DNA from: Gammaproteobacteria bacterium
GTDB taxonomy: Bacteria; Pseudomonadota; Gammaproteobacteria; Pseudomonadales; Azotimanducaceae
Length of the DNA: 64,000 bases
Assembly: GCA_012269545.1 (NCBI GenBank)
Contig: JAAXKB010000081.1
Span: forward strand, 1-64,000
Direction of reading: 5' to 3'
Below are positions 1 through 64,000 of this stretch, piece by piece. A program made the position numbers and the translations under genes. Positions within the stretch are counted from its first letter, which is position 1. Each line of letters starts with the position of its first letter. The notes under the pieces are model-generated. The model was not told where the DNA came from, searched no databases, and was given only the letters and a program-made list of their open reading frames with translations.

Positions 1-762
1 TACAAGCAATCTCGAAGCGCGCCGGAGAAGGTGCGCAACCAGTTGCTTCGTTTGGTGAAACAACTGTTACCCGATGGCTATGACGTCGACAAACATTTCA
101 CCCCGCGCTACAACCCATGGGATCAGCGGCTCTGTTTGGTGCCTAACGGCGATTTATTCAAAGCGATCAGGAACGGCACCGTCGATGTGGTGACTGACGA
201 AATCGATACGGTTACAGAGCAGGGCATCCGCTTAAAGTCAGGAGTCGAGCTGTCTGCTGACATCATTGTGACGGCGACCGGCTTGAAGCTGGCGTTGCTT
301 GCCGACGTGCCTTTTACTGTTGACGGCGAAACGGTAGATTTTGCAAGTACCTACACCTACCAAGGTATGATGTATTCGGACGTCCCCAATTTGGTCAGCA
401 CCTTCGGTTACATCAACGCCTCTTGGACCCTGCGCGCCGATTTGACGTCCGAATGGGTCTGCCGCTTGCTTCAGCAAATGGATGTCAGTGGGGCAGACCG
501 CGTCGTGGCCCGCCTGCGTGAAGAAGATCAGGGGATGCAAACGTTGCCGTGGATTACAGATTTTCCCGCAGGCTATATGCAGCGCGTCATGCATTTGTTC
601 CCCAAGCAAGGCACCGGGCCATGGCGAAATACCCAAGACTATTCGCTCGATAAAAAAACGTTGCGCAAAGAACCTGTAACGAACAGCGCACTGGTCTTTT
701 CTGCCAGCAGCGATGATGTCGCAGACGTAGAGGAGCAAATGCCTGCTCAATCGGCTGGTTGA
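1..762 (+). CDS. Flavin-containing monooxygenase (Baeyer-Villiger type), C-terminal part
   Basis: The reading frame is open from base 1 (first codons read YKQSRSAPEK), so the gene starts before the window; 253 residues are visible. The segment with NPWDQRLCLVPNGDLF followed by DIIVTATGLKL is typical of class B FAD/NADPH monooxygenases (COG2072), which insert oxygen into ketones or oxidise N/S centres. The ATG element (residues about 91-93 of the visible part) belongs to the second dinucleotide-binding region. The FAD GxGxxG and the FxGxxxHxxxW fingerprint would lie upstream and cannot be checked. The substrate is unknown; nearby epoxide hydrolase, acyl-CoA dehydrogenase and SDR genes make a role in degradation of cyclic or aliphatic compounds plausible. 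Confidence 0.88.
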   Translation, partial: YKQSRSAPEKVRNQLLRLVKQLLPDGYDVDKHFTPRYNPWDQRLCLVPNGDLFKAIRNGTVDVVTDEIDTVTEQGIRLKSGVELSADIIVTATGLKLALLADVPFTVDGETVDFASTYTYQGMMYSDVPNLVSTFGYINASWTLRADLTSEWVCRLLQQMDVSGADRVVARLREEDQGMQTLPWITDFPAGYMQRVMHLFPKQGTGPWRNTQDYSLDKKTLRKEPVTNSALVFSASSDDVADVEEQMPAQSAG

Positions 763-822
763 AACGGCGCTGCCGTGGGCGCAGCTACCGAGGAAGCGGC
801 CCGGATCGTGGACGAGCGCGCG

Positions 823-2253
823 TTATGCCATCGTTGATTCGATATGTGATGACATGCGGCGAATTTTCGCCGCGTCGCCGCTGAGACTGCGCAGCCGAAA
901 GCCGACCATAACGGCAACGACAGCCAGCCCGGCCGTGATTCCAAGCCAATAGCCGTAGACACCCAAGGCCTCGTCGGTGAAAAAGCCGTTCGCTAAGAGA
1001 TAGCCCAAGGGCAGGGCCAGTACCCAGTATCCAACCAAACTGAACACCATGGGCAGGGTCGTATCCTTATAACCCCGAAGCGAACCGATCATCACGGCTT
1101 GCGTATCATCCACCAACTGATAAACCGCGATGAGCAGCAACAGTGCCGAGGCGAGTTGAATCACGTCAGTGTCGGTGGTGTATATCTGCACAAGGAAGAC
1201 GCGAAACACGACGAGTAGCAGGCTGACGATTAGCGCGTAGCCAATAGCGAATTTAAGCACTGCTCCCGCGGTAACTCTGGCAGCGAGTAAATCGTTGCTG
1301 CCCACCAAAAAACCTACACGAATACCCGCCGCTGCGCCCATGCCCATGGGGATTACATAGGTAAGCCAGTTCAGGTTGCCTGCAATACTGTGAGCAGCCA
1401 TGGGGATTACGCCAAGGGCAGCAATCAAAAAACTGACAACTGCAAACATCGCCATTTCCAAAAAGATGGCGATACCAATGGGTATGCCGAGTTTCAGTAT
1501 GGCTTTCATCAATTCCAGATCGGGCCAGCTGAATTCGGCAAAAACGTTTGTGGCCTTGAAGTAGCGCAGGCGAACGACGATCATCATCAGACCGAACTCT
1601 ACCCAAAAAACGATCGCCGTCGCCCAGCCGCAGCCCACTCCGCCTAATTCCGGCGCCCCCCAGTTGCCGTAAACAAAGGCGTAATTTAGCAAGGCATTCA
1701 AAGGGAGCACGCTACCTGCAATCAGCATAGGCGGCCGGGTGACGCCAAGTCCCTCAGAAGTATGGCGCAGCGCAACATAAAAAATAATGGGCGGGATACC
1801 CCAGCTAACCGCTAGAAGGTACTCGCTGGCGATCTGGGCGACCTCCGGGTCGATATCGATAAGCCCAAAGAATATTTCCGCATTCAGCAAAATAGATACG
1901 AGCAGCGTGCTGCTGACCAAACACAGCCACAACCCTTGGCGTATTTGTTTGCCGATTTCTTGGGTACGACCAGCGCCTCGCAGTTGTGACGTAATAGGCG
2001 ACAGCGCCATGGTGATACCTGTGAGCAGCATGAAACTCGGCCAAAGCACGTTGCCGGCCAGGGATACGCCGGCAAGGTCAACAGGGGAATAGCGCCCTGC
2101 CATCACGGTATCAACAAATCCAGTACCCATAATAAACAGCTGGGTCAAAATCATCGGCCAGCCGAGTATCAGTACGGGCGTGATTGCTGCTCGAAACGTT
2201 GGTCGGGTGCCTGATAGCGCTGTATTAGCTGACTTGATTCTGGGGTTCTGCAT
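823..2253 (-). CDS. MATE family efflux transporter
   Basis: 476 residues, about twelve hydrophobic segments in two halves, with the usual MATE opening (ILGWPMILTQLF, then GFVDTVMAGR around residues 44-53) and the second repeat starting near residue 250. The family exports cationic drugs, dyes and metabolites across the inner membrane using Na+ or H+ gradients. Length matches NorM-type proteins (450-480 aa). The chosen ATG has no purine-rich ribosome site; instead the leader just upstream reads CCTCCTG. The next in-frame Met lies inside the first membrane helix, so the start is kept. The gene is convergent with the monooxygenase ending at 762. Substrate not predictable. Confidence 0.93.
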   Translation of the reverse strand: MQNPRIKSANTALSGTRPTFRAAITPVLILGWPMILTQLFIMGTGFVDTVMAGRYSPVDLAGVSLAGNVLWPSFMLLTGITMALSPITSQLRGAGRTQEIGKQIRQGLWLCLVSSTLLVSILLNAEIFFGLIDIDPEVAQIASEYLLAVSWGIPPIIFYVALRHTSEGLGVTRPPMLIAGSVLPLNALLNYAFVYGNWGAPELGGVGCGWATAIVFWVEFGLMMIVVRLRYFKATNVFAEFSWPDLELMKAILKLGIPIGIAIFLEMAMFAVVSFLIAALGVIPMAAHSIAGNLNWLTYVIPMGMGAAAGIRVGFLVGSNDLLAARVTAGAVLKFAIGYALIVSLLLVVFRVFLVQIYTTDTDVIQLASALLLLIAVYQLVDDTQAVMIGSLRGYKDTTLPMVFSLVGYWVLALPLGYLLANGFFTDEALGVYGYWLGITAGLAVVAVMVGFRLRSLSGDAAKIRRMSSHIESTMA

Positions 2254-2346
2254 GGTGCAGGAGGATGCCCGTTCAGGCGTGAAAAGGAAGTGTGCGAAAA
2301 GACGGTAGCGAGAGAAATGCCAAGCAATTCAACCCGCCACCGAGCG

Positions 2347-2370
2347 GCTTGCCTGACTGTGCAGGCAAGC
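2347..2370 (-). terminator. Stem-loop downstream of acyl-CoA dehydrogenase
   Basis: A perfect 9-bp inverted repeat (GCTTGCCTG / CAGGCAAGC, 6-nt loop) lies 23 nt past the stop of the dehydrogenase gene on the - strand. There is no T-run after it on either strand, so it may be a 3'-end stabilising hairpin or a Rho-assisted end rather than a classic intrinsic terminator. Confidence 0.4.
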
Positions 2371-2393
2371 GCCGATCGCGCAGAGGTTTGGGG

Positions 2394-3572
2394 TTACTCA
2401 GGCAAGCCCAAGACGCGCTTGGCGATAATGTTGGCTTGGATTTCGTTGCTGCCACCGTAAATCGTAGTCGCCTTGGTGTGCAGCCACTCTTCAACCGTGG
2501 TTAGCTCTAAGTCGCTGAAACCATCGCCACTAGCCCCAAGTCCTTGGAAGCCCATCAACTCTCGCTTTAGTTCGGCACCGTCCTGTTGCAGCGCTGCGCC
2601 GTAAAGTTTGAAAATCGAGGTCGCCGCGCCGGGGGTGCCGGATTTGTTTTCCGCGTTTGCGCGCTGGGCGGTCAAACGAAAAGATGCCCGATTCATGTTC
2701 AGGGTCGTTACTTTGTCGCGTATTGCAGGATCACTGATGCGGCCTGAATCTTCGCCCACGTATTTTTTTGCAATTTCCGGCAGGCTGCTACCCGCTTCCG
2801 TTGGTCGTGCGCCTCCTGAGAGGCCGCCAATGCCGGAACGCTCAAACTGCAGCAATCGCTTGCCCACCGTCCAGCCTCGGTTCAGTTCACCCACCAAGTC
2901 GTCTTTGGATGCGACGGCATTATCCAAAAACGTCTCGCAGAAAGGCGAAGAACCGGAAATCAATCGGATCGGCTTGACGGTTACGCCAGGTTGATCCATT
3001 GGCAGAAGAACGAAGCTGATGCCATCGTGTTTGGGTGCGTCGAAGTCAGTCCGCACCAAGGCGAACATCCAGTCCGCCGTGTAGGCGCCAGAGGTCCAGA
3101 TTTTTTGGCCGCTGAGCAAATAGTGATCGCCTTGATCTTCAGCTCGGGTATTCAAGGCGGCCAGATCGGAGCCAGCATTCGGTTCGGAATAACCCTGACA
3201 CCACTGCAGTTCGCCGCGGATGATTTTGGGTAGGTGTCGTTCCTTTTGCGCCTGAGTACCGTACTCCAGAAGGGTCGGTCCAATCATTGTCATGCCCATG
3301 CCGGTGAGCGGCGTGCGGGCGTTGGCCTTGCCCATCTCTTCATACAAGACTTTTGCCAAATCGGCAGATAAACCGCCGCCGCCGAACTCTGTTGGCCATG
3401 TGGGTGCGGTAAATCCTTTTTCGGAACAACGCTCAAGCCAGAGAGCGACGTCGGGTTCCAGCTCAATCTTGGTGCTGCCGTTGGCCATTTGGCCCGGTCC
3501 CATGGCACCCGCCGGGCAGTTCTCCGCAATCCATGCGCTGACGTCACGTCGAAATTCGGATACTTCGCTCAT
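2394..3572 (-). CDS. Acyl-CoA dehydrogenase
   Basis: FAD-dependent alpha,beta-dehydrogenation of an acyl-CoA thioester, passing electrons to ETF. The three-domain ACAD pattern is visible: N-terminal helical domain, the middle-domain signature QGYSEPNAGSDLAAL followed by GQKIWTSGA, and the C-terminal YGGSNEIQANIIAKRVLG element. Length (392 aa) is normal. The frame can be extended by four residues to a TTG, but the ATG at 3572 has GGGG/AGGA just upstream and is preferred. It resembles the ACADs of steroid, terpenoid or branched-chain degradation more than short-chain FadE types, but that is impressionistic. It is divergent from the thioredoxin-fusion gene; about 90 bp between them must hold both promoters. 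Confidence 0.92.
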   Translation of the reverse strand: MSEVSEFRRDVSAWIAENCPAGAMGPGQMANGSTKIELEPDVALWLERCSEKGFTAPTWPTEFGGGGLSADLAKVLYEEMGKANARTPLTGMGMTMIGPTLLEYGTQAQKERHLPKIIRGELQWCQGYSEPNAGSDLAALNTRAEDQGDHYLLSGQKIWTSGAYTADWMFALVRTDFDAPKHDGISFVLLPMDQPGVTVKPIRLISGSSPFCETFLDNAVASKDDLVGELNRGWTVGKRLLQFERSGIGGLSGGARPTEAGSSLPEIAKKYVGEDSGRISDPAIRDKVTTLNMNRASFRLTAQRANAENKSGTPGAATSIFKLYGAALQQDGAELKRELMGFQGLGASGDGFSDLELTTVEEWLHTKATTIYGGSNEIQANIIAKRVLGLPE

Positions 3573-3665
3573 TCCTATCCCCAAAAATTTTGTTCGCGTA
3601 GAGATTACTCGGTATAGACTGTGAAACTCAACACGCTGTTGTTCACGCTTAACTGGGAGGGATAT

Positions 3666-5243
3666 ATGGTTTCGCTACCGGCATATCAGCTTGAAAATTT
3701 AGATGGGGACAGAGTATCGAGCCCGGTAGCGGAGCGAGCACTCGTTTGCTTCATCAAAGAAGACTGCCCAACTTGTAAAGAAGTGATGCCAGTATTAGCG
3801 GCCTTCTACGGTCACTTCGCCCACGAGATGCCTGTGCACGTTATCGGCCAAAACGAATCAGGCAATAAGGCACTTGCTGCTCAGTTCAATCCAGAATTTT
3901 CGATCTTGGATGACAGTGCGCTCGAGGTGTCCTTTGCCGCGGAAATCGAAACTGTGCCAACCATGCTGATGCTGGATGCCTCAGGTGCAGAAACTGCGCG
4001 TCTGGTGGGCTTTGTTAAAGCGGAATGGCAGACGCTTGCTGCTGACTTGAGCGCGGATCAGGGCTTGCGAGAGCTGGCTTTGGACTGGTCCGCGCTGCCG
4101 GACTGGCGTCCCGGTTGTGGTTCGCTGTCCGTTGACCCCGCCAATGAACCTAGGCTGCGTGCGTTAGCGGAGGGTAGTCCAATCCGTGCGCGCCGCATTG
4201 AGATTGGCAGCCAAGACGATGAAGTGGAATTTATGTTCGATAAGGGCTTCTCCGACGGTCTGCCCTTAGTACCGCCAACCCCGGAGCGGGTATTGGCCAT
4301 GCTGTCTGGCACGAAGCGGGATGCCCAGGAAGTGCTGGGCGAAATGGCGCCCAACATGGGCGAAGTGACCATCGAAAAAGTAGCGATCAATGCGGTCATG
4401 GCCGGCTGCAAACCGGAATACTTACCCGTTGTACTGGCCGCTGTTGAAGCGATTTTAACGGACGATTACAACATCCACGGAGTAATGGCGACGACCATGG
4501 GAGCGAGTCCGGTCATTGTCGTGAACGGTCCCATCCGACACCGCATCGGCATGAACATGGGACTGGGGGCTCTGGGTCAAGGCAATCGCGCTAATGCCAC
4601 CATTGGCCGCGCTGTGCGTTTGGTTGTTCGGAATGTTGGTGGCGCCAGACCCGGCGAAACCGAACGCTCGACCCTCGGCAATCCGATGAAATTCACCATG
4701 TGCTTTGCAGAATGGGAAGAGCGCAATCCTTGGTCGCCGCTGCATGTTGAGCGCGGCTTCAACGAAGAAGATTCGGTAGTGACGGTGTTCACGATGAGCA
4801 GTGGTCCGACGTTGATTGTTGATCAAGACTCTCGCACTGGATCGCAGCTGGCGGGAACACTCGGACAAGGTCTGCAGTCGGTGATGAGTCCAAAGGCCTA
4901 CTCCGCCACGGACTGTCTGTTGGTCGTGGTGCCTGAGCATGTGGATACGTTCATGCGGGACAACTACAGCAAGGAAAATATTCGTCAGCGAATTCAGCAA
5001 GTCAGCGCCCGCCCTTTGCGTGAACTGGTGGCCGATGAAAATTCCGCAACAGGACTAAAGCAAGCATCAGCGGCGCAAATGGACGAGGCCAGCCTAAATA
5101 AGCTGATGACAAAGTTCCGACGGGACGAGGACATCCACATTGTCGTTGCCGGCGGCGAAGCAGGTAAATTTTCCGGCGCGTTTCACGGATGGGTAACGGG
5201 CAGTGTAGGCTCCATACCGGTATCGCGTAAGATCGGTCACTAG
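3666..5243 (+). CDS. Thioredoxin-fold protein fused to a conserved domain of unknown function; partner of the UGSC selenoprotein
   Basis: 525 residues. The N-terminal ~150 residues look like a thioredoxin/peroxiredoxin fold: a CPTC redox motif at 34-37 after ALVCFIKED and a probable cis-proline loop (TVPTMLML). From about residue 188 a second domain begins (FSDGLPLVPPTPERV, AINAVMAGCKPEYLP, NGPIRHRIGMNMG, NATIGRAVRL, GGARPGE, LHVERGF), with cysteines at 248, 346 and 417. I recall stand-alone homologues of this domain as conserved hypotheticals, but no established reaction. ATG 3666 is chosen over a TTG-like extension at 3621 because GGGAGG lies 5 nt upstream. The UGSC selenoprotein follows after 77 bp in the same direction. 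Inference: the thioredoxin domain reduces the Sec-containing partner or the joined domain. No signal peptide is seen, so cytoplasmic. Confidence 0.75.
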   Translation: MVSLPAYQLENLDGDRVSSPVAERALVCFIKEDCPTCKEVMPVLAAFYGHFAHEMPVHVIGQNESGNKALAAQFNPEFSILDDSALEVSFAAEIETVPTMLMLDASGAETARLVGFVKAEWQTLAADLSADQGLRELALDWSALPDWRPGCGSLSVDPANEPRLRALAEGSPIRARRIEIGSQDDEVEFMFDKGFSDGLPLVPPTPERVLAMLSGTKRDAQEVLGEMAPNMGEVTIEKVAINAVMAGCKPEYLPVVLAAVEAILTDDYNIHGVMATTMGASPVIVVNGPIRHRIGMNMGLGALGQGNRANATIGRAVRLVVRNVGGARPGETERSTLGNPMKFTMCFAEWEERNPWSPLHVERGFNEEDSVVTVFTMSSGPTLIVDQDSRTGSQLAGTLGQGLQSVMSPKAYSATDCLLVVVPEHVDTFMRDNYSKENIRQRIQQVSARPLRELVADENSATGLKQASAAQMDEASLNKLMTKFRRDEDIHIVVAGGEAGKFSGAFHGWVTGSVGSIPVSRKIGH

Positions 5244-5320
5244 ACTAGAACAATTGAACCACACCAGCGCCGCAGAAGATCCGCGGACGTTGCAAGCAAG
5301 TGAAAAGAGGAGACGAAGTT

Positions 5321-5839
5321 ATGACAACAATAATGGACCCCACAGACGAGCGGGTACCGGTCACCCGGCAACTCACGCCGCGGCCCGACACCATCTCCGG
5401 CAGAGTGGCGCTACTGGATATTTCCAAGCCACGCGGCAGTGTGCTGTTAGACCAGCTGGAAGAGGTATTGGGCAAGCAGTTGCCCGGTGTCACTCTGACT
5501 CGCTATGCCAAGCCAACTTTCTCCAGACCTGCGCCAGCAGCTCTGCGCGAAGAAATTCACCAAAACAATGACTTCGTCATTGAAGCGCTGGCTGACTGAG
5601 GCTCTTGTACCACGTGCAGTTTGCATGACACGGTATGGTTTGAGATTCAGGGAACACCTGCGGTATCCATCGCTTCTTCCGAGTTCGTGACTGCGGCAAC
5701 GGCTCAGGCAGATGCGCTTGGTATGCCCGACGCGCATCGCGTCTTTGTTCAGCACCCGATTCAGGATGCGACGGATGCAGAAATGCATGAAAAAGCGGAC
5801 GCCATCATAAGCGACGTGATACGTGCACTGACCGCTTAG
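5321..5839 (+). CDS. UGSC-family selenoprotein (in-frame UGA read as selenocysteine)
   Basis: Two open frames in the same phase are separated only by TGA at 5597-5599. Read through, they give one 172-residue protein with Sec93-Gly-Ser-Cys96-Thr-Thr-Cys99, the hallmark of the UGSC (seleno)protein family known from marine metagenome selenoprotein surveys. The N-terminal half (RVALLDISKPRGSVLLDQL, YAKPTFSRPAP) and the post-Sec half (SLHDTVWFEIQGTPAVSI, ALGMPDAHRVFV) both carry family-type sequence, so a nonsense mutation is unlikely. ATG 5321 has AGAGGAG 9 nt upstream; a GTG at 5300 is the alternative. A SECIS-like hairpin follows the UGA. The catalytic reaction is not known; the Sec/Cys pair suggests redox or reductive-cleavage chemistry. 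Conventional gene calling will truncate it at residue 92 or split it. Confidence 0.88.
5606..5637 (+). promoter_or_regulatory. Bacterial SECIS-like hairpin directly after the UGA
   Basis: The RNA just 3' of the UGA (5597-5599) can fold as an upper 6-bp stem CGTGCA (5613-5618) with TGCATG (5622-5627, one G-U) closed by a GTT loop, and a lower stem 5606-5611 with 5632-5637 (two G-U pairs) separated by a small asymmetric internal loop. The loop begins 20 nt after the UGA. As I recall, the E. coli fdhF SECIS has a UGCA/UGCA stem with a GGUC loop at nearly the same distance, so both stem sequence and placement match what SelB recognises. Confidence 0.7.
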
Positions 5840-5876
5840 TCCTGTACCCGCGTTAACGCGAGGTGTAAAACGCCCG

Positions 5877-5905
5877 GACTCTGCCACGCTTCGGCGTGCA
5901 AAGTC
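5877..5905 (+). terminator. Stem-loop between selenoprotein and MFS genes
   Basis: CACGC (5885-5889), a TTCG tetraloop and GCGTG (5894-5898) form a stable hairpin that can be lengthened with GACT/AGTC at the base. It lies 37 nt past the selenoprotein stop and 27 nt before the MFS start. No T-run follows, so it may only partly reduce read-through or protect the upstream mRNA. Confidence 0.35.
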
Positions 5906-5932
5906 TGGGTTCCCCCATTTGGGAATCTTCTT

Positions 5933-7219
5933 TTGTCAGACATCCAAACCCGTTACGCCGGGCCGATCTTTTACGGCTACTATCTCGTCGGTGCTGCCTT
6001 CATCGCGCAGTTTATTTCGACTGGGATGTACAGCTACGTGCTTGGTTCTTTCATGGAACCTATGACCACAGAGCTGGACTGGAGCCGTGCAGATTTCACC
6101 CTCACTCGAACCATCGGTCAAATGGTGATGGCCTTCGTGGGAATCTTTATCGGATCTCGTGTCGATATCTACGGCGGAAGACCGATTATGCTCTGTGGCA
6201 GCATTCTGCTGGGTCTAATGCTGGCATTGACCAGTCAGGTGGAAACCCTATACCAATGGCTTATCTTGAACGGTGTGATGGTGACCATAGGCTGTGCCAT
6301 GCTCGGCAACTTGGTGGTGAATGTCACGCTGTCCAAGTGGTTTGTGGAACGGCGCGGCATCGTCATTTCTATTGCTGCCATGGGGGTTTCCTTTGGTGGT
6401 GTGGTACTCACTCCCTTGGCCACATGGCTGGTGGACACCATTGGTTGGCGCGACGCTTGGGTCTGGCTAGGCGTTGCTGCGACTACGTTGACGTTGCCGC
6501 TGGCGCTCATCATGCGCCGTGCACCAGAGGATCACGGTCTTCATCCAGATGGTTTTTCCGCAGAGCAAATTGCGCAAGGTCGTGGCGAGCGTGCGCGCTT
6601 GGAATTGGCTGCTTCCTTTAGTAGAAGAGAGGCGGTAAGAACCTTCTCGTTTTATGCCTTGGTAATCGCCTTCGGCTTTTTTTCCATAAACATTTTTGTT
6701 TTGCTCATTCATACGGTGCCTCTCCTCTCCGATGCCGGACTCACGCGTAACGAGGCTTCTTTTGCAATGCTAGTGGCCTCTGTTCCGGCGATGATCAGCA
6801 AGCCAGTTTGGGGTTATTGGATCGACCGCACGCCGCCGAAGCCCCTGGCGGCGGTGTCTGCGGCGGTGACGGGAGTCGCGTTGTTTTTGATCGTCTACGC
6901 TGCGGCGTCAAGCAGCCTGTTTTGGATCTATGCAGCCTACGCGGTACTGGGTTTGGGCTGGGGCGGCATGATCCCCATGCAGGAAGTGATCTGGGCATCG
7001 TTTTTTGGGCGCCGCTTTCTGGGTGCGATTCGCGGTGCCGCCATGCCCTATGCTTTGGCCTTAAGCGCCTTAGCACCTTGGTTGGTATCAATTTACCGAG
7101 ATACAATGGGAAGCTATGACGGGGCGTTGCTGATTGTGGCGACATTAAATGTCTTGTCTGGCGTGCTGATATTTTTTGCTCCGCCACCGAAAAAAAAGCA
7201 GCAAACATCGATTGAATGA
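5933..7219 (+). CDS. MFS transporter (monocarboxylate/oxalate-formate antiporter-like)
   Basis: 428 residues with about twelve membrane helices, a long cytoplasmic loop near residues 190-230 and a basic tail ending PPPKKKQQTSIE. Conserved MFS loop features appear after helix 2 (GSRVDIYGGRP) and in the second half (KPVWGYWIDRTPPKP). The opening YYLVGAAFIAQFISTG resembles the oxalate/formate antiporter and monocarboxylate porter branch. The start is a TTG at 5933 with GGGAA about 8 nt upstream; the next Met would remove the first helix. It lies 93 bp after the selenoprotein and 46 bp before the dioxygenase, so it may carry the substrate of this locus. Substrate is inferred only as a small organic anion. 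Confidence 0.9.
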   Translation: MSDIQTRYAGPIFYGYYLVGAAFIAQFISTGMYSYVLGSFMEPMTTELDWSRADFTLTRTIGQMVMAFVGIFIGSRVDIYGGRPIMLCGSILLGLMLALTSQVETLYQWLILNGVMVTIGCAMLGNLVVNVTLSKWFVERRGIVISIAAMGVSFGGVVLTPLATWLVDTIGWRDAWVWLGVAATTLTLPLALIMRRAPEDHGLHPDGFSAEQIAQGRGERARLELAASFSRREAVRTFSFYALVIAFGFFSINIFVLLIHTVPLLSDAGLTRNEASFAMLVASVPAMISKPVWGYWIDRTPPKPLAAVSAAVTGVALFLIVYAAASSSLFWIYAAYAVLGLGWGGMIPMQEVIWASFFGRRFLGAIRGAAMPYALALSALAPWLVSIYRDTMGSYDGALLIVATLNVLSGVLIFFAPPPKKKQQTSIE

Positions 7220-7265
7220 AATCATTGCTGTCGAGTAAGCCAGCAAAGAACAGGGGAACAGTTGT

Positions 7266-8105
7266 ATGAGCGGTGATTTGAAGATAACAAGCAAGGGCGC
7301 GCTGGGCGCATTGGTTGAGGGGGTAGATCTCACTCAAGTAACCCCTGAGCAAATGGGTGCGCTAGAGCAAGCCTTTGCGCAGCATGAAGTGCTGTTTTTT
7401 GAAAACCAGAGTCTCGCACCCGAAGCGCATCTTGCCTTTGCTGAGCGTTGGGGGGAGATCAATGTGAATCGCTTTTTCGCTCACGTAGAGGGCCACCCGG
7501 CCATCGCTCAGGTGGTGAAAGAGCCCGAGCAGCAAGGCAACATTGGCGGTTACTGGCATACGGACCATTCCTACGATCAAGTGCCCGCACTGGGGTCTAT
7601 GCTGTTAGCCAGAGAAGTGCCGCCAACGGGAGGCGATACTTTGTTCGCCTCTTGCACTCGGGCGTTTTCCACGTTGTCTGAGGGTATGCAGCAGATGCTT
7701 CTGACGTTGAGGGCCGTGCACTCATCCCGCCATGTGTTCGGAGCACAAGCCGAATACATGGATGCGATGGAGGGACGTTTGGGTAATGCAGAGGCGGCGA
7801 CTCAAGATGCGGTGCACCCAGTGGTTATTCGTCATCCGTTGTCCGGTAGACCGTCTCTGTATGTTAACCCCGGATTCACGCTGCGTTTCGACGGGTGGAC
7901 GGACAAAGAGTCTGCCCCCTTGCTCGACTTTTTATACCAACACATCGGACGCGCCGAGCACAGCATTCGGTACGAATGGAGTGAAGGCGCGCTGGCATTT
8001 TGGGACAACCGGGCAACGTGGCACTGGGCGGTCAACGACTATCAAGGCAGCCGCCGAGAGATGCACCGAGTCACCATTGAGGGTGTGGAACTCGGCGCAG
8101 CGTAA
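7266..8105 (+). CDS. TauD/TfdA-family Fe(II)/2-oxoglutarate dioxygenase
   Basis: 279 residues, the usual size for TauD/TfdA. The iron ligands are visible as His98-x-Asp100 (GGYWHTDHSY) and His253 (RATWHWAVNDY); Arg268, 15 residues on, matches the TauD 2-oxoglutarate-binding Arg spacing. These enzymes hydroxylate the carbon next to a sulfonate, ether or similar group so that it falls apart, using O2 and 2-oxoglutarate. AGGGGA precedes the ATG. It is the last gene of the + strand run starting with the thioredoxin fusion; its stop is 22 bp from the convergent epoxide hydrolase. The substrate cannot be deduced. Confidence 0.92.
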   Translation: MSGDLKITSKGALGALVEGVDLTQVTPEQMGALEQAFAQHEVLFFENQSLAPEAHLAFAERWGEINVNRFFAHVEGHPAIAQVVKEPEQQGNIGGYWHTDHSYDQVPALGSMLLAREVPPTGGDTLFASCTRAFSTLSEGMQQMLLTLRAVHSSRHVFGAQAEYMDAMEGRLGNAEAATQDAVHPVVIRHPLSGRPSLYVNPGFTLRFDGWTDKESAPLLDFLYQHIGRAEHSIRYEWSEGALAFWDNRATWHWAVNDYQGSRREMHRVTIEGVELGAA

Positions 8106-8127
8106 TCCCGGTTCGGTTGGTTCGCAT

Positions 8128-9273
8128 TTAGGGTTGTGGCATCAGAGCAAAGCAGTCCCTGATTTCACTGACAAACACGTCGGGTTGTTCAAACGCGGCA
8201 AAATGACCGCCATTATCTTTGTCGCGCCAGAAGACGATGTTTTTGTAAACCGCGCTTGCGAAACGCTGGCTTGTGCGAAAAATCTCTTTGGGGAAAATCG
8301 ACGCGCCCATGGGGACGTTCACGGGTATGCTGTTGCCCGCCGCCCCGCCAAAACTTTCCCAATACAAACGCGCGGATGAAGCGCCTGCGCCGTTGAGCCA
8401 ATACATCATAATATCGTCCAGCAACTCGTCGCGGCTGACGACGTTCTCTGGGTGTCCTTGGCAGTCCATCCACTGGTAAAACTTTTCAACAATCCAAGCG
8501 GCCTGTCCGCTGGGAGAATCCGCTAAGCCGTAACCGAGGGTCTGGGGTCGCGTCGCTTGTTGTTTGGAATAACCGGAATCTGATTCTTGGTAGAACTGCC
8601 AACCCGCTAAGGCCGATAGCTCAATCTCGGTCAAATCACTGGCGCTGGGATCAGGCGGCACGGTCACCATGTTCAGGTGAATCCCTAGACAGTGCTCGGG
8701 ATCGCGGCGCCCGATATGGGATGTGACCACGGCTCCCCAGTCGCCGCCTTGGGCGAAATAACGCGGGTAATTCAACCTTGCCATGAGCTCTGCCCAAGCG
8801 TCGGCTGTTTTCTCCACGCTCCATCCTGTCTCTGTGGGTTTATCTGAAAAGCCATAGCCCGGCAATGACGGTATCACGAGATGGAATGCGTCATCTGCCT
8901 TGCCGCCATGTTTTTGTGGTTCGGTGAGCGGTTCGATGACCTTGAGAAATTCAACAACGGATCCCGGCCAGCCGTGGGTGAGTAGCAGGGGTCGCGCATT
9001 GGGGTTACTTGATTTGATGTGCATGAAGTGAATGCCCAGACCTAGAACAGTCGTTTTGAAGTTGTCATAGGCATTCAGTCGAGTGGCCAAACGCTGGTGG
9101 TCGTAGTCAGAGCCCCAGTACTCCACCAGTTCCTGCACATAGGCCAGCGGCACGCCCTGACGCCAATCGTTTGTGGTTTCTGCGTCCGGCCAGCGCGTAT
9201 GACGGATGCGCTGCTTGAGGTCCGTCACGGCCTCGCTACTGATGTTGATATCGAATGGTGTGATCGCAGTCAT
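8128..9273 (-). CDS. Epoxide hydrolase (microsomal EH-like, alpha/beta hydrolase)
   Basis: Opens epoxides to diols through an Asp-ester intermediate. An N-terminal EHN region (FDINISSEAVTDLKQRI) precedes an alpha/beta-hydrolase core with the oxyanion motif HGWPGS (100-105), nucleophile Asp178 in GGDWG, and catalytic His357 in DNGGHFAAFEQPD. At 381 aa it is standard length. The frame is open 21 residues further, but the ATG at 9273 with AGGAG 6 nt upstream is preferred. It follows the SDR gene by 28 bp on the same strand; together they could turn an epoxide into a diol and then a ketol. No signal peptide. Confidence 0.92.
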   Translation of the reverse strand: MTAITPFDINISSEAVTDLKQRIRHTRWPDAETTNDWRQGVPLAYVQELVEYWGSDYDHQRLATRLNAYDNFKTTVLGLGIHFMHIKSSNPNARPLLLTHGWPGSVVEFLKVIEPLTEPQKHGGKADDAFHLVIPSLPGYGFSDKPTETGWSVEKTADAWAELMARLNYPRYFAQGGDWGAVVTSHIGRRDPEHCLGIHLNMVTVPPDPSASDLTEIELSALAGWQFYQESDSGYSKQQATRPQTLGYGLADSPSGQAAWIVEKFYQWMDCQGHPENVVSRDELLDDIMMYWLNGAGASSARLYWESFGGAAGNSIPVNVPMGASIFPKEIFRTSQRFASAVYKNIVFWRDKDNGGHFAAFEQPDVFVSEIRDCFALMPQP

Positions 9274-9301
9274 GGAAACTCCTGTTGGTTGGATCGTTGG
9301 C

Positions 9302-10075
9302 TTAAAGCGAGGCGCAGATATGGCCGCCATCGACAACCAGTACTGATCCAGTCATGTAGCGCGAGGCGTCACTGGCCAACAGTAATAGCGGCCCGTCGAG
9401 GTCTGGGAATTCACCTACCCGACGCATGGGGATGCCTTTGACGAAATTTTCACTCATCGGGGATTCCAGCAAGATACGGCTGACGTCAGTAAGAAAATAG
9501 CCGGGTGCCAGAGCGTTTACTCGGATGTTGTATTTCGCTGCCTCTAACGACATAACCTCGGTCATGCGGGTCATGCCGCCCTTGGATACAGCGTAAGGGA
9601 ACTGACCCTTGATGGTGCGGGAGTCCGTAATACTGGAAATCATTATGATGTTGCCGCCGTCTTGTTTATGGGCAACCACCCGATCGGTGTAGAGCTTAGA
9701 AACCAGCCATGCAGACTTAAGGTTGGTGTCTAAAACAAAGTCCCAATCATCTTCATCAATGGTGTGATAGGTTTTGGCACCGGCTTCCACGCCCGCATTG
9801 TTTATAACGCAATCCAGTCGACCATAGTGGTCGTATGCGGCATCCAGAAAATTCCCGATGGTTTCTTTGTCGCGAACATCCAAGGTCACGGCCAATGCTT
9901 CACCCCCGTTCGCTGTGATTTCGTCGACTCGCTCTGTCAGCTTGTCGGTGCGCCGAGCGCCGAGTATTACTTTGGCGCCTGCACTGGCCAGCACGCCGGC
10001 AAAGTGGTGGCCAAAGCCTGATGATGCGCCAGTAATGGCAACGACGTGCCCATTCAGATTAAACGGTTGTTGCAT
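9302..10075 (-). CDS. SDR family oxidoreductase
   Basis: Classical short-chain dehydrogenase of 257 aa: dinucleotide motif TGASSGFG at 15-22, NNAG at 92-95, catalytic Ser148 and Tyr161-x3-Lys165 (YAVSK). The acidic/basic residues after beta-2 (ARRTDK) suggest NADP(H). It oxidises an alcohol or reduces a ketone. A GAGGGA site precedes the ATG. It is the first gene of a two-gene unit with the epoxide hydrolase and is divergent from the CitE-like gene across 125 bp that should hold both promoters. Confidence 0.93.
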   Translation of the reverse strand: MQQPFNLNGHVVAITGASSGFGHHFAGVLASAGAKVILGARRTDKLTERVDEITANGGEALAVTLDVRDKETIGNFLDAAYDHYGRLDCVINNAGVEAGAKTYHTIDEDDWDFVLDTNLKSAWLVSKLYTDRVVAHKQDGGNIIMISSITDSRTIKGQFPYAVSKGGMTRMTEVMSLEAAKYNIRVNALAPGYFLTDVSRILLESPMSENFVKGIPMRRVGEFPDLDGPLLLLASDASRYMTGSVLVVDGGHICASL

Positions 10076-10200
10076 GTCATGATTCCCTCTGTGAAGACTC
10101 TTGCCGGCGCAAGCGCGCGGATTAAAGTTTTGATGCTAATGCAAAATAGACGTTAGCGTGGCACTTTAGTGAGAGCGTACACACCCTAAGGAAAGGATTC

Positions 10201-11076
10201 ATGACTGCTCAAGCGTCCATCGTGCCCCGTCGCTCGCTGCTTTATATGCCCGGCGCGAATCCTCGCGCGATGAAAAAAGCGCAGTCTTTGGACTGTGACA
10301 CCATTATTTTCGATCTTGAGGATGCAGTGGCTGCCAGCGCCAAAACGCTGGCTCGTTCTCAGGTGCTTGCTGCGCTAGAGCAAAACGCCTACGGGCATCG
10401 CGAGCTGGTGGTCCGATGTAATGGCTTAGATACGCCATGGGGGATGGACGACTTACGCTGTTTTGCAAACGCGCCCATCGGGGCGCTGCTGTTCCCAAAA
10501 ATCGAAAGCGCAGAGCAGATCACCGAGATAAAGGATGCATTGGCAAGCCACGGATCTGCATTGCCGCTGTGGATCATGATTGAGACGCCGACCGCCGTTA
10601 TGGATTTGCCGCGCTTTGCGGGCGACCCTCAGATTACGGGCATAGTCATGGGGACCAGTGATTTGGTGAAGGAACTGCGCGCTCAGCATACGCCCTCGCG
10701 CGATAATCTCGCCTATGCACTGCAGCGTTGTGTCCTCGTTGCCCGGCACCTGAGAAAAGACATTTTCGATGGCGTGCATCTAGACTTTCGCAATCTGGAC
10801 AGCTTGCGCGAGGCCTGTGAAGCGGGCCGGACAATTGGCTTCGACGGCAAAACACTGATACATCCTGGCCAAGTTCAGGTCGCCAACGAGGTGTTTGGTT
10901 ACAGTGCGGCTGACGTCGCTAAAGCGAAGGCGATTTTGTCAGCATGGCAGGAAGCGTTACTGCAGGGTCAGGGCGTTGCCGAGTTGGACGGTCAGTTGAT
11001 TGAAAACTTGCATGCGGAAGAAGCGGAGCGTGTCGTAACCTTTGCTCAGGCACTTGCCCAACGACAGAAGGCATAA
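10201..11076 (+). CDS. HpcH/HpaI aldolase / CitE-like CoA ester lyase
   Basis: 291 residues with the CitE-like TIM-barrel hallmarks: RRSLLYMPGANP at the start, FDLEDAVA (37-44), VVRCNG (70-75), LLFPKIES (97-103) and GFDGKTLIHPGQV near residue 220. The family cleaves or hydrolyses CoA esters such as citramalyl-CoA, malyl-CoA or 3-hydroxyacyl-CoA using Mg2+. It is a stand-alone protein without citrate lyase alpha/gamma subunits nearby, so not citrate lyase. AAGGA precedes the ATG. The alpha/beta hydrolase follows after 12 bp and is almost certainly co-transcribed. Confidence 0.9.
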   Translation: MTAQASIVPRRSLLYMPGANPRAMKKAQSLDCDTIIFDLEDAVAASAKTLARSQVLAALEQNAYGHRELVVRCNGLDTPWGMDDLRCFANAPIGALLFPKIESAEQITEIKDALASHGSALPLWIMIETPTAVMDLPRFAGDPQITGIVMGTSDLVKELRAQHTPSRDNLAYALQRCVLVARHLRKDIFDGVHLDFRNLDSLREACEAGRTIGFDGKTLIHPGQVQVANEVFGYSAADVAKAKAILSAWQEALLQGQGVAELDGQLIENLHAEEAERVVTFAQALAQRQKA

Positions 11077-11088
11077 ATGGAATAAAAA

Positions 11089-11904
11089 ATGCTCGAGCAA
11101 GAATTTTCCGGATTTATCGAGGCCAACGGGCTGCGGCTCTATGCTGAACGAAGGGGGACAGGCGAGTTACTTCTCTACATCAGCGGCACCGGTGCGGATT
11201 TGCGCAACAAACCCAATCAGTTCGACTCTCCAATTGGTCATCATTTTGATCTGGTGAGTTTTGATCAGAGAGGGCTGGGGCAAAGTGAAAATCCCCCGGG
11301 CGAATACACCATGGCGGACTACGCTAATGATGCCTCGGCAGTGTTGGATATGATCAGCGAAAACAGCAAGGTGCGCGTGGTTGGCGTGTCGTTTGGCGGC
11401 ATGGTGGCGCAGGAACTTGCCATTCGTTATCCGGACAAAATTCGTTCACTGGTGCTGGCTTGTACGTCCTCCGGCGGCGAGGGTCAGCCGTCCTATCCTC
11501 TGCACGAGCTTGAAGCTTTGGAAACATCGGCGAGAGTGCGGCGCAATTTGCAGATTTCCGATACCCGGCGCACCGATACGTGGATTGCCGAAAACCCAGA
11601 ATCCTGGGATAAGTTGAAGCAACTGTCGCTGGCGTCCAGACGGGCGGATCGGGACGAGCAGGGAGCGCGGAAGCAGCTTGCTGCGCGAGCGCATCACGAC
11701 ACTTATGATCGTTTGGGTGGGTTAACAATGCCTGTGCTGTTGGTCGGTGGCCTCTATGACGGAATCGCCCCGTCAGAGAACATGCGAGCTCTCTGTGACG
11801 TAATACCCGATGCGCAACTTCGTCTTTACGAAGGGGGACATCTGTTTTTTCTGCAAGACAAACGTGCGTATCCAGACATGATTCGCTGGCTGCAAGAGCA
11901 CTAG
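11089..11904 (+). CDS. Alpha/beta hydrolase
   Basis: 271 residues with a complete triad: Ser101 in the GVSFGG elbow, Asp224 (GLYDGIAP) and His251 (YEGGHLFFL). The fold and length fit esterases, enol-lactone hydrolases and C-C hydrolases of aromatic or alicyclic degradation. It lies 12 bp after the CitE-like gene. Its stop shares the four bases CTAG (11901-11904) with the stop of the convergent RND gene. The substrate is not predictable. Confidence 0.9.
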   Translation: MLEQEFSGFIEANGLRLYAERRGTGELLLYISGTGADLRNKPNQFDSPIGHHFDLVSFDQRGLGQSENPPGEYTMADYANDASAVLDMISENSKVRVVGVSFGGMVAQELAIRYPDKIRSLVLACTSSGGEGQPSYPLHELEALETSARVRRNLQISDTRRTDTWIAENPESWDKLKQLSLASRRADRDEQGARKQLAARAHHDTYDRLGGLTMPVLLVGGLYDGIAPSENMRALCDVIPDAQLRLYEGGHLFFLQDKRAYPDMIRWLQEH

Positions 11905-14900
11905 CCCGCAGAGTTGCCCGCCAGTTGGTCTGCGGCACTGCCTCGCATACCGCGTATGCGTCGCAAGAGCGCCTTAAGCTGGTGAGGAATTGCGAGCATG
12001 GCTGGTGTCGTAACCAAGGTCAGCAGCGTGGCAAAGGTTAGTCCAGAAACAATGGCCTGTGACAATGGCACCCAGAAACTGGAAAGCATGCTGCCGTATT
12101 CGATGGTTCGATTAATCAAGTCAATACTTAAGTTGCTCGCTAAGGGCAACAGGCCAAACACTGTGGTTATGGTTGTAAGCATGACAGGCCGTAAACGCTG
12201 AGCGCCGGTACGAACGATGACATCCTCATAGTGCATGTCGGGGTTTTTGCTGCGAATCTCGTTGTACGTGTCGATCAGAACAATATTGTTGTTTACCACA
12301 ATGCCCGCCAAAGCCACCACGCCAACGCCGGTCAGGATAGCGCTGAAAGGGTTCCCGGTAACCAGCAGTCCAATCAGTACTCCCGCGGTAGATAAGACGA
12401 CCGCAAACAGAATCAGCGAGCTCTGATAGAAACTGTTGAATTGGGTTACCAGCAGCACGAACATGAGTAACAGTGACATGCCAAATGCTACGCCAACGAA
12501 GGCGAGGGATTCCGCTTGTTCCTCATTGGCACCCCTGAACTGGATGCGAAGTTCGGGCGGCCAGTCTTGAGAGTCGATCCAGGCCTGTATTTCCTTGACC
12601 TTGGTGTCGGCAAGCACATCAGGTGCGACGTTGGCGAGGATCATCATAATGGGCGTGCTGTTGACTCGCTGCAAGGTATCCACATTGTCGGAAGGTTTAA
12701 CAGTGACAAAGTTTGTCAGCGGCACAAGCCCGCCGGACGTAACGATTTGCAACTCATCCAGGGCCATGACGCCCCGCTGTTCAGAGGGATATCGCACGCG
12801 AATGTCTACCGCATCCTCGGAGCGATCAGGACGGTACTCGCCAACTTTGATGCCGTTGGTCAAGAGCTGAACTGCCACACCGACCTGAGTGACATCGGCA
12901 CCATAGATCGCAGCCTGCGCGCGATCCACCTCGATTTTGAATTCCACGCCGGGTAAGGCGCGAGTGTCGTCGATGTCTCGAATGTCCTCGACGCTGGTGT
13001 TGAGGTAATCCACTATTTTGGTAACGGCCGGCTCGATCAGAGCGCGGTTGTAAGAGGACAACTCAATTTGCAGGTCTTTGCCTGTGGGGGGACCCATGTC
13101 CATAGGCTGCAACTCGACTTGCACCCCGACAATGTCTTGGGTCAGTGCCCTGACCTCTTCGAGTACCGTCTTTGAGTTCATGCGTCGGTCGGATCGGTCG
13201 TACAGTTCCAAGAAGACGGATCCGATTCGATCAGTGCCCCCGTCACGGCTGGGTCGTCCTGACAATTCGGTATAGGCGTTCACGTGGGCAATACCTTCAA
13301 CTTGGAGGACGCGCTCTTCCACTTCCCTCAACAATTCGTTGGTTTCATCGACGCTGAGGTTGCCTCGAGCGCGAAGATTGACCATGGCGAATTTATTCTC
13401 GCCGTCTGAAAAATAGATCAAGCCGCTGCCATACTGACCATAAGCCCAGAACGTTGAGAACAAAATCGTGATCGTGCCGATCATGGTGATCAGACCGTAA
13501 CGAGTCGCGACGCCAAGCACCCGTGCATAAAACCCTGTGATCGATTTGAGGGTTCTCGGATCGCCGTTTTCTAGCACGTCGAGCTTATGCTGTGCGCGTT
13601 CGTTGGTGCTGCCAGCCTTGCCAAAAATGGAGCCAATGACGGGGCCAAATATCAGGGCATATAACAGGCTGCCGGACAGGACCGTAAAGACCGTTACCGG
13701 CAAGAAACGCATGAATTTGCCGGAAACGCCGGGCCAGAACATCAGCGGCAAGAATGCCGCGAGAGTGGTCGCAATAGATGCGGTGACTGGCCAAAACATG
13801 CGCTGAGACGCCATCACGTAGGCGCGATGGGGGTTGTAGCCTTCGGTCATTTTGCGATCGGCGTATTCGGTCACGACGATGGCGCCATCAATGAGCATGC
13901 CCAAGCCTAACAGCATGCCGAACATCACCATAAAGTTGAACGAATAGCCGAGCAGGTAAATGAAAATAAGTGAGAACAAGAAAGAGGCTGGAATGCCTAA
14001 TCCAACAATGATGCCGCTGCGCAGGCCCATCGCGGCAACAACGATGATCATGACAAGGCCCAAGGCAGTAACGATGTTGCCCTCTAGCTCGACGACTTGA
14101 CTCTCGGCGTAAGGTGCTTGGTCCTGAGAATAAATGAGACTGACCTTGGCTGGTAATCGCGGTCTAAATTGTTCGGCAACTCGCTTGGCATTGGCAATGG
14201 CGTCGAGGACGTTGTAGTTCGCCCGCTTAACGATCTGCAGGCTGATGGTATTACGTCCGTCCACCCGAGCGTAGCTGGTGCGGTCTTTGAAAGTGCGGCG
14301 TACCTGAGCCACATCACTAATGGTAATGACGGTATCGCCGGATGTTTTAATGGGGATGTTCAGCACATCTCGAGGGTCTTCGATGATGCTGGGTACTTTG
14401 ACCGAAAAGCGTCCTTCACCGTTGTCCAAGCTGCCGGCGGGTATCAGCCGGTTGTTGCTTACGATGCTGTTGATGATTTGATCGGTGGAGAGCTGATAGG
14501 TTTCCAAAATGGTGGGATCGATGATGGCTTCCATCAGTTCTTCGCGCTGTCCAGTCATGTCAGCGGATAGAATGCCCTCTTGGGCTTCTATTTCATCTCG
14601 CAGATCCAGCGCAATGTTGTAGAGCATTCGCTCTGGCACGTCACCGATCAGGTTGATTTGCAGAATCGGAAAATCCGACGTGGACTGCTCTTGAACAATG
14701 GGCTCTTCTGCATCGCTGGGGAATTCAACTTTGGCGCGATCTACCGCCTCACGAGTGTCTAACAGGGCTTGGTCGAGATCAAAGTCGGCATCGAATTCCA
14801 CCATAACAGTGCCCGCATTTTCAGCTGCGAAACTGTTGATTTCTTCGATGCCCTCCACCTGACGAAGCTCGATCTCCAGAGGCATAACCAGCAAACGTTC

Positions 14901-15077
14901 GGCATCCTCCGGCGATATACCCTCGTGAACCACGGTAATGACGAAAAAGGGCACATCAATCTCCGGGTCACCCTCAACGGGGATGGCGATTCGTGCAATG
15001 GATCCCGCGAGCAGGATCATAAACAGCAGAAGGAGTGTCGTGCGTGAGCGCGAAATAATGGCGGCAAGAGCGTTCAT
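11901..15077 (-). CDS. RND efflux transporter, inner-membrane pump subunit
   Basis: 1058 residues, the size of AcrB/MexF pumps, with an N-terminal helix, two large periplasmic loops and two helix bundles. The TM4 motif GMLIDGAIVVTEYAD places Asp397 at the proton-relay site equivalent to AcrB Asp407/408. The N-terminal region (IPVEGDPEIDVPFFVI, FPSDAEEPIVQE) resembles the branch of RND pumps common in marine gammaproteobacteria, for which substrates are unknown. AAGGA lies 12 nt before the ATG. The membrane-fusion gene is 76 bp upstream in the same direction. No outer-membrane channel gene is here, so a TolC-like partner is encoded elsewhere. Confidence 0.95.
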   Translation of the reverse strand: MNALAAIISRSRTTLLLLFMILLAGSIARIAIPVEGDPEIDVPFFVITVVHEGISPEDAERLLVMPLEIELRQVEGIEEINSFAAENAGTVMVEFDADFDLDQALLDTREAVDRAKVEFPSDAEEPIVQEQSTSDFPILQINLIGDVPERMLYNIALDLRDEIEAQEGILSADMTGQREELMEAIIDPTILETYQLSTDQIINSIVSNNRLIPAGSLDNGEGRFSVKVPSIIEDPRDVLNIPIKTSGDTVITISDVAQVRRTFKDRTSYARVDGRNTISLQIVKRANYNVLDAIANAKRVAEQFRPRLPAKVSLIYSQDQAPYAESQVVELEGNIVTALGLVMIIVVAAMGLRSGIIVGLGIPASFLFSLIFIYLLGYSFNFMVMFGMLLGLGMLIDGAIVVTEYADRKMTEGYNPHRAYVMASQRMFWPVTASIATTLAAFLPLMFWPGVSGKFMRFLPVTVFTVLSGSLLYALIFGPVIGSIFGKAGSTNERAQHKLDVLENGDPRTLKSITGFYARVLGVATRYGLITMIGTITILFSTFWAYGQYGSGLIYFSDGENKFAMVNLRARGNLSVDETNELLREVEERVLQVEGIAHVNAYTELSGRPSRDGGTDRIGSVFLELYDRSDRRMNSKTVLEEVRALTQDIVGVQVELQPMDMGPPTGKDLQIELSSYNRALIEPAVTKIVDYLNTSVEDIRDIDDTRALPGVEFKIEVDRAQAAIYGADVTQVGVAVQLLTNGIKVGEYRPDRSEDAVDIRVRYPSEQRGVMALDELQIVTSGGLVPLTNFVTVKPSDNVDTLQRVNSTPIMMILANVAPDVLADTKVKEIQAWIDSQDWPPELRIQFRGANEEQAESLAFVGVAFGMSLLLMFVLLVTQFNSFYQSSLILFAVVLSTAGVLIGLLVTGNPFSAILTGVGVVALAGIVVNNNIVLIDTYNEIRSKNPDMHYEDVIVRTGAQRLRPVMLTTITTVFGLLPLASNLSIDLINRTIEYGSMLSSFWVPLSQAIVSGLTFATLLTLVTTPAMLAIPHQLKALLRRIRGMRGSAADQLAGNSAG

Positions 15078-15153
15078 TGCTTTGAGTATCCTTTATGGTT
15101 CGCCGGCTCGCCCGACCTAAAACCGTGGTTGATGGCGAGGTAGAGCGAAGCGT

Positions 15154-16287
15154 TTAGCTGTCGGCTTGTCCTCGGCCAGAGACAGATGATGTCGCCAAGG
15201 ATGTATTGACGAGAACCGGATCCACACGTTCTCCGCTGACGACCAACTCCTGGCCCACGGTGATGATTTTGGTTTTGTTCGGCAGGCCGGTAACCCAAAC
15301 GCCGTCATCTTCCTCAGCAATGACATCGACCGTATAAAATTCCACCCGGTTATCATCGTTTACCACTCGAATGCCATAGCCTCCGTTGTCATCCAGACTG
15401 AACAGGGCGGGTGAGACCTTCTGCGCCAATGCCTGAGCAACGGGAATGCGAATCTGTGTGGTCAGACCGGAGCGCAAGGCTCCATCAGCGTTGTCCAGCT
15501 CGACTTCAAGCGCGTACGTGCGCGTTTTCGGATCGTCTTGCTGGCCGACGAAGGTAATCGTGCCGCGAACCTCTGTTTGGTCGCCAAGTAAGCCAATGGC
15601 TTCCATACCGGGGTTGATTTGTTGCACGACCCGCTCACTTACGCGTCCAACCATCAACATAGGGTTCATGTCGACCAAGGTTGCGCAGGGCGCGCCGGGC
15701 TGAACGTAATCACCGACCTCCAGTTGCACATCCTCAATGAATCCCGCAAATGGGGCGCGCACGGCAGTTTTCTCAAGCGCCAAATCGCGACGGGCCAGCG
15801 CAGCTTGAGCGGAGGCCAGCGTAGCGCGCGCCGCAGCAATCGCGCTCTCTGAATTATAGCCTTGGGCGCGAAGACGTTTGACGCCCTCGAAGTCGATTCT
15901 TGCTTGTCTCACGCGTTGCTGTGATTCAATGAGCGCCGCTTCCCTGTCTTCGACTGACAGTCCGCAGAGTAGCTGATTCGCAGCCACAAGCTGTCCTCGC
16001 TCAACGGCTCGTTCCACCACGCGCCCGGTGATTTCTGTGCGCACTTCCACGGTGCGTTTGTTTTGGGTCTTGCCGCGAACGTTCGCGTAGCGCGTCTGCA
16101 GTTGCGCTTGTGCAAGTACAACTCGAACTTGGGTAGGCGCCTGATCGCTCATGAGCGTCAGGCTTTGTGCGTTGCGCTCCGCGATTGAGGACTCATATTC
16201 GACAGCTTCCTGATCGAGTTGGCCAGAAGCCAGCCAGCTGACCAGTAAAACAGCGATTGCGACGGCCCAAAGATAAGTGGCTCTCAT
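15154..16287 (-). CDS. RND efflux periplasmic adaptor (membrane fusion protein)
   Basis: 377 residues with an N-terminal membrane anchor (YLWAVAIAVLLVSWLASG) and no lipobox Cys. A biotinyl-lipoyl-like half (VEVRTEITGRVV) precedes a coiled-coil hairpin (roughly 115-180, rich in Ala/Gln/Arg), the second lipoyl half (VRAPFAGFIEDVQLEVGDYV) and a beta-barrel (VGRVSERVVQQINPGM). It links the RND pump to an outer-membrane channel. First gene of the two-gene pump unit; its promoter should lie in the approximately 290 bp upstream. Confidence 0.93.
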   Translation of the reverse strand: MRATYLWAVAIAVLLVSWLASGQLDQEAVEYESSIAERNAQSLTLMSDQAPTQVRVVLAQAQLQTRYANVRGKTQNKRTVEVRTEITGRVVERAVERGQLVAANQLLCGLSVEDREAALIESQQRVRQARIDFEGVKRLRAQGYNSESAIAAARATLASAQAALARRDLALEKTAVRAPFAGFIEDVQLEVGDYVQPGAPCATLVDMNPMLMVGRVSERVVQQINPGMEAIGLLGDQTEVRGTITFVGQQDDPKTRTYALEVELDNADGALRSGLTTQIRIPVAQALAQKVSPALFSLDDNGGYGIRVVNDDNRVEFYTVDVIAEEDDGVWVTGLPNKTKIITVGQELVVSGERVDPVLVNTSLATSSVSGRGQADS

Positions 16288-16572
16288 GAATGTGTTGTTC
16301 CTGTAAAAACGCCCAGCGGCAATGCTTCTGTTGGCTCAGCCCGGATGTTACGCATGGTAACAGCGTTAAAAAAGAGTTAGCAGGAGAAGAAGCCATTGAC
16401 TCATTGCTAACTTCCTTATTTTCCTGCGCTTTTGGGTCTAGTCCAGCGGAAGGCGGTGACAATAAAGTGAACGAGTTCAAAGTAATGTGAAGAAAAGGGA
16501 CAAAATGAATCACTGCTTCAGCATAAGGCGGGTGCGTGTCGCTGCTCTGACACAAAGCGACGGTTGGGCGGT
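16288..16572. other. Intergenic region upstream of the RND operon
   Basis: Between the adaptor start and the hairpin after the glutathione S-transferase gene there is about 285 bp without a convincing gene. It should contain the promoter of the pump operon reading leftward. I see no obvious TetR-type palindrome or good -35/-10 pair, and no regulator gene is adjacent. Confidence 0.4.
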
Positions 16573-16609
16573 GTGTCTGACTGAGCAGCGGATCTGCTCA
16601 GTCAGACGC
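16573..16609 (-). terminator. Long perfect stem-loop after the GST gene
   Basis: A 14-bp perfect inverted repeat (left arm 16575-16588, right arm 16594-16607, 5-nt loop CGGAT), extendable by a G-T and a G-C pair, begins 11 nt past the GST stop on the - strand. Neither side has a T-run. The position fits transcript termination or 3'-end protection; it also insulates the GST unit from the pump operon. Confidence 0.5.
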
Positions 16610-16619
16610 GTGGTCGGCG

Positions 16620-17234
16620 TTAGGCTTGTGCGCTTGGGCGTGCTGCCATTCGATCGAACCAAGCCTGTACGTTGGCATTCTCCGGGTTCATCGGTTGGCC
16701 GACGCCAGCGAAGAAAACCATCATGGAATAGAGCAAAATATCCGCCATCGAAAGGGATGCTCCGGCAATGAACTCACGGCCGTCGTTCATTTGCTCGTCC
16801 AGCCACGTCAGTTTGGCCTGAGTGATGCTCTTAAGTTTGTCTGCAGCCTCCGGAATCGTGATCATTCGGCTTTCGAATATTTGTAGACCTTCTGCGTAGC
16901 GAAAGCCATTGGCCATGGGTTCACAGATATTCAAATCCACGCGCCGGGTCCACATATGCGTATTGGCCCTCTCCTCGGGCGTATTGCCAATCAGTGTTGT
17001 TCCATCGGTAATGTCATCAAGGTACTGGCAAATTGCAGTAATTTCCGCGAGAACCGTGCCGTCATCCAGCTGCAGTGCCGGGCATTGACCTGAAGGGTTC
17101 TTGGCAAGGAAGGCTTCCTGCCGGTTCTCGCCACCCATCAGATCGACTTCCTCCATCGCAAGTTCAATCCCAAGCTCTGCTGCGTACATCCGCACCATGT
17201 GAGGGTTAGGGCCCATTGAGTTATATAGTTTCAT
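16620..17234 (-). CDS. Glutathione S-transferase
   Basis: 204 residues with an N-terminal thioredoxin fold (MKLYNSMGPNPHMVRM, NPSGQCPALQLDDG with the cis-Pro region, ITAICQYLDD) and an all-helical C-terminal domain containing the SMADILLYSMM element typical of GSTs. It conjugates glutathione to electrophiles or acts as a peroxidase or isomerase. CGGAG precedes the ATG. It follows glyoxalase I by 31 bp, forming a glutathione-dependent detoxification pair. Confidence 0.9.
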   Translation of the reverse strand: MKLYNSMGPNPHMVRMYAAELGIELAMEEVDLMGGENRQEAFLAKNPSGQCPALQLDDGTVLAEITAICQYLDDITDGTTLIGNTPEERANTHMWTRRVDLNICEPMANGFRYAEGLQIFESRMITIPEAADKLKSITQAKLTWLDEQMNDGREFIAGASLSMADILLYSMMVFFAGVGQPMNPENANVQAWFDRMAARPSAQA

Positions 17235-17265
17235 GTGATTGCTCCGTTTCTTTATCGTTTAGTTC

Positions 17266-17685
17266 TTACCACTCGCCAATGTTTTCCATGTCCTGCCACG
17301 GTGCCGCTGGCGCCAACGGTTCACCCTGTTGCAGAAGCTCGATAGAAATACCGTCTGGGGATCGAACGAAGGCCATGCGCCCATCCCGGGGCGGGCGATT
17401 GATTACTACCCCGTGATCCGACAGTCGCTGGCAGGTGGCGTAAATATCATCGACGCGGTACGCCAGATGACCGAAATTGCGACCGCCTTCATAGGGCTCA
17501 GGGTCCCAATTGTGCGTGAGTTCGACCTGCGCCTCTTCGTCTCCCTCGGCAGCCAGAAATACCAGGGTAAATCGACCTTCTTCACTGTCATAGCGCTTTA
17601 GCTCAGTCAGCCCAAGTGCCTGACAATAAAACGCCAACGACTTATCAATGTCTGTGACCCTGACCATGGTATGTAAATATTTCAC
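17266..17685 (-). CDS. gloA: Lactoylglutathione lyase (glyoxalase I)
   Basis: 139 residues, close to E. coli GloA (135). It converts the methylglyoxal-glutathione hemithioacetal to S-lactoylglutathione. Metal ligands align as His5, Glu55, His73 and Glu116. The glutathione-contact segment ELTHNWDPEPYEGG is also recognisable. The start is GTG at 17685 with GGAGG 6 nt upstream. The short spacing of the loop before Glu116 fits the Ni/Co-type bacterial enzyme rather than the longer Zn-type. Cotranscribed with the GST gene. Confidence 0.88.
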   Translation of the reverse strand: MKYLHTMVRVTDIDKSLAFYCQALGLTELKRYDSEEGRFTLVFLAAEGDEEAQVELTHNWDPEPYEGGRNFGHLAYRVDDIYATCQRLSDHGVVINRPPRDGRMAFVRSPDGISIELLQQGEPLAPAAPWQDMENIGEW

Positions 17686-17732
17686 GAACCCTCCTGACTG
17701 CGTTGGTTTGCCGAGTCTACATGACTAAACGG

Positions 17733-17942
17733 TCAACGCGTTCCTGCGGTAGTCTTCTTTGCATCAATAGACGCCCAAATCTGACCATTCGAATCCTTGT
17801 GAAAAGGAATGGTTCGCTCGTGCAAAAACGCCTCAAGTTGATCGGCATCGATGCTAAAATGCGTGCACAACTCCTGACCCTGCAGTACTAGTGGTCTGGC
17901 GCCGCGCATTCGGCGCTTAACGCGACGGCTCAAACGCTGCAT
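17733..17942 (-). CDS. Small basic protein of unknown function
   Basis: 69 residues, strongly basic at the N-terminus (MQRLSRRVKRRMRGARP), then a segment DADQLEAFLHERTIPFHKD with a helical look. CAGGAT sits 6-7 nt before the ATG, which supports translation, and the frame is not a shadow of another gene. I do not recognise a family; the layout (short helix, turn, basic patch) would be compatible with a small nucleic-acid-binding protein, but that is only an impression. It lies 47 bp upstream of gloA on the same strand and may be the first gene of that unit. Confidence 0.5.
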   Translation of the reverse strand: MQRLSRRVKRRMRGARPLVLQGQELCTHFSIDADQLEAFLHERTIPFHKDSNGQIWASIDAKKTTAGTR

Positions 17943-18025
17943 TGGCTATCCTGCACGGTTGCTATGGCCGAATATCTTGGTTTCGGATGCTGCATAAGTC
18001 TACTAAGAATTAATGACTCGCCTGT

Positions 18026-18706
18026 CTACTGCGTCCAGCCGCCGCTGAATGGAATAGATTGGCCAACGAAAAAATTGCTTTCTTGCGAAGCCAAAAACAG
18101 CGCAAACAAAGCATCCTCCCGAGCGGTGGCCAATCGGCCTAAGGGCACCTGCCGTGCCAACGATTTTTGGAAGGACTCTTTTTCGCGCAGTTCGCGCGGG
18201 TAGTAGACCGGATTTTCCACGTAGTTTTGCGCGATCAAGTTGGCTTGTATGTTGTGCTTGGCCACTTCGACGCCCAGCGACCGAATATAGCCGGTCTGGG
18301 CTGCTCTTGCCGCACTGTAGGCGGTTACCGTTGGCATGCCTTTCAAGGCAGTTGCGCTGCCAAAGACCACGATTTTTCCCGCGTGTCTGTTGATCATCTG
18401 TGGCACCACGGCCTGACACAGGCGATGCAGCGGGTGCACCATCATGTCAAATGTGCAATGCCAATCCTCGGCAGCCAGTTCGGTGACTGGAATGCCGGTG
18501 AAATTGGGAGAAGCGAGGTTGGCTATCAGCACGTCGATTTCGCCGCTGCCGGCAATGAGTTCCTCGCAACGTCCGGGCTGCGTCAAATCGGAGTTATCAG
18601 CGATGACCTCTGCGCCTTCCTCGCGAAACACCTCAATGGTCGCCGGTCCCATGTAGTCCTCTGCCTGCGTGACCAGCACGCGCTTGCCTGAAAGACGTCC
18701 GCTCAT
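18026..18706 (-). CDS. Atypical SDR-family protein with altered catalytic and cofactor motifs
   Basis: 226 residues with an overall SDR pattern, but key positions deviate: TQAEDYMG (13-20) in place of TGxxxGIG, ANLASP instead of NNAG, and Tyr130-x3-Arg134 (YSAAR) where Lys is expected; Ser117 is present. The C-terminal SIPFSGGWTQ matches the usual SDR ending. Short members with such motifs resemble halohydrin dehalogenases, which are SDR-derived with a Ser-Tyr-Arg triad and lack a working NAD site. That family is a realistic alternative to a dehydrogenase. ATG 18706 has GGGGGAA upstream; a TTG one codon earlier is less likely. Confidence 0.8.
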   Translation of the reverse strand: MSGRLSGKRVLVTQAEDYMGPATIEVFREEGAEVIADNSDLTQPGRCEELIAGSGEIDVLIANLASPNFTGIPVTELAAEDWHCTFDMMVHPLHRLCQAVVPQMINRHAGKIVVFGSATALKGMPTVTAYSAARAAQTGYIRSLGVEVAKHNIQANLIAQNYVENPVYYPRELREKESFQKSLARQVPLGRLATAREDALFALFLASQESNFFVGQSIPFSGGWTQ

Positions 18707-18878
18707 CAATTTCCCCCAATGCCTCAGTTCAAACGGTTAATTTCACAGTAGCACGTAACATGGTCTTGCCGAATACCGGCGGCAGAAGTAATGAAAAAAA
18801 CTCATGGGTGGTATTCCAGCCATTTGCATGCGGGTGGCGATATACTGCGCGATGATTTATCCCCAGACAGGAAAAAAG

Positions 18879-21074
18879 ATGTCACAACGCAGAGTGAATC
18901 GCGGCGAATTGCAAATCGCCGCTCAATTGGACGCATTTGTAGCGGATCAAGTTGCACCCGATACCGGCGTCAGTGTTGAAGCCTTTTGGGCGGGTTTTGA
19001 GGCTTGTTTAAAAGATCTAGGACCGGTGAATCGCGAATTGCTTGCCGTGCGTGAAAGCTTGCAAAAACAGATCGACGAATGGCATCGGGCGCGCAAAGGG
19101 CAGCCTATCGACGAAGCCGAGTACAAGACTTTCTTGCAGTCCATAGGGTACTTGCTGCCCGAGCCGCCGGACTTTTCCATCCAAGTCAGTAACGTTGACA
19201 GTGAAATCGCCGCGCTCGCTGGTCCCCAACTGGTGGTGCCAGTCATGAACGCTCGGTATGCCTTAAACGCGGCTAACGCACGTTGGGGCAGTTTATATGA
19301 CGCCTTCTACGGCACCGACATCATTGCCGAAGAACCCGGCCGAGAGAAAGGCAGCAGCTACAATCCTGCCCGTGGCGAACTGGTTGTGGCCAGAGTCCAG
19401 CAAATTCTTGATGAAGTGACGCCATTGGCCCATGGCAGCCACAGTGACGTGGTGAGCTATGGCATTGGCATGGATGGTGACGGTGTCGCCCACTTGAGGT
19501 GCATTTTGTCGGATGGCGGTAATACCGCGCTGAAGGACGAGTCGCAATTTATTGGCTATGTTGGTGAAGAGGATCCCAGCAGCATTTTACTGCAGCACAA
19601 TGGTCTGCATCTGGATATCTTGATTGATCGAAACGATCCGGTGGGTGCAGTAAACCCCGCAGGCGTGAAAGACGTGGTGGCCGAGTCCGCCATGACGACC
19701 ATTCAGGATTGTGAAGACTCTGTGGCAGCTGTCGATGCTGAGGACAAATGCGTTGTCTACGGTAACTGGCTGGGTTTGATGAAGGGCACCTTGAAGGAGG
19801 TAATGGAAAAGGGCGGCCGGCAAATCGTTCGCCAACTCAATGCCGATCGCAAATACACGGCGTCAGCGGGTGGTGAATTGGTTCTGCATGGCCGAAGTTT
19901 GATGTTGGTTCGTAACGTGGGTCACTTGATGACCACGGACGCGGTTTTGGACGGCGAAGGCCGTGAAGTGCCTGAGGGGTTCCTCGACGCTTTTGTTACC
20001 GGGCTAGCAGCCAAGCACGATTTGCTCAAGACCAGTGACGATCTGCGAAACTCTCGCACCGGCAGCGTTTACATCGTCAAGCCCAAAATGCATGGCCCCG
20101 ACGAAGTGTCGTTAGCCGTTGATTTGTTGGGGCGAGTGGAAGAAACCATCGGCTTGGCAAAGAACACGCTGAAGATGGGCATCATGGATGAAGAACGCCG
20201 CACCAGTGTGAATCTCAAGGCGTGTGTCGAGCGTGCTAAGGAACGAATTGTCTTCATCAATACAGGGTTCCTTGACCGTACTGGTGACGAAATTCACACC
20301 AGTATGGAAGCAGGCCCTGTGTTGGAAAAAGAAGTCATCAAGGCTCAGACCTGGATCACAGCCTACGAAGACAACAACGTAGATGTGGGTTTGCGCGCAG
20401 GTTTTCAGGGTAAGGCGCAAATTGGTAAGGGCATGTGGGCCAAGCCTGATGAAATGGCAGAAATGCTTGAGGTGAAATCAAACCATCCCAGAGCAGGGGC
20501 AAGTACCGCGTGGGTGCCTTCACCCACCGCTGCCTCCTTGCACGCGCTGCACTATCACCAAGTCAACGTTGCCTCAGTGCAAGAGGAGTTGCGCGGGCGA
20601 GCGCCTGCCAGCGTGGACGATATTTTGCAGATCCCCTTGCTGGCCGGTAAAAATTTATCCGCGGAAGACGTGCAGGCGGAGCTTGATAACAATGTGCAGG
20701 GCATTTTGGGCTACGTGGTTCGCTGGGTGGATCAGGGTGTGGGCTGCTCTAAAGTGCCGGATATTAACGATGTGGGCCTGATGGAAGACCGTGCGACTCT
20801 GCGCATATCCAGTCAGCACATAGCCAATTGGCTGCACCACGGTGTCTGCAGCGAAGCGCAAGTCCGCGCGACAATGGAGCGTATGGCAGCCGTCGTGGAT
20901 AGCCAAAACGCCGGCGATGCCGAGTATCGCAATATGGCCCCGGATGTCGATCACAGTGTCGCCTTTCAGGCTGCCTGTGATCTGATTTTCTCCGGCATCG
21001 AGCAGCCCAGTGGCTACACCGAACCGGTACTGCACGCGCGCCGCCGCGAGGCAAAGGCAAAATTTGCGGGCTAG
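18879..21074 (+). CDS. glcB: Malate synthase G
   Basis: 731 residues, near the 723 of E. coli GlcB. Condenses glyoxylate with acetyl-CoA to malate in the glyoxylate shunt. Characteristic segments include [32 protein letters not shown], the signature [18 protein letters not shown] and [23 protein letters not shown] before the ATG at 18879 sets this start; the frame is open 25 codons further up without a site. It stands alone on the + strand, divergent from the atypical SDR. No isocitrate lyase gene is in the window. The sodium:solute symporter pair nearby fits acetate use. Confidence 0.96.
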
Positions 21075-21136
21075 TGCCCGTTTGCCGCCTCGTTCGCAGA
21101 AGGGTTGGCCAGTTTTGGATGAAATAGGAGTGCAAG

Positions 21137-21937
21137 ATGGGAAGCCTTGAAGGAAAGAACGCGCTGGTGACCGGCGCAGGCCGCGGCATCGGTGAGGCGA
21201 CTGCACGCAAGCTCGCCTCTCACGGGGCGAATGTGCTGATCAATGACCTAGATGCTGATGTTGCGGAGGCCGTAGCGTCATCAATACCCGGCGCAGTGGC
21301 ATTTCCCGCAGATCTGACCGACCCTGAAGCAGCCGATCAGGTGGTCAATGCGGCGCTTGAGGCTCTCGGTGGCTTAGACATCGTCGTGAATAACGCGGGC
21401 TACATATGGCATAGCGCGATTCACAACATGAGTGATGAACAGTGGGATGCGATGATCGATATTCATGCCAGCGCCCAGTTTCGGATTTTGCGTGCCTACG
21501 GGCGCTGGCTGCGCGAGAACGCCGGACCGGACGCGCCAACGCGAAAAGTTGTCAATATTTCTTCCACCATGGGCGTGCACGGGGGCGCGACGCAGCTAGC
21601 CTATTCCGCCGGCAAGGCTGCTGTGGTGGGAATTACTAAAACCTTGGCCAAGGAATGGGGCCGATTTAACGTCACCGTCAATGCCGTCGCCTTTGGCGCC
21701 ATCGAGACTCGCCTCACCAGTCCATACGACCGCGAGCCCAACATTTCCATGGTGAAAGGCCAGCCACGCAAAGTGGGTCTCAGTCATGAGCAAATTGCCG
21801 CAGCCAAGCAAGCATCGCCCTTGGGTCGCCTCGGCACCCCGGAAGATGCCGCAAACTCGATTTATCTGATGTGTGCACCGGAATCAGATTGGATCACCGG
21901 CGAGGTCATCCTCGCTAGCGGCGGTGTGCGTTCCTGA
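21137..21937 (+). CDS. SDR family oxidoreductase
   Basis: 266 residues: TGAGRGIG (12-19), NNAG (85-88), Ser142/143, Tyr156-x3-Lys160 (YSAGK). Asp37 and Asp39 after beta-2 (INDLDAD) favour NAD(H). The insertion after Lys (TSPYDREPNISMVKG) resembles members annotated as 3-oxoacyl-ACP reductase-like or hydroxyacyl dehydrogenases. TAGGAG precedes the ATG. It follows malate synthase by 62 bp and abuts the convergent symporter stop with no spacer. Confidence 0.92.
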   Translation: MGSLEGKNALVTGAGRGIGEATARKLASHGANVLINDLDADVAEAVASSIPGAVAFPADLTDPEAADQVVNAALEALGGLDIVVNNAGYIWHSAIHNMSDEQWDAMIDIHASAQFRILRAYGRWLRENAGPDAPTRKVVNISSTMGVHGGATQLAYSAGKAAVVGITKTLAKEWGRFNVTVNAVAFGAIETRLTSPYDREPNISMVKGQPRKVGLSHEQIAAAKQASPLGRLGTPEDAANSIYLMCAPESDWITGEVILASGGVRS

Positions 21938-23710
21938 TTAATGATTTTGCGGTTCGCCTACGCCTTTGGGTATGCGGATATTGTCAACCAGAGCCGTCAC
22001 ATGATGCGGAGCTGGAGCCGTGCAGCGGGAGATAACCAAGGCTAAGGCGAAATTGATGACTGCGCCAACAGTGCCGATTCCCTCAGGCGAAATGCCGAAG
22101 AGCCAGTTTTCGGCGGTGTTGGTTTCCGGTGACACAAACTTGAAGTAGGCGATGTAGGTCAGGGTGAAAATAAGACCGGCGAGCATGCCAACGATCGCGC
22201 CTTCACGGTTCATCCGCTTGTCAAAAATACCAAGCAAAATCGCCGGGAACAGCGAGGCAGCGGCCAATCCAAACGCGAAGGCGACCACCTGCGCCACGAA
22301 GCCGGGCGGGTCGATACCCAGATATCCTGCAATACCAATGGCTGTCACCGCTGCCAACCGCGCATAGAAGAGCTCTTGGCGGTCGGTCAAACCCTTCGCA
22401 AAGGTTTTCTTCATGAGGTCGTGGGAAACCGATGTGGATATGACTAATAGCAGCCCGGCCGCCGTGGACAGCGCGGCGGCCAAGCTGCCCGCAGCCACCA
22501 GCGCAATGACCCAGTCCGGGAGGGCCGCAATCTCAGGGTTGGCGAGCACCATGATGTCTCGGTCCACATAGACTTCGTTGTCGCTCGCCGTGGGCGGATT
22601 CAGCACGTCGCGGGAACCGTCGGCCCGTCGCTCCGGGCCAAAGGTAGGCTTGCCTTCAAATGGCGCGCCGGGATGGTATTGAATGCGACCATCTTCGTTC
22701 TTGTCTTCCCAGCCGATCAGACCAATGTTCTCCCAGCTCTTGAACCATCCCGCCACATCGCTGTACTGGGTGTTGTGGATGGTTTCGACAAAGTTAAGCC
22801 TGGCAAAGGCACCTACCGCCGGCGCGGTGGTGTAGAGCAGGGCGATAAAAATCAGCGCGTAGCCTGCGGACTTGCGCGCATCGGAGACCTTGGGCACGGT
22901 AAAAAAGCGCACAATGACGTGGGGTAGTCCAGCGGTGCCAATCATCAACGCCATGGTGATGGCGAACACATCGATGGTGCTTTTTCCGCCTTGTGTGTAT
23001 GCGGCAAAGCCTAACTCCGTCAGGGTTTGGTCGAGCTTGTCGAGTACGGATAAGCCGGAGCCGTCCGCCACTTCCGCGCCCAGTCCAATTTGCGGAATCG
23101 GGATGCCAGTGATCAGCATGGAAATGAAAATGGCCGGCACCAGATAGGCAAAGATCAGCACACAGTACTGGGCAACCTGGGTATAGGTAATGCCTTTCAT
23201 GCCACCGAGCACGGCGTACATAAAGACGATGGCCATGCCTACGATAACCCCCCAGAAAATCGGGATGTTAAGGAACTGGGAAAACACGATTCCGACGCCA
23301 CGCATCTGTCCCGCGACGTAGGTAAAGGAAATCAGAATCAGACAGATAACCGCGATGACCCGAGCGGTGGTGGAATAATAGCGAGTGCCGATGAAGTCCG
23401 GCACCGTGAACTGACCGAATTTGCGCAGGTAAGGGGCGAGAAGTAGCGCCAAAATAACGTAGCCGCCGGTCCAACCCATGAGATAGACGGCGCCGTCGTA
23501 CCCCAAGAACGCGATGATACCTGCCATGGAAATGAATGACGCCGCGCTCATCCAGTCAGCGGCGGTGGCCATACCATTGGCAATGGGATGCACGCCGCCG
23601 CCCGCCACATAGAACTCGTTGGTTGAGCCGGCGCGAGACCAAATGGCAATGCCAATGTACAGGCCGAAAGACAGTGCTACGAAGATGTACGTGAGCGATT
23701 GAGCATCCAT
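21938..23710 (-). CDS. Sodium:solute symporter, ActP-like large subunit
   Basis: 590 residues with about 13 membrane helices, SSS family, closest in feel to acetate permease ActP and the two-component VC_2705-type symporters. NEFYVAGGG and GMATAADWMSAASFISMAG are typical. A soluble insert around residues 330-400 (ENIGLIGWEDKNEDGRI, DNEVYVDRD) contains an EF-hand-like acidic stretch. The ATG at 23710 lies just past the TGA of the DUF4212 gene and uses AGGAGG within that gene, so translation is coupled. Expected to import acetate or another short monocarboxylate with Na+. Confidence 0.93.
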   Translation of the reverse strand: MDAQSLTYIFVALSFGLYIGIAIWSRAGSTNEFYVAGGGVHPIANGMATAADWMSAASFISMAGIIAFLGYDGAVYLMGWTGGYVILALLLAPYLRKFGQFTVPDFIGTRYYSTTARVIAVICLILISFTYVAGQMRGVGIVFSQFLNIPIFWGVIVGMAIVFMYAVLGGMKGITYTQVAQYCVLIFAYLVPAIFISMLITGIPIPQIGLGAEVADGSGLSVLDKLDQTLTELGFAAYTQGGKSTIDVFAITMALMIGTAGLPHVIVRFFTVPKVSDARKSAGYALIFIALLYTTAPAVGAFARLNFVETIHNTQYSDVAGWFKSWENIGLIGWEDKNEDGRIQYHPGAPFEGKPTFGPERRADGSRDVLNPPTASDNEVYVDRDIMVLANPEIAALPDWVIALVAAGSLAAALSTAAGLLLVISTSVSHDLMKKTFAKGLTDRQELFYARLAAVTAIGIAGYLGIDPPGFVAQVVAFAFGLAAASLFPAILLGIFDKRMNREGAIVGMLAGLIFTLTYIAYFKFVSPETNTAENWLFGISPEGIGTVGAVINFALALVISRCTAPAPHHVTALVDNIRIPKGVGEPQNH

Positions 23711-23711
23711 A

Positions 23712-23996
23712 TCACTCGTCCTCCTGACTTGAGGATTCGTCCTCGTCATCGGACACCCCGTACTGGCGGTCGAGTTTTTGCATCTGATGAATGTAAATAA
23801 AGATCAAGGCGACAAAGACGTAGATGGCCCCTTGTTGGGCCCACCAGAAACCCAGTTTAAAACCGAAAAAAGGAATTCGATTGAGTTCTTCGACAAGCAA
23901 AATGCCAAAACCGAATGACACGGTGAACCAAATACTGAGCAAAATGCCGAGCAGGCGCAGGTTGGCTTTCCAGTAGCCATTGTTGTTATCGTTCAC
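23712..23996 (-). CDS. DUF4212 protein, symporter small subunit
   Basis: 94 residues with two membrane helices (LLGILLSIWFTVSFGFGILL and WAQQGAIYVFVALIFIYIHQ) and a strongly acidic tail (DDEDESSSQEDE). The sequence NGYWKANLRL and GFKLGFWWAQQGAI are hallmarks of the small subunit always found before a sodium:solute symporter. GTG start with GAGGGGA upstream. The following symporter starts 1 bp beyond its stop, so the two are translationally coupled. Confidence 0.93.
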   Translation of the reverse strand: MNDNNNGYWKANLRLLGILLSIWFTVSFGFGILLVEELNRIPFFGFKLGFWWAQQGAIYVFVALIFIYIHQMQKLDRQYGVSDDEDESSSQEDE

Positions 23997-24114
23997 GAAA
24001 TTTCCCCTCTATCTCCAAGCCAAGATACTGCACCATGCGTTACGGGGAATACAGACCTAGCGAGTGTCGGAGCAACCTTGTAGCCTGTGCCGCTGTTAAC
24101 TATCGGTATGCTCT

Positions 24115-24900
24115 ATGTCCTCTGCCTTTGATCTGGATTTTCCTCACGCCCCGGTGCAGCCCATTCGTCCCGCAGCCACCGTCATCGTCGTGCGGGAGGC
24201 GCCAAGCAGCTACGAAATTTTCATGCTGAAACGGACCAGCAAGGCGAGCTTCGCCTCGGGCATGTATGTCTTTCCCGGAGGCCGCGTTGATTCAGACGAT
24301 CATCTTCACGCCTACGATGCGCATCGTCACGGACCGACAGATGGACAACAGCCCCAAGTGGCTGCCTTGGGCGACGAGTGGCGCGGATTTTGGATCGCGT
24401 GCATTCGCGAAACCTTTGAGGAGGCGGGTTTGATGCTGGCCTACACACCCGATGGGGAGTTGGTGTCTTTTGCTGATGCAGCGGTGCAGGAACGTTTTGC
24501 CGCTTATCGCGACCCGCTGCACGATGGCACGCTGTCGCTATTGGATATCTGCCGCAAAGAAAACCTCAAGCTGGCCGTCGACCACATTCATTTCTATAAC
24601 CGTTTTGTGACTCCCTTGGGTCGCCCGAGGCGGTTCGATACGCGCTTTTTCATTGCCGCGGCTCCAGAAAGTCAGCGCGGCAGCCACGATAAACAAGAAA
24701 CGGTAGACAGTATTTGGATAACACCGCAAGAAGCGCTGGAAAGGCATGCGGCAAAAGAGTTTGATTTGATGAACGTCACCCGAATTCAGTTGGAGGCTCT
24801 GGCTAAGTCGCCAACCAAGGCAGCCCTGCTGGAGATGTCGGTGAATAAGCAACGCTTTTCCACCATGCGCCCTGTGTTGCCCAAGGGCAGCAAGGGATAG
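24115..24900 (+). CDS. NUDIX hydrolase (NUDT7/NUDT19-like)
   Basis: 261 residues. The Nudix box is split: GG at 55-56 (VFPGGRVD) and RETFEEAGL at 98-106, separated by a long insert, as in the CoA/acyl-CoA diphosphatase branch (NUDT7, NUDT8, NUDT19) where an additional helical insertion occurs. It would cleave CoA esters or other nucleotide diphosphates with Mg2+. This would suit the CoA-thioester-rich gene content, but substrate is inferred. The ribosome site is weak. The Eis-like gene follows after 28 bp. Confidence 0.85.
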   Translation: MSSAFDLDFPHAPVQPIRPAATVIVVREAPSSYEIFMLKRTSKASFASGMYVFPGGRVDSDDHLHAYDAHRHGPTDGQQPQVAALGDEWRGFWIACIRETFEEAGLMLAYTPDGELVSFADAAVQERFAAYRDPLHDGTLSLLDICRKENLKLAVDHIHFYNRFVTPLGRPRRFDTRFFIAAAPESQRGSHDKQETVDSIWITPQEALERHAAKEFDLMNVTRIQLEALAKSPTKAALLEMSVNKQRFSTMRPVLPKGSKG

Positions 24901-24928
24901 AAGCAGACGCAGAAATGGGGTTCAGGCC

Positions 24929-26185
24929 GTGTCCGAAACAGTGCAAATAGACATACGGGATCTTGAGATTGAAGCCGATATGCCCGCGCTCCAACGGATA
25001 TGGCGTGAGATTGGATGGTCAGACAGCAAACAAACGGATCGCGCCATGCGCGATTTTTATGCCGAGGGCGAGACCGGGGTTGCGCTGATCGACGGCGAGG
25101 TAGAGTGCGCGGTGTTGACGCAATCTGGCACCATGCGTCTGGATCAGACGGATTTGCCGTTGTGCGTTGTTGCCGCGGTAACAACCAGTCGTATCGCTCG
25201 AGGATTGTCCCTGGCGCAAAAGCTCACCGCCCGCCAGTTGGTGGAAGGTCAGCAAGCAGGCGCATCAGTCGCCACGTTGGGAGTGTTTGATCAAGGCTTT
25301 TATAACAAGGTAGGTTTTGGAACCGGTGCCTACGTTAACGAATTTGCCTTCGATCCGGGATCGCTGGATGTCAGTCTCAAAGCTCGTACGCCGGTGCGAC
25401 TGGGTGTTGAGCAGGCGGATGAGATGTTGGCGGCTATGGTTGCGCGTCCACCGGTCCACGGCTCGGTGGTGCTGAATCTCCCCCTGACCTTCAAGGCCGA
25501 ACTCAGCATGGACGACGATGCCTTTGGCCTAGGTTACTACGAGGGCTCGCGCTTGACGCACTTTGTCTGGGTGCGCGCCAAGGGCGAAAACGGGCCGTAT
25601 CGGATTAAGTGGATGGGCTACGAGGACGGCGATGGCCTGTTAGAGTTGCTGGCGCTGCTGAAGTCTTTAGCCGATCAAGTGTATGCCATTCGCATGCTCG
25701 AACCCCCTCACGTGCAGCTGCAGAGCATGCTCAAAAGACCCTTCCGCAGTCAGGCCATTGCCGAAAAGGGTATGTTCAGTGCGGACCAAAGTACGCATGC
25801 GTGGTACCAGCTGCGGGTGTTGGATTTGCCCAGTTGTCTCGGTGCACTGTCTTATTCAGGGCTGGATATCACGTTTCAACTGCGCCTAGAAGATCCGATT
25901 GACGGGGTGCTGGCGGCAGAGGACTTGGCGGCAGAAAAAGCAGTCTGGCGTTCCCTGAGTGGTGACTGGGTCGTGACGTTGGGCAAGCAGTCGACGGTGG
26001 TATCTGGCACCGATGCGGCGTTGCCAGCAGTGGAGTGCAGTGTAAACAGCTTCAGCCGCTTGCTCTGGGGCGTGACCAGCGCCAGCAGTCTGGCGATTTC
26101 GGACGGAATGAAAGCGCCTGCGTCCTTGCTTGAGTCCTTGGATGGTGTTTTTACCGCCAACCCCAATCCCGGTTGGGATTTTTGA
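24929..26185 (+). CDS. Eis-like GNAT N-acetyltransferase with SCP2-type C-terminal domain
   Basis: 418 residues, the size of Eis (enhanced intracellular survival) family proteins. Segments that fit are VCVVAAVTTSRIARGLSL (substrate for the acetyl-CoA loop, here VAAVTTSRIARGLSLAQK), GVFDQGFYNKVGFGTG, and a C-terminal domain with LRLEDPIDG and a final LLWGVTSASSLAISDG, as in the sterol-carrier-like third domain. Eis enzymes acetylate amines or lysines, but the physiological substrate here is unknown. GTG start. Its end overlaps an open frame upstream of rsgA, and the two are likely cotranscribed. Confidence 0.8.
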   Translation: MSETVQIDIRDLEIEADMPALQRIWREIGWSDSKQTDRAMRDFYAEGETGVALIDGEVECAVLTQSGTMRLDQTDLPLCVVAAVTTSRIARGLSLAQKLTARQLVEGQQAGASVATLGVFDQGFYNKVGFGTGAYVNEFAFDPGSLDVSLKARTPVRLGVEQADEMLAAMVARPPVHGSVVLNLPLTFKAELSMDDDAFGLGYYEGSRLTHFVWVRAKGENGPYRIKWMGYEDGDGLLELLALLKSLADQVYAIRMLEPPHVQLQSMLKRPFRSQAIAEKGMFSADQSTHAWYQLRVLDLPSCLGALSYSGLDITFQLRLEDPIDGVLAAEDLAAEKAVWRSLSGDWVVTLGKQSTVVSGTDAALPAVECSVNSFSRLLWGVTSASSLAISDGMKAPASLLESLDGVFTANPNPGWDF

Positions 26186-26216
26186 TGTTCTTGCATCCCA
26201 GCAGCAGGCTGACACC

Positions 26217-27326
26217 GTGACGGAGCCCCGTAAGTTATTGCTCGAAACGGATACGCAGCAGCTGCAAGCTCTTGGCTGGAATGAGCACTTTCAGACTCAA
26301 GTCGATGACCTGCGCAACGCTGAGGATCCCCCGGCGCCCAGCTTTGTGGCCCGAGTCGTTGGCGTTGAACGGACCGGGCTGAGTATCGCGCCTCAAGGCA
26401 GCCTGCCATCAGACCGCGTGCCAATGAGCGGACGCTGGTTTCGCGGCGATGAAGAAACCCGACCCACCATCGGCGATTGGGTCATTGTTGATTCGCAGTC
26501 TGGCGCGCTGCTGGATATGTTGGCGCGGCGCAGTTTGATCAAGCGCGTGAACCCGTTGGGGGCGCTGCAATTGATCGCGGCAAACGTGGATACTGCGTTT
26601 ATAGTCACCTCGTGTAATGCGGACTTCAGTCCGGAGCGATTGGAACGTTATTTGTCGGTGGTGATGGAATCGAATATTGCACCAGTCTTGGTGCTGACCA
26701 AGGTGGATTTGGCGGCTGATGCAGCAGAATACGCTGCATTGCTGGACCATCGATTTTCAGACATACCGCGCGTGTCCATCAATGCGCTTAATGCTGAGGA
26801 GGTGGCGAGATTGAATCCTTGGTGCAATTCCGGTCAAACCATCGCCCTGCTGGGGTCTTCTGGTGTGGGTAAATCGACCTTAGTTAATTCGCTGGTGGGT
26901 GGTGACGTGCAGGCAACTGCAGCCATCCGAGAGGAGGACGGCAAGGGCCGTCATACCACCACCAACCGGTCCTTGCATCGGCTACCCGAGGGTGGGGTGA
27001 TTTTGGACAGTCCGGGTATGCGAGAACTGCAGCTGGCAGAAGCCGAAGACGGCTTAGATCAGCTGTTCGCCGATGTTGAGGCGCTGGCGTCTGTGTGTCG
27101 CTTCAACGACTGTTCCCACAGCCAAGAACCCGGCTGCGCGGTGGTCAATGCGCTGCAAAACGGTGAGTTGGATGAGCAACGGTTGCTCAGCTATCAGGCT
27201 CTGAAGGCCGAGGAGGCGCGTAACCGCGAATCTCTGGCAGCTCGCCACAGTCGAGAGCGGGCATTCGGTAAGAAAGTACGCACCGCGGTAAAAGATAAAC
27301 GTCGGGGAAAGGACGTCGAGCAGTAG
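26217..27326 (+). CDS. rsgA: Ribosome small-subunit-dependent GTPase RsgA
   Basis: Circularly permuted GTPase that checks 30S maturation. Order is OB-fold domain (residues ~40-100), GTPase core with G4 TKVD, then P-loop GSSGVGKST and G3 DSPGMRE, and a C-terminal zinc knuckle (CRFNDCSHSQEPGCAV). The GRHTTT switch is present. The frame is open back to 26130 inside the acetyltransferase gene, but homologues of this LGWNEHF type begin near MTEP..LLET, so GTG 26217 is chosen; its ribosome site is weak. 369 residues. Confidence 0.94.
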   Translation: MTEPRKLLLETDTQQLQALGWNEHFQTQVDDLRNAEDPPAPSFVARVVGVERTGLSIAPQGSLPSDRVPMSGRWFRGDEETRPTIGDWVIVDSQSGALLDMLARRSLIKRVNPLGALQLIAANVDTAFIVTSCNADFSPERLERYLSVVMESNIAPVLVLTKVDLAADAAEYAALLDHRFSDIPRVSINALNAEEVARLNPWCNSGQTIALLGSSGVGKSTLVNSLVGGDVQATAAIREEDGKGRHTTTNRSLHRLPEGGVILDSPGMRELQLAEAEDGLDQLFADVEALASVCRFNDCSHSQEPGCAVVNALQNGELDEQRLLSYQALKAEEARNRESLAARHSRERAFGKKVRTAVKDKRRGKDVEQ

Positions 27327-27422
27327 AACATCGACACCGCAGCCCAAAGCTCCTAAAGTCGGGGGTCGCAGCGGGGCATCAGCATGCTCCGCGATCAGTG
27401 CATTTGGTTTACGAGGTTGTCA

Positions 27423-28859
27423 GTGGCAAATCTAGTCGCGCCTAACGTCCAGCAACAGGCTGTTTCGGTTACACGCAAAATGTCGGCATCACTCCCAGGT
27501 CTTCGAGAAATCGCAGCCCAGCGGGGTTTGAAAGTTCACCACTTAGGTGCGGGTTACCCACACCCGGAGGTGACGGATCCGCGAGGGTTTTTGGAGCATC
27601 AGGAGGCCTATTTCGAGTTTTTGCGTGATCGCGAGGGGTTGAACGATCCTGCGGTTCTGCCCGAGTACCTGCGTGAGGCTTATTCCTACACCGACACGCT
27701 GGGACCTGTGTCAGCGCGACAGACCTTCGCTAACGTCTATGGCCAAGATTGGGGTTTAACGTTAGACCCAGAGAAGCTTATCCCAACCGTTGGTGCGTCA
27801 GGGGGGATTAATCTGATTTGCTCTATGTTCGAGCACACCGGCGAAAAGGTGGCCTACATCACCGACGCACCGACCTATGCGGGTTTTACTGCGCGGGTCG
27901 CACTGTGCCAGCACGCGACGATCTTCAGTGTTGATATGGATGGTGAGGGTGCGCTGCCCGAGGTAATGCGAGCGCAAATCCGAGCGGCGCGTGAGCAAGG
28001 TTATTTTGTACCGTTCTATTACACGGTGCCGGACGGACACAATCCGGGCGGATTTTCGTTCAGTCAGCGGCGGCGTGAGGCTATTCTTCAGGTGGCGCGG
28101 GAAGAGGGTATCTTGATTCTCGAGGATGCCCCGTACCTGTACATCAATTTCGCCGCGCCTGCGGATCGGGCCAAACCTTTTTTTAGCATGGCGCCAGAAC
28201 AAACCGTGCATCTGTTTACGGGCTCGAAGATCGGTTTTCCCGGCCCGCGTGTAGGGTTTCTTTACAGTGAAGCCGAGCTGGAAATTTCGGCTGGCAAGAA
28301 AGTGCCCTTGTCTGAATTGGCATTGGTGGAATCTAGTAGCGAGTTGTTGTTTCACAGCCCCGGCGCGCTGCGCGGTTTCGAGGCGCTGCTGCATGAGAAA
28401 CCCGAAAGTCAGGATCAAGACGGTGCAGAAGCCTTTGTTGAGCGTCAAAGCATCTGGCCGCTGGCGGAAGAGAAACTCGTCGTTTACCGAGAGAATCGGC
28501 AAATCCTGCTAGACGTTTTCGAACGTGAGCTTGGTATGCACAAGGCGCACTTCAGCTGGACCATTCCCGAAGGCGGCTTTTTTACGGTCTTCACTTTCCT
28601 GAACTCCGGAGGCGGCGATGCTGTGCGCACCGACGACGCCATGATCGAAAAGATGGTAATGGATCACGGACTCGTCGTGATTCCCATGTACGATTTTTAT
28701 CCCGCGGATGCACGCCAACGCGATCCGGGTGCAGGCATGAACCAGTTGAGGTTGAGTTTTTGCTTCAGTGAAAGCGCCGGGCAACAGCGTCGGGACGATA
28801 TGCGCGAGGCTGTAGAGGCCTTTTGTGACGCCGCGAAAACGTTGGTCGGTATTGCCTAG
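27423..28859 (+). CDS. PLP-dependent aminotransferase class I/II
   Basis: 478 residues from GTG 27423 (GAGG 7 nt upstream); ATG 27384 is the alternative. A fold-type I aminotransferase: SDYS-like region LPEYLREAYSYTDTLGPVSAR, ASGGINLICSMF, PDGHNPGGFS, EDAPYLYIN and the Schiff-base lysine Lys269 in TGSKIGFPGPRVGF. It resembles the ARO8/MocR-like alpha-aminoadipate/aromatic aminotransferase group, but without a GntR domain. The YTVPDGHNPGG segment binds phosphate and ring. A longish insert (about 300-350) is unusual. The stop overlaps the convergent CoA-binding gene by CTAG (28856-28859). Confidence 0.87.
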   Translation: MANLVAPNVQQQAVSVTRKMSASLPGLREIAAQRGLKVHHLGAGYPHPEVTDPRGFLEHQEAYFEFLRDREGLNDPAVLPEYLREAYSYTDTLGPVSARQTFANVYGQDWGLTLDPEKLIPTVGASGGINLICSMFEHTGEKVAYITDAPTYAGFTARVALCQHATIFSVDMDGEGALPEVMRAQIRAAREQGYFVPFYYTVPDGHNPGGFSFSQRRREAILQVAREEGILILEDAPYLYINFAAPADRAKPFFSMAPEQTVHLFTGSKIGFPGPRVGFLYSEAELEISAGKKVPLSELALVESSSELLFHSPGALRGFEALLHEKPESQDQDGAEAFVERQSIWPLAEEKLVVYRENRQILLDVFERELGMHKAHFSWTIPEGGFFTVFTFLNSGGGDAVRTDDAMIEKMVMDHGLVVIPMYDFYPADARQRDPGAGMNQLRLSFCFSESAGQQRRDDMREAVEAFCDAAKTLVGIA

Positions 28860-29284
28860 AGATTGAGTCTCGCGTGCTCGATTTTCGTGCACAGATCGGC
28901 AACGCAGTGCAGACCCGCTTCCTTAGCTAGGCGTAGGGCGGTGGGATGAAAAACGCCCAGCTGTAACCACAGGCCCTTGGCGCCAACCGCTATGGCGCTC
29001 TCGGCTATGGGGAATACCGCATCGGACTGCCGAAAAACATCCACCAGATCAATGGTGCCGGGAACGGATGCCAGATCCGGGTAGCAGCGCAAGCCCAGCA
29101 CGGCCTCTTCTCTGGGATTTACCGGAATGACGTCAAAACCTGCCTGCAGCAAATAGGCGGCGACGCCGTAGCTGGGTCTCGCCGGATTGCTGGACAAACC
29201 GACCACGGCGATACGACTGCCGGACAAACAGGCTTGGATGGCTTCGGGCTGTTGCCAGAGCCGCAGATCTCGGGCTGGGATCAC
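28856..29284 (-). CDS. CoA-binding domain protein (YccU-like)
   Basis: Small Rossmann-fold CoA-binding protein. Visible features: IAVVGLSSNPARPSYGVAAY, GFDVIPVNPREE, IDLVDVFRQSD and GLWLQLGVFH. The frame runs open to 29371 inside the cysteine synthase gene, but the domain begins near PARDLRLW, so GTG 29284 (142 aa), 4 bp after the cysteine synthase stop, is chosen; it lacks a clear ribosome site and may be translated by coupling. The family binds CoA or acyl-CoA; its role is unknown. Confidence 0.82.
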   Translation of the reverse strand: MIPARDLRLWQQPEAIQACLSGSRIAVVGLSSNPARPSYGVAAYLLQAGFDVIPVNPREEAVLGLRCYPDLASVPGTIDLVDVFRQSDAVFPIAESAIAVGAKGLWLQLGVFHPTALRLAKEAGLHCVADLCTKIEHARLNL

Positions 29285-29288
29285 AGGG

Positions 29289-30287
29289 CTAAGCAAACGT
29301 TGGGATCGTAAGGTCCCGCTCGGCCAAAAATGCGGGGTTGTAGAGCCGTGATTGATACTTGCCGCCGTCATCGCAAAGAATCGTTACGATGGTATGTCCC
29401 GGACCAAGCTGATTGGCGACTTTCACTGCGGCACCCAAGTTAATCCCCGAGCTGGAACCAAAAAACCAACCCTCCTGATGCAGCAGTCGATAAACCATAT
29501 CGACCATCTCCTGATCGTCCACTTGCACCGCTTCGTCGATGGTTGCCGTCGCCAGATTTTGTGTGACCCGCGAATTACCGATGCCCTCAGTCATCGACGG
29601 TCCCGGGGTCATCACGGCTTCGCCGGTCGTTACCCAGTTGTACAGGGCACTACCCATGGGGTCCGCTAAGACAATCTTGATGTCTGGATTTTTTTCTTTC
29701 AGGTAGGCAGACGTGCCGGCCAGCGTGCCGCCAGTGCCCACGGAGCACGTAAAGACATCGACTCCGCCCTCGGTTTGTGACCAGATTTCTGGCCCCGTGG
29801 ACTCGTAATGGGACAGGCTGTTTGCGGTGTTATCGAACTGATTGGCCCAGATCGCGTTATCCAATGTGGCGGCGTATCGTCCCGCCTGTTTCTGGAAGTT
29901 CGCGTCATCGGCGTAAGGCACGGTAGGCACCACGCGGACCTCGGCACCCAGAGTCCGAAGCAGGTCGACTTTCTCCTGTGACTGATTGTCCGGCATGTAA
30001 ATGATGGTCTTGTAACCACGGTTGTTGCAGACATGGGCCAGACCAATGCCCGTATTACCGGCGGTACCTTCTACCACGGTGCCACCGGGTTTTAACGAAC
30101 CGTTTTTTTCCGCTTCCTGCACCATCCACAGCGCCGCACGGTCTTTTACCGATCCGCCGGGATTCATAAATTCAGCCTTGCCGAGAATCTCGCAGCCAGT
30201 TTCTTCGGACAGGCTGTTGATGCGGATCAGTGGCGTGTTGCCGATGGCGCTGATCAGGCCGTTAACAATGGACATGGCGGTGCTCAT
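29289..30287 (-). CDS. cysK: Cysteine synthase A
   Basis: 332 residues. PLP enzyme joining O-acetylserine and sulfide to cysteine. PLP lysine Lys48 in NPGGSVKDR, the substrate loop EGTAGNTGIGLA (usually TSGNTG), the phosphate loop GTGGTLAGTSAY and the C-terminal FGSSSGINLGAA are all visible. The Ser-to-Ala change in the substrate loop and the extended C-terminus are features of the CysK branch with cystathionine-beta-synthase-like sequence, so a CBS-type activity is an alternative. No clear ribosome site precedes the ATG. Translationally close to the CoA-binding gene. Confidence 0.88.
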   Translation of the reverse strand: MSTAMSIVNGLISAIGNTPLIRINSLSEETGCEILGKAEFMNPGGSVKDRAALWMVQEAEKNGSLKPGGTVVEGTAGNTGIGLAHVCNNRGYKTIIYMPDNQSQEKVDLLRTLGAEVRVVPTVPYADDANFQKQAGRYAATLDNAIWANQFDNTANSLSHYESTGPEIWSQTEGGVDVFTCSVGTGGTLAGTSAYLKEKNPDIKIVLADPMGSALYNWVTTGEAVMTPGPSMTEGIGNSRVTQNLATATIDEAVQVDDQEMVDMVYRLLHQEGWFFGSSSGINLGAAVKVANQLGPGHTIVTILCDDGGKYQSRLYNPAFLAERDLTIPTFA

Positions 30288-30417
30288 AAAAAAACAGCAG
30301 GCAGTTTAGGGGGGGTAGGGCCTGCGAGCAAATGGGCGGCCCAGCAAAGTCGATAGTCATCGCGCGCGTCGATGCGTACTCTAGGGGAAAGAAGAGCATG
30401 CAGAGGATGCATAAAAG

Positions 30418-31584
30418 ATGACGAGATTGTTAGGCGAACAGCAGGCCGCGCGAGCCGAAAAATTTGACCTGAACCCAGAGCGCGTTGAGTTGCTGCTGCA
30501 GCGAGCGGGAAGGGAAGTGGAGGCGGGCTTGCTGCCGGCGGCGCAAATAGCCATCGCGCGGCAAGGGGAAGTGGTGTTTCAGCACAATTTCGGTACCGCC
30601 AAGGACGATTCGCTGATCTGCATTTTTTCCGCCACTAAGGCCATCACGTCTGCTGCGGCTTGGCTGCTGTTTCAAAACGGCGACCTTGCAGAAGACGAAG
30701 TGGTTGCCGATATCGTGCCGGAGTTTGGTTCTAACGAAAAAGATCAAATCACGGTAGGCCAGCTTTTTACTCACACTGCAGGCTTTCCTTCGGCGCCTTT
30801 CGCGCCCTTAGACTGGGATGACCGCGACCAGCGTTACGGCCGCTTTGGTAAATGGCGTTTGAACTGGCAGCCCGGTTCCCGATTTGAATACCACCCGTCA
30901 TCTTCGATGTGGGTGATTGCAGAAATCATCGAGCGACGCTCCGGTGAGAGTTATCGGGACTTCGTACGCTCTCGCATCTTACAGCCGCTACACCTCGAAG
31001 ATCTCTATGTCGGCTTGCCCGCATCAGAGACTGCTCGGGTCTTGCCATGTAGCTATGTCGGTGACGCGATGACCGAACAGGAGTATAAAAACTTGGGCAT
31101 GCCGGTGCCGCCGGAAACCGAGGTCACCGAAAGCGCCATTTTGTCGTTCAATAGACCCGAAGTGCAGGCAGTAGGCGTGCCGGGTGGCGGCGGCTTCGCC
31201 ACGGCGTCAGCCCTGACACTGTTTTATCAGGCGCTACTGATAGGTGGCAATGAGCATACAACGCTCTGGCCCATGGAAACGCTGCTGGATGCCCGTCGGA
31301 TTCGCACGGGCGATATGACCGATATGATGTTCAAGAAACCGGCGAATCGAGCGCTGGGCCTAATCATTAGTGGCGACAAGAGTCGTAGTTTCAGAGGCTT
31401 CGGCAAAACCAATTCGCCGGAAGCATTTGGGCATAATGGCGCAGGCGGCCAACTGGTGTGGGCCGACCCTGCCACCGGTATCAGCTTCACTTACCTTACC
31501 CCGGGGCACGATCGGAACTCGGTACGACAGGGCAGTCGTGGCGTTGCGATAAGCTCCTTGGCCGCATCTTGTGTAAACGACTGA
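30418..31584 (+). CDS. Serine hydrolase of the beta-lactamase / class C family
   Basis: 388 residues, no signal peptide. SxxK at Ser71-Ala-Thr-Lys74, the second motif as Tyr158 in FEYHPSS, and the third as FGHNGAGG (HxG in place of KTG). This pattern is that of EstB-type esterases and carboxylesterases rather than true beta-lactamases, and the cytoplasmic location supports an esterase. An M20 hydrolase follows after 34 bp, so they may be a hydrolytic pair. GAGGA is somewhat far (11 nt) from the ATG. Confidence 0.88.
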   Translation: MTRLLGEQQAARAEKFDLNPERVELLLQRAGREVEAGLLPAAQIAIARQGEVVFQHNFGTAKDDSLICIFSATKAITSAAAWLLFQNGDLAEDEVVADIVPEFGSNEKDQITVGQLFTHTAGFPSAPFAPLDWDDRDQRYGRFGKWRLNWQPGSRFEYHPSSSMWVIAEIIERRSGESYRDFVRSRILQPLHLEDLYVGLPASETARVLPCSYVGDAMTEQEYKNLGMPVPPETEVTESAILSFNRPEVQAVGVPGGGGFATASALTLFYQALLIGGNEHTTLWPMETLLDARRIRTGDMTDMMFKKPANRALGLIISGDKSRSFRGFGKTNSPEAFGHNGAGGQLVWADPATGISFTYLTPGHDRNSVRQGSRGVAISSLAASCVND

Positions 31585-31618
31585 CATGTTTGGCTGCATT
31601 GCAAAGAGAGGATTTCAT

Positions 31619-33091
31619 ATGCGATACCCCACTGTATTGAACACCGCCTTGCTGTTCGTGGCGTCCGCTGTCTGTGCGATCCCCTTGGTATCTGCAGATA
31701 CTCAAATTGACGCGTTGTCGGATCGGGCGGCCGATTTCGCCATAAAACAGCAAGCCGCGGGTATTGCACTGGCCGACAAGCTCTGGGGACTGGCCGAATT
31801 AGGGTATCTGGAGTACCAGAGCAGCGCGGAACTGCAAACTTATTTGGGCGAGCATGGCTTCGCCATTGAGGCCGGCGTTGGTGGCATTCCCACAGCCTTT
31901 GTGGCGACCTTTCACTCCGGCACGGCGGCAGCTGCTGGCCCCGTGGTGGCGCTTCTAGCGGAATTTGACGCCTTACCCGGGCTCAATCAAGCAGCACTGC
32001 CGTTTCGTCAGGTCACTGAAGAGGGCGCTGCGGGTCATGCGTGCGGGCATCATCTGTTTGGCGCCGCCTCTGCTTCAGCCGCTGTGGCATTGAGTCAGTG
32101 GCTGCAGGAGAGCCAGGTAAGCGCAACCATCAAGCTGGTGGGCACTCCCGCTGAAGAAGGTGGCTCCGGTAAGGTTTACTTGGCCAGAGCAGGGGTGTTC
32201 GACGATGTGGACGTGGTCTTGCACTGGCATCCCGGTGACGGCAACTCGGCGTCTCCGTCCAGTACCACGTCGAACAAGTCCGGACGCTTTACCTTTACGG
32301 GTCGAGCAGCCCATGCGGCGTCTGCGCCGGATCGGGGGCGCTCGGCATTGGACGGCGTGGAAGCCATGAATTTCATGGTCAACCTGATGCGTGAACACGT
32401 ACCGCAGACCGCCCGTTTACACTATGTCATTACTGACGGCGGCGACGCGCCGAACATCGTGCCAGAAACGGCGCAGGTGTATTACTACGTCCGGCATCCA
32501 GACACAGAGCAGGTCGTCCAGTTGTTTGATCGTGTGGTGGCGGCGGCCAAGGCAGCGGCCATGGGCACAGAAACACAGGTCGATGTGGAAGTCATGCACG
32601 GGAATTATCCTGTCTTGCCGAATCTCACTCTCGCTCGTTTGGTGAACGACAACCTAGTGGCCATGGGCGGAATTACGTACAGCCCCGCCGAACAGAAATT
32701 TGCTGAAACTATTCGGCCGACATTGATTAACCCGAGGCGTGAGCTCGGTTCTGAGCAAACTGTCGCACCGTATCGTGTGCGACAGTCGATGGGTTCTACC
32801 GATGTGGGCGACGTCAGTTGGTTGGTGCCCACGGTGGGTTTCACGACGGCAACATGGGTACCGGGCACGCCCGCGCACAGTTGGCAGGCCGTGGCGGCTG
32901 GCGGCATGAGTATCGGTCACAAAGGTATGGGCTTGGCGACTCGATTGCTGGCGAAGTCTGCGGCCCAGTTGATTTTGCAGCCTGAAGTAATCGCTGCGGC
33001 CAAGGCAGAACTGCTGGAGTCTCAAGGGCCGGATTTCGTTTACGCGGCGCTGCTCGGCGACCGCGAGCCACCCTTGGACTATCGCAAGTAG
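31619..33091 (+). CDS. M20-family amidohydrolase, exported
   Basis: 490 residues with a signal peptide (hydrophobic 7-25, cleavage near VSA-DT). Zinc ligands are in GHACGHHLFGAA, AEFDALPGLNQ and VVLHWHPGD; the dimerisation segment is SGRFTFTGRAAHAAS. This is the AbgB/IAA-amino-acid hydrolase branch that cleaves N-acyl or aryl amino acids. GAGAGGA precedes ATG 31619; the frame is open 11 codons further without a site. Because it is exported, hydrolysis would happen in the periplasm, unlike AbgB. The next gene starts 4 bp later. Confidence 0.9.
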   Translation: MRYPTVLNTALLFVASAVCAIPLVSADTQIDALSDRAADFAIKQQAAGIALADKLWGLAELGYLEYQSSAELQTYLGEHGFAIEAGVGGIPTAFVATFHSGTAAAAGPVVALLAEFDALPGLNQAALPFRQVTEEGAAGHACGHHLFGAASASAAVALSQWLQESQVSATIKLVGTPAEEGGSGKVYLARAGVFDDVDVVLHWHPGDGNSASPSSTTSNKSGRFTFTGRAAHAASAPDRGRSALDGVEAMNFMVNLMREHVPQTARLHYVITDGGDAPNIVPETAQVYYYVRHPDTEQVVQLFDRVVAAAKAAAMGTETQVDVEVMHGNYPVLPNLTLARLVNDNLVAMGGITYSPAEQKFAETIRPTLINPRRELGSEQTVAPYRVRQSMGSTDVGDVSWLVPTVGFTTATWVPGTPAHSWQAVAAGGMSIGHKGMGLATRLLAKSAAQLILQPEVIAAAKAELLESQGPDFVYAALLGDREPPLDYRK

Positions 33092-33095
33092 CCAG

Positions 33096-33980
33096 ATGGC
33101 AAAGGACACATCACGCAACATCGGTGTGCTGCACCCCGGGTCCATGGGTATAACCGTCGCCCGATCCCTGCAGGACAGCGGTCATAAGGTGGGCTGGGTG
33201 GCTGCGAATCGCAGTGCCCAAACCCGAGACCGAGCAAAGGGCCTGATCGCGTTTGATTCCCTTGACGAGATAAGCGCGTGGGCAGACGCCTTGATCAGTA
33301 TCTGTCCGCCGCACGGCGCGGTGGCGCTGGCGCAACAGGTGCATGCGACAGCGTTTGGCGGTTTGTACATTGACGCCAACGCCCTAGCCCCTTCAACGTC
33401 CTTACAGATCGGTGAAATCATGGGCTTAGGTGCCTATGTCGATGGCGGCATTATTGGTCCTCCCGCACTGCAACCGGGCACCACTCGCTTGTATCTGTCC
33501 GGCCACCATGCTGCTGGCGTGGCAGCGTGGTTCAGCGCCGGGGCATTGCAGGCTGTTCCCATGGCCCCAACTCAGCAGCAGCTCGAGAATGATGAGAGCG
33601 CCCCTGAACAGCATGTCGCTGCATCCATGCTGAAAATGAGTTATGCCGCCTACAGTAAGGGCGCCAGCGCCTTGTTACTTTCGGTTAACGCCTTAGCCGA
33701 GGCCGGTGGCGTCACCGAGGCCTTGCACAGCGAATGGGCAATATCTGCCCCGAGCCTGCTCAAGCAGAGTCAGCGGGCGGCGCTAATGACCTCGGGTAAG
33801 GCTTGGCGCTTTGAAGGCGAAATGCTGGAGATCAGCGAGACCTACTCGGACGTTGGCTTACCAGATGCCCTGCACGCTGGCGCGGCAGAGGTATACGAGC
33901 GCATGGCCGCACTCAAGGATCTGCCGCCCCAAGAGCTGGAAGCCGTCGTGGCTGCACTGCTAAGGCGGCCCGAAGAGTAA
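33096..33980 (+). CDS. NAD(P)-dependent 6PGD-like dehydrogenase (DUF1932)
   Basis: 294 residues: N-terminal Rossmann domain beginning IGVLHPGSMGITVARSL, ISICPPHGAVALA, then YIDANALAP, GGIIGPPA and a helical C-terminal domain (KMSYAAYSKGASALLLSVNALAE) of DUF1932 type. Related to 3-hydroxyisobutyrate/6-phosphogluconate dehydrogenases. The lysine of the substrate site (KMSYAAYSKG) is conserved. Starts 4 bp after the M20 gene with a weak site, so likely coupled. Substrate unknown. Confidence 0.87.
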   Translation: MAKDTSRNIGVLHPGSMGITVARSLQDSGHKVGWVAANRSAQTRDRAKGLIAFDSLDEISAWADALISICPPHGAVALAQQVHATAFGGLYIDANALAPSTSLQIGEIMGLGAYVDGGIIGPPALQPGTTRLYLSGHHAAGVAAWFSAGALQAVPMAPTQQQLENDESAPEQHVAASMLKMSYAAYSKGASALLLSVNALAEAGGVTEALHSEWAISAPSLLKQSQRAALMTSGKAWRFEGEMLEISETYSDVGLPDALHAGAAEVYERMAALKDLPPQELEAVVAALLRRPEE

Positions 33981-33987
33981 CGGTGTG

Positions 33988-34677
33988 TTACGTCAGCTGC
34001 CCGCTGCCAGTGTGCAGTGTGCTCTGGACATGGACGTTGTCGTTAAACGAGCGGGTTTTAATACCGTCCTGATGCAGCACGATGCGCGAAATGGAGCCGT
34101 TGTCCGCGCCGTTGAAGGCGAAGGGTGAGGCACCCGTCGCGTGGGCCAGAATATGGCCAATGACCCCGCCGTGCACCACGGCGACCACTTTTTGGTTGGC
34201 GTGGGCCTCATGTATCCTCGCCAGCGCCGCGGTAATTCTGGCATTGAGCGTCTCCCAGCTCTCGGCGCCGGGTATTGCGTCCCAGCGCTCTTCCGCCTGC
34301 ATTTTTAGAAATATCGGGTCGCCGGCTGCTGCTTTCATGCGCAGTACGCCGCCTTCCCATTCGCCTAGGCAGACTTCTCGCAGGTCTGCTTCCACCCGCA
34401 TGCTCATGCCTAGGTGGGCTGCCAATGGTGCGGCGGTTTGCACCGTCCGCTGCAGCGATGTCACGTAAATAGCGTCGATCTTTTCGTCTTTCAGCCGCTC
34501 GCCCACGGCGATGGCCTGTTGCTCGCCGTTGGGGTGCAGTTCTGGGTCTCCGTGGCCGTCGACCAAGGGAAAGGGATTCTCCTTGCTCGCGGCTCTGGAT
34601 TCGCCATGGCGCACTAAAATGACTTCAGTTGCGCCCTCCGGCGGTTGATAGGAATGCTGTCGAAATCCCTCGCTCAT
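33988..34677 (-). CDS. Histidine phosphatase family protein
   Basis: 229 residues. Phosphoglycerate-mutase-like fold with the RHGE catalytic motif (VILVRHGESRAA, His about 24), second Arg in SLQRTVQTAAPLA, acid in EVCLGEWEGG, and the distal His in VVHGGVIGHIL. Such enzymes dephosphorylate small metabolites or sugar phosphates. CAGGAG precedes the ATG. It follows the carboxyltransferase by 40 bp on the same strand. Confidence 0.88.
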   Translation of the reverse strand: MSEGFRQHSYQPPEGATEVILVRHGESRAASKENPFPLVDGHGDPELHPNGEQQAIAVGERLKDEKIDAIYVTSLQRTVQTAAPLAAHLGMSMRVEADLREVCLGEWEGGVLRMKAAAGDPIFLKMQAEERWDAIPGAESWETLNARITAALARIHEAHANQKVVAVVHGGVIGHILAHATGASPFAFNGADNGSISRIVLHQDGIKTRSFNDNVHVQSTLHTGSGQLT

Positions 34678-34717
34678 GCTAACTCCTGATGGTTAAAGGT
34701 TGTGGGTGTTGCTCGGG

Positions 34718-36268
34718 CTAGGGTCGGTAGCCAAAGTTGGGCGGATCTGTTCGCAAGGCCTTGCGAGCCAGTTTCGCCCATCGGCACAAATAGCCGCGCG
34801 TTTTTCGCGGATCGATAATTTCCTCGATTTCGAAGTACTCGGCACTGCGAAAAGGTGAGCGCAGCCGATTCAGCCGTTCCTTGATTTTGGCCAAGTGGGC
34901 GTCTGGGTCCTTGGCCTCGGCGATTTCAGCTTTATAGGCTACTTCGATTCCGCCTTCGATAGGGAGCGATCCCCAATCGCCGGATGGCCATGCGGCGCGA
35001 AAGTGATGGCTGCCGGGCTTGTGGTTTGCCCCTCCGGCGACGCCAAAGGCCTTGCGCACGACCACGCAGCAAAACGGCGTGGTCAGCTGACCCATGGCCG
35101 CCAGCGCGGCCGCACCAGCTCGAATGGTGCCTTCTTCCTCCGACTGCTTGCCGATCAAAAATCCGGGACAGTCCTCCAAATGAATTACCGGCAAGTGAAA
35201 TGTTGACGCCAAGTCCATCAGGCGAATCAGTTTATTGGCCGCATCCGCTGTCCACGCGCCGCCATACACTCTCGGATTTTCCGCAAAAATCGCCACCGGA
35301 ATGCCGTCAAGACGCGCTAATCCAGTAATGATCGAGCGCCCCCACTTTTTACCTATTTCGAAAAAAGACCCCTTATCGCAGACAGACTCCAGCACGGTGT
35401 GCATTTTGTACACCTGCCGCGGATCCTTGGGCACGATGGACAACAGCGCTTCGTCTTGCCGTTCCGGGTCGTCGTCGCAGGTCTCAACGGGGGGTAGCTC
35501 ATCAGCACTGCTCGGCAGATAGGACAAGAAGCGGCGAGCCATCTCGAATGCCTGTTGTTCACTGTCGGCCTCATCATCAATGGCACCGTTGCGGGTATGA
35601 ATTTTATAGGAGCCCAATTCTTCTTTGCTGACATCGCCTAAACTTGCCCAGTCCACTAGTGCCGGTCCGGCAATCATCATCTGAGCACTGTTCTTGACGA
35701 TGACCGAGTAGTGGGAGGTGGCGACGCGAGCAGCACCGATGCCGGCAACGGACCCCAGCGCCAATGACACGGAGGGCGCGATACTCAAATGCGATACGAT
35801 GGTTTCCCAGCCGCGCAGTTCGGGAATGTATGTGCGTCCGGCGGTTTCGATGGTTTTTACCGAGCCGCCGCCGCCCATGCCATCGACCAAGCGGATATGC
35901 GGCAGTCTCAGTTCCGCGGCCAGACCTTCAGCCTGTACGCGTTTACCGGCGATGGATGCATCTGCCGAGCCACCTCGCACGGTGAAGTCGTCACCGGACA
36001 AAATCACCGGCCGGTCATCAATGTCGGCGGTGCCGAAAACGAAGTTGGAGGGGGTTAAATGAGTGAGGTTGCCGTCCTCATCGTATTCGCCCACGCCCGC
36101 CAGTTTGCCGAGTTCGTGGAAAGAATCTGGGTCGGCGATGTGAGCTATCCGCTCCCGAATGGTCATTTTGTTGAACTCATGTTGCCGCGCAACTTTTTCG
36201 GGTCCGCCCATGGCCTCTGCAAGGTTGGCTCGATGGTTCATTTCCTTGAGTTCTTCTTCCCAGCTCAT
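34718..36268 (-). CDS. Acyl-CoA carboxylase carboxyltransferase subunit
   Basis: 516 residues, similar to PccB/AccD-type beta subunits. Transfers carboxyl from biotin to acyl-CoA. Crotonase-like halves are visible: GDDFTVRGGSADASIAGKR and VDGMGGGGSVKTIE in the N half, and the oxyanion-type LEDCPGFLIGKQSEE and VVVRKAFGVAGGANHK in the C half. GGGGAG precedes the ATG. There is no biotin carboxylase or BCCP beside it, although a single-chain carboxylase lies 8 kb away, so it may use that or an unlinked partner. The substrate is not clear. Confidence 0.9.
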   Translation of the reverse strand: MSWEEELKEMNHRANLAEAMGGPEKVARQHEFNKMTIRERIAHIADPDSFHELGKLAGVGEYDEDGNLTHLTPSNFVFGTADIDDRPVILSGDDFTVRGGSADASIAGKRVQAEGLAAELRLPHIRLVDGMGGGGSVKTIETAGRTYIPELRGWETIVSHLSIAPSVSLALGSVAGIGAARVATSHYSVIVKNSAQMMIAGPALVDWASLGDVSKEELGSYKIHTRNGAIDDEADSEQQAFEMARRFLSYLPSSADELPPVETCDDDPERQDEALLSIVPKDPRQVYKMHTVLESVCDKGSFFEIGKKWGRSIITGLARLDGIPVAIFAENPRVYGGAWTADAANKLIRLMDLASTFHLPVIHLEDCPGFLIGKQSEEEGTIRAGAAALAAMGQLTTPFCCVVVRKAFGVAGGANHKPGSHHFRAAWPSGDWGSLPIEGGIEVAYKAEIAEAKDPDAHLAKIKERLNRLRSPFRSAEYFEIEEIIDPRKTRGYLCRWAKLARKALRTDPPNFGYRP

Positions 36269-36316
36269 ATTTCTCCCCTTAACGCTTTTTGTCGATTAGG
36301 CCCTCCACAGGGCGCG

Positions 36317-36619
36317 CTAGCCGACTCCTCTCGTCCCAGTAAAAGTGATGTCGCCGAATGCTGCAACCATTGCGGTGCCCTGAATGGTGTCGCCATGAAT
36401 CCGTGCCTGGCATTCGATGGTCATTGGAATGGGTCGGGACAATTGCAGTTCCCAGCTTAATTCGTTGTCCTGTGCCGTGCCGTTTTGCAGGGCCAGCTCA
36501 CCAGCTTCGCTGTAAAGACGCCCGGTGCAGGCCGCCTCGGTGACGCGCAGCTCTAAGGAACCGCGTTGCTGACCCACGGGTGTGTCTACCGTAATGTCCC
36601 AGTGTTCGTGTGCGCTCAT
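36317..36619 (-). CDS. Small conserved-looking protein of unknown function
   Basis: 100 residues from ATG 36619, with AGGAGT in front, supported by site and by position just upstream of the carboxyltransferase (48 bp, same strand). The sequence alternates polar and hydrophobic residues (HWDITVDTPVGQQRGSLEL, GDITFTGTRG) and ends near a repeated GTA/TGTR pattern, suggesting an all-beta, calycin-like barrel. No catalytic motif is visible. Linkage suggests a role with acyl-CoA carboxylation, but that is inference. Confidence 0.65.
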   Translation of the reverse strand: MSAHEHWDITVDTPVGQQRGSLELRVTEAACTGRLYSEAGELALQNGTAQDNELSWELQLSRPIPMTIECQARIHGDTIQGTAMVAAFGDITFTGTRGVG

Positions 36620-36690
36620 CAATGCTACTCCTGTCAACTCCCGCGTCTTTATCCTAGCGTCGGCGCGTGTTCTGCCGGTAATCTGGCCGA

Positions 36691-37371
36691 ATGGCAAAGA
36701 TCGGCATGTTAAACGAGGGCGCGCTGCACGCTGCGCTTAAACAAGATTATCTCGGTGAGAGCGGTCTTGCAGAGGTTCCGTTTGGTGGCTTTGTCGCCGA
36801 TGTGGTTCGCGACGGCGTGATTTACGAAGTTCAAACTTCCAGCTTTAGTGGTTTGGGTCGTAAGATGCTGGCGCTGGCGGATCTGAGTCCGGTTGTACTG
36901 GTACATCCGATTCCTCACGCGAAGTACTTGGTCAGGGTGCAAGACACCGAAAGCGGCGAGTTTACGCGTCGTCGCTCGCCCAAGCGCGGTGCCATCGTGC
37001 ATATCCTGCGCGAGCTTGTGTATCTGCCGGAAATGCTCAAGCACTCAAACTTTGCCATTGAAGTCGTCCTGACCGAAGAAGAAGAAATACAGACATTTGA
37101 TCCTAAGGCACGTCGTGGTCGTGGCGGCTGGCGACGCAAAGGGCGTCACTTATTAAACGTGTTGGAACGGTATCGTCTGCAGTCGGCCGACGAGCTGTGG
37201 GCTTTTGTCGACGAAGAACTGCCGGATGAATTCACGACGGCAGATTTGGCGGCTAGCATGGGTCAGCCCAAGGCACTGGCCCAACAGTTGGCCTACTGCT
37301 TAAGACACTTGGACGCTGTCGAGGTCTGTGGCAAAACCGGTAATGCCCTGAATTACCGTCGTCTGATCTAG
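36691..37371 (+). CDS. Protein with a PD-(D/E)xK nuclease-like motif and a C-terminal winged-helix-like region
   Basis: 226 residues, unrecognised. The N-terminal part contains Glu9 in an initial helix (LNEGALHAALK), Asp37 (FVADVVRDG) and Glu46-x-Gln48 (YEVQT), the spacing of a PD-(D/E)xK-type active site with Gln at the Lys place. A basic Gly/Arg stretch follows (about 140-150, RRGRGGWRRKGR), then a C-terminal region (LQSADELWAFVDEEL, FTTADLAASMGQPKALAQQL) that looks like a winged helix. That architecture suggests a DNA- or RNA-processing protein. It overlaps the convergent glpD by 72 bp and is divergent from the 100-aa gene. The nuclease reading is an inference. Confidence 0.72.
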   Translation: MAKIGMLNEGALHAALKQDYLGESGLAEVPFGGFVADVVRDGVIYEVQTSSFSGLGRKMLALADLSPVVLVHPIPHAKYLVRVQDTESGEFTRRRSPKRGAIVHILRELVYLPEMLKHSNFAIEVVLTEEEEIQTFDPKARRGRGGWRRKGRHLLNVLERYRLQSADELWAFVDEELPDEFTTADLAASMGQPKALAQQLAYCLRHLDAVEVCGKTGNALNYRRLI

Positions 37372-38883
37372 ATACGCCTGCAGCGCGTCGATTTCTTCAG
37401 GCTGCATGCGCAGACCGAGCTTCGTTCGCCGGTATACGATGTCCTCGGCCCGTTGCGCCCATTCTTCTCGAACGAGAAAGTCGACTTCGGCCTGATACAG
37501 GCTCGCACCAAAGTGTTGGCCAAGATCGCTGGCGTTTTCACATCGCGCCAGCATCAGCCAGAGTTGGGTGCCGTAAAGACGGGCGAGGCGCTGGAGTAAC
37601 GTGGTCTCGACAAAGGGAAAGTCGGTGGTGGCCTTGGCGAGCAGTTGATCAAACTGCGTTGCGGGGAAGTCGCCGCCGGGCAGCGCCGCGTGGGCTGTCC
37701 ACTTCTTTGTTTTCTTCTTCGCCGTTTGGTCCACCAAGGTCAAAACTTCTTCCGCCAATTTTCGGTAAGTTGTTATTTTGCCGCCAAAGATATTGATCAG
37801 TTTTCCGCCGGTTGCCCGGTCTTGCGTAATCACATAATCGCGGGTTGCCTCGGTCGCTTCGTCGGCGCCGTCGTCAAACAGCGGGCGCACGCCAGAAAAG
37901 TGCCAGACCACGTCCTGCGCCGTGACCGGATCGCGCAAGTAATCGGAAGCAACGCCACACAGGTATTGGATCTCCGCATCGGTAATCTGCGGCCGCTCCG
38001 TCAGGGAGGCGTTGTCGTTATCCGTGGTCCCGATCATCAGGTAATCGGTTTCATATGGAATGGCGAAAATCACGCGATCGTCGGCATGCTGAAACAGGTA
38101 TGAGCGGTCATCGGGTAAACGCCGTTTGATGACAATATGACTGCCTCCGACTAGGCGAATGTTGTTGGTGTCGTTGCGGCCCAAGGCCTGGCGCAGCACC
38201 TCGTCGACCCAGGGGCCTGCAGCGTTTACTAACTGCGATGCAGTCAACGACTGACGTTTGCCGCCGATTTGATCCTCGACTTCCAGCTGCCAGTGCCGGC
38301 CGTCAAATACGGCACTGATCAACTTGGTGCGTGGCATGACCTCGGCACCGTTTAGCCAAGCATCGCGCAAGTTCAAAATAACCAAGCGGGAGTCCTCGAC
38401 CCAGCAGTCTGAGTATTCAAACGCGGTGTCGAATGTCTCTTGCAGTATGGCGCCCGCTCTATCCTGCTTAAGATCAATGCGAGTGGCCGCGGGTAATAAC
38501 TTGCGGCCACCAAGGTGGTCGTAAATAAACAGGCCAAGCCTGAGTAACCATTGAGGGCGCAGGCCCTTATGGTGCGGCAATACGAAACGCATGGGCCAGA
38601 TGATGTGAGGTGCCATATGCCACAGCGTCTCTCGTTCCCGCAGTGATTCGGCAACCAGCCGGAATTTGTAGTACTGCAGGTAACGCAGTCCACCGTGGAT
38701 TAATTTGGTGGATGCTGAAGAGGTGCCCGCGCCAAAGTCCCCAGAGTCGCACAGCGCAACCGAATAGCCCCGGCCGGCAGCATCTCGCGCGACGCCGGCA
38801 CCATTGATGCCGCCGCCGATGACAAAGAGGTCGTAGTGGTTGGCGATGTCGCTTCTCGCAGGTGTGAGGTCAGATAAAGTCAT
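37300..38883 (-). CDS. glpD: Aerobic glycerol-3-phosphate dehydrogenase
   Basis: 527 residues. Membrane-associated FAD enzyme oxidising glycerol-3-phosphate to dihydroxyacetone phosphate with quinone. FAD motif VIGGGINGAGVARDAAGRG near residue 20; substrate/FAD segments TSSASTKLIHGGLRYLQ and GLPHHKGLRP-type FVLPHHKGLRP; C-terminal cap DFLVREEWAQRAEDIVYRRTK. ATG 38883 is set by family length; the frame continues upstream for 242 more codons as a shadow in eamA, so automatic callers may over-extend it. The C-terminus extends beyond E. coli GlpD. No glpK or glpF is near. Confidence 0.94.
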   Translation of the reverse strand: MTLSDLTPARSDIANHYDLFVIGGGINGAGVARDAAGRGYSVALCDSGDFGAGTSSASTKLIHGGLRYLQYYKFRLVAESLRERETLWHMAPHIIWPMRFVLPHHKGLRPQWLLRLGLFIYDHLGGRKLLPAATRIDLKQDRAGAILQETFDTAFEYSDCWVEDSRLVILNLRDAWLNGAEVMPRTKLISAVFDGRHWQLEVEDQIGGKRQSLTASQLVNAAGPWVDEVLRQALGRNDTNNIRLVGGSHIVIKRRLPDDRSYLFQHADDRVIFAIPYETDYLMIGTTDNDNASLTERPQITDAEIQYLCGVASDYLRDPVTAQDVVWHFSGVRPLFDDGADEATEATRDYVITQDRATGGKLINIFGGKITTYRKLAEEVLTLVDQTAKKKTKKWTAHAALPGGDFPATQFDQLLAKATTDFPFVETTLLQRLARLYGTQLWLMLARCENASDLGQHFGASLYQAEVDFLVREEWAQRAEDIVYRRTKLGLRMQPEEIDALQAYLDQTTVIQGITGFATDLDSVQVS

Positions 38884-38963
38884 CGCCGACGGGTAACATG
38901 AGTAGTGAGAGAGCCTAACATGGGCGGCACGACGGTTTGTGATAATCCTGTGATCAAACAGCC

Positions 38964-39866
38964 TCAGATCGTCTCTCGGTGGGCCATCTGGCGCTGAGCG
39001 AGTGCGATGCCCGAGACGATGAGTACCACGGCAACCAGATCGAACGGACCGCGAGACTCGGCATAAAACAGCGCGCCCACTGCCATTGCCCCAACACCTT
39101 CCAGACACAAAATCACCGCGGCCAAGCTGGTGTTCAGACGGCCAACACCAAAGGCGACTAGGCCTTGCCCCAAAAGATGGGCGAGCCAAGCGAGGGCAAA
39201 GACGCTGAGCCAGCCAGAGAACGAAGTGGGGATCATGGGCTCGCCGGCGGTCGTATTCGCGACCACCATGAAGGGCAGTAAGATCAGGGCGCACAAGGCG
39301 GATGAGAACATCATAGTGTCTGTGGTTGATAGGGTTTGTCGACAGCGTCCAACGGCGAGGATGTAGCCAGTAAAGAAAAAGCCCGTAAGCAGCCCGTAGA
39401 GATCTCCTGTCCAAGAACTCGTGCCAGTGGAAAGATGCGATGTGACTAAAACGGCCGACCCGCTCAAGGCACACGCCAGCCCAAGCAAAAACAAAGGCGA
39501 GAGAGGTTGGCGCAGAAAGATGAAAGCGGTCAGCGGTACCCACAAACTGGAGAGAGTCGCGAGAAAGGTCGCATTGCCAAGCGAGGTGTGAATCAGCGAC
39601 AAGTGCCAAAAGATCAGGTCCCCGGCAAAGCAGGCGCCCGCGATAAGGAGCGGTAGCCTCTGACCTCTTGCGGGTAATCGCCAGGTAGGTTGTCTACTTA
39701 GGGCGGTGAGCGCCAGTAAGACCGGTAAGGCTAGGGCTACCCGCCAGAAGCCTGCGGCGGTGCTGCCGATATCAATTTCGCGCAAGGCAGCCGTCGTTGC
39801 CCCCAGAATTAGTGCCCCGGCAATCACCGCCAGCAAAGACAAAAAAAACGGCTGAGGCGTCCTCAC
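38964..39866 (-). CDS. EamA-family (DMT) transporter
   Basis: 300 residues with ten hydrophobic helices in two EamA repeats (about 8-140 and 150-290). The second repeat has the typical LLGQGLVAFGVGRLNTS and LEGVGAMAVGALFYAE elements. DMT members export amino acids and other metabolites. Start GTG 39866 with a poor site; the stop is 80 bp before glpD. Substrate unknown. Confidence 0.9.
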   Translation of the reverse strand: MRTPQPFFLSLLAVIAGALILGATTAALREIDIGSTAAGFWRVALALPVLLALTALSRQPTWRLPARGQRLPLLIAGACFAGDLIFWHLSLIHTSLGNATFLATLSSLWVPLTAFIFLRQPLSPLFLLGLACALSGSAVLVTSHLSTGTSSWTGDLYGLLTGFFFTGYILAVGRCRQTLSTTDTMMFSSALCALILLPFMVVANTTAGEPMIPTSFSGWLSVFALAWLAHLLGQGLVAFGVGRLNTSLAAVILCLEGVGAMAVGALFYAESRGPFDLVAVVLIVSGIALAQRQMAHRETI

Positions 39867-39905
39867 AACGCACCAGTCTGGTGCTCAGCCGGAGCACGCG
39901 GGCCG

Positions 39906-40976
39906 TTAATCGGTAACGAGCCCTTGCAGCACGGCGGCTTCCTGACGCACAAATTCGGGTGCGCCCAGCCATTGCCGATTTGCGCCACAGCGCTTGAACC
40001 AGTAGTGCAGTCCCACCAGATCGGTAAAGCCCATGCCACCATGCACCTCGGTCGCTGTCTTGGCGACAAATTGCGCGACTTCGGCTAAGTGTGCCTTGGT
40101 GTGGCAGGCGGTGATACGCGCTTCGTCCGGCAGTTCTGCCAGCGCATGGCCGGCAAACCACACCATGGAGCGACACGGTTCAAGCTGTGCGGCCATTTCT
40201 GCGCACATATGCTTGACCGCCTGAAAACTGCCGATGGGACGATTGAATTGTTCACGCTGCTTGGCGTATTCCACCGCCTGATCCAGCATGTTTTGCGCGG
40301 CACCCAGTGTGTCGGCTGCGATGGCGACGCGCCCGATGTCCACGGTGGCGTCGAAGACCTTGGTATCGGTGCTGATGCACTGGGCTTCAACATTGTCGTA
40401 GGTCAGTTCTACCGTGCGCCGAGTCTTATCGACCGTCGTGAGGTGCGTTCGCTTCAACCCCGGATCACTGGCAGAAATCAGATGCAGGTGTTTTTGCTGA
40501 TCTGCCACAAGGTAGGAGTCCGCATCAGCGTCGAAGGCAAACAGTGATTTGCCATACATCCGCTCGCCGCGTACTTCCACTCGCGCGTCATTGCGTCGCT
40601 TGATGGCCTCTGAAAAAGCGACCCCAACGCGGTGGGTTCCCGCGGCTATGTCTGCCAGCAGAGCATCGTGGTCGCCGCCGCTGGCGACTAAGGCCGTCGG
40701 TGCCATTACAGCCGTGCCGAGAAAGGGTGTGGGGGCAATGTGAGCACCAAGACACTCTGCCACGATGGCCGCGTCCAAGGGGGCTAAACCTATGCCGCCC
40801 TGATCTTCGGGCACCAGCAAGGCCGGCACGCCCAGTTCGGTAAGACCGGCCCAAATATCGGTGTCATCGCTGCCATCTGCGTAGCGGCGTACACGGTCTA
40901 AAGATGAATTGTCGTCCAAAAAGCGATTGACGTTATCGCGCAGGAGGATCTGCTCTTCTGAAAGTCCAAATTGCAT
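39906..40976 (-). CDS. Acyl-CoA dehydrogenase (small, FadE-pair type subunit)
   Basis: 356 residues: N-terminal ACAD domain (FGLSEEQILLRDNVNRFL), a weak middle domain and a C-terminal domain (LGAAQNMLDQAVEYAKQREQF, GSFQAVKHMCAEMA, TATEVHGGMGFTD). The glutamate at the usual ACAD position is not obvious (EVHGG region), as in the smaller partners of alpha2beta2 dehydrogenases of sterol or bile-acid side-chain degradation. It lies 2 bp from the following acyl-CoA dehydrogenase, so an obligate heterotetramer is probable. Confidence 0.9.
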   Translation of the reverse strand: MQFGLSEEQILLRDNVNRFLDDNSSLDRVRRYADGSDDTDIWAGLTELGVPALLVPEDQGGIGLAPLDAAIVAECLGAHIAPTPFLGTAVMAPTALVASGGDHDALLADIAAGTHRVGVAFSEAIKRRNDARVEVRGERMYGKSLFAFDADADSYLVADQQKHLHLISASDPGLKRTHLTTVDKTRRTVELTYDNVEAQCISTDTKVFDATVDIGRVAIAADTLGAAQNMLDQAVEYAKQREQFNRPIGSFQAVKHMCAEMAAQLEPCRSMVWFAGHALAELPDEARITACHTKAHLAEVAQFVAKTATEVHGGMGFTDLVGLHYWFKRCGANRQWLGAPEFVRQEAAVLQGLVTD

Positions 40977-40978
40977 AG

Positions 40979-42172
40979 TTAGCTCGCTTTCTCGAATTTA
41001 GGTTCGCGAGGCATGCCAAGGCCACGTTCGCTGATGATGTTCTTTTGAATCTGCGAAGTGCCACCACCGATGATCAGCCCCAAGAAGTACATGTAATCTC
41101 GCTGCCAACTTCCCGATCCACGCAGGTAGGGGTTGTCTTCATAGGCAAGACCAATTTCACCCATGATGTCGATCGCCAACCCTTCCAAGTCGTGACGCAA
41201 TTCCGTGCCTTCAAGCTTGGTGATCATGCGTGACAAGCCGGGATCTTGACCCGGATTTAAACGGGCAGAGAGGACGCGCAGTTCGTTAAAGCGCATGGCC
41301 ATCACTTTACTTTGAATTTTCATCAGGCGGTCTCGGTAGACCGGATTATCAATCAGTCTGGCGCCGTCCGCCGTTTCATTTTTCATCAAATCGATCAGCG
41401 CATTGACCCGGGTCTGTGCTGTGTTTGCCGGAGCCAACGTCTCGCGCTCGTGGCCCAAAATGGCGTTGGCAACCTGCCAACCCTGGCCGCGTTCACCAAC
41501 GATTTGGTGCTTAGGCACGCGCACATCGGTGAAGAACGTTTCGTTGAAGTTAGCTTGACCCGTCATGTCCACCAGCGGACGCACTTCGATCCCCGGGGTT
41601 TTCATGTCAAACAGCAAAAACGATATGCCCTTGTGCTTTGGCGCGTCAGGTTCGCTGCGCACCAAACAGAATATCCAGTCAGCTATCTGTGCTGTGCTGG
41701 TCCAGATTTTTTGGCCGTTAATCACCCATTCATCGCCATCCAACACGGCGGCTGTGGACAGGGCGGCTAAGTCGCTGCCCGCTCCGGGTTCGGAATAGCC
41801 CTGACACCACAGCATCTCGCCCATAATCGTCGGGCGAATGAATTGCTCTTTTTGTTCTTGCGTGCCCATTTCCAGCAGTGTTGGCACCAGCATGGAAATC
41901 CCTTGGCCACCCAAGCCAGGGCTAACCCGCGCGTTGGAAAATTCTTCGGCAATAATGCGGGACTTGATAATGTCGGGCTCTGCGCCGTAGCCGCCAAATT
42001 CTTTGGGAATCGTGCGGCAGGTATAACCGTTTTCGATCAGCAATTTCTGCCAGTCCTTGGCGGCTTGGCCGCGCAGGTCGTTGCCCTTGGGTGCCTTATC
42101 CGCATTGTTGGTCAAAAAAGTGATGACTTCGCTGCGGAACGAGTCGTACTCAGGGCCAAAGGATAAATCCAT
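40979..42172 (-). CDS. Acyl-CoA dehydrogenase (partner subunit)
   Basis: 397 residues, full ACAD: MLWCQGYSEPGAGSDLAAL (middle-domain FAD signature), NGQKIWTSTAQIADW, GQGWQVANAILGHERE and a C-terminal end GGGTSQIQKNIISERGLG. AAGGAG precedes the ATG. It is the first gene of a two-gene unit with the smaller ACAD; paired genes of this kind encode alpha2beta2 enzymes acting on CoA esters of bulky acids. The intergenic 143 bp to the dUTPase gene carries the divergent promoters. Confidence 0.92.
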   Translation of the reverse strand: MDLSFGPEYDSFRSEVITFLTNNADKAPKGNDLRGQAAKDWQKLLIENGYTCRTIPKEFGGYGAEPDIIKSRIIAEEFSNARVSPGLGGQGISMLVPTLLEMGTQEQKEQFIRPTIMGEMLWCQGYSEPGAGSDLAALSTAAVLDGDEWVINGQKIWTSTAQIADWIFCLVRSEPDAPKHKGISFLLFDMKTPGIEVRPLVDMTGQANFNETFFTDVRVPKHQIVGERGQGWQVANAILGHERETLAPANTAQTRVNALIDLMKNETADGARLIDNPVYRDRLMKIQSKVMAMRFNELRVLSARLNPGQDPGLSRMITKLEGTELRHDLEGLAIDIMGEIGLAYEDNPYLRGSGSWQRDYMYFLGLIIGGGTSQIQKNIISERGLGMPREPKFEKAS

Positions 42173-42315
42173 GGGAACTCCTTGGTGGGGTGTCTGTAAA
42201 CTTTGAGTCGTAGGCTAACGGCTGCTCCCCGAGCGAGCAATAGATTGGATAGGGCGTATCACGCGCAGTTTAGGTAGGCTTCGGGGTTATCAAACGACTT
42301 CCAACAGGTGACTGT

Positions 42316-42984
42316 ATGCCGACTGCCAATGGCCCAACTGAGGGTATGAACGAACGATATGCCATGCTGCAAACCATGGCAGAGATGCAGGACGCGCATA
42401 ACACGCTGGTGCATGAACAGTGGCGGACTCAAGGCTACGAGTATTATCGCGCGATGTGGGTTGAATGCGCTGAAATGCTCGATCACTTCGGTTGGAAATG
42501 GTGGAAAAAGCAGGATGGTGATCTGGATCAGGTGAAGCTGGAATTGGTGGATATCTGGCACTTTGCTTTGAGCGAGTTGCTCCGAAACGGGGAGGTAGAC
42601 GCTTCCATAGCCGAGGCGATTGATGGCGTTGCGCCTGCATTGGCTGCCACCCCTGAGGCTCAAGCCGAGCAGTTTCGTCTGGCCATTGAGGCGTTGGCTG
42701 TCTCGTGTCTGCGCACCCGATCTTTTGAACTGCAACCGTTTCTGGATGCAATGGCCGCCTTGCCCATGGCCTTTGAGGAGTTATTTGCGCTCTACATCGG
42801 TAAAAACATGCTCAACCGCTTCCGCCAAAACAATGGCTATAAAACCGGCGAGTACCGCAAGCTCTGGAGCGGTCGCGAGGATAACGAACACCTGATCGAA
42901 TTGCTTGAAGAGCTGAACGTTCCTGCAGCCGAGTTGCCCGAAGCTCTCTACGACGCGCTTGTCGTTCGTTACCGCGCCGGCTAA
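42316..42984 (+). CDS. All-alpha dUTP diphosphatase (dUTPase_2 family)
   Basis: 222 residues, helical throughout. The all-alpha NTP pyrophosphatase signature ExxE-x(12-28)-ExxD is present as Glu50-x2-Glu53 and Glu76-x2-Asp79 (WVECAEMLDHFGWKWW, VKLELVDIWHF), with the Trp-rich segment between typical of the dimeric dUTPase of Leishmania/Campylobacter type. It hydrolyses dUTP/dUDP to dUMP with Mg2+. It is followed 2 bp later by an MTH1-like NUDIX protein, which makes a nucleotide-pool cleaning unit. A CAGG ribosome site is weak. Confidence 0.88.
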   Translation: MPTANGPTEGMNERYAMLQTMAEMQDAHNTLVHEQWRTQGYEYYRAMWVECAEMLDHFGWKWWKKQDGDLDQVKLELVDIWHFALSELLRNGEVDASIAEAIDGVAPALAATPEAQAEQFRLAIEALAVSCLRTRSFELQPFLDAMAALPMAFEELFALYIGKNMLNRFRQNNGYKTGEYRKLWSGREDNEHLIELLEELNVPAAELPEALYDALVVRYRAG

Positions 42985-42986
42985 TC

Positions 42987-43556
42987 ATGAGGCCAACTCT
43001 TCGCACGCTCTGGCAGGAGGCTTGGCAGCCAGAATTTGTCGGCACATTGCTCTTTCTGGTGGATCGAAACCGCGTGCTGCTAATCGAAAAAAAGACCGGT
43101 CACGGCATGGGCAAGATCAATGCTCCGGGTGGTAAGTGGGATATTGGCGAATCACTGATGGCCTGCGCGCGTCGAGAGATGCTTGAAGAGACAGGTATTG
43201 ATGCTCAACCGCTCGGCTGTGTCGGGGAACTGCGTTTTGTTGAACGGGATGGCCCCCAATGGCTGGGCTATGTGTTTGTTGCACGACAGTTTTCCGGTGC
43301 GATGACAGAAACTCCCGAGGCCAGACCGTTTTGGTGTGACGTGGAAGGCATTCCCTACCATCAAATGTGGGCAGATGATGCAATTTGGCTGCCCAAGGTG
43401 CTGGAGCACGGCGTCCTCGGTGATAAACCGGACGCTCCCCCGTTGGTGTATGACTTCTTGTTTACCGGCGGCAAGTTGTTGGAGCATGGCCCCAGTCATC
43501 AGTCCGGTTTAAGTTTGTCGATTCATGCTCCACGGCAGGAGTGGGTAGAGGAATAA
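42987..43556 (+). CDS. NUDIX hydrolase, MTH1-like 8-oxo-(d)GTPase
   Basis: 189 residues with a complete Nudix box: Gly49-x5-Glu55-x7-Arg63-Glu64-x2-Glu67-Glu68-x-Gly70 (box begins GKWDIGES). The preceding KINAPGG and the following GELRFVERDG, and the order, resemble human MTH1 (NUDT1), which hydrolyses oxidised purine nucleoside triphosphates. Start 2 bp after the dUTPase stop. Predicted function is removal of oxidised dNTPs; specificity is inferred from similarity. Confidence 0.88.
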   Translation: MRPTLRTLWQEAWQPEFVGTLLFLVDRNRVLLIEKKTGHGMGKINAPGGKWDIGESLMACARREMLEETGIDAQPLGCVGELRFVERDGPQWLGYVFVARQFSGAMTETPEARPFWCDVEGIPYHQMWADDAIWLPKVLEHGVLGDKPDAPPLVYDFLFTGGKLLEHGPSHQSGLSLSIHAPRQEWVEE

Positions 43557-43558
43557 CG

Positions 43559-44467
43559 ATGCGTATTGGTATTTCCATTCAGTCAGCCTATCGAGTCTCG
43601 GACCCCAGAGAAGGCGCGCGATTCATGGTGGAACGTGCCGAGGCGGCGCGCCAAGCAGATTTGGACTCGCTTTTTGTCGGTGATCATCATGTCACCGATC
43701 ACGCGTATTACCAGAACTCGCCAATCCTAGGTCGGATGCTGGCGCATTGGCACGATAAGCCAGCGGGCGCCTTGTATCTGCTGCCACTGTGGCACCCTGT
43801 GTTGCTGGCTGAACAGGTCTCTACCTTGGCTGCCATCATGCCAGGCCGATTCATTATGCAGTGCGGGCTAGGTGGGCTGCCCCACCAGAGTGCGGGCATG
43901 GGTGTTGATATGAGTCAGCGCGTGGCTATGTTCGAGGACTCGCTCGCTATTATGCGTCGCTTGTGGGCGGGTGAGACTGTCAGCCACGACCGTTTTTGGT
44001 CGATAGAAAATGCCAGAATTGCACCGCTGCCAGCCCAAGATATCGACGTATGGGTTGGCGCTTCGGTGCCGGCTGCAATCAATCGTGCTGCCCGGCTGGG
44101 CGAAGGTTGGTTGGGCAGCCCGAGCCTATCGCCCCAACAAAGCAAGGATCAGTTGAATCAGTACCGTCAGGCGTGTGCGGAACACGATCGTCGACCACGG
44201 GCCGTCGCCTTGCGCCGCGATGTGTACATAGGTCCGAGCGCCAAGGCCGCCGCCGGATTCAAGGCCAAAGCGGTTGCTAGAGGCTATCGCGGGTTCGCTG
44301 AAGATGCCTTGCTGTGCGGCGAAGTTAAAGCGGTGGCGGAGCAATTTGCGGAATTTGCCGAAGCCGGTTTTACCGACATCATCGTGCGCAACATGGCGTC
44401 GGATCAGAGCGATGCTCTTGCTACCATCGAGGCGCTAAGTGAAGTTCGCAGAGAATTGAATTTGTAG
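43559..44467 (+). CDS. LLM-class flavin-dependent oxidoreductase
   Basis: 302 residues from ATG 43559, luciferase-like TIM barrel: RIGISIQSAY at the start, LFVGDHHV, TLAAIMPGRFIMQCGLGG and the C-terminal FTDIIVRNM. Binds FMN or F420; members include alkanesulfonate and alkanal monooxygenases and F420-dependent reductases. An AGAGGA site precedes the ATG, which lies 2 bp after the NUDIX stop. The frame can be extended six codons upstream within that gene. Substrate unknown. Confidence 0.88.
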   Translation: MRIGISIQSAYRVSDPREGARFMVERAEAARQADLDSLFVGDHHVTDHAYYQNSPILGRMLAHWHDKPAGALYLLPLWHPVLLAEQVSTLAAIMPGRFIMQCGLGGLPHQSAGMGVDMSQRVAMFEDSLAIMRRLWAGETVSHDRFWSIENARIAPLPAQDIDVWVGASVPAAINRAARLGEGWLGSPSLSPQQSKDQLNQYRQACAEHDRRPRAVALRRDVYIGPSAKAAAGFKAKAVARGYRGFAEDALLCGEVKAVAEQFAEFAEAGFTDIIVRNMASDQSDALATIEALSEVRRELNL

Positions 44468-44508
44468 AAGAAGAACGCCGCTCGCTGCGGCAAGTTGAGG
44501 GGAGAATT

Positions 44509-47500
44509 ATGCACAAGTTATTGATCGCCAATCGGGGCGAGATCGCTATTCGCATCGCTCGCGGAGCAGGTGAGTTAGGTATTACCAGTGTTGCCGTGTA
44601 CGCGGAGGATGACGCTCAGTCGGCACATGTCAGGCTCTGTGATGAGGCCATTGCGCTGGACGGACGCGGCGCTTCAGCGTACTTGGACATAGAAGCGATT
44701 GTCTCGCAGGCGGTCGGTGCCGGCTGCGATGCGGTGCATCCCGGTTATGGTTTTTTGAGCGAAAACCCGCTTTTTGCCGAGGCCGTTGAAGCTGCGGGCA
44801 TGGTTTTTGTTGGCCCTACGATCCAGTCATTAAGCGTTTTCGGTGACAAAGCTCAGGCACGCGCCTTAGCGGAAGCGAACGGTGTGCCGGTGCTAGATGG
44901 CCTATCTCAGTCGGTCAGCGAGACCGAAGCCGCGGCATTTTTCTCCCAACATGCAGAGGGTGGTGTGCTGCTCAAGGCGATCGCCGGCGGGGGCGGTCGT
45001 GGTATGCGTATCGTTCGGACTGCACAGGAGTTGCACGACGCCTATGCGCGCTGTGTGTCCGAGGCGACGGCTGCGTTTGGTGATGGTGCTCTGTACGTTG
45101 AACAACTGGTCGATCAAGCCAGACATATCGAGGTTCAGATAGTCGGAGACGGAAGCGGTGCTGTCTGCCATTTGGGCGAGCGCGAATGCAGCGTGCAGCG
45201 TCGTCATCAGAAGCTGATTGAAATAGCTCCGAGCCCCTCGCTGGCTCCGGAAACCCGTCAGCTGCTGTGTGATGATGCGGTCAAGTTAGCCCAAGCCATC
45301 GAATATCGTGGCCTTGGCACCATCGAATTTTTGCTCGACCAGCGCACCGGCAGGCATTACTTCATAGAAGCGAATGCTCGCTTGCAGGTAGAGCACACGG
45401 TGACTGAGGAAGTCACCGGTTTGGATCTGGTGCGAACCCAGCTCAAAATAGCGTCTGGTTTGACGTTGGCGGATCTGAATATGAATCAAGCGTCGGTGCC
45501 CCAAGCCCGCGGCTTTGCCATTCAGCTGAGGGTCAACACAGAAAGCGTTACACCCGATGGTCAGTTCAAACCCACCGGCGGTCGGCTAACCCAGTTTTCC
45601 GTACCTACAGGCCCCGGCTTACGCACCGACACTTATGGTTATCTGGGTTACACGACGAATCCGAACTACGACTCCTTGTTGGCGAAACTGATCTGTTATT
45701 CACCGAGCCCGGATTACCAAGACGCCGTGATCCGCGCCCAGCGGGGACTGAAAGATTTTGCCATTGGCGGTGTTGAAACCAATTTACCCTTGTTGCAGGC
45801 CATTGTTGCCGGTGAGGTATTCCGGCAAAACCAGTTCACCACGCGCTATCTGGACGAGCATCTGACGGCTTTTGCGACGGCATTGAACACCGAGGACAGG
45901 CACAGCGGTCAGGCCGTTCAGCCGGGTGCCCAGGTCGATCCCAGTGATCCGCTGGCGGTATTAGAGCACGGCAAGACTGGGGCTGTTAGCGATGTCAGTA
46001 CCTCGGCGGATGTTGAACTACTGCCCGAACGCATCGGCGATGGTGAAGCTGCCATTGCCGCTCCTATGCAAGGCACCGTAGTGGCATTTGAAGTTCAACC
46101 CGGCGACGAGGTGTATGCCGGCAAGCTCGTGCTGGTGATGGAAGCCATGAAGATGGAGCATGAGGTGCGGTCGGAGCTCAGCGGCGTGGTAGAGCGCCTT
46201 GGTGTTGCCGCCGGTGACACGGTGTTTGAGGGGCATCCGCTCATTGTGTTGCGCAAGCAAGATGTGGCGGTTGCTGTTGAAGACGAATCGGAAGAACTGG
46301 ATCTCGACTACATCCGTCCAGACCTGCAAGAAGTCTTTGATCGCAAAGGCGCAGGACTGGATGAAAACCGCCCGGAAGCGGTGGCCAAACGTTATAAGAC
46401 CGGTCGCCGAACGGCGCGAGAAAACGTGGCTGATTTGTGTGACGACGGGACCTTTGTCGAATACGGGTCTGTCGTTGTGGCCGGTCAACGCCGCCGGCGG
46501 TCTATGGAAGATTTGATTAAGAACACCACGGGAGATGGCATGGTGGCTGGGCTTGGCCAGATCAACGGCGATCTGTTCGCCGAAGACCACAGCCGGGCCA
46601 TGATCATGTCCTATGACTACATGGTGCTGGCTGGCACCCAAGGTATGAAAAATCACGACAAAAAAGATCGTCTGTTCGAGGTTGCTGAGCAATTCAAGCT
46701 GCCGGTGGTGTTATTCGCCGAAGGCGGCGGCGGGCGTCCCGGGGACACAGACGGATCTGGGGTCGCTGGACTGGATTGCTTGGCCTTTACCTACTTCGCT
46801 AAATTGTCTGGTCTGGTGCCAACGATTGGTATCACTACCGGACGCTGCTTTGCGGGCAATGCCGTACTGCTAGGGTGCTGCGATGTGATCATTGCCACCG
46901 AAGGTTCCAATATTGGCATCGGTGGCCCAGCCATGATCGAAGGCGGCGGTTTGGGTGTTTTTACGCCAGACGAAGTAGGGCCAATGGACGTGCAGGTGCC
47001 CAATGGCGTCGTGGATATCGAAGTGGCCGATGAAGCCGAAGCGGTGGTTCGGGCAAAACAATATCTGTCCTATTTTCAAGGCCCGGTTGATACATGGGAA
47101 GCGCCCGATCCCCGAGAGCTTCGATTCGTGGTGCCGGAGAATCGTTTACGGTACTACGACATGCGCAAGGTGATTGAGGGGATTGCCGATGTGGGTTCCG
47201 TGTTGGAGCTTCGTCCTCAATGGGGGATTGGCATTATTACGGCCTTCATTCGCGTCGAAGGTCGACCCATGGGATTAATCGCCAACAACCCTGCGCATTT
47301 GTCCGGAGCAATTGACGCGCCCGGTGCTGACAAAGGCACGCGTTTTATGCAGCTGTGTGACGCCTTCGATATCCCCATTGTGTCCTTATGCGACTGTCCG
47401 GGGATTATGGTGGGCCCGGAAATCGAAAAAACTGCCGTGGTACGACATGCCGCCCGCATGTTTGTGACCAGCGCCAATATTGACGTACCGCTGATGACGA

Positions 47501-47868
47501 TTGTTACTCGAAAGGGCTATGGTCTGGGTGCTCAGGCGATGGCCGGGGGTGGTTTCAAGTCCACCCTGTTCACAGTCACTTGGCCCACAGGCGAATTTGG
47601 CGGTATGGGTTTGGAAGGAGCCGTGAAGCTGGGCTATCGCAAGGAACTGCAAGCCATAGAAGATCCTGCAGAGCGTGCGGTGGCCTATGAAAAAATGGTC
47701 GCTGATATGTACAAGCGCGGTAAGGCCGTGAATATGGCGTCGCACTTCGAGCTGGACGATGTTATTGACCCCGCAGAAACCCGGCACTGGATTGTTCGGG
47801 GCCTAAAGTCGGTGCCTGCAAAACCAGCACGCGAGGGTAAAAAACGCCCCAACGTGGATACGTGGTAG
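44509..47868 (+). CDS. Single-chain acyl-CoA carboxylase (biotin carboxylase-BCCP-carboxyltransferase)
   Basis: 1119 residues joining what are usually two or more subunits. Order: biotin carboxylase (1-~450; LLIANRGEIAIRIARG, ATP loop AGGGGRGMRIV, catalytic RLQVEHTVTE), a linker, the biotinyl domain with Lys548 in EAMKMEHE, and a carboxyltransferase half (~600-1119; SYDYMVLAGTQGMKNH, CDCPGIMVGPEIE, GGGFKSTLFTVTWPTGE). This matches the single-chain long-chain acyl-CoA carboxylase architecture known in some actinobacteria and gammaproteobacteria. GGGGAG precedes the ATG. The downstream 2Fe-2S gene is 135 bp away. The acyl-CoA preference cannot be read from sequence. Confidence 0.94.
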   Translation: MHKLLIANRGEIAIRIARGAGELGITSVAVYAEDDAQSAHVRLCDEAIALDGRGASAYLDIEAIVSQAVGAGCDAVHPGYGFLSENPLFAEAVEAAGMVFVGPTIQSLSVFGDKAQARALAEANGVPVLDGLSQSVSETEAAAFFSQHAEGGVLLKAIAGGGGRGMRIVRTAQELHDAYARCVSEATAAFGDGALYVEQLVDQARHIEVQIVGDGSGAVCHLGERECSVQRRHQKLIEIAPSPSLAPETRQLLCDDAVKLAQAIEYRGLGTIEFLLDQRTGRHYFIEANARLQVEHTVTEEVTGLDLVRTQLKIASGLTLADLNMNQASVPQARGFAIQLRVNTESVTPDGQFKPTGGRLTQFSVPTGPGLRTDTYGYLGYTTNPNYDSLLAKLICYSPSPDYQDAVIRAQRGLKDFAIGGVETNLPLLQAIVAGEVFRQNQFTTRYLDEHLTAFATALNTEDRHSGQAVQPGAQVDPSDPLAVLEHGKTGAVSDVSTSADVELLPERIGDGEAAIAAPMQGTVVAFEVQPGDEVYAGKLVLVMEAMKMEHEVRSELSGVVERLGVAAGDTVFEGHPLIVLRKQDVAVAVEDESEELDLDYIRPDLQEVFDRKGAGLDENRPEAVAKRYKTGRRTARENVADLCDDGTFVEYGSVVVAGQRRRRSMEDLIKNTTGDGMVAGLGQINGDLFAEDHSRAMIMSYDYMVLAGTQGMKNHDKKDRLFEVAEQFKLPVVLFAEGGGGRPGDTDGSGVAGLDCLAFTYFAKLSGLVPTIGITTGRCFAGNAVLLGCCDVIIATEGSNIGIGGPAMIEGGGLGVFTPDEVGPMDVQVPNGVVDIEVADEAEAVVRAKQYLSYFQGPVDTWEAPDPRELRFVVPENRLRYYDMRKVIEGIADVGSVLELRPQWGIGIITAFIRVEGRPMGLIANNPAHLSGAIDAPGADKGTRFMQLCDAFDIPIVSLCDCPGIMVGPEIEKTAVVRHAARMFVTSANIDVPLMTIVTRKGYGLGAQAMAGGGFKSTLFTVTWPTGEFGGMGLEGAVKLGYRKELQAIEDPAERAVAYEKMVADMYKRGKAVNMASHFELDDVIDPAETRHWIVRGLKSVPAKPAREGKKRPNVDTW

Positions 47869-48003
47869 CTAACCCGGGTGGGGCAGTTGCAAAAGTCGGG
47901 CGGCGCGCTAAGCTCGCTGGTTGGTCACGCTTTATGATTAGTCGGCGCGCAAGCGGCGCAGGTTAGCGCGAGAAAGCAGAACAGAAAGAATAGGAAGATC
48001 AGT

Positions 48004-48516
48004 ATGATTACGTTCCGTATAAACGGTGCTGAACGGAGTTTGGATGTGGATCCCACCATGCCATTGTTGTGGGCCATCCGCGAAAATTTAGGTATGACCG
48101 GTACAAAGTTCGGCTGCGGTCAGGCCCAATGCGGTGCCTGCACCGTGCACTTGAACGGCGCGGCAATACGCTCCTGCGTGACTCCGGTTGCCGCAGCCCA
48201 AGGGGCCGAAGTGACAACCATTGAAGGCTTGGCTTCTGCAGAAGGCGAACTTCACCCGTTGCAGCAGGCATGGATTGACGAACAGGCCCCGCAGTGTGGT
48301 TACTGTCAGTCTGGTCAAATCATGTCAGCGGCAGCCTTGCTGGCAACCAACCCAAACCCAGACGATGCGGCCATTGACGCGGCGATGTCTGGGAACATTT
48401 GCCGTTGTGGTATGTATCAGCGTATTCGTAAATCGATCAAGCGGGCAGCGGGCGCTGAGGCCGTAGTCGGCGTGTTCGATCCCCAAGCAGTGACCGAGGA
48501 GGTGAAGCATGTCTGA
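48004..48516 (+). CDS. (2Fe-2S)-binding subunit of a molybdenum hydroxylase (IorA-like)
   Basis: 170 residues with two 2Fe-2S clusters: Cys38, 43, 46, 58 (plant-type) and Cys98, 101, 133, 135. This is the small subunit of xanthine-oxidase-family enzymes. It moves electrons from the molybdenum centre. AGGAAG precedes the ATG and the gene overlaps the large subunit by 8 bp. No FAD subunit is adjacent, which points to an isoquinoline 1-oxidoreductase/aldehyde-oxidase two-subunit type that donates to an external cytochrome. Confidence 0.93.
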
Positions 48517-50791
48517 GCAAGTACAAGAAAACACTCAGGCGACCGCGAAACCGTCAGGCTTGGCTAAATGGACGCGGCGAGGGTTTATTTCTGCGGGTGC
48601 GCTTGCTGGCGGTGGACTGATTATCGGTGTCGCGCTGCGTCGCGGCGATCGCCGCGATCAGGTGGCAGATCTGGTATCCGAAGAAGGGGATACGCTACTA
48701 AGTATGTGGGTGAAGATCGACGAAGCCGGCAAAATTACGGCTATCGTGCCTCACAGTGAAATGGGTCAGGGCGCGCAAACGGTGCTGACGCAAATGCTGG
48801 CCGATGAAATGGACGCGAACTGGGCAGATGTGAGCTTTGTCGAAGCGCCTGCCGAAGACGAATACGCCAACGGTCCTCTTGGCAAGGGATATCTGTTGGC
48901 TGGCGCTGAGATACCTGCCGCCTTGATGGCGACTGTAGACGGTGCAATGCATCAAGCTGCAAAGGCACTGGTGCAACAAATCACCGGCGGTAGCTTGAGC
49001 ATTCGAGCGACTGGTGTCGCCGGCATGCGCGTGGCAGGCGCTGCGGCGCGGGAAATGATGATTAAGGCTGCGGCGGGTACCTGGCAGGTACCCGAATCAG
49101 AATTGACGACGGCAAACAGCACGGTGATGCACAAGGCATCCAATCGCGCTGCAAGCTACGCCGAGCTGGCGAGCGCAGCAGCGAAATTTGAGCCCTCGAA
49201 TAAGCCATCCTTGAAAGATCCCGAGCAATTTACGCTGATGGGTACGGACCTACCGCGACACGACATTCCCTCTAAGGTCACCGGGGAAGCGATGTTTGGC
49301 ATGGACGCTCAGGTGCCCGGGATGCACTACGCGGCTATCCGCCAAGCGCCGGTGTTCGGTGCCAAGGTCAAGTCTTTTGATGCGACGAAAGCCAAGGCGC
49401 AACCTGGAGTGACTCACGTGGTTGATTTGGGTGATGCCGTTGCCGTAGTAGCTACCGGATATTGGACCGCCGAACGAGCGGCCAATGCCGTGGATATCAA
49501 GTGGACGGCAACGGAAAACGACACCGTTAATAGTGAATCGATTCGGCAGCAGTTTCGTGCGGATTTGGCCCAGGCCCAAGCCGACGGAACCAGCAGTGCC
49601 GATGTTGAGGCCGGTGATGTGAGCGGAGCTTTCGCTGCCGCGGCGCAGGTCATCGAAGCGACCTACGAAGTGCCCTTCTTGGCCCATTCCTGTATGGAAC
49701 CGATGAATGCAACGGCGCGTTTTGCGAACGGTCAGTGCGAAGTTTGGACTGGAACGCAGAACCCGCTGGGTGCACGATATGAGATCGCGGCAGCTCTGGA
49801 GATGGATCCGGCAGATGTTGCCCTGCATCAACATTTCATGGGTGGTGGCTTTGGTCGTCGAGCAATGCATGATGCGTCGATTCAGGCTGCTCGCATCGCC
49901 AAAGACACCGGTGTGCCGGTGAAACTCATTTGGTCCCGTGCGGAAGACATACAGCACGACTTTTATCGACCCAGCGTGGCATCACAATTCCGCGCGGCCA
50001 TAGGTAGCGACGGTCAGGTATTGGCTTGGGACAACATCTACAGCGAAAAACATGAACCCGTTGAGGCGCCGGTGATTCCCTACGATGTAGCGGCCCAGCA
50101 CATCCACTACACGAACAGCTCAACTCATGTGCCGTTTGGCGCATGGCGCAGCGTTGACCATTCGCAACACGGATTCTTCACAGAAGCATTCTTTGATGAA
50201 GTCGCTGAAGCTGCGGGTAAGGATCCATACCTGCTGCGTCGAGAATTGCTCGCGAACAAGCCTCGTCACCGCAAGCTACTGGATCTGGCAGCTGAAAAGG
50301 CAGGCTGGAATCAGCCCGTTGCCGAAGGTCACGGTCGCGGCATTTCCTTACAGGAGTCCTTTGGTACGTTGGTGGCTCAGGTGGTAGAGGTGAGAGTTGA
50401 TCAGGGCAATGTGTCGGTTGATCGGGTAGTGCTGGCAGTCGATCCGGGTTTTGCGGTATCACCAGACGGTCTAGCAGCGCAAATGGAATCCGGTGTGATC
50501 TATGGGCTGAGCGCGGCCATGTACGGTGAGATCAATATTGAGGCTGGTCGTGTCGCCCAAAATGCCTTCGACAATTATCCCGCAGTGCGGATGCAAGACG
50601 CGCCCTTGATTGAAACCCATATCGTGAACAGCGGCGAAGCGTGGGGTGGTGCGGGTGAGCCGGGTACGCCGGGTATCGCCCCTGCTCTGGCGAATGCGAT
50701 ATATCAAGCAACGGGGACTCGCGTTCGGCAGTTGCCGGTATCGCGTTATGACTTCAATTATCGGGTGAATGAGCCGGAAGAACTGATCTAG
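48509..50791 (+). CDS. Molybdopterin-binding subunit of xanthine-dehydrogenase-family enzyme (IorB-like), Tat-exported
   Basis: 760 residues with a twin-arginine signal (Arg23-Arg24 in [10 protein letters not shown], hydrophobic to residue ~43), so the enzyme is periplasmic. Mo-bis-MGD/MCD contacts: [45 protein letters not shown], and [22 protein letters not shown] near the C-terminus. The Glu of [10 protein letters not shown] is the catalytic base of this family. The small subunit lacks its own signal and would hitch-hike. Likely oxidises an aldehyde or N-heterocycle; substrate unknown. Confidence 0.92.
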
Positions 50792-50808
50792 GACGCGGCT
50801 CTTGCGCA

Positions 50809-50833
50809 AAAAGCCAGGACAAACTTGGCTTTT
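50809..50833. terminator. Bidirectional intrinsic terminator
   Basis: AAAAGCCA (50809-50816) pairs with TGGCTTTT (50826-50833), giving an 8-bp stem ending in T4 on both strands. It lies 18 nt past the + strand molybdopterin-subunit stop and about 28 nt past the end of the - strand saccharopine-dehydrogenase-like gene. Confidence 0.65.
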
Positions 50834-50860
50834 GGGTGCGCTGCGGACTGTCCGTCGCGT

Positions 50861-52066
50861 CTAGCCTTCGGTAACCTCAAAGGTCACACCAGCGCTTTGC
50901 GGCAGGCGTTGCAGTAGCGCGTCTCCCATAGCTGAAGCCGGCGTCCAAAAGCCGCCGCCGACCGGAAGGTCGTCTTGGGCCAGTGCCAAGGCGCTTTCCG
51001 CGATCATTTTGGATGTGGAGCCATAGCCCGGATCTTTGTCGCCCTTCACGCGAACGCGCACATTTTTGTTGGGGTCAGTTGGGTGCTGGCCGAACAACTC
51101 AATATCGTAATAGCCGTTGTTGATAGCTTCTTCGGTAGGACCTTCGCCTGGCTTGGGCAAAAATCGCTGCAGTAGCTTTCGGGTCGGGCCAAGGCTGGCC
51201 ATTCCGGCAAAAACACCGCTGCCAATGCCGACGCCGGTTGCGCCAAGGAAACCCTTGGCTCCCTTGCCTGTTGGAGTGGCCTCGTTGTATTGAAACTCGC
51301 TACCGTACATGCCGTTAAGCAATTCTGCGCTGCGCCGCACAACGCGAGTGTTCACGCCGGCCATGACAAAGGGGCCGACCCATGCGTCAAAATCCTCATC
51401 GAAGTACGCGCTCATTCGATCGGGTCCGTCCAGACCTCGCAGGGTGTCGTTGAGTACATAAGGGTCAGCCAGACGCTTGAAAATGTCTTTGTCTTCCTTG
51501 GCTGACTCCATCATCGCCATCATGCTGTCGATGGTGCCGCCACTGAATCCGCCGCTGAACGCCATAGGCCGGTATTTGATTTGCTTCGCGGGGACACCAT
51601 GAGTCGCCAACATATGCTTTTGTAAGAAGTAGACGCCCAGATCTGAAGGGATGCTGTCGAAACCGCAGGTGTGCACGATGCGAGCGCCCGAGGCCTTCGC
51701 GGTTTCCTGATGTGCGGTGATCATGTCCCGCATCCAATGCACTTCGCCGGTTAGATCGCAGTAGTGAGTGCCGTGCTCAGCGCACGCCGCTACCAGACTG
51801 GAGCCATAGCGCGCGTACGGACCCACCGTGGTCAATATGACGCGAGCTTTCTGCGCCAGCGCGTGAATGGAAGCATCGTCGTTGCTGTCGGCTTGCACGA
51901 CGGGGATGTCCCTGCCGCCGAGCACCTGCATGACCTTATCGATATTGCGACCGGCTACAGCCCATTTGATATTGCTAGCGGCGGGTTGCGAGGCCATATA
52001 GTCCACAACCAGCTTGCCGGTAAAGCCGCTCGCTCCCCAAACAACTATGTCGTACTCGCGTTCCAT
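50861..52066 (-). CDS. Saccharopine dehydrogenase-like / trans-acting enoyl reductase family protein
   Basis: 401 residues with an N-terminal NAD(P) Rossmann motif (IVVWGASGFTGKLV) and TTVGPYARYGSSLV, CDLTGEVHWMRDM, THTCGFDSIPSDLG, which are hallmarks of the Rv2449c/TER-type branch. Members reduce enoyl or other intermediates in lipid-linked pathways. The start is ATG 52066 (AGGAGG 5 nt upstream) in a run GTG-ATG-ATG. The C-terminus (GGGFWTPASAMGDALLQRL) matches the family. Substrate unknown. A strong terminator separates it from the upstream redoxin gene. Confidence 0.88.
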   Translation of the reverse strand: MEREYDIVVWGASGFTGKLVVDYMASQPAASNIKWAVAGRNIDKVMQVLGGRDIPVVQADSNDDASIHALAQKARVILTTVGPYARYGSSLVAACAEHGTHYCDLTGEVHWMRDMITAHQETAKASGARIVHTCGFDSIPSDLGVYFLQKHMLATHGVPAKQIKYRPMAFSGGFSGGTIDSMMAMMESAKEDKDIFKRLADPYVLNDTLRGLDGPDRMSAYFDEDFDAWVGPFVMAGVNTRVVRRSAELLNGMYGSEFQYNEATPTGKGAKGFLGATGVGIGSGVFAGMASLGPTRKLLQRFLPKPGEGPTEEAINNGYYDIELFGQHPTDPNKNVRVRVKGDKDPGYGSTSKMIAESALALAQDDLPVGGGFWTPASAMGDALLQRLPQSAGVTFEVTEG

Positions 52067-52123
52067 CATCACCTCCTGCAGTTTTGCTTAAGGACACTGC
52101 CACTGTGGTTGTGGGTAACATAA

Positions 52124-52149
52124 AAAACCCCTGACGCTGCAGGGGTTTT
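52124..52149 (-). terminator. Strong intrinsic terminator
   Basis: AAAACCCCTG (52124-52133) and CAGGGGTTTT (52140-52149) form a 10-bp stem with a 6-nt loop, preceded by six A on the + strand, which is a T6 tract on the - strand. It ends the redoxin-fusion transcript at 52169; it can also act on + strand transcription. Confidence 0.82.
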
Positions 52150-52168
52150 ATGCGGTCAGTTCGCCGCT

Positions 52169-54133
52169 TTATTCGCCGCCTGCTCCCGAGCCTGACTCAG
52201 CGTCTCGGGCTTCGCGGCTGCGTTTGCTCATGCTGTACAGTTCGTTGATATCAAGGCCGCCGTCAGCGTTGGTATCTACCATGTTGAAGCCCTGAACCAA
52301 TCGCCGTTTGAGGCGGTCGGGCAGTTCTTGCCAGCTCAGCTTGCCGTCCATGTCTTTGTCCATGAAGCCGACCATTTGAGTGGTATCTGCCAGTTCCTTG
52401 TTCAGAATTGGCGCTTCAGAGGTTTCATCAACGAGGGTATAGCTGAATGCGCCGTAAAGCATTTCGTCCCAGCTTTGTAATCCCCAAGGCACCGTGCGCG
52501 CCGGGTCAGGGTTGCCCGGATTGGCGGTTGAGTTGTCATACCAAGTGGTATGGATCAGCTTACTGCCGGGTTCGATGCGTTTTGGCTCTACGAAGGTATA
52601 CGTGCGCTGCCAATTGAAATCATAGTTTGGTACTGACAAGACGGTTTCACGACTGCCGTCGGGCCCCTGCAGTTCGAATTTGGAAGCGACGCCGCGGTAG
52701 TGAGAGTGAGGCACTAAGTCGTGCAGCAGGGCGGGCTTATCGAAGGCGTAGTAGGCTACTTCGGCATGCCGCGCCGTGTGAGGAGGAATCTCAATGGAGG
52801 GGTCTAACACAACGCTTTGTCGGTAAAAGTTACCGGGTTGTTTGTCGTGGAAATACAGTCCGATGCGTGACGAGTCGGTAACCTCTCGACCCACCGGCGT
52901 GTAATGCAGTTGGAAGGTGAATTCGCCACCCGGAGCAATGTAGACACCGGTGTCCTGCGGAAATATGTTGGACTCGTTGCCCGGTGCGTAGCCAATCAGG
53001 TAGTTGTCGAATACGCCGGAATCACGCTTGGCTTGCGCCGTGGTGGCGTCGATCGAGCCTGCGAGAATGTGGTGGACCACTTCGCGATTGCCTGGAATTA
53101 CTGTGGCGGCCTTAACCCAAACTCCTTGGTCTAACGGGTTGGCCAGCCGGGGAAATTTGTAGTCGACTACGCCACTGGCGGGAATGTCGTAAGTCGGAAG
53201 GTCGAGAATCAAATCTGGTTCCCCCAGCGGCCATTCCGGCTGGCTGATCATGAGATTTTTAAGCGGATCTTCCCCGGCGCCTCGGGGCGCGCCAGCTTCG
53301 ATCCAGTGTACCAACGTCTGGGCTTGCTCAACGCTGAGGGACTTATCGTTTTTCCATGCCCCAATGTGTGGATCGGCGTGCCAGGGTGGCATGCGCTTAG
53401 TGCGAATCACCTCGCGCATCATTGGTGCGAAACCTCTGACCATTTCGTAGCTGGACATCGACCACGGGCCGATGCCTCCTTCGGTATGACATACCACGCA
53501 CTTCTCCTGCAGCAGGGGCGCGATGGTGTCGGTGTAGCTAATCTTTGCGTGATCTTCGTTACGCTGGGCAAAGTTAATGAGACAGCCCATCGTGTCTCGG
53601 TTGGCGACGTCGATGGGCTCGCCCGCAAGCACATTCGCGATAGCGTCGGCTGCAAAGTGGTTCGACGCTTGGGCTTTCTGGCGCTCGTAAACCTGACGAT
53701 CGTTAATCGGTCCCCGGTAGACGATGTTCCATGTTTTGGGGTCGATGATCAGAACTTCTGCGGTCCGTATCAGATTCAGCGATTCCCCGATCAGTTGGCT
53801 TTCGTCATGCAAAATCGGCATGTCGATACCGTACTTTTCAGCTTCCGCGAGAATCGTGCTGCGCTGGTCCTGCAGGTTCGAGTTCAGCATCAAGAAGTGC
53901 ACGCCCTGATCTGCGTATTGGTCGCGCAGAGCTTTGTAGTCGGTTAGCGCGTTGCGGACAATCGGGCAGCCGTTGCCCTGAATCATGACAACGATGGCCG
54001 ATTTGTCCTTGTGGTAATACAGATTGTGCGCATCACCGTGCTGATCCAACAGTACGAAATTGTCGATGCGCTCTGCTTGCGCGGAGAAGGCAAGTAACAG
54101 ACCGGTCATTAAAGCGGTAATTCGTATCATCAT
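52169..54133 (-). CDS. Exported redoxin-cytochrome c-copper monooxygenase-EF-hand fusion protein
   Basis: 654 residues with signal peptide (MMIRITALMTGLLLAFSAQA). (1) Redoxin fold about 22-170 with Cys56 in GNGCPIVRN. (2) Cytochrome c-type region with heme motif CVVCH at 212-216. (3) A copper type II ascorbate-dependent monooxygenase-like (PHM/DBH) domain with the Cu ligands in order: His354-His355, His410, His476-x-His478 and Met558 (SWDEMLYG). (4) Two EF-hands, DKDMDGKLSWQE (592-603) and DTNADGGLDINE (620-631). Start taken at MMIRIT; the upstream frame has no site. A periplasmic copper/heme oxidoreductase is likely; substrate unknown. Ends in a strong terminator. Confidence 0.85.
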   Translation of the reverse strand: MMIRITALMTGLLLAFSAQAERIDNFVLLDQHGDAHNLYYHKDKSAIVVMIQGNGCPIVRNALTDYKALRDQYADQGVHFLMLNSNLQDQRSTILAEAEKYGIDMPILHDESQLIGESLNLIRTAEVLIIDPKTWNIVYRGPINDRQVYERQKAQASNHFAADAIANVLAGEPIDVANRDTMGCLINFAQRNEDHAKISYTDTIAPLLQEKCVVCHTEGGIGPWSMSSYEMVRGFAPMMREVIRTKRMPPWHADPHIGAWKNDKSLSVEQAQTLVHWIEAGAPRGAGEDPLKNLMISQPEWPLGEPDLILDLPTYDIPASGVVDYKFPRLANPLDQGVWVKAATVIPGNREVVHHILAGSIDATTAQAKRDSGVFDNYLIGYAPGNESNIFPQDTGVYIAPGGEFTFQLHYTPVGREVTDSSRIGLYFHDKQPGNFYRQSVVLDPSIEIPPHTARHAEVAYYAFDKPALLHDLVPHSHYRGVASKFELQGPDGSRETVLSVPNYDFNWQRTYTFVEPKRIEPGSKLIHTTWYDNSTANPGNPDPARTVPWGLQSWDEMLYGAFSYTLVDETSEAPILNKELADTTQMVGFMDKDMDGKLSWQELPDRLKRRLVQGFNMVDTNADGGLDINELYSMSKRSREARDAESGSGAGGE

Positions 54134-54296
54134 GAACCCCGGGTAAATGTATAGATTGCGCATAATACGGAAGTAAGGCGTGACCTCAAGTGAAGCAGCA
54201 AACATAACTTGGCATTGCACAGGCGTATTTTCATGACACATTTTTCAGGCATAAGGCTATGATCTCCCCCAGTGAGTTCATATTTGGAGAGGTGAT

Positions 54297-55310
54297 TTGG
54301 AGCGAATAGAAGGAGTCGACGTCGTCGCGGTAACAGCATGGTTGGCTGATCGGATCGAGAATCTGGCGACGCCGTTAGAATTTGAACTGCTGGCCGGAGG
54401 GCACTCGAATCTGACCTTTCGTGTTACCGATCAAGGCGGGGCCGCCTATGTGCTGCGTCGTCCACCCTTGGGGCATGTACTGCAAAGTGCTCACGATATG
54501 GGGCGAGAACATAAAATCGTATCTGCTCTTCAGGGTTCCACGGTGCCGGTAGCCTCTACCATCGGTCTTTGTTCTGATGTTTCCGTAAACGATGCGCCGT
54601 TTTATGTCATGCACTATGTTGCCGGTCCGGTGCTTCACGATCACGATGCTGCTGCGGCACTGAGCAAGGCCGATCGAGAGAGTTTGAGTTTGCACGCCGT
54701 AGACGTGCTGGCTGCGCTGCACAGCATCAATCCTGATGATGTAGGTCTAGGCGATCTGGGCCGCAAAGAAGACTACCTGCAACGTCAAATGAAGCGTTGG
54801 GTCACCCAGTGGGAAGCGACAAAAACCCATGAAGTACCGGCCATGGACGAAAGCACTCGATTGCTTGCTGAAAGAATGCCTGAGCAAGTGGGTTCAGCGA
54901 TCGTTCACGGCGACTATCGTTTGGGCAACATGATTACCAATAGCGGTAGAGTCAGCGCCGTGCTGGACTGGGAGCTTTGCACCCTCGGTGATGCCTTGGC
55001 TGACGTCGGCTATTTGCTTAACTCGTGGGTCTCACCCGGTGAGCGAGAAGAAGATCTGACGCCTACCTCTGCCGGCGGTTTCTGCAGCCGGAATACGCTG
55101 TCGGAGCGGTACGCGGCAAAGACAGGGCGAGATCTTGATCAAATTAATTACTATCGAGCGTTTTCTCATTGGCGCTTGGCTGCCATCAATCAGGGCGTCT
55201 ACAAACGCTATCTGGTCGGTGCTATGGGTGAAGGACACGACGTGGACCTCGATGCTCAGAAGCAGGGTGTCACGACTCTGTCGGAGGCAGCATTGGAACT
55301 GCTGCAATAG
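54297..55310 (+). CDS. Phosphotransferase family protein (APH/ACAD10-like kinase)
   Basis: 337 residues. Kinase fold of the aminoglycoside phosphotransferase superfamily: HSNLTFRV near residue 36, catalytic loop His204-Gly-Asp206 with Asn211, and metal Asp224 (LDWELCTLGD). In bacteria such proteins beside acyl-CoA dehydrogenases resemble the kinase half of ACAD10/11, which phosphorylate hydroxyacyl groups. TTG start with GAGAGG 5 nt upstream. A second member lies at 58449. Substrate not certain. Confidence 0.86.
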   Translation: MERIEGVDVVAVTAWLADRIENLATPLEFELLAGGHSNLTFRVTDQGGAAYVLRRPPLGHVLQSAHDMGREHKIVSALQGSTVPVASTIGLCSDVSVNDAPFYVMHYVAGPVLHDHDAAAALSKADRESLSLHAVDVLAALHSINPDDVGLGDLGRKEDYLQRQMKRWVTQWEATKTHEVPAMDESTRLLAERMPEQVGSAIVHGDYRLGNMITNSGRVSAVLDWELCTLGDALADVGYLLNSWVSPGEREEDLTPTSAGGFCSRNTLSERYAAKTGRDLDQINYYRAFSHWRLAAINQGVYKRYLVGAMGEGHDVDLDAQKQGVTTLSEAALELLQ

Positions 55311-55431
55311 CAGTGCGGGCGCGCTGCCAGATGTGAGATTGGCAGAACGAAAGCAATGGCGACGCAACGCCGCTTGGGCGATGCCCGCTGGCGCTTGCTC
55401 CCCGGCAGGGTAAATTCGCTGGAGCGGAAAT

Positions 55432-55542
55432 AAAAAAGGCGTGTCAGATAAATTTCATCTGAAAACAACTGATCTTCTTTGGGGGGAAGGACGTTGTAAG
55501 GAGTTACAGTTAAGTTGTTCGCACGCCTGAAACTGGTTTAAT
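55432..55542 (-). ncRNA. Candidate structured small RNA with closing stem and intrinsic terminator
   Basis: On the - strand, AGGCGTG (55528-55522) pairs with CACGCCT (55443-55437), which is followed by T6 (ending at 55432). Inside are an AACAACT/AGTTGTT stem (55519-55513 with 55470-55464), a TGTAA-CTCC-TTACA hairpin (55508-55495), and TCAGAT/ATCTGA (55462-55457 with 55449-55444). Two unpaired C-rich stretches, the CTCC loop and CCTTCCCCCC (55490-55481), resemble anti-Shine-Dalgarno seeds. The size is about 110 nt. The end is set by the T-run; the start is estimated from the promoter. It is downstream of the MerR gene on the same strand and could also be processed from its 3' UTR. Confidence 0.55.
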
Positions 55543-55548
55543 GTCTGT

Positions 55549-55576
55549 AATGTACAGTACAAAATGACGAAATCAA
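55549..55576 (-). promoter_or_regulatory. Candidate promoter for the small RNA
   Basis: TTGATT (55576-55571) and TACATT (55554-55549) with a 16-nt spacer, 4/6 matches each to sigma-70 elements. The TGTAC palindrome lies across the -10 element, so a bound regulator would compete with or remodel RNA polymerase binding. Confidence 0.45.
55551..55561. promoter_or_regulatory. TGTACA-type operator copy 1
   Basis: TGTACAGTACA, a near-perfect palindrome overlapping the -10 region of the small-RNA promoter. Nearly identical to the site at the MerR gene start (TGTACAGGTACA). The LitR/CarH-type MerR regulators are, from memory, reported to bind T(G/A)TA(C/T)A-like repeats, which this matches. Confidence 0.5.
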
Positions 55577-55614
55577 GCGAAAATTGGCCCTAAATACGGA
55601 TTATTTACAGATTT

Positions 55615-55620
55615 TGTACA
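55615..55620. promoter_or_regulatory. TGTACA-type operator copy 2
   Basis: A single TGTACA half-site flanked by TTTT and GTTTT, 54 bp from copy 1 on the upstream side of the small-RNA promoter. A related TTACAG lies at 55605-55610. A second regulator dimer could bind here. Confidence 0.35.
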
Positions 55621-55651
55621 GTTTTAGGCCCTTTTGACGGTCTCAGCGGTC

Positions 55652-56641
55652 TCAATGTGTCAGACCGGCATTGTCCGGGGCGGTTAGGGGTTGGTAGACG
55701 CCATCAGGTGACGCTGTCGAGGAGACGGCGTGCAAGGCAGTTTCCAGATAGGCTCGTGCATAGGCTGCGTCACCGCAGGCATCGCTGAGGGCGGCCGATT
55801 TGCTGGCGTCTGACTCTGTTCCATCGCTGTTTTCCTCAGCGCAACTTTGCAGGAAGGCCGCCAAAGCATTGACCTGATGAATGGCTTCCACAAGATGCTG
55901 GGCGGGGCGATTGGGGTCTTCATCACCGACGGATAGCGCAATGAGCTCCTCATCACTGAAACGACGCTGGGCATAACCAACTGATTTTAAATATCTTTTT
56001 GATTCTTCTAAGCAGGTAAACTCGATTTCTCGCCAATCAAGTGGCCACTTGAGGATCGGTGCGTCTTGGCTTTGGCAGCGACTGAGTTCAGCCGCAGTGG
56101 CGAATTGGTAAGCACTGATGATTTTGCATCCCGGCAGGGCTCGCTGGGCTTTGGCTATCTCCCGACTGCTCAAAACGGGCACTTGCAGCACCAGCACATC
56201 GGGTTGCTGTTGTTGCTGGCTTTGATCGAGCAGCGCGCTTAGGTTTGCCCAGCGCGCAACGACGTTGAGGTGTCCGCCTGTCTCCTGTTGTTGTTCCAGC
56301 TGCAGCAGATTGGCGCCGACCAATCCAACCTTGGGGGAGGAGGCGTCTCCTGTTCGCGCTGAGGTATTGAAAGTTAGGCCGCTTTGATCTGTAAGTCGTT
56401 GATGTAACTGACTTTCGCTCAGATTTATCACGCTGGAAACCGTCTGGCCTCGGTCGATCAGATGTTTGATTTTTTTCAGCTTTTCCAGTTGATCGGCACT
56501 GTAGAAGCGAGTTCGCCCACTTTTGTGTGCTGGACTGAAGCCGTGGCGTCGCTCCCAAGCGCGCAGGCGTTCGACCGCGATACCGGTAAGCGCGGCAACA
56601 CTGCCGATGCGATAAAAATCGTCTGGTATTCGTTCGGCCAT
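55652..56641 (-). CDS. MerR-family regulator (CarH/LitR-like HTH) without recognisable B12 motif
   Basis: 329 residues. N-terminal MerR wing-helix (FYRIGSVAALTGIAVERLRAWERRHGF, with RFYSADQLEKLKKI) of the CarH/LitR/MlrA branch. The remainder has a predicted Rossmann-like stretch (PKVGLVGANLLQLEQQQ, VLVLQVPVLSSREIAKAQ) where CarH-type proteins carry cobalamin-binding residues, but DxHxxG and the Trp-x9-EH motif are not apparent. A long acidic linker (about 260-285) precedes the C-terminus. ATG 56641 has no ribosome site and a TGTACA palindrome 5 nt upstream, so it is probably self-regulated; TTG 56659 is an alternative. Likely regulates the small RNA and itself. Confidence 0.8.
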   Translation of the reverse strand: MAERIPDDFYRIGSVAALTGIAVERLRAWERRHGFSPAHKSGRTRFYSADQLEKLKKIKHLIDRGQTVSSVINLSESQLHQRLTDQSGLTFNTSARTGDASSPKVGLVGANLLQLEQQQETGGHLNVVARWANLSALLDQSQQQQQPDVLVLQVPVLSSREIAKAQRALPGCKIISAYQFATAAELSRCQSQDAPILKWPLDWREIEFTCLEESKRYLKSVGYAQRRFSDEELIALSVGDEDPNRPAQHLVEAIHQVNALAAFLQSCAEENSDGTESDASKSAALSDACGDAAYARAYLETALHAVSSTASPDGVYQPLTAPDNAGLTH

Positions 56642-56646
56642 CAGTA

Positions 56647-56658
56647 TGTACAGGTACA
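56647..56658. promoter_or_regulatory. TGTACA-type operator at the MerR gene start
   Basis: TGTACAGGTACA, matching the site at 55551-55561 apart from one extra G in the spacer. It sits 5 bp before the MerR ATG on the - strand, downstream of a possible promoter (TGGACA, 16-nt spacer, TATTCT). Binding here would block transcription of the regulator gene. Confidence 0.5.
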
Positions 56659-56855
56659 AAGGGTAGACAAGAATACGGATATTTTTGAGTTTGTCCAGAT
56701 CGGTTTGGAGGCTTTTAGCTTATCCAAGCTTCGCGGACCCGAAAATGCGATGGTCATTTACCTCTCGCTGCGAATTTGGGTTTTCAAGCTGGGATTCTGC
56801 ATCAATAATGAACCGTACTGCGGTTAAATGAGATCGGGAATCAGGAGAAGTCGAG

Positions 56856-58397
56856 ATGCAAAATAATTTGGGTTTATTTCTAGCCAAACGGGCTTTTTTG
56901 TCGCCAACGCGTGAGGCCTACGTGGAAAGCGATGGCAGTTTGCGTTTGACCTATGCGGAGCTGAATAATCGATGTAACCAGCTAGCGAACAGCTTTGTTG
57001 CTGCCGGAATAGCCAAAGGCGACCGTGTTGGACTTTTGCTGATGAACTCCAGTGAATTCATGGAGAGTTACTACGCGCTGGCAAAAATCGGCGCGGTCGT
57101 GGTGCCATTGAACTGGCGATTGGTTGCCGATGAGTTGGAGTTCATCCTGAAGGACAGCGGCACGACGCGACTGATTTTCGATAACGAATTTGTCGATACC
57201 GTGGCTGAGTTGAATAGCCGCGGCGATAAAACCGATATTCATCAATGGCTTCAGGTGACCGATGGCGATGCCGCTCACTTTGCCGAGCACTATCGAAGCT
57301 TTCGCGATGCCGGTGATTCCGCGGAGCCCGAGATTACGGCGAGCGATCACGACATGCTGTACATCATGTATACCTCGGGCACCACAGGATTGCCCAAGGG
57401 TGTCGTGCATACCCACCATACGTCTATCTGGGGACTGCTAACCATCGGCGGAACGGCCGTGTATCACGACCCCGAGCGGTATCTCGCCTGTTTGCCAATG
57501 TTTCACGTGGGTGCGCTCACACCGTTAGCGGTAAACGTGTACATGGGCGCGACCTCGGTGGTGATGCGCTCCTTCGATCCAGTGTCTGCATGGCAAGTGA
57601 TTGAGCGGGAGAAAATTACCAGCGGTCTCGCGGTGCCTGCCATGTTGAACTTCATGCTTCAGGTGCCGGATTACGACCGTTTCGATCGTTCGACGCTGAA
57701 GTGGATGATGACCGGGGCCGCCCCGGTCCCGCCTTCGCTGGTTGAACAATACAGCAGCATGGGCATTGGCATTCAGCAGGTTTATGGCCTGACGGAAACC
57801 TGTGGCCCCGCCTGTCTCATGGATGCAGAAAATTCTCTGAAGCACCCAGCATCCACGGGCAAAGCTTTTTTCCATACTGAAGTGAAAATTGCCGATGATG
57901 ATGGTAACGAAGTGCCTCGCGGCACCGCCGGCGAAGTGTTGGTTAAGGGCGAGCACGTGATGGTGGAATATTGGAACCGGCCGGACGCAACGCAAGAGAC
58001 AATAAAGGATGGTTGGCTGTATACCGGCGACGTTGCGATTATGGATGACGAAGGCTTTGTCACGATTCAAGACCGGATCAAGGACATGATTATCAGCGGG
58101 GGTGAAAATGTGTACCCCGCAGAAATTGAAGGCCTGTTGGCCACGCATCCCGGCATCCGTGAAGCTGCTGTCATCGGACAAGAAAGCGAGCGTTGGGGTG
58201 AGTCGCCCCTAGCCATTGTTGTTCGCAGCGATGATGCGCTGAGCGCCGCTGACGTGCTGGAATTCTGTCAAGGAAAGCTGGCGCGATTTAAACAACCTCA
58301 GGTCGTGGAGTTTGTTGAAGAGATTCCTCGTAACCCCAGCGGTAAAATTCTCAAGCGCGTGCTGCGCGAACAGTTCGATCGCCATGCGCCGATCTGA
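56856..58397 (+). CDS. Long-chain acyl-CoA synthetase (FadD-like, ANL superfamily)
   Basis: 513 residues. Activates a carboxylic acid with ATP and CoA. P-loop-like YTSGTTGLPKGV, the A5 region YGLTETCG, the A8 region GENVYPAEIE and the catalytic Lys497 in NPSGKILKRVLR. CAGGAG precedes the ATG. Divergent from the MerR gene across ~215 bp. The kinase-family gene follows after 51 bp. Similar short FadD-type proteins take medium/long or aromatic acids; the substrate is not determined. Confidence 0.92.
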   Translation: MQNNLGLFLAKRAFLSPTREAYVESDGSLRLTYAELNNRCNQLANSFVAAGIAKGDRVGLLLMNSSEFMESYYALAKIGAVVVPLNWRLVADELEFILKDSGTTRLIFDNEFVDTVAELNSRGDKTDIHQWLQVTDGDAAHFAEHYRSFRDAGDSAEPEITASDHDMLYIMYTSGTTGLPKGVVHTHHTSIWGLLTIGGTAVYHDPERYLACLPMFHVGALTPLAVNVYMGATSVVMRSFDPVSAWQVIEREKITSGLAVPAMLNFMLQVPDYDRFDRSTLKWMMTGAAPVPPSLVEQYSSMGIGIQQVYGLTETCGPACLMDAENSLKHPASTGKAFFHTEVKIADDDGNEVPRGTAGEVLVKGEHVMVEYWNRPDATQETIKDGWLYTGDVAIMDDEGFVTIQDRIKDMIISGGENVYPAEIEGLLATHPGIREAAVIGQESERWGESPLAIVVRSDDALSAADVLEFCQGKLARFKQPQVVEFVEEIPRNPSGKILKRVLREQFDRHAPI

Positions 58398-58448
58398 GGC
58401 CGGCCAAGATACCGGTATCGGCTGAGATCGTACGGAGGGAGGAGTTGT

Positions 58449-59444
58449 ATGGAACTGAGTGAACTGCGTCAGAGGCTTGAGGGATTCTGCACCGCTCACT
58501 ATGCCGAGCCTAGCGAGGTCACTGAGGTGGTGGTGATGCCCGGGCATGCCGGGTTTGCTTACGGATTTCGCGTGCGCAGTGGTGGCGTGGTGGAGTCGTG
58601 GTTTATCCGCTTGCCGCCACCGGGCGTTAAATGGGTTGGTACCGCCGACGTGCTCAGACAGGTGAGTGTCCTGAATGCACTCGATGGCACCGACGTGCCT
58701 CACTGTTCGGTGAGATGGTCTGGGGATGATCCTAAATGGTTCGGTTCGCCGTATTTCATCGTGCCTTGGCTGGAGGGCGACGTGATGCGGATCGGGCCGG
58801 ACGACTGGGGACATCAGTTGTCGGCTGATCAGCTTCTTTCTTTCGGTCGTCAGGCGATGACTGCACTTGCCGGTCTGCATAAAGTTGATATCGCAAAGGT
58901 GCCGTATTTAGGCGCACCGGTGCCCTTTGCCGAGGACGTGACCCGATGGGATCGATTCTATGAGAAGGCTGCCGAGCCTCAGCGGCTGCGTGATGTGCCG
59001 AAAGTTCGGCAGCGTTTGCTAGACACTATGCCTGCCGATGCTCCCGTTGGCATTTTTCACGGCGATTTCCAAACCGCCAATTTGTTCGCATCAAAAGACG
59101 CGCAGCTGTTGGCGTTGATCGACTTTGAACTGACTGGTATCGGCGCGACGCTGAATGATGTTGGCTGGATCTGCACGTTTAGCGATCGTGATGCCTGGGA
59201 CGGGGAATCTCCGCGGACAATGTTTCTGAATCCGGATGCGCTCATTGACCTCTACCAGAGCGCGTACGGTCAGGAAGTCAGAAACATAGAATGGTATCGC
59301 GCGTTGGCAGCGTACAAGTTTGCCATCATCAGCGGACTGAACCTGAGTTTGCATCGGCGCGGCAAGCGTGTGGATGAGACGTGGGAAATTACCGCGCTGT
59401 CCATGAAGCCGTTAATTGATCGGGCTCAAGCACTGCTCGGTTGA
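58449..59444 (+). CDS. Phosphotransferase family protein (APH-like kinase)
   Basis: 331 residues; the catalytic loop is HGDFQTANLFA near residue 200 and the metal motif LIDFELTGIG. This is a second ACAD10/11-kinase-like protein, only distantly similar to the one at 54297. GGAGGGAGGAG precedes the ATG. It directly follows the acyl-CoA synthetase, which favours cotranscription and a role in activating or phosphorylating hydroxyacyl-type intermediates; that role is inference. No transmembrane segment. Confidence 0.85.
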   Translation: MELSELRQRLEGFCTAHYAEPSEVTEVVVMPGHAGFAYGFRVRSGGVVESWFIRLPPPGVKWVGTADVLRQVSVLNALDGTDVPHCSVRWSGDDPKWFGSPYFIVPWLEGDVMRIGPDDWGHQLSADQLLSFGRQAMTALAGLHKVDIAKVPYLGAPVPFAEDVTRWDRFYEKAAEPQRLRDVPKVRQRLLDTMPADAPVGIFHGDFQTANLFASKDAQLLALIDFELTGIGATLNDVGWICTFSDRDAWDGESPRTMFLNPDALIDLYQSAYGQEVRNIEWYRALAAYKFAIISGLNLSLHRRGKRVDETWEITALSMKPLIDRAQALLG

Positions 59445-59466
59445 CGCGCAGGCGCGTTTGAGTCCG

Positions 59467-60357
59467 CTAATGCGCGTGGCTGTGCTGATCGTCCGGGCAT
59501 GGCCCCAGTTCCACCTGAATGGTCGAGTGCTCAATGTCGAAGCGTTCTTTCAGCAACCGCTTAATGTCGCCAACCACCTCTTGGACGTGGGCACTTTCTG
59601 GAATCAAGGCGTGCAGCGTTAGCAAGGGCTTCTCGGCCGTTAATCCCCATGCATGCACATGATGAACGCCATCGACGCCGGCAATCTCCTCGGTGAGCGT
59701 GTTTTTGATTTTAGCCAGATCCACTCCTGCGGGCACGCCCTCCAGCAGAATATGCCCAGACTCCCGCAGCACCTGGTAGGAGCCCCGGCTCAAAATGATG
59801 ACGATGCCCAACGTCAGAACGGGGTCGGCGTAGAGCCAGCCAAAAATCATGACGGCTGCAGCCGTAAGCATGGCGGCGGCAGATCCAAGCAGATCACCCA
59901 AGACATGCAGCGCGGCGCTACGGATGTTGGTGTTACCGCTGGTTGTGTGGAGCAGACGGAAGGCGATTAAGTTAACGACGAAGCCCAAAGTTGCCACCAA
60001 CAGCGTTGGCCAAGGGTCCAAGGTCTCAGGGTTGAGCAAGCGTTGTATCGCTTCCACGGTAATCCAAACGATGAGTATCACCAGCGTTAGGCCGTTGACA
60101 AAGGCAGCGAGCACCTGAAAGCGGTGGTAGCCGTAAGACAGTTGTTGGTCATAGCCGCGTTTGGAAAGATGAGCAGCCCACCAAGCAAGAGCCAAGGCCG
60201 TGGCATCTATAAACATATGGCCGGCATCGGCAATTAACACCAAGGCATTGGCCCAAAGACCCACGCCCAGTTCCACGAGCATGAACGAGGTGATTAAAAC
60301 GCAGGCCTTGCGCAGTGCTGAAATATCCACGTCGGCGTGGTGATGTGTATGAGCCAT
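59467..60357 (-). CDS. Cation diffusion facilitator (CzcD/ZitB-like) metal exporter
   Basis: 296 residues with six membrane helices and a C-terminal cytoplasmic domain. His-rich ends (MAHTHHHADVDIS at the start; DDQHSHAH at the end) and the HxxxD metal site: ADAGHMFIDATALALAWWA (helix II) and HVLGDLLGSAAAM (helix V). Exports Zn2+, Co2+ or Cd2+ in exchange for protons. The ribosome site is weak. Convergent with the kinase gene across 22 bp. Confidence 0.93.
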   Translation of the reverse strand: MAHTHHHADVDISALRKACVLITSFMLVELGVGLWANALVLIADAGHMFIDATALALAWWAAHLSKRGYDQQLSYGYHRFQVLAAFVNGLTLVILIVWITVEAIQRLLNPETLDPWPTLLVATLGFVVNLIAFRLLHTTSGNTNIRSAALHVLGDLLGSAAAMLTAAAVMIFGWLYADPVLTLGIVIILSRGSYQVLRESGHILLEGVPAGVDLAKIKNTLTEEIAGVDGVHHVHAWGLTAEKPLLTLHALIPESAHVQEVVGDIKRLLKERFDIEHSTIQVELGPCPDDQHSHAH

Positions 60358-60493
60358 AAGGCACTGTAACAGCGGGAAATTGGCCCTGCCAGTAGATCAC
60401 TGAGAAGTATCATCCGGTTACATCGTCAAGGTGCGCTGGCTGTCACCATCCGGTAATCTCAGGCCAAATTGTTCGACAGTAGAGGGGATCGAT

Positions 60494-61276
60494 ATGGAAC
60501 GTATGAGCTTAGAATTTGTCGACCGCGTAGCGGTGCTGAAGTTCAACCATCCGGAAGTGATGAACGCGGTAGGCGGCGTCATGCTCGAGGATTTTGCGCA
60601 AGCGATAGCACAGATTAAAGCCCGAGGCAGCGATACCCGTTGCCTGTTACTCACCGGAGAAGGCCGCGGTTTTTGTGCTGGTGCGAATTTGAACGATGAC
60701 AGTGATAAGCGCCGCAAAGGTGGTGCGGGGGACGGGCTGCGTCATGTTTATCATCCATTGATGTTCGATCTCAGAGGCTTAGACATGCCGATAGTGACCG
60801 CTGTCAATGGTGCAGCGGCAGGCGTGGGCATGAGTTTTGCGATGATGGGAGACATCGTTTGTGCCTCTAGGCAAGCTTACTTTTTGCAGGCCTTTGCGCG
60901 CATCGGCTTGATTCCCGATGGCGGCGCAACGTTTTTGTTGCCGCGTCTGGTGGGCTGGGGTCGGGCGATGGAACTCTCGCTGTTAGCCGACCGCCTGCCT
61001 GCTGATCAAGCACAGGAGTGGGGTTTGGTGAATCGGTTGTTCGATGACCAAGAAACGTTAATGAGCGGGGCCATGGAAGTTGCCAACCGCCTCGCTAACG
61101 GCCCGAAATCGTTGTCGTTGATTCGCAAGGCTTATTGGAAAACCTGGTCAAATTCCTACGAGCAACAATTGGAGCTGGAGTCCGAGCTACAAAATGAAGC
61201 TGGATCCAGTGCTGACTTTAAAGAAGGCGTTAGCGCGTTCTTGCAAAAACGTGACGCGCAATTTACGGGCGGCTAG
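60494..61276 (+). CDS. Enoyl-CoA hydratase/isomerase (PaaG-like crotonase)
   Basis: 260 residues from ATG 60494 (GAGGGG upstream; the frame opens 21 codons earlier). Crotonase fold with oxyanion elements RGFCAGANLN and VNGAAAGVGM. The residue equivalent to Glu144 is Ser114, while Asp142 in GLIPDGGATFLLPR is present, the pattern of PaaG/ring-1,2-epoxyphenylacetyl-CoA isomerases and some dienoyl-CoA isomerases rather than a plain hydratase. Downstream SDR at 61306 fits a joint pathway. Confidence 0.88.
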   Translation: MERMSLEFVDRVAVLKFNHPEVMNAVGGVMLEDFAQAIAQIKARGSDTRCLLLTGEGRGFCAGANLNDDSDKRRKGGAGDGLRHVYHPLMFDLRGLDMPIVTAVNGAAAGVGMSFAMMGDIVCASRQAYFLQAFARIGLIPDGGATFLLPRLVGWGRAMELSLLADRLPADQAQEWGLVNRLFDDQETLMSGAMEVANRLANGPKSLSLIRKAYWKTWSNSYEQQLELESELQNEAGSSADFKEGVSAFLQKRDAQFTGG

Positions 61277-61305
61277 CCACTAAAACACTTTGGAGAGGGA
61301 AAGAC

Positions 61306-62085
61306 ATGACAGGAACATTAGCGGGCCGAGTGGCCTTGGTTACAGGTGGCGGTCGCGGTGTTGGTCGCGGTATTTCAATGGCGCTGGCGGCAGACGGTGC
61401 GACAGTCGCTGTGAACTACCGCCGAGACAGTGAGGCGGCGGAAGAAACCGTGGCTGCGATTGTTGCCGCCGGCGGTAGGGCCCAAGCCTATCCCGCGTCG
61501 GTAGATGACTACGAGCAAAACGCCGAGATGGTCGCGGCTATTGAAGCCGATCACGGCGCTATCGGCATACTGGTGAATAACGCGGGTATCGCCAGTCGCG
61601 GCCAAAGCGTGGAACAAACCGATCCGGCAGAACTGCAGCGGGTTGTCGCTACTCACGCATTCGGCCCCCATTACCTGAGCAAGTTGGTAATCCCAAAAAT
61701 GCGCACCTTGGATCGTGGCGATATCGTCATGATTTCCAGCGTGGCCACCCGTTCTCTGAGCGGCTTCGGAGCACCGTACAATATGGGGAAAACCGCCATG
61801 GAAGCCTTGGCCTATACGCTGGCGAAGGAGGAGCGACCAAACGGTATTCGTGTGAATATCGTTGCTCCGGGCTTGGTGGATACTGACATGGGGCAACGGC
61901 TGATGAACGCCCTCCAAGGCGTGGAAGACATTCGCACGCTGGATGACAGCATGCCCTGGGGCCGAGTTTGCCAGCCTGAAGATGTGGCTAACGTCGTGCA
62001 GTTCCTAGTGAGTGACGCCAATTCTTATCTGACCGGCGAGCGGCTCTACTGCGACGGGGGCGGTCAGGATATGTCGCGTCGCTAG
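61306..62085 (+). CDS. SDR family oxidoreductase
   Basis: 259 residues: TGGGRGVG (13-20), NNAG (91-94), Ser144/145, Tyr158-x3-Lys162 (YNMGK). NYRRDSE after beta-2 favours NADP(H); FabG-like. GGAGAGGG precedes the ATG. It follows the enoyl-CoA hydratase by 29 bp and converges on the deacetylase-like gene; a ketoacyl or hydroxyacyl-CoA substrate would fit. Confidence 0.92.
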   Translation: MTGTLAGRVALVTGGGRGVGRGISMALAADGATVAVNYRRDSEAAEETVAAIVAAGGRAQAYPASVDDYEQNAEMVAAIEADHGAIGILVNNAGIASRGQSVEQTDPAELQRVVATHAFGPHYLSKLVIPKMRTLDRGDIVMISSVATRSLSGFGAPYNMGKTAMEALAYTLAKEERPNGIRVNIVAPGLVDTDMGQRLMNALQGVEDIRTLDDSMPWGRVCQPEDVANVVQFLVSDANSYLTGERLYCDGGGQDMSRR

Positions 62086-62120
62086 TCGCGGCCCGAGTTC
62101 AGCGTTGCCCCAGAGCGAAT

Positions 62121-63032
62121 TCAGGCAAGTGCTTCGATGTGCGCTGTGGCGGATAGGGCGAGAGCGTTTAAGTCGTAGCCGCCCTCTAGCGTAGAAACGA
62201 CGCGGCCCTGCGCGTACTGATCTGCCATGGCGACAATAAATTGGGTTACCCAACGGTAGTCATCCTCCACGAGGCGGATGTCTGCTAGCGGGTCATCAAG
62301 GTGAGCATCGAAACCGGCGGAAATGAAAAGGATGTCCGGCTGATGTGCTTCGATTGCGGGCAGCCAGTCGCGCTCAATGGCGGCACGGAACGCCAGTCCG
62401 TCGCTGCCAGCCTGTAAAGGCGTATTGACGATGTTGGGCTGCACTAAGTTGTCCAGCCGGTTCGGGTAGTGGGGCGACTGGAAGCTGGAGCAGACCAAAA
62501 TCTCTGGATGGTGCCTGCAGATATCCACGGTACCGTTGCCGTGGTGAACATCAAAATCGAGCACTGCGACTCGCTTCACCTCGCTGTGATCAAGGGCAGC
62601 GATGGCGGCTATGGCGACGCTGTTAAAGAGACAGAACCCCATGGCACTGTCGTGTTCCGCGTGGTGGCCCGGTGGCCTAACCGCGCAGAAAACTCGCCGC
62701 TCGAGACTGTTCAAAACCGTGTCCATGCCAGCGAAGACTGCGCCTGCGGCGAGCCGGGCAGCACTGATGCTGGCAGCACTCATCCACGTATCCGGATCAA
62801 GGGGCAACAAGCCTTCTTCGGGCTGGGAGGCCAGCAGGAAATCTATGTGGGATTGACTGTGTGCTGCAAGAATCCGTTCATTAGGGATCGGTCCGGGCTC
62901 GATCATTTGAAAATCTTGAGTAATGCCAAGGCGCTGCCAATGATTCATCAAGTGAACCAGCCGCTCGGGTCGTTCGGGGTGTCCGTCCATGACCAGATGA
63001 TTGAGGTATTCCGGATGGGTATAAATCCGCAT
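62121..63032 (-). CDS. Histone deacetylase-like amidohydrolase (acetoin utilisation/HDAC family)
   Basis: 303 residues. HDAC hallmarks: HPERPERL, RPPGHHAEHDSAMGFCLFN with His123-His124, DFDVHHGNGT with Zn ligands Asp161 and His163, and SAGFDAHLDDPL with the third Asp. Class II-like bacterial enzymes (HDAH, AcuC, APAH-like) deacetylate proteins, polyamines or acetylated small molecules. ATG 63032 is selected; the open frame upstream (to 63176) overlaps a divergent gene. The substrate is not predictable. Confidence 0.9.
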   Translation of the reverse strand: MRIYTHPEYLNHLVMDGHPERPERLVHLMNHWQRLGITQDFQMIEPGPIPNERILAAHSQSHIDFLLASQPEEGLLPLDPDTWMSAASISAARLAAGAVFAGMDTVLNSLERRVFCAVRPPGHHAEHDSAMGFCLFNSVAIAAIAALDHSEVKRVAVLDFDVHHGNGTVDICRHHPEILVCSSFQSPHYPNRLDNLVQPNIVNTPLQAGSDGLAFRAAIERDWLPAIEAHQPDILFISAGFDAHLDDPLADIRLVEDDYRWVTQFIVAMADQYAQGRVVSTLEGGYDLNALALSATAHIEALA

Positions 63033-63166
63033 GATGTTCCCGAGTTGCAAGGTCGTAACGTAGGCTACCGGAGTCCTGCCGCTGCGCCTACAGACCAGTG
63101 GGAGTGTTATTCTGGGTTTTTGCGATGGACGGGTGCGGACCAGTGCGGTCGGCCGAGGAGAGCTGG

Positions 63167-63532
63167 TTGAATACATTGGTGCTTTTTCTGCGTACGGCGA
63201 TCGCTGGCTGTACGGGTGTGATGGTCTGGATTCTTATGCGTGATTCCCTTGGCTCGGAGCAATCCGTTGCGACCGCAATCGTGCCCGTATGGGTTGCGGG
63301 GTTGGTGGGGGGCGTGGTGAGTGCGTTGTTTGCGCCTCGTCAGGGTATTACTGTTGCGTTTACGACCGGGGTCATCACGGCGCTTTTGTTTCTGGCTTTT
63401 CGCCACGTCTACCTCGGTATGCCGCTGGGCGGCGACAAGCTGCAAACCCTCTGGCCGATGTGGTTTCCCGTGGCCTACTATCTTGGCGCTTTTGGTTACT
63501 TAACGGTGTTACAACGCGTGTATCGGCAATAA
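63167..63532 (+). CDS. Small integral membrane protein of unknown function
   Basis: 121 residues with four hydrophobic segments (LNTLVLFLRTAIAGCTGVMVW, TAIVPVWVAGLVGGVVSALF, TVAFTTGVITALLFLAFRH, LWPMWFPVAYYLGAFGYLTV). GAGGAG 7 nt before TTG 63167 makes this the best start; ATG 63125 is possible. I do not recognise a family. It lies 33 bp before the CoA-transferase gene, which suggests cotranscription. Confidence 0.6.
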   Translation: MNTLVLFLRTAIAGCTGVMVWILMRDSLGSEQSVATAIVPVWVAGLVGGVVSALFAPRQGITVAFTTGVITALLFLAFRHVYLGMPLGGDKLQTLWPMWFPVAYYLGAFGYLTVLQRVYRQ

Positions 63533-63565
63533 AAGGCCGGATGAAGAGCGAATTACGGATAAGTC

Positions 63566-64000
63566 ATGCAACACATCATCAATCTATTACGCGCCGATCA
63601 GCGCATCTATGTCGCTGGCAGCAGCAATGAACCTACCGGCCTGCTGAACGCTCTGGCTCAATGTGATCTGCCCGAAAACTTGCAGTTCATTCAGTTTCCG
63701 CTGCCCGGCCTGAACCAAACCGACTTTACGCAATGGAATGATTCGGCCTCGGTCACGACGTTTTTCATGTCATCCGCACTAGCGGCGGCAGATGCGGGCA
63801 GGGTGCATTATTTGCCGATGCAAATGCGTACAACCTACGACTACTTAGGGTCGAATGTTGACGTCTACCTTTTGCAGGTTGCCTACGATTACCAAGGCCG
63901 GCTGCGGGTTGGCCCGAACGTGGATTTTCACGACAGTGTGCTCGCTCAAGGGCCCACAGTAATTGCCCAGCTTAATCCAAACGTGGTTGCCCCGGCGGGC
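63566..64000 (+). CDS. Acetyl-CoA hydrolase/transferase family protein (4-hydroxybutyrate CoA-transferase-like), N-terminal part
   Basis: The frame is open from ATG 63566 to the window end (145 codons, no stop). The opening (RADQRIYVAGSSNEPTGLLNAL) and VHYLPMQMRTTYDYLG, VDVYLLQVAYDYQGRLRVG, TVIAQLNPNVVAPAG match the N-terminal domain of ACH1/Cat1-type CoA-transferases, which move CoA between acetate and other short acids. The glutamate nucleophile lies beyond the window. The ribosome site is weak. Fits acyl-CoA turnover with the other genes here. Confidence 0.8.
   Translation, partial: MQHIINLLRADQRIYVAGSSNEPTGLLNALAQCDLPENLQFIQFPLPGLNQTDFTQWNDSASVTTFFMSSALAAADAGRVHYLPMQMRTTYDYLGSNVDVYLLQVAYDYQGRLRVGPNVDFHDSVLAQGPTVIAQLNPNVVAPAG

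Follow-up and report, generated by a model that had tools for sequence, protein, structure and literature searches.

A UGSC-family gene with a probable UGA-encoded selenocysteine and its constantly adjoining partner gene in a gammaproteobacterial genome

The window, i.e., the complete stretch of 64,000 nucleotides that was analyzed, contains a gene of the UGSC family with an in-frame TGA at codon 93. It is very probable that this UGA is recoded to selenocysteine (Sec) and that the protein forms a functional pair with the product of the adjacent partner gene. Sec recoding is concluded because the genome encodes the Sec machinery, the sequence downstream of the TGA is conserved, and the synonymous diversity collapses at a hairpin directly after it. 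The joint function is suggested by the constant pairing of the two genes, by one arrangement in a single frame, and by their joint presence or absence. The features of the region are as follows:

3621-5243, + strand: thioredoxin-partner fusion gene, 540 amino acids from the listed GTG, directly upstream of the UGSC gene
3765-3776, + strand: CPTC redox motif, residues 49-52 of the thioredoxin-like domain (sequence and predicted model)
4101-5234, + strand: partner domain, a family of about 350 residues with no Pfam or NCBIfam model (profile searches)
5321-5839, + strand: UGSC selenoprotein gene (probable), 172 residues, type A (LAD-U-GSCTTCSLHD), ATG at 5321, TAG at 5837-5839
5597-5599, + strand: probable selenocysteine codon 93, an in-frame TGA; TGA in 112/112 tblastn-matched loci, TGC in the Cys homologue of a genome with no SelA match
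5603-5635, + strand: collapsed synonymous diversity at codons 95-105, indicating an overlapping signal for Sec insertion (bSECIS)
5613-5627, + strand: putative bSECIS-type stem-loop, hairpin CGUGCA-GUU-UGCAUG, +16 to +30 (T of the TGA = 0)
5933-7219, + strand: MFS transporter gene downstream of the UGSC gene, adjacent to it in some relatives only

The program-made list of open reading frames splits the UGSC gene into two in-phase pieces, 5300-5599 and 5621-5839. Read-through translation of 5321-5839 revealed a single protein of 172 residues with the motif U93-G-S-C96. The initial annotation had described two in-phase frames joined by one TGA that yields Sec93-Gly-Ser-Cys, and this was confirmed, because the TGA at 5597-5599 is indeed codon 93 and there is no frameshift. 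The calculated mass is 18.66 kDa for the full-length protein versus 10.19 kDa for a product terminated at the TGA, and the sequence evidence supports the view that an 18.7-kDa UGSC selenoprotein would be made from one gene that is read through the UGA. Two in-phase open frames were rejected as evidence by themselves: the six frames of the window contain 16 stops that have open stretches of no less than 92 and 79 codons on their two sides (5 TGA, 6 TAA, 5 TAG, codon 93 included), and thus 15 other stops are equally long-flanked. In addition, 79 random codons of the same composition stay open with p = 0.04. The recoding call stands above the chance level because of the homology across the TGA, not because of the openness of the frames. 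A frame that is split by a single TGA, with an openness that alone is within chance, would also be found in a pseudogene or after a sequencing error, i.e., in a normal gene for a Cys form that had acquired a nonsense mutation.

Homology extends over the whole protein. The read-through protein matched the Pfam family UGSC (PF24696) with 166.2 bits at a cut-off of 25 (E = 1e-48, profile positions 1-171 of 172), and the NCBIfam model NF041046, 'UGSC family (seleno)protein', with 159.6 bits at a cut-off of 125 (4-147 of 147). The initial annotation had seen the family pattern on both sides of the TGA, in agreement with these matches. The U/C-G-S-C motif was invariant in 29 UGSC sequences chosen for diversity and in 72 close ones, and is absent from one diverged copy. 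The window protein is a typical member, with the full-length match over the cut-off, the U-G-S-C motif and the Sec machinery in its genome, and no difference of the protein from the family was found. The family was described in 2008 from marine metagenomes, with 255 Sec and 21 Cys forms, as 'UGSC-containing protein' (PMC2398784). The gene is thus a new member of an already known selenoprotein family, and this kind of recoding has been known at least since 2008. The earlier view that the gene is hidden and would be truncated by automatic annotation is only partly true, since the family is known and has an NCBIfam model of its own. Among the best 80 of 203 loci, the closest relatives of the gene belong to uncultured Gammaproteobacteria, including the K189A clade and HTCC2089 bins. 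The types A, B and C of UGSC are labels of this analysis, type C being the rest class.

The residues U93, C96, D103, F122 and H145-P146 were invariant across the alignment of the 29 sequences. They bear on the idea of a regulated termination, in which the main product has 92 residues and Sec read-through is restricted to conditions of ample selenium, making the gene a selenium sensor. At any UGA two products are conceivable, but the truncated piece would lack all of these invariant residues, and this explanation is regarded as very improbable.

The TGA itself is highly conserved. It was present at the Sec codon in all of the 112 tblastn-matched loci (80 best-of-203 and 32 further ones), which are not independent, as some genomes are included twice and the gene of the window is both L001 and L033. 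In 97 relatives, one TGA was found inside 117 of 121 UGSC family matches; the four TGA-less matches were two pieces too short to reach the codon, one match below the cut-off, and one diverged copy. The window gene was compared with 11 of the best 80 loci, and for the four closest relatives the dN/dS values were 0.039-0.082 after the TGA and 0.035-0.045 before it. Homologues without downstream conservation would have spoken against the initial annotation; the part after the stop turned out to be conserved.

The presence of selA, selB, selC and selD elsewhere in the genome had been named as a further check, and all four were found in the source genome (2.85 Mb, 99% complete). The tRNA-Sec (72.4 bits, anticodon TCA), SelA (518.1 bits), SelB (406.5 bits) and SelD (260.1 bits, inside a longer frame) were each over the curated cut-off, and selA, selB and the tRNA-Sec gene are grouped on contig C50. 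SelD occupies the C-terminal end of a frame of 735 residues (L184 638-2845, contig C34), which may be an Ndh-SelD fusion; such fusions are mentioned in PMC2398784. Cys forms of UGSC were compared with the Sec machinery in four genomes, in which SelA alone was searched. The Cys homologue L187 has TGC at the Sec codon, and its genome G233 is without a SelA match. Genome G367, with a Cys form that has a broken frame, yielded a SelA match of 19 bits, far below the cut-off, and SelA was present in the two Sec-form genomes G230 and G401. The Cys form of G367 (L189, G367:C6:12789-13246) is split over two frames, has a TGA in place of the Trp found in type-B relatives, and looks degraded.

The region directly after the UGA showed two signs of a Sec-insertion signal. 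First, the synonymous diversity was 0.05-0.09 in runs of nine codons starting at codons 95-98, compared with a mean of 0.56 outside codons 98-107. The values were calculated from 65 of the best 80 loci, which are of full length, have no indels and have the stop at codon 93. Second, the hairpin pairs are kept. They were compared in 59 distinct sequences, with identical ones merged and the diverged copy without the UGSC motif (L142) left out. In the 44 distinct type-A sequences, five of the six pairs were kept in 44/44 and the sixth in 43/44. Two of the seven type-C sequences (L133 and L141) have a G-C instead of the C-G pair at +20/+26; the amino acids also differ there, and the two may share one event. 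The eight type-B sequences, which are identical over the stem, pair in a different register, and two of the six pairs are lost in the Cys homologue L187. A fold of 44 nt after the UGA was no more stable than shuffles (z = 0.24), the stability of the 20-nt hairpin was equalled by 63 of 2000 shuffles, and Rfam gave nothing at the gathering score in the 64-kb window. At the level of the sequence, the synonymous constraint and the kept pairs indicate a bSECIS-type hairpin right after the UGA.

Taken together, the TGA in 112/112 loci, the purifying selection after it in the four closest pairs, the synonymous constraint with the hairpin, and the presence of tRNA-Sec, SelA, SelB and SelD all argue against a pseudogene or a sequencing error, the probability of which is regarded as negligible. 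The initial annotation had called recoding and not a pseudogene, and this call is upheld.

The constant partner gene just upstream of the UGSC gene was absent from the initial annotation. It encodes a protein with an N-terminal thioredoxin-like domain and the partner domain. Residues 1-16 have a pLDDT below 50 in the predicted model, and translation may therefore start later, at ATG 3666 (Met16). The Pfam thioredoxin matches of the N-terminus were below their cut-offs, and the thioredoxin-like assignment is based on the match of the predicted model to structures of the ResA/StoA type; the 50 Foldseek matches listed for the fusion were all thioredoxin-like or peroxiredoxin entries. The domain thus resembles the TlpA/ResA/StoA reductases in its predicted fold, but differs from them in being fused to a partner domain. 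The partner family has many invariant residues in 24 diverse sequences, among them Cys263 and Cys361 (numbering of the fusion), which also show a conservation of 90% or more in 65 close sequences. Searches of the partner alignment members against Pfam gave chance-level matches only, and no glycine-reductase family was among them. A sequence search of solved structures yielded nothing significant, the best E values being 0.8 for UGSC, 0.59 for the partner and 0.51 for the GrdB/PrdB-like set described below.

The partner adjoins the UGSC gene in 80/80 of the best 80 of 203 loci. A thioredoxin domain was matched in 74 of these, and the remaining six are truncated at the locus start. When 398 genomes of the phylum were drawn, the UGSC profile and the partner profile hit the same five (hypergeometric 1.2e-11, with shared descent ignored). 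Among the 97 relatives, UGSC was found in 59 and the partner in 60, the extra one being a fragment near a contig end. In the same relatives, the partner lay within 1 kb of 116/121 UGSC matches, and the five others comprise four partial or weak matches and one without the Sec motif. Conversely, UGSC lay within 1 kb of 116/125 partner matches, and several of the nine others are fragments. In one locus (L133) UGSC and partner are encoded in one frame with a single UGA. In other types, the two genes stand in either order (UGSC-partner or partner-UGSC) with no thioredoxin match, or on opposite strands. A UGSC protein fused to a domain called 'Unknown_1' was reported in PMC2398784, and this domain may be the same partner. 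Apart from that fusion, the partner is otherwise undescribed in the passages on UGSC of the literature, and the constant pairing seems to be a new setting for the family.

Two tandem partner domains lie beside one UGSC gene in L141 (1206-3084) and L188 (551-2520). The diverged copy L142 (G041:C111:9475-9957) is nearly complete, has SECS in place of UGSC, and there is no partner match on its contig. The source genome has a second UGSC gene, which lay beyond the sequence of the initial annotation (C7:9383-9850; L002, L152 6420-6848); it is of type B (GH-U-GSCTTGTVRD), and downstream of it lie a separate partner gene that lacks the thioredoxin part and, next, a fumarase-like gene, which was named by eye. 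In G401:C31, UGSC and partner (5009-6623) lie about 3 kb from selA (9337-10689), and therefore the module may travel with selenium genes. In viral contigs, no relative of UGSC or of the partner was confirmed by tblastn.

The other neighbors are less constant. In the best 80 of 203 loci, the MFS gene directly adjoins UGSC in 23/69 and TauD is nearby in 24/68 loci with room. The MFS transporter is probably outside the UGSC-partner module, because it is next to UGSC in some relatives only. In 17 further loci of several types, the partner was the only general neighbor cluster, and the largest other cluster was found in 8/17, at varying places. A prediction of the function from the neighboring genes was rejected, because the neighbors, including MFS and TauD, name no substrate. 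A scan of positions 3500-7300 for sigma-70-type promoters gave no site versus 2.2 expected.

The AlphaFold2 model of UGSC (pLDDT 85.7, pTM 0.82) has alternating strands and helices, with Sec93 after the strand 85-89 and before the helix 96-109. Of the 50 Foldseek matches listed, 32 were flavodoxin-like redox proteins. Most of these are azoreductases, and the others are flavodoxins, flavodiiron proteins and FMN reductase; the azoreductases include three chains that carry the title ACP phosphodiesterase, which we take to be azoreductases. The other 18 matches were unrelated, e.g., GTPases, glycosidases and TIR domains, and the TM-scores by query length were 0.32 to 0.53. The predicted fold is thus flavodoxin-like alpha/beta. 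In the model, D103, F122 and H145-P146 lie either within the helix that follows Sec93 or immediately behind the strands that come next, and they could line one site. A thioredoxin fold, the guess of PMC2398784, was rejected on the basis of this model, and 0/50 of the listed matches were titled thioredoxin. For the structure alignments 72 UGSC and 65 partner rows were used.

The fold also bears on the possibility that UGSC is an ordinary thiol-disulfide or peroxide reductase and the partner its protein substrate or target, in which case no C-N or C-X cleavage of a small substrate would occur. The UxxC motif is common among redox selenoproteins (PMC2398784), and a partner that carries a thioredoxin-like domain with CPTC would fit as well. 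The predicted flavodoxin-like fold and the many invariant, enzyme-like residues of the partner argue against it, and this explanation is considered rather unlikely.

GrdB and PrdB (PF07355), the Sec subunits of glycine and D-proline reductase, were chosen for comparison. They resemble UGSC in having UxxC followed by an E-x-x-G stretch; the difference is that UGSC has no PF07355 match and that only 62 columns align. The profile comparison (hhalign) was based on 29 UGSC sequences and 24 GrdB/PrdB-like sequences, hand-chosen for diversity, the latter being proteins of the same genus with a UPxC that is likewise encoded with UGA. It placed Sec on Sec and Cys on Cys with a score of 30.3 and a probability of 27%; shuffling the columns 150 times gave at most 20.3, and shuffling blocks 60 times at most 25.0. 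PF07355 was listed by 0/29 UGSC members at a limit of E = 10, with filters that drop most weak matches. GrdB and PrdB are accompanied by a pyruvoyl-type partner subunit, GrdE/PrdA (PMC10298544).

Based on these results, the following mechanism can be proposed. The UGA would be read as selenocysteine by the standard bacterial machinery together with the hairpin just after it, and UGSC would work jointly with the adjacent partner protein, which would bind a small substrate. The selenolate of Sec93, located where a beta strand leads into a helix, like the UxxC region of the GrdB/PrdB-like proteins, would attack the substrate reductively, and Cys96 would resolve the product as a selenenylsulfide. 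In the type of the window, the partner's fused thioredoxin-like domain, with its CPTC motif, would return the selenenylsulfide to the selenol, while a general thioredoxin would be the reductant in types without the fused domain. For a reductase mechanism with a GrdB/PrdB-like Sec site the arguments are nearly balanced, leaning slightly against it. The wider proposal is more speculative, namely that UGSC and partner are two subunits of an unrecognized class of selenium-dependent reductases. This class would be remotely related to the Sec-bearing subunits of the glycine and D-proline reductases, would use a substrate-binding subunit of a new kind and would occur in several families of the phylum; in the lineage of the window, the thioredoxin that recharges the enzyme would be built into the substrate subunit.

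In aquatic metagenomes, UGSC is one of the major selenoprotein families, with the 255 Sec forms mentioned above (PMC2398784), and according to a review from 2026 the functions of nearly all such selenoprotein families are largely uncharacterized (PMC13188914). The constant partner and the built-in thioredoxin turn a family of 'function unknown' into a testable two-protein enzyme.

The source genome also contains four GrdB/PrdB-like genes (PF07355; L193-L196) on contigs C18, C30 (twice) and C43, with a UGA in U-P-x-C. They share with the UGSC genes the UGA-encoded UxxC and the genome, and differ in having UPxC versus UGSC and in lying on contigs other than those of the two partner genes. If the GrdB/PrdB-like link is true, the reductive selenium chemistry of these bacteria would be wider than their annotation shows. 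The PF07355 matches of all four genes end just before the UGA, and therefore a gene caller that stops at the UGA would truncate them.
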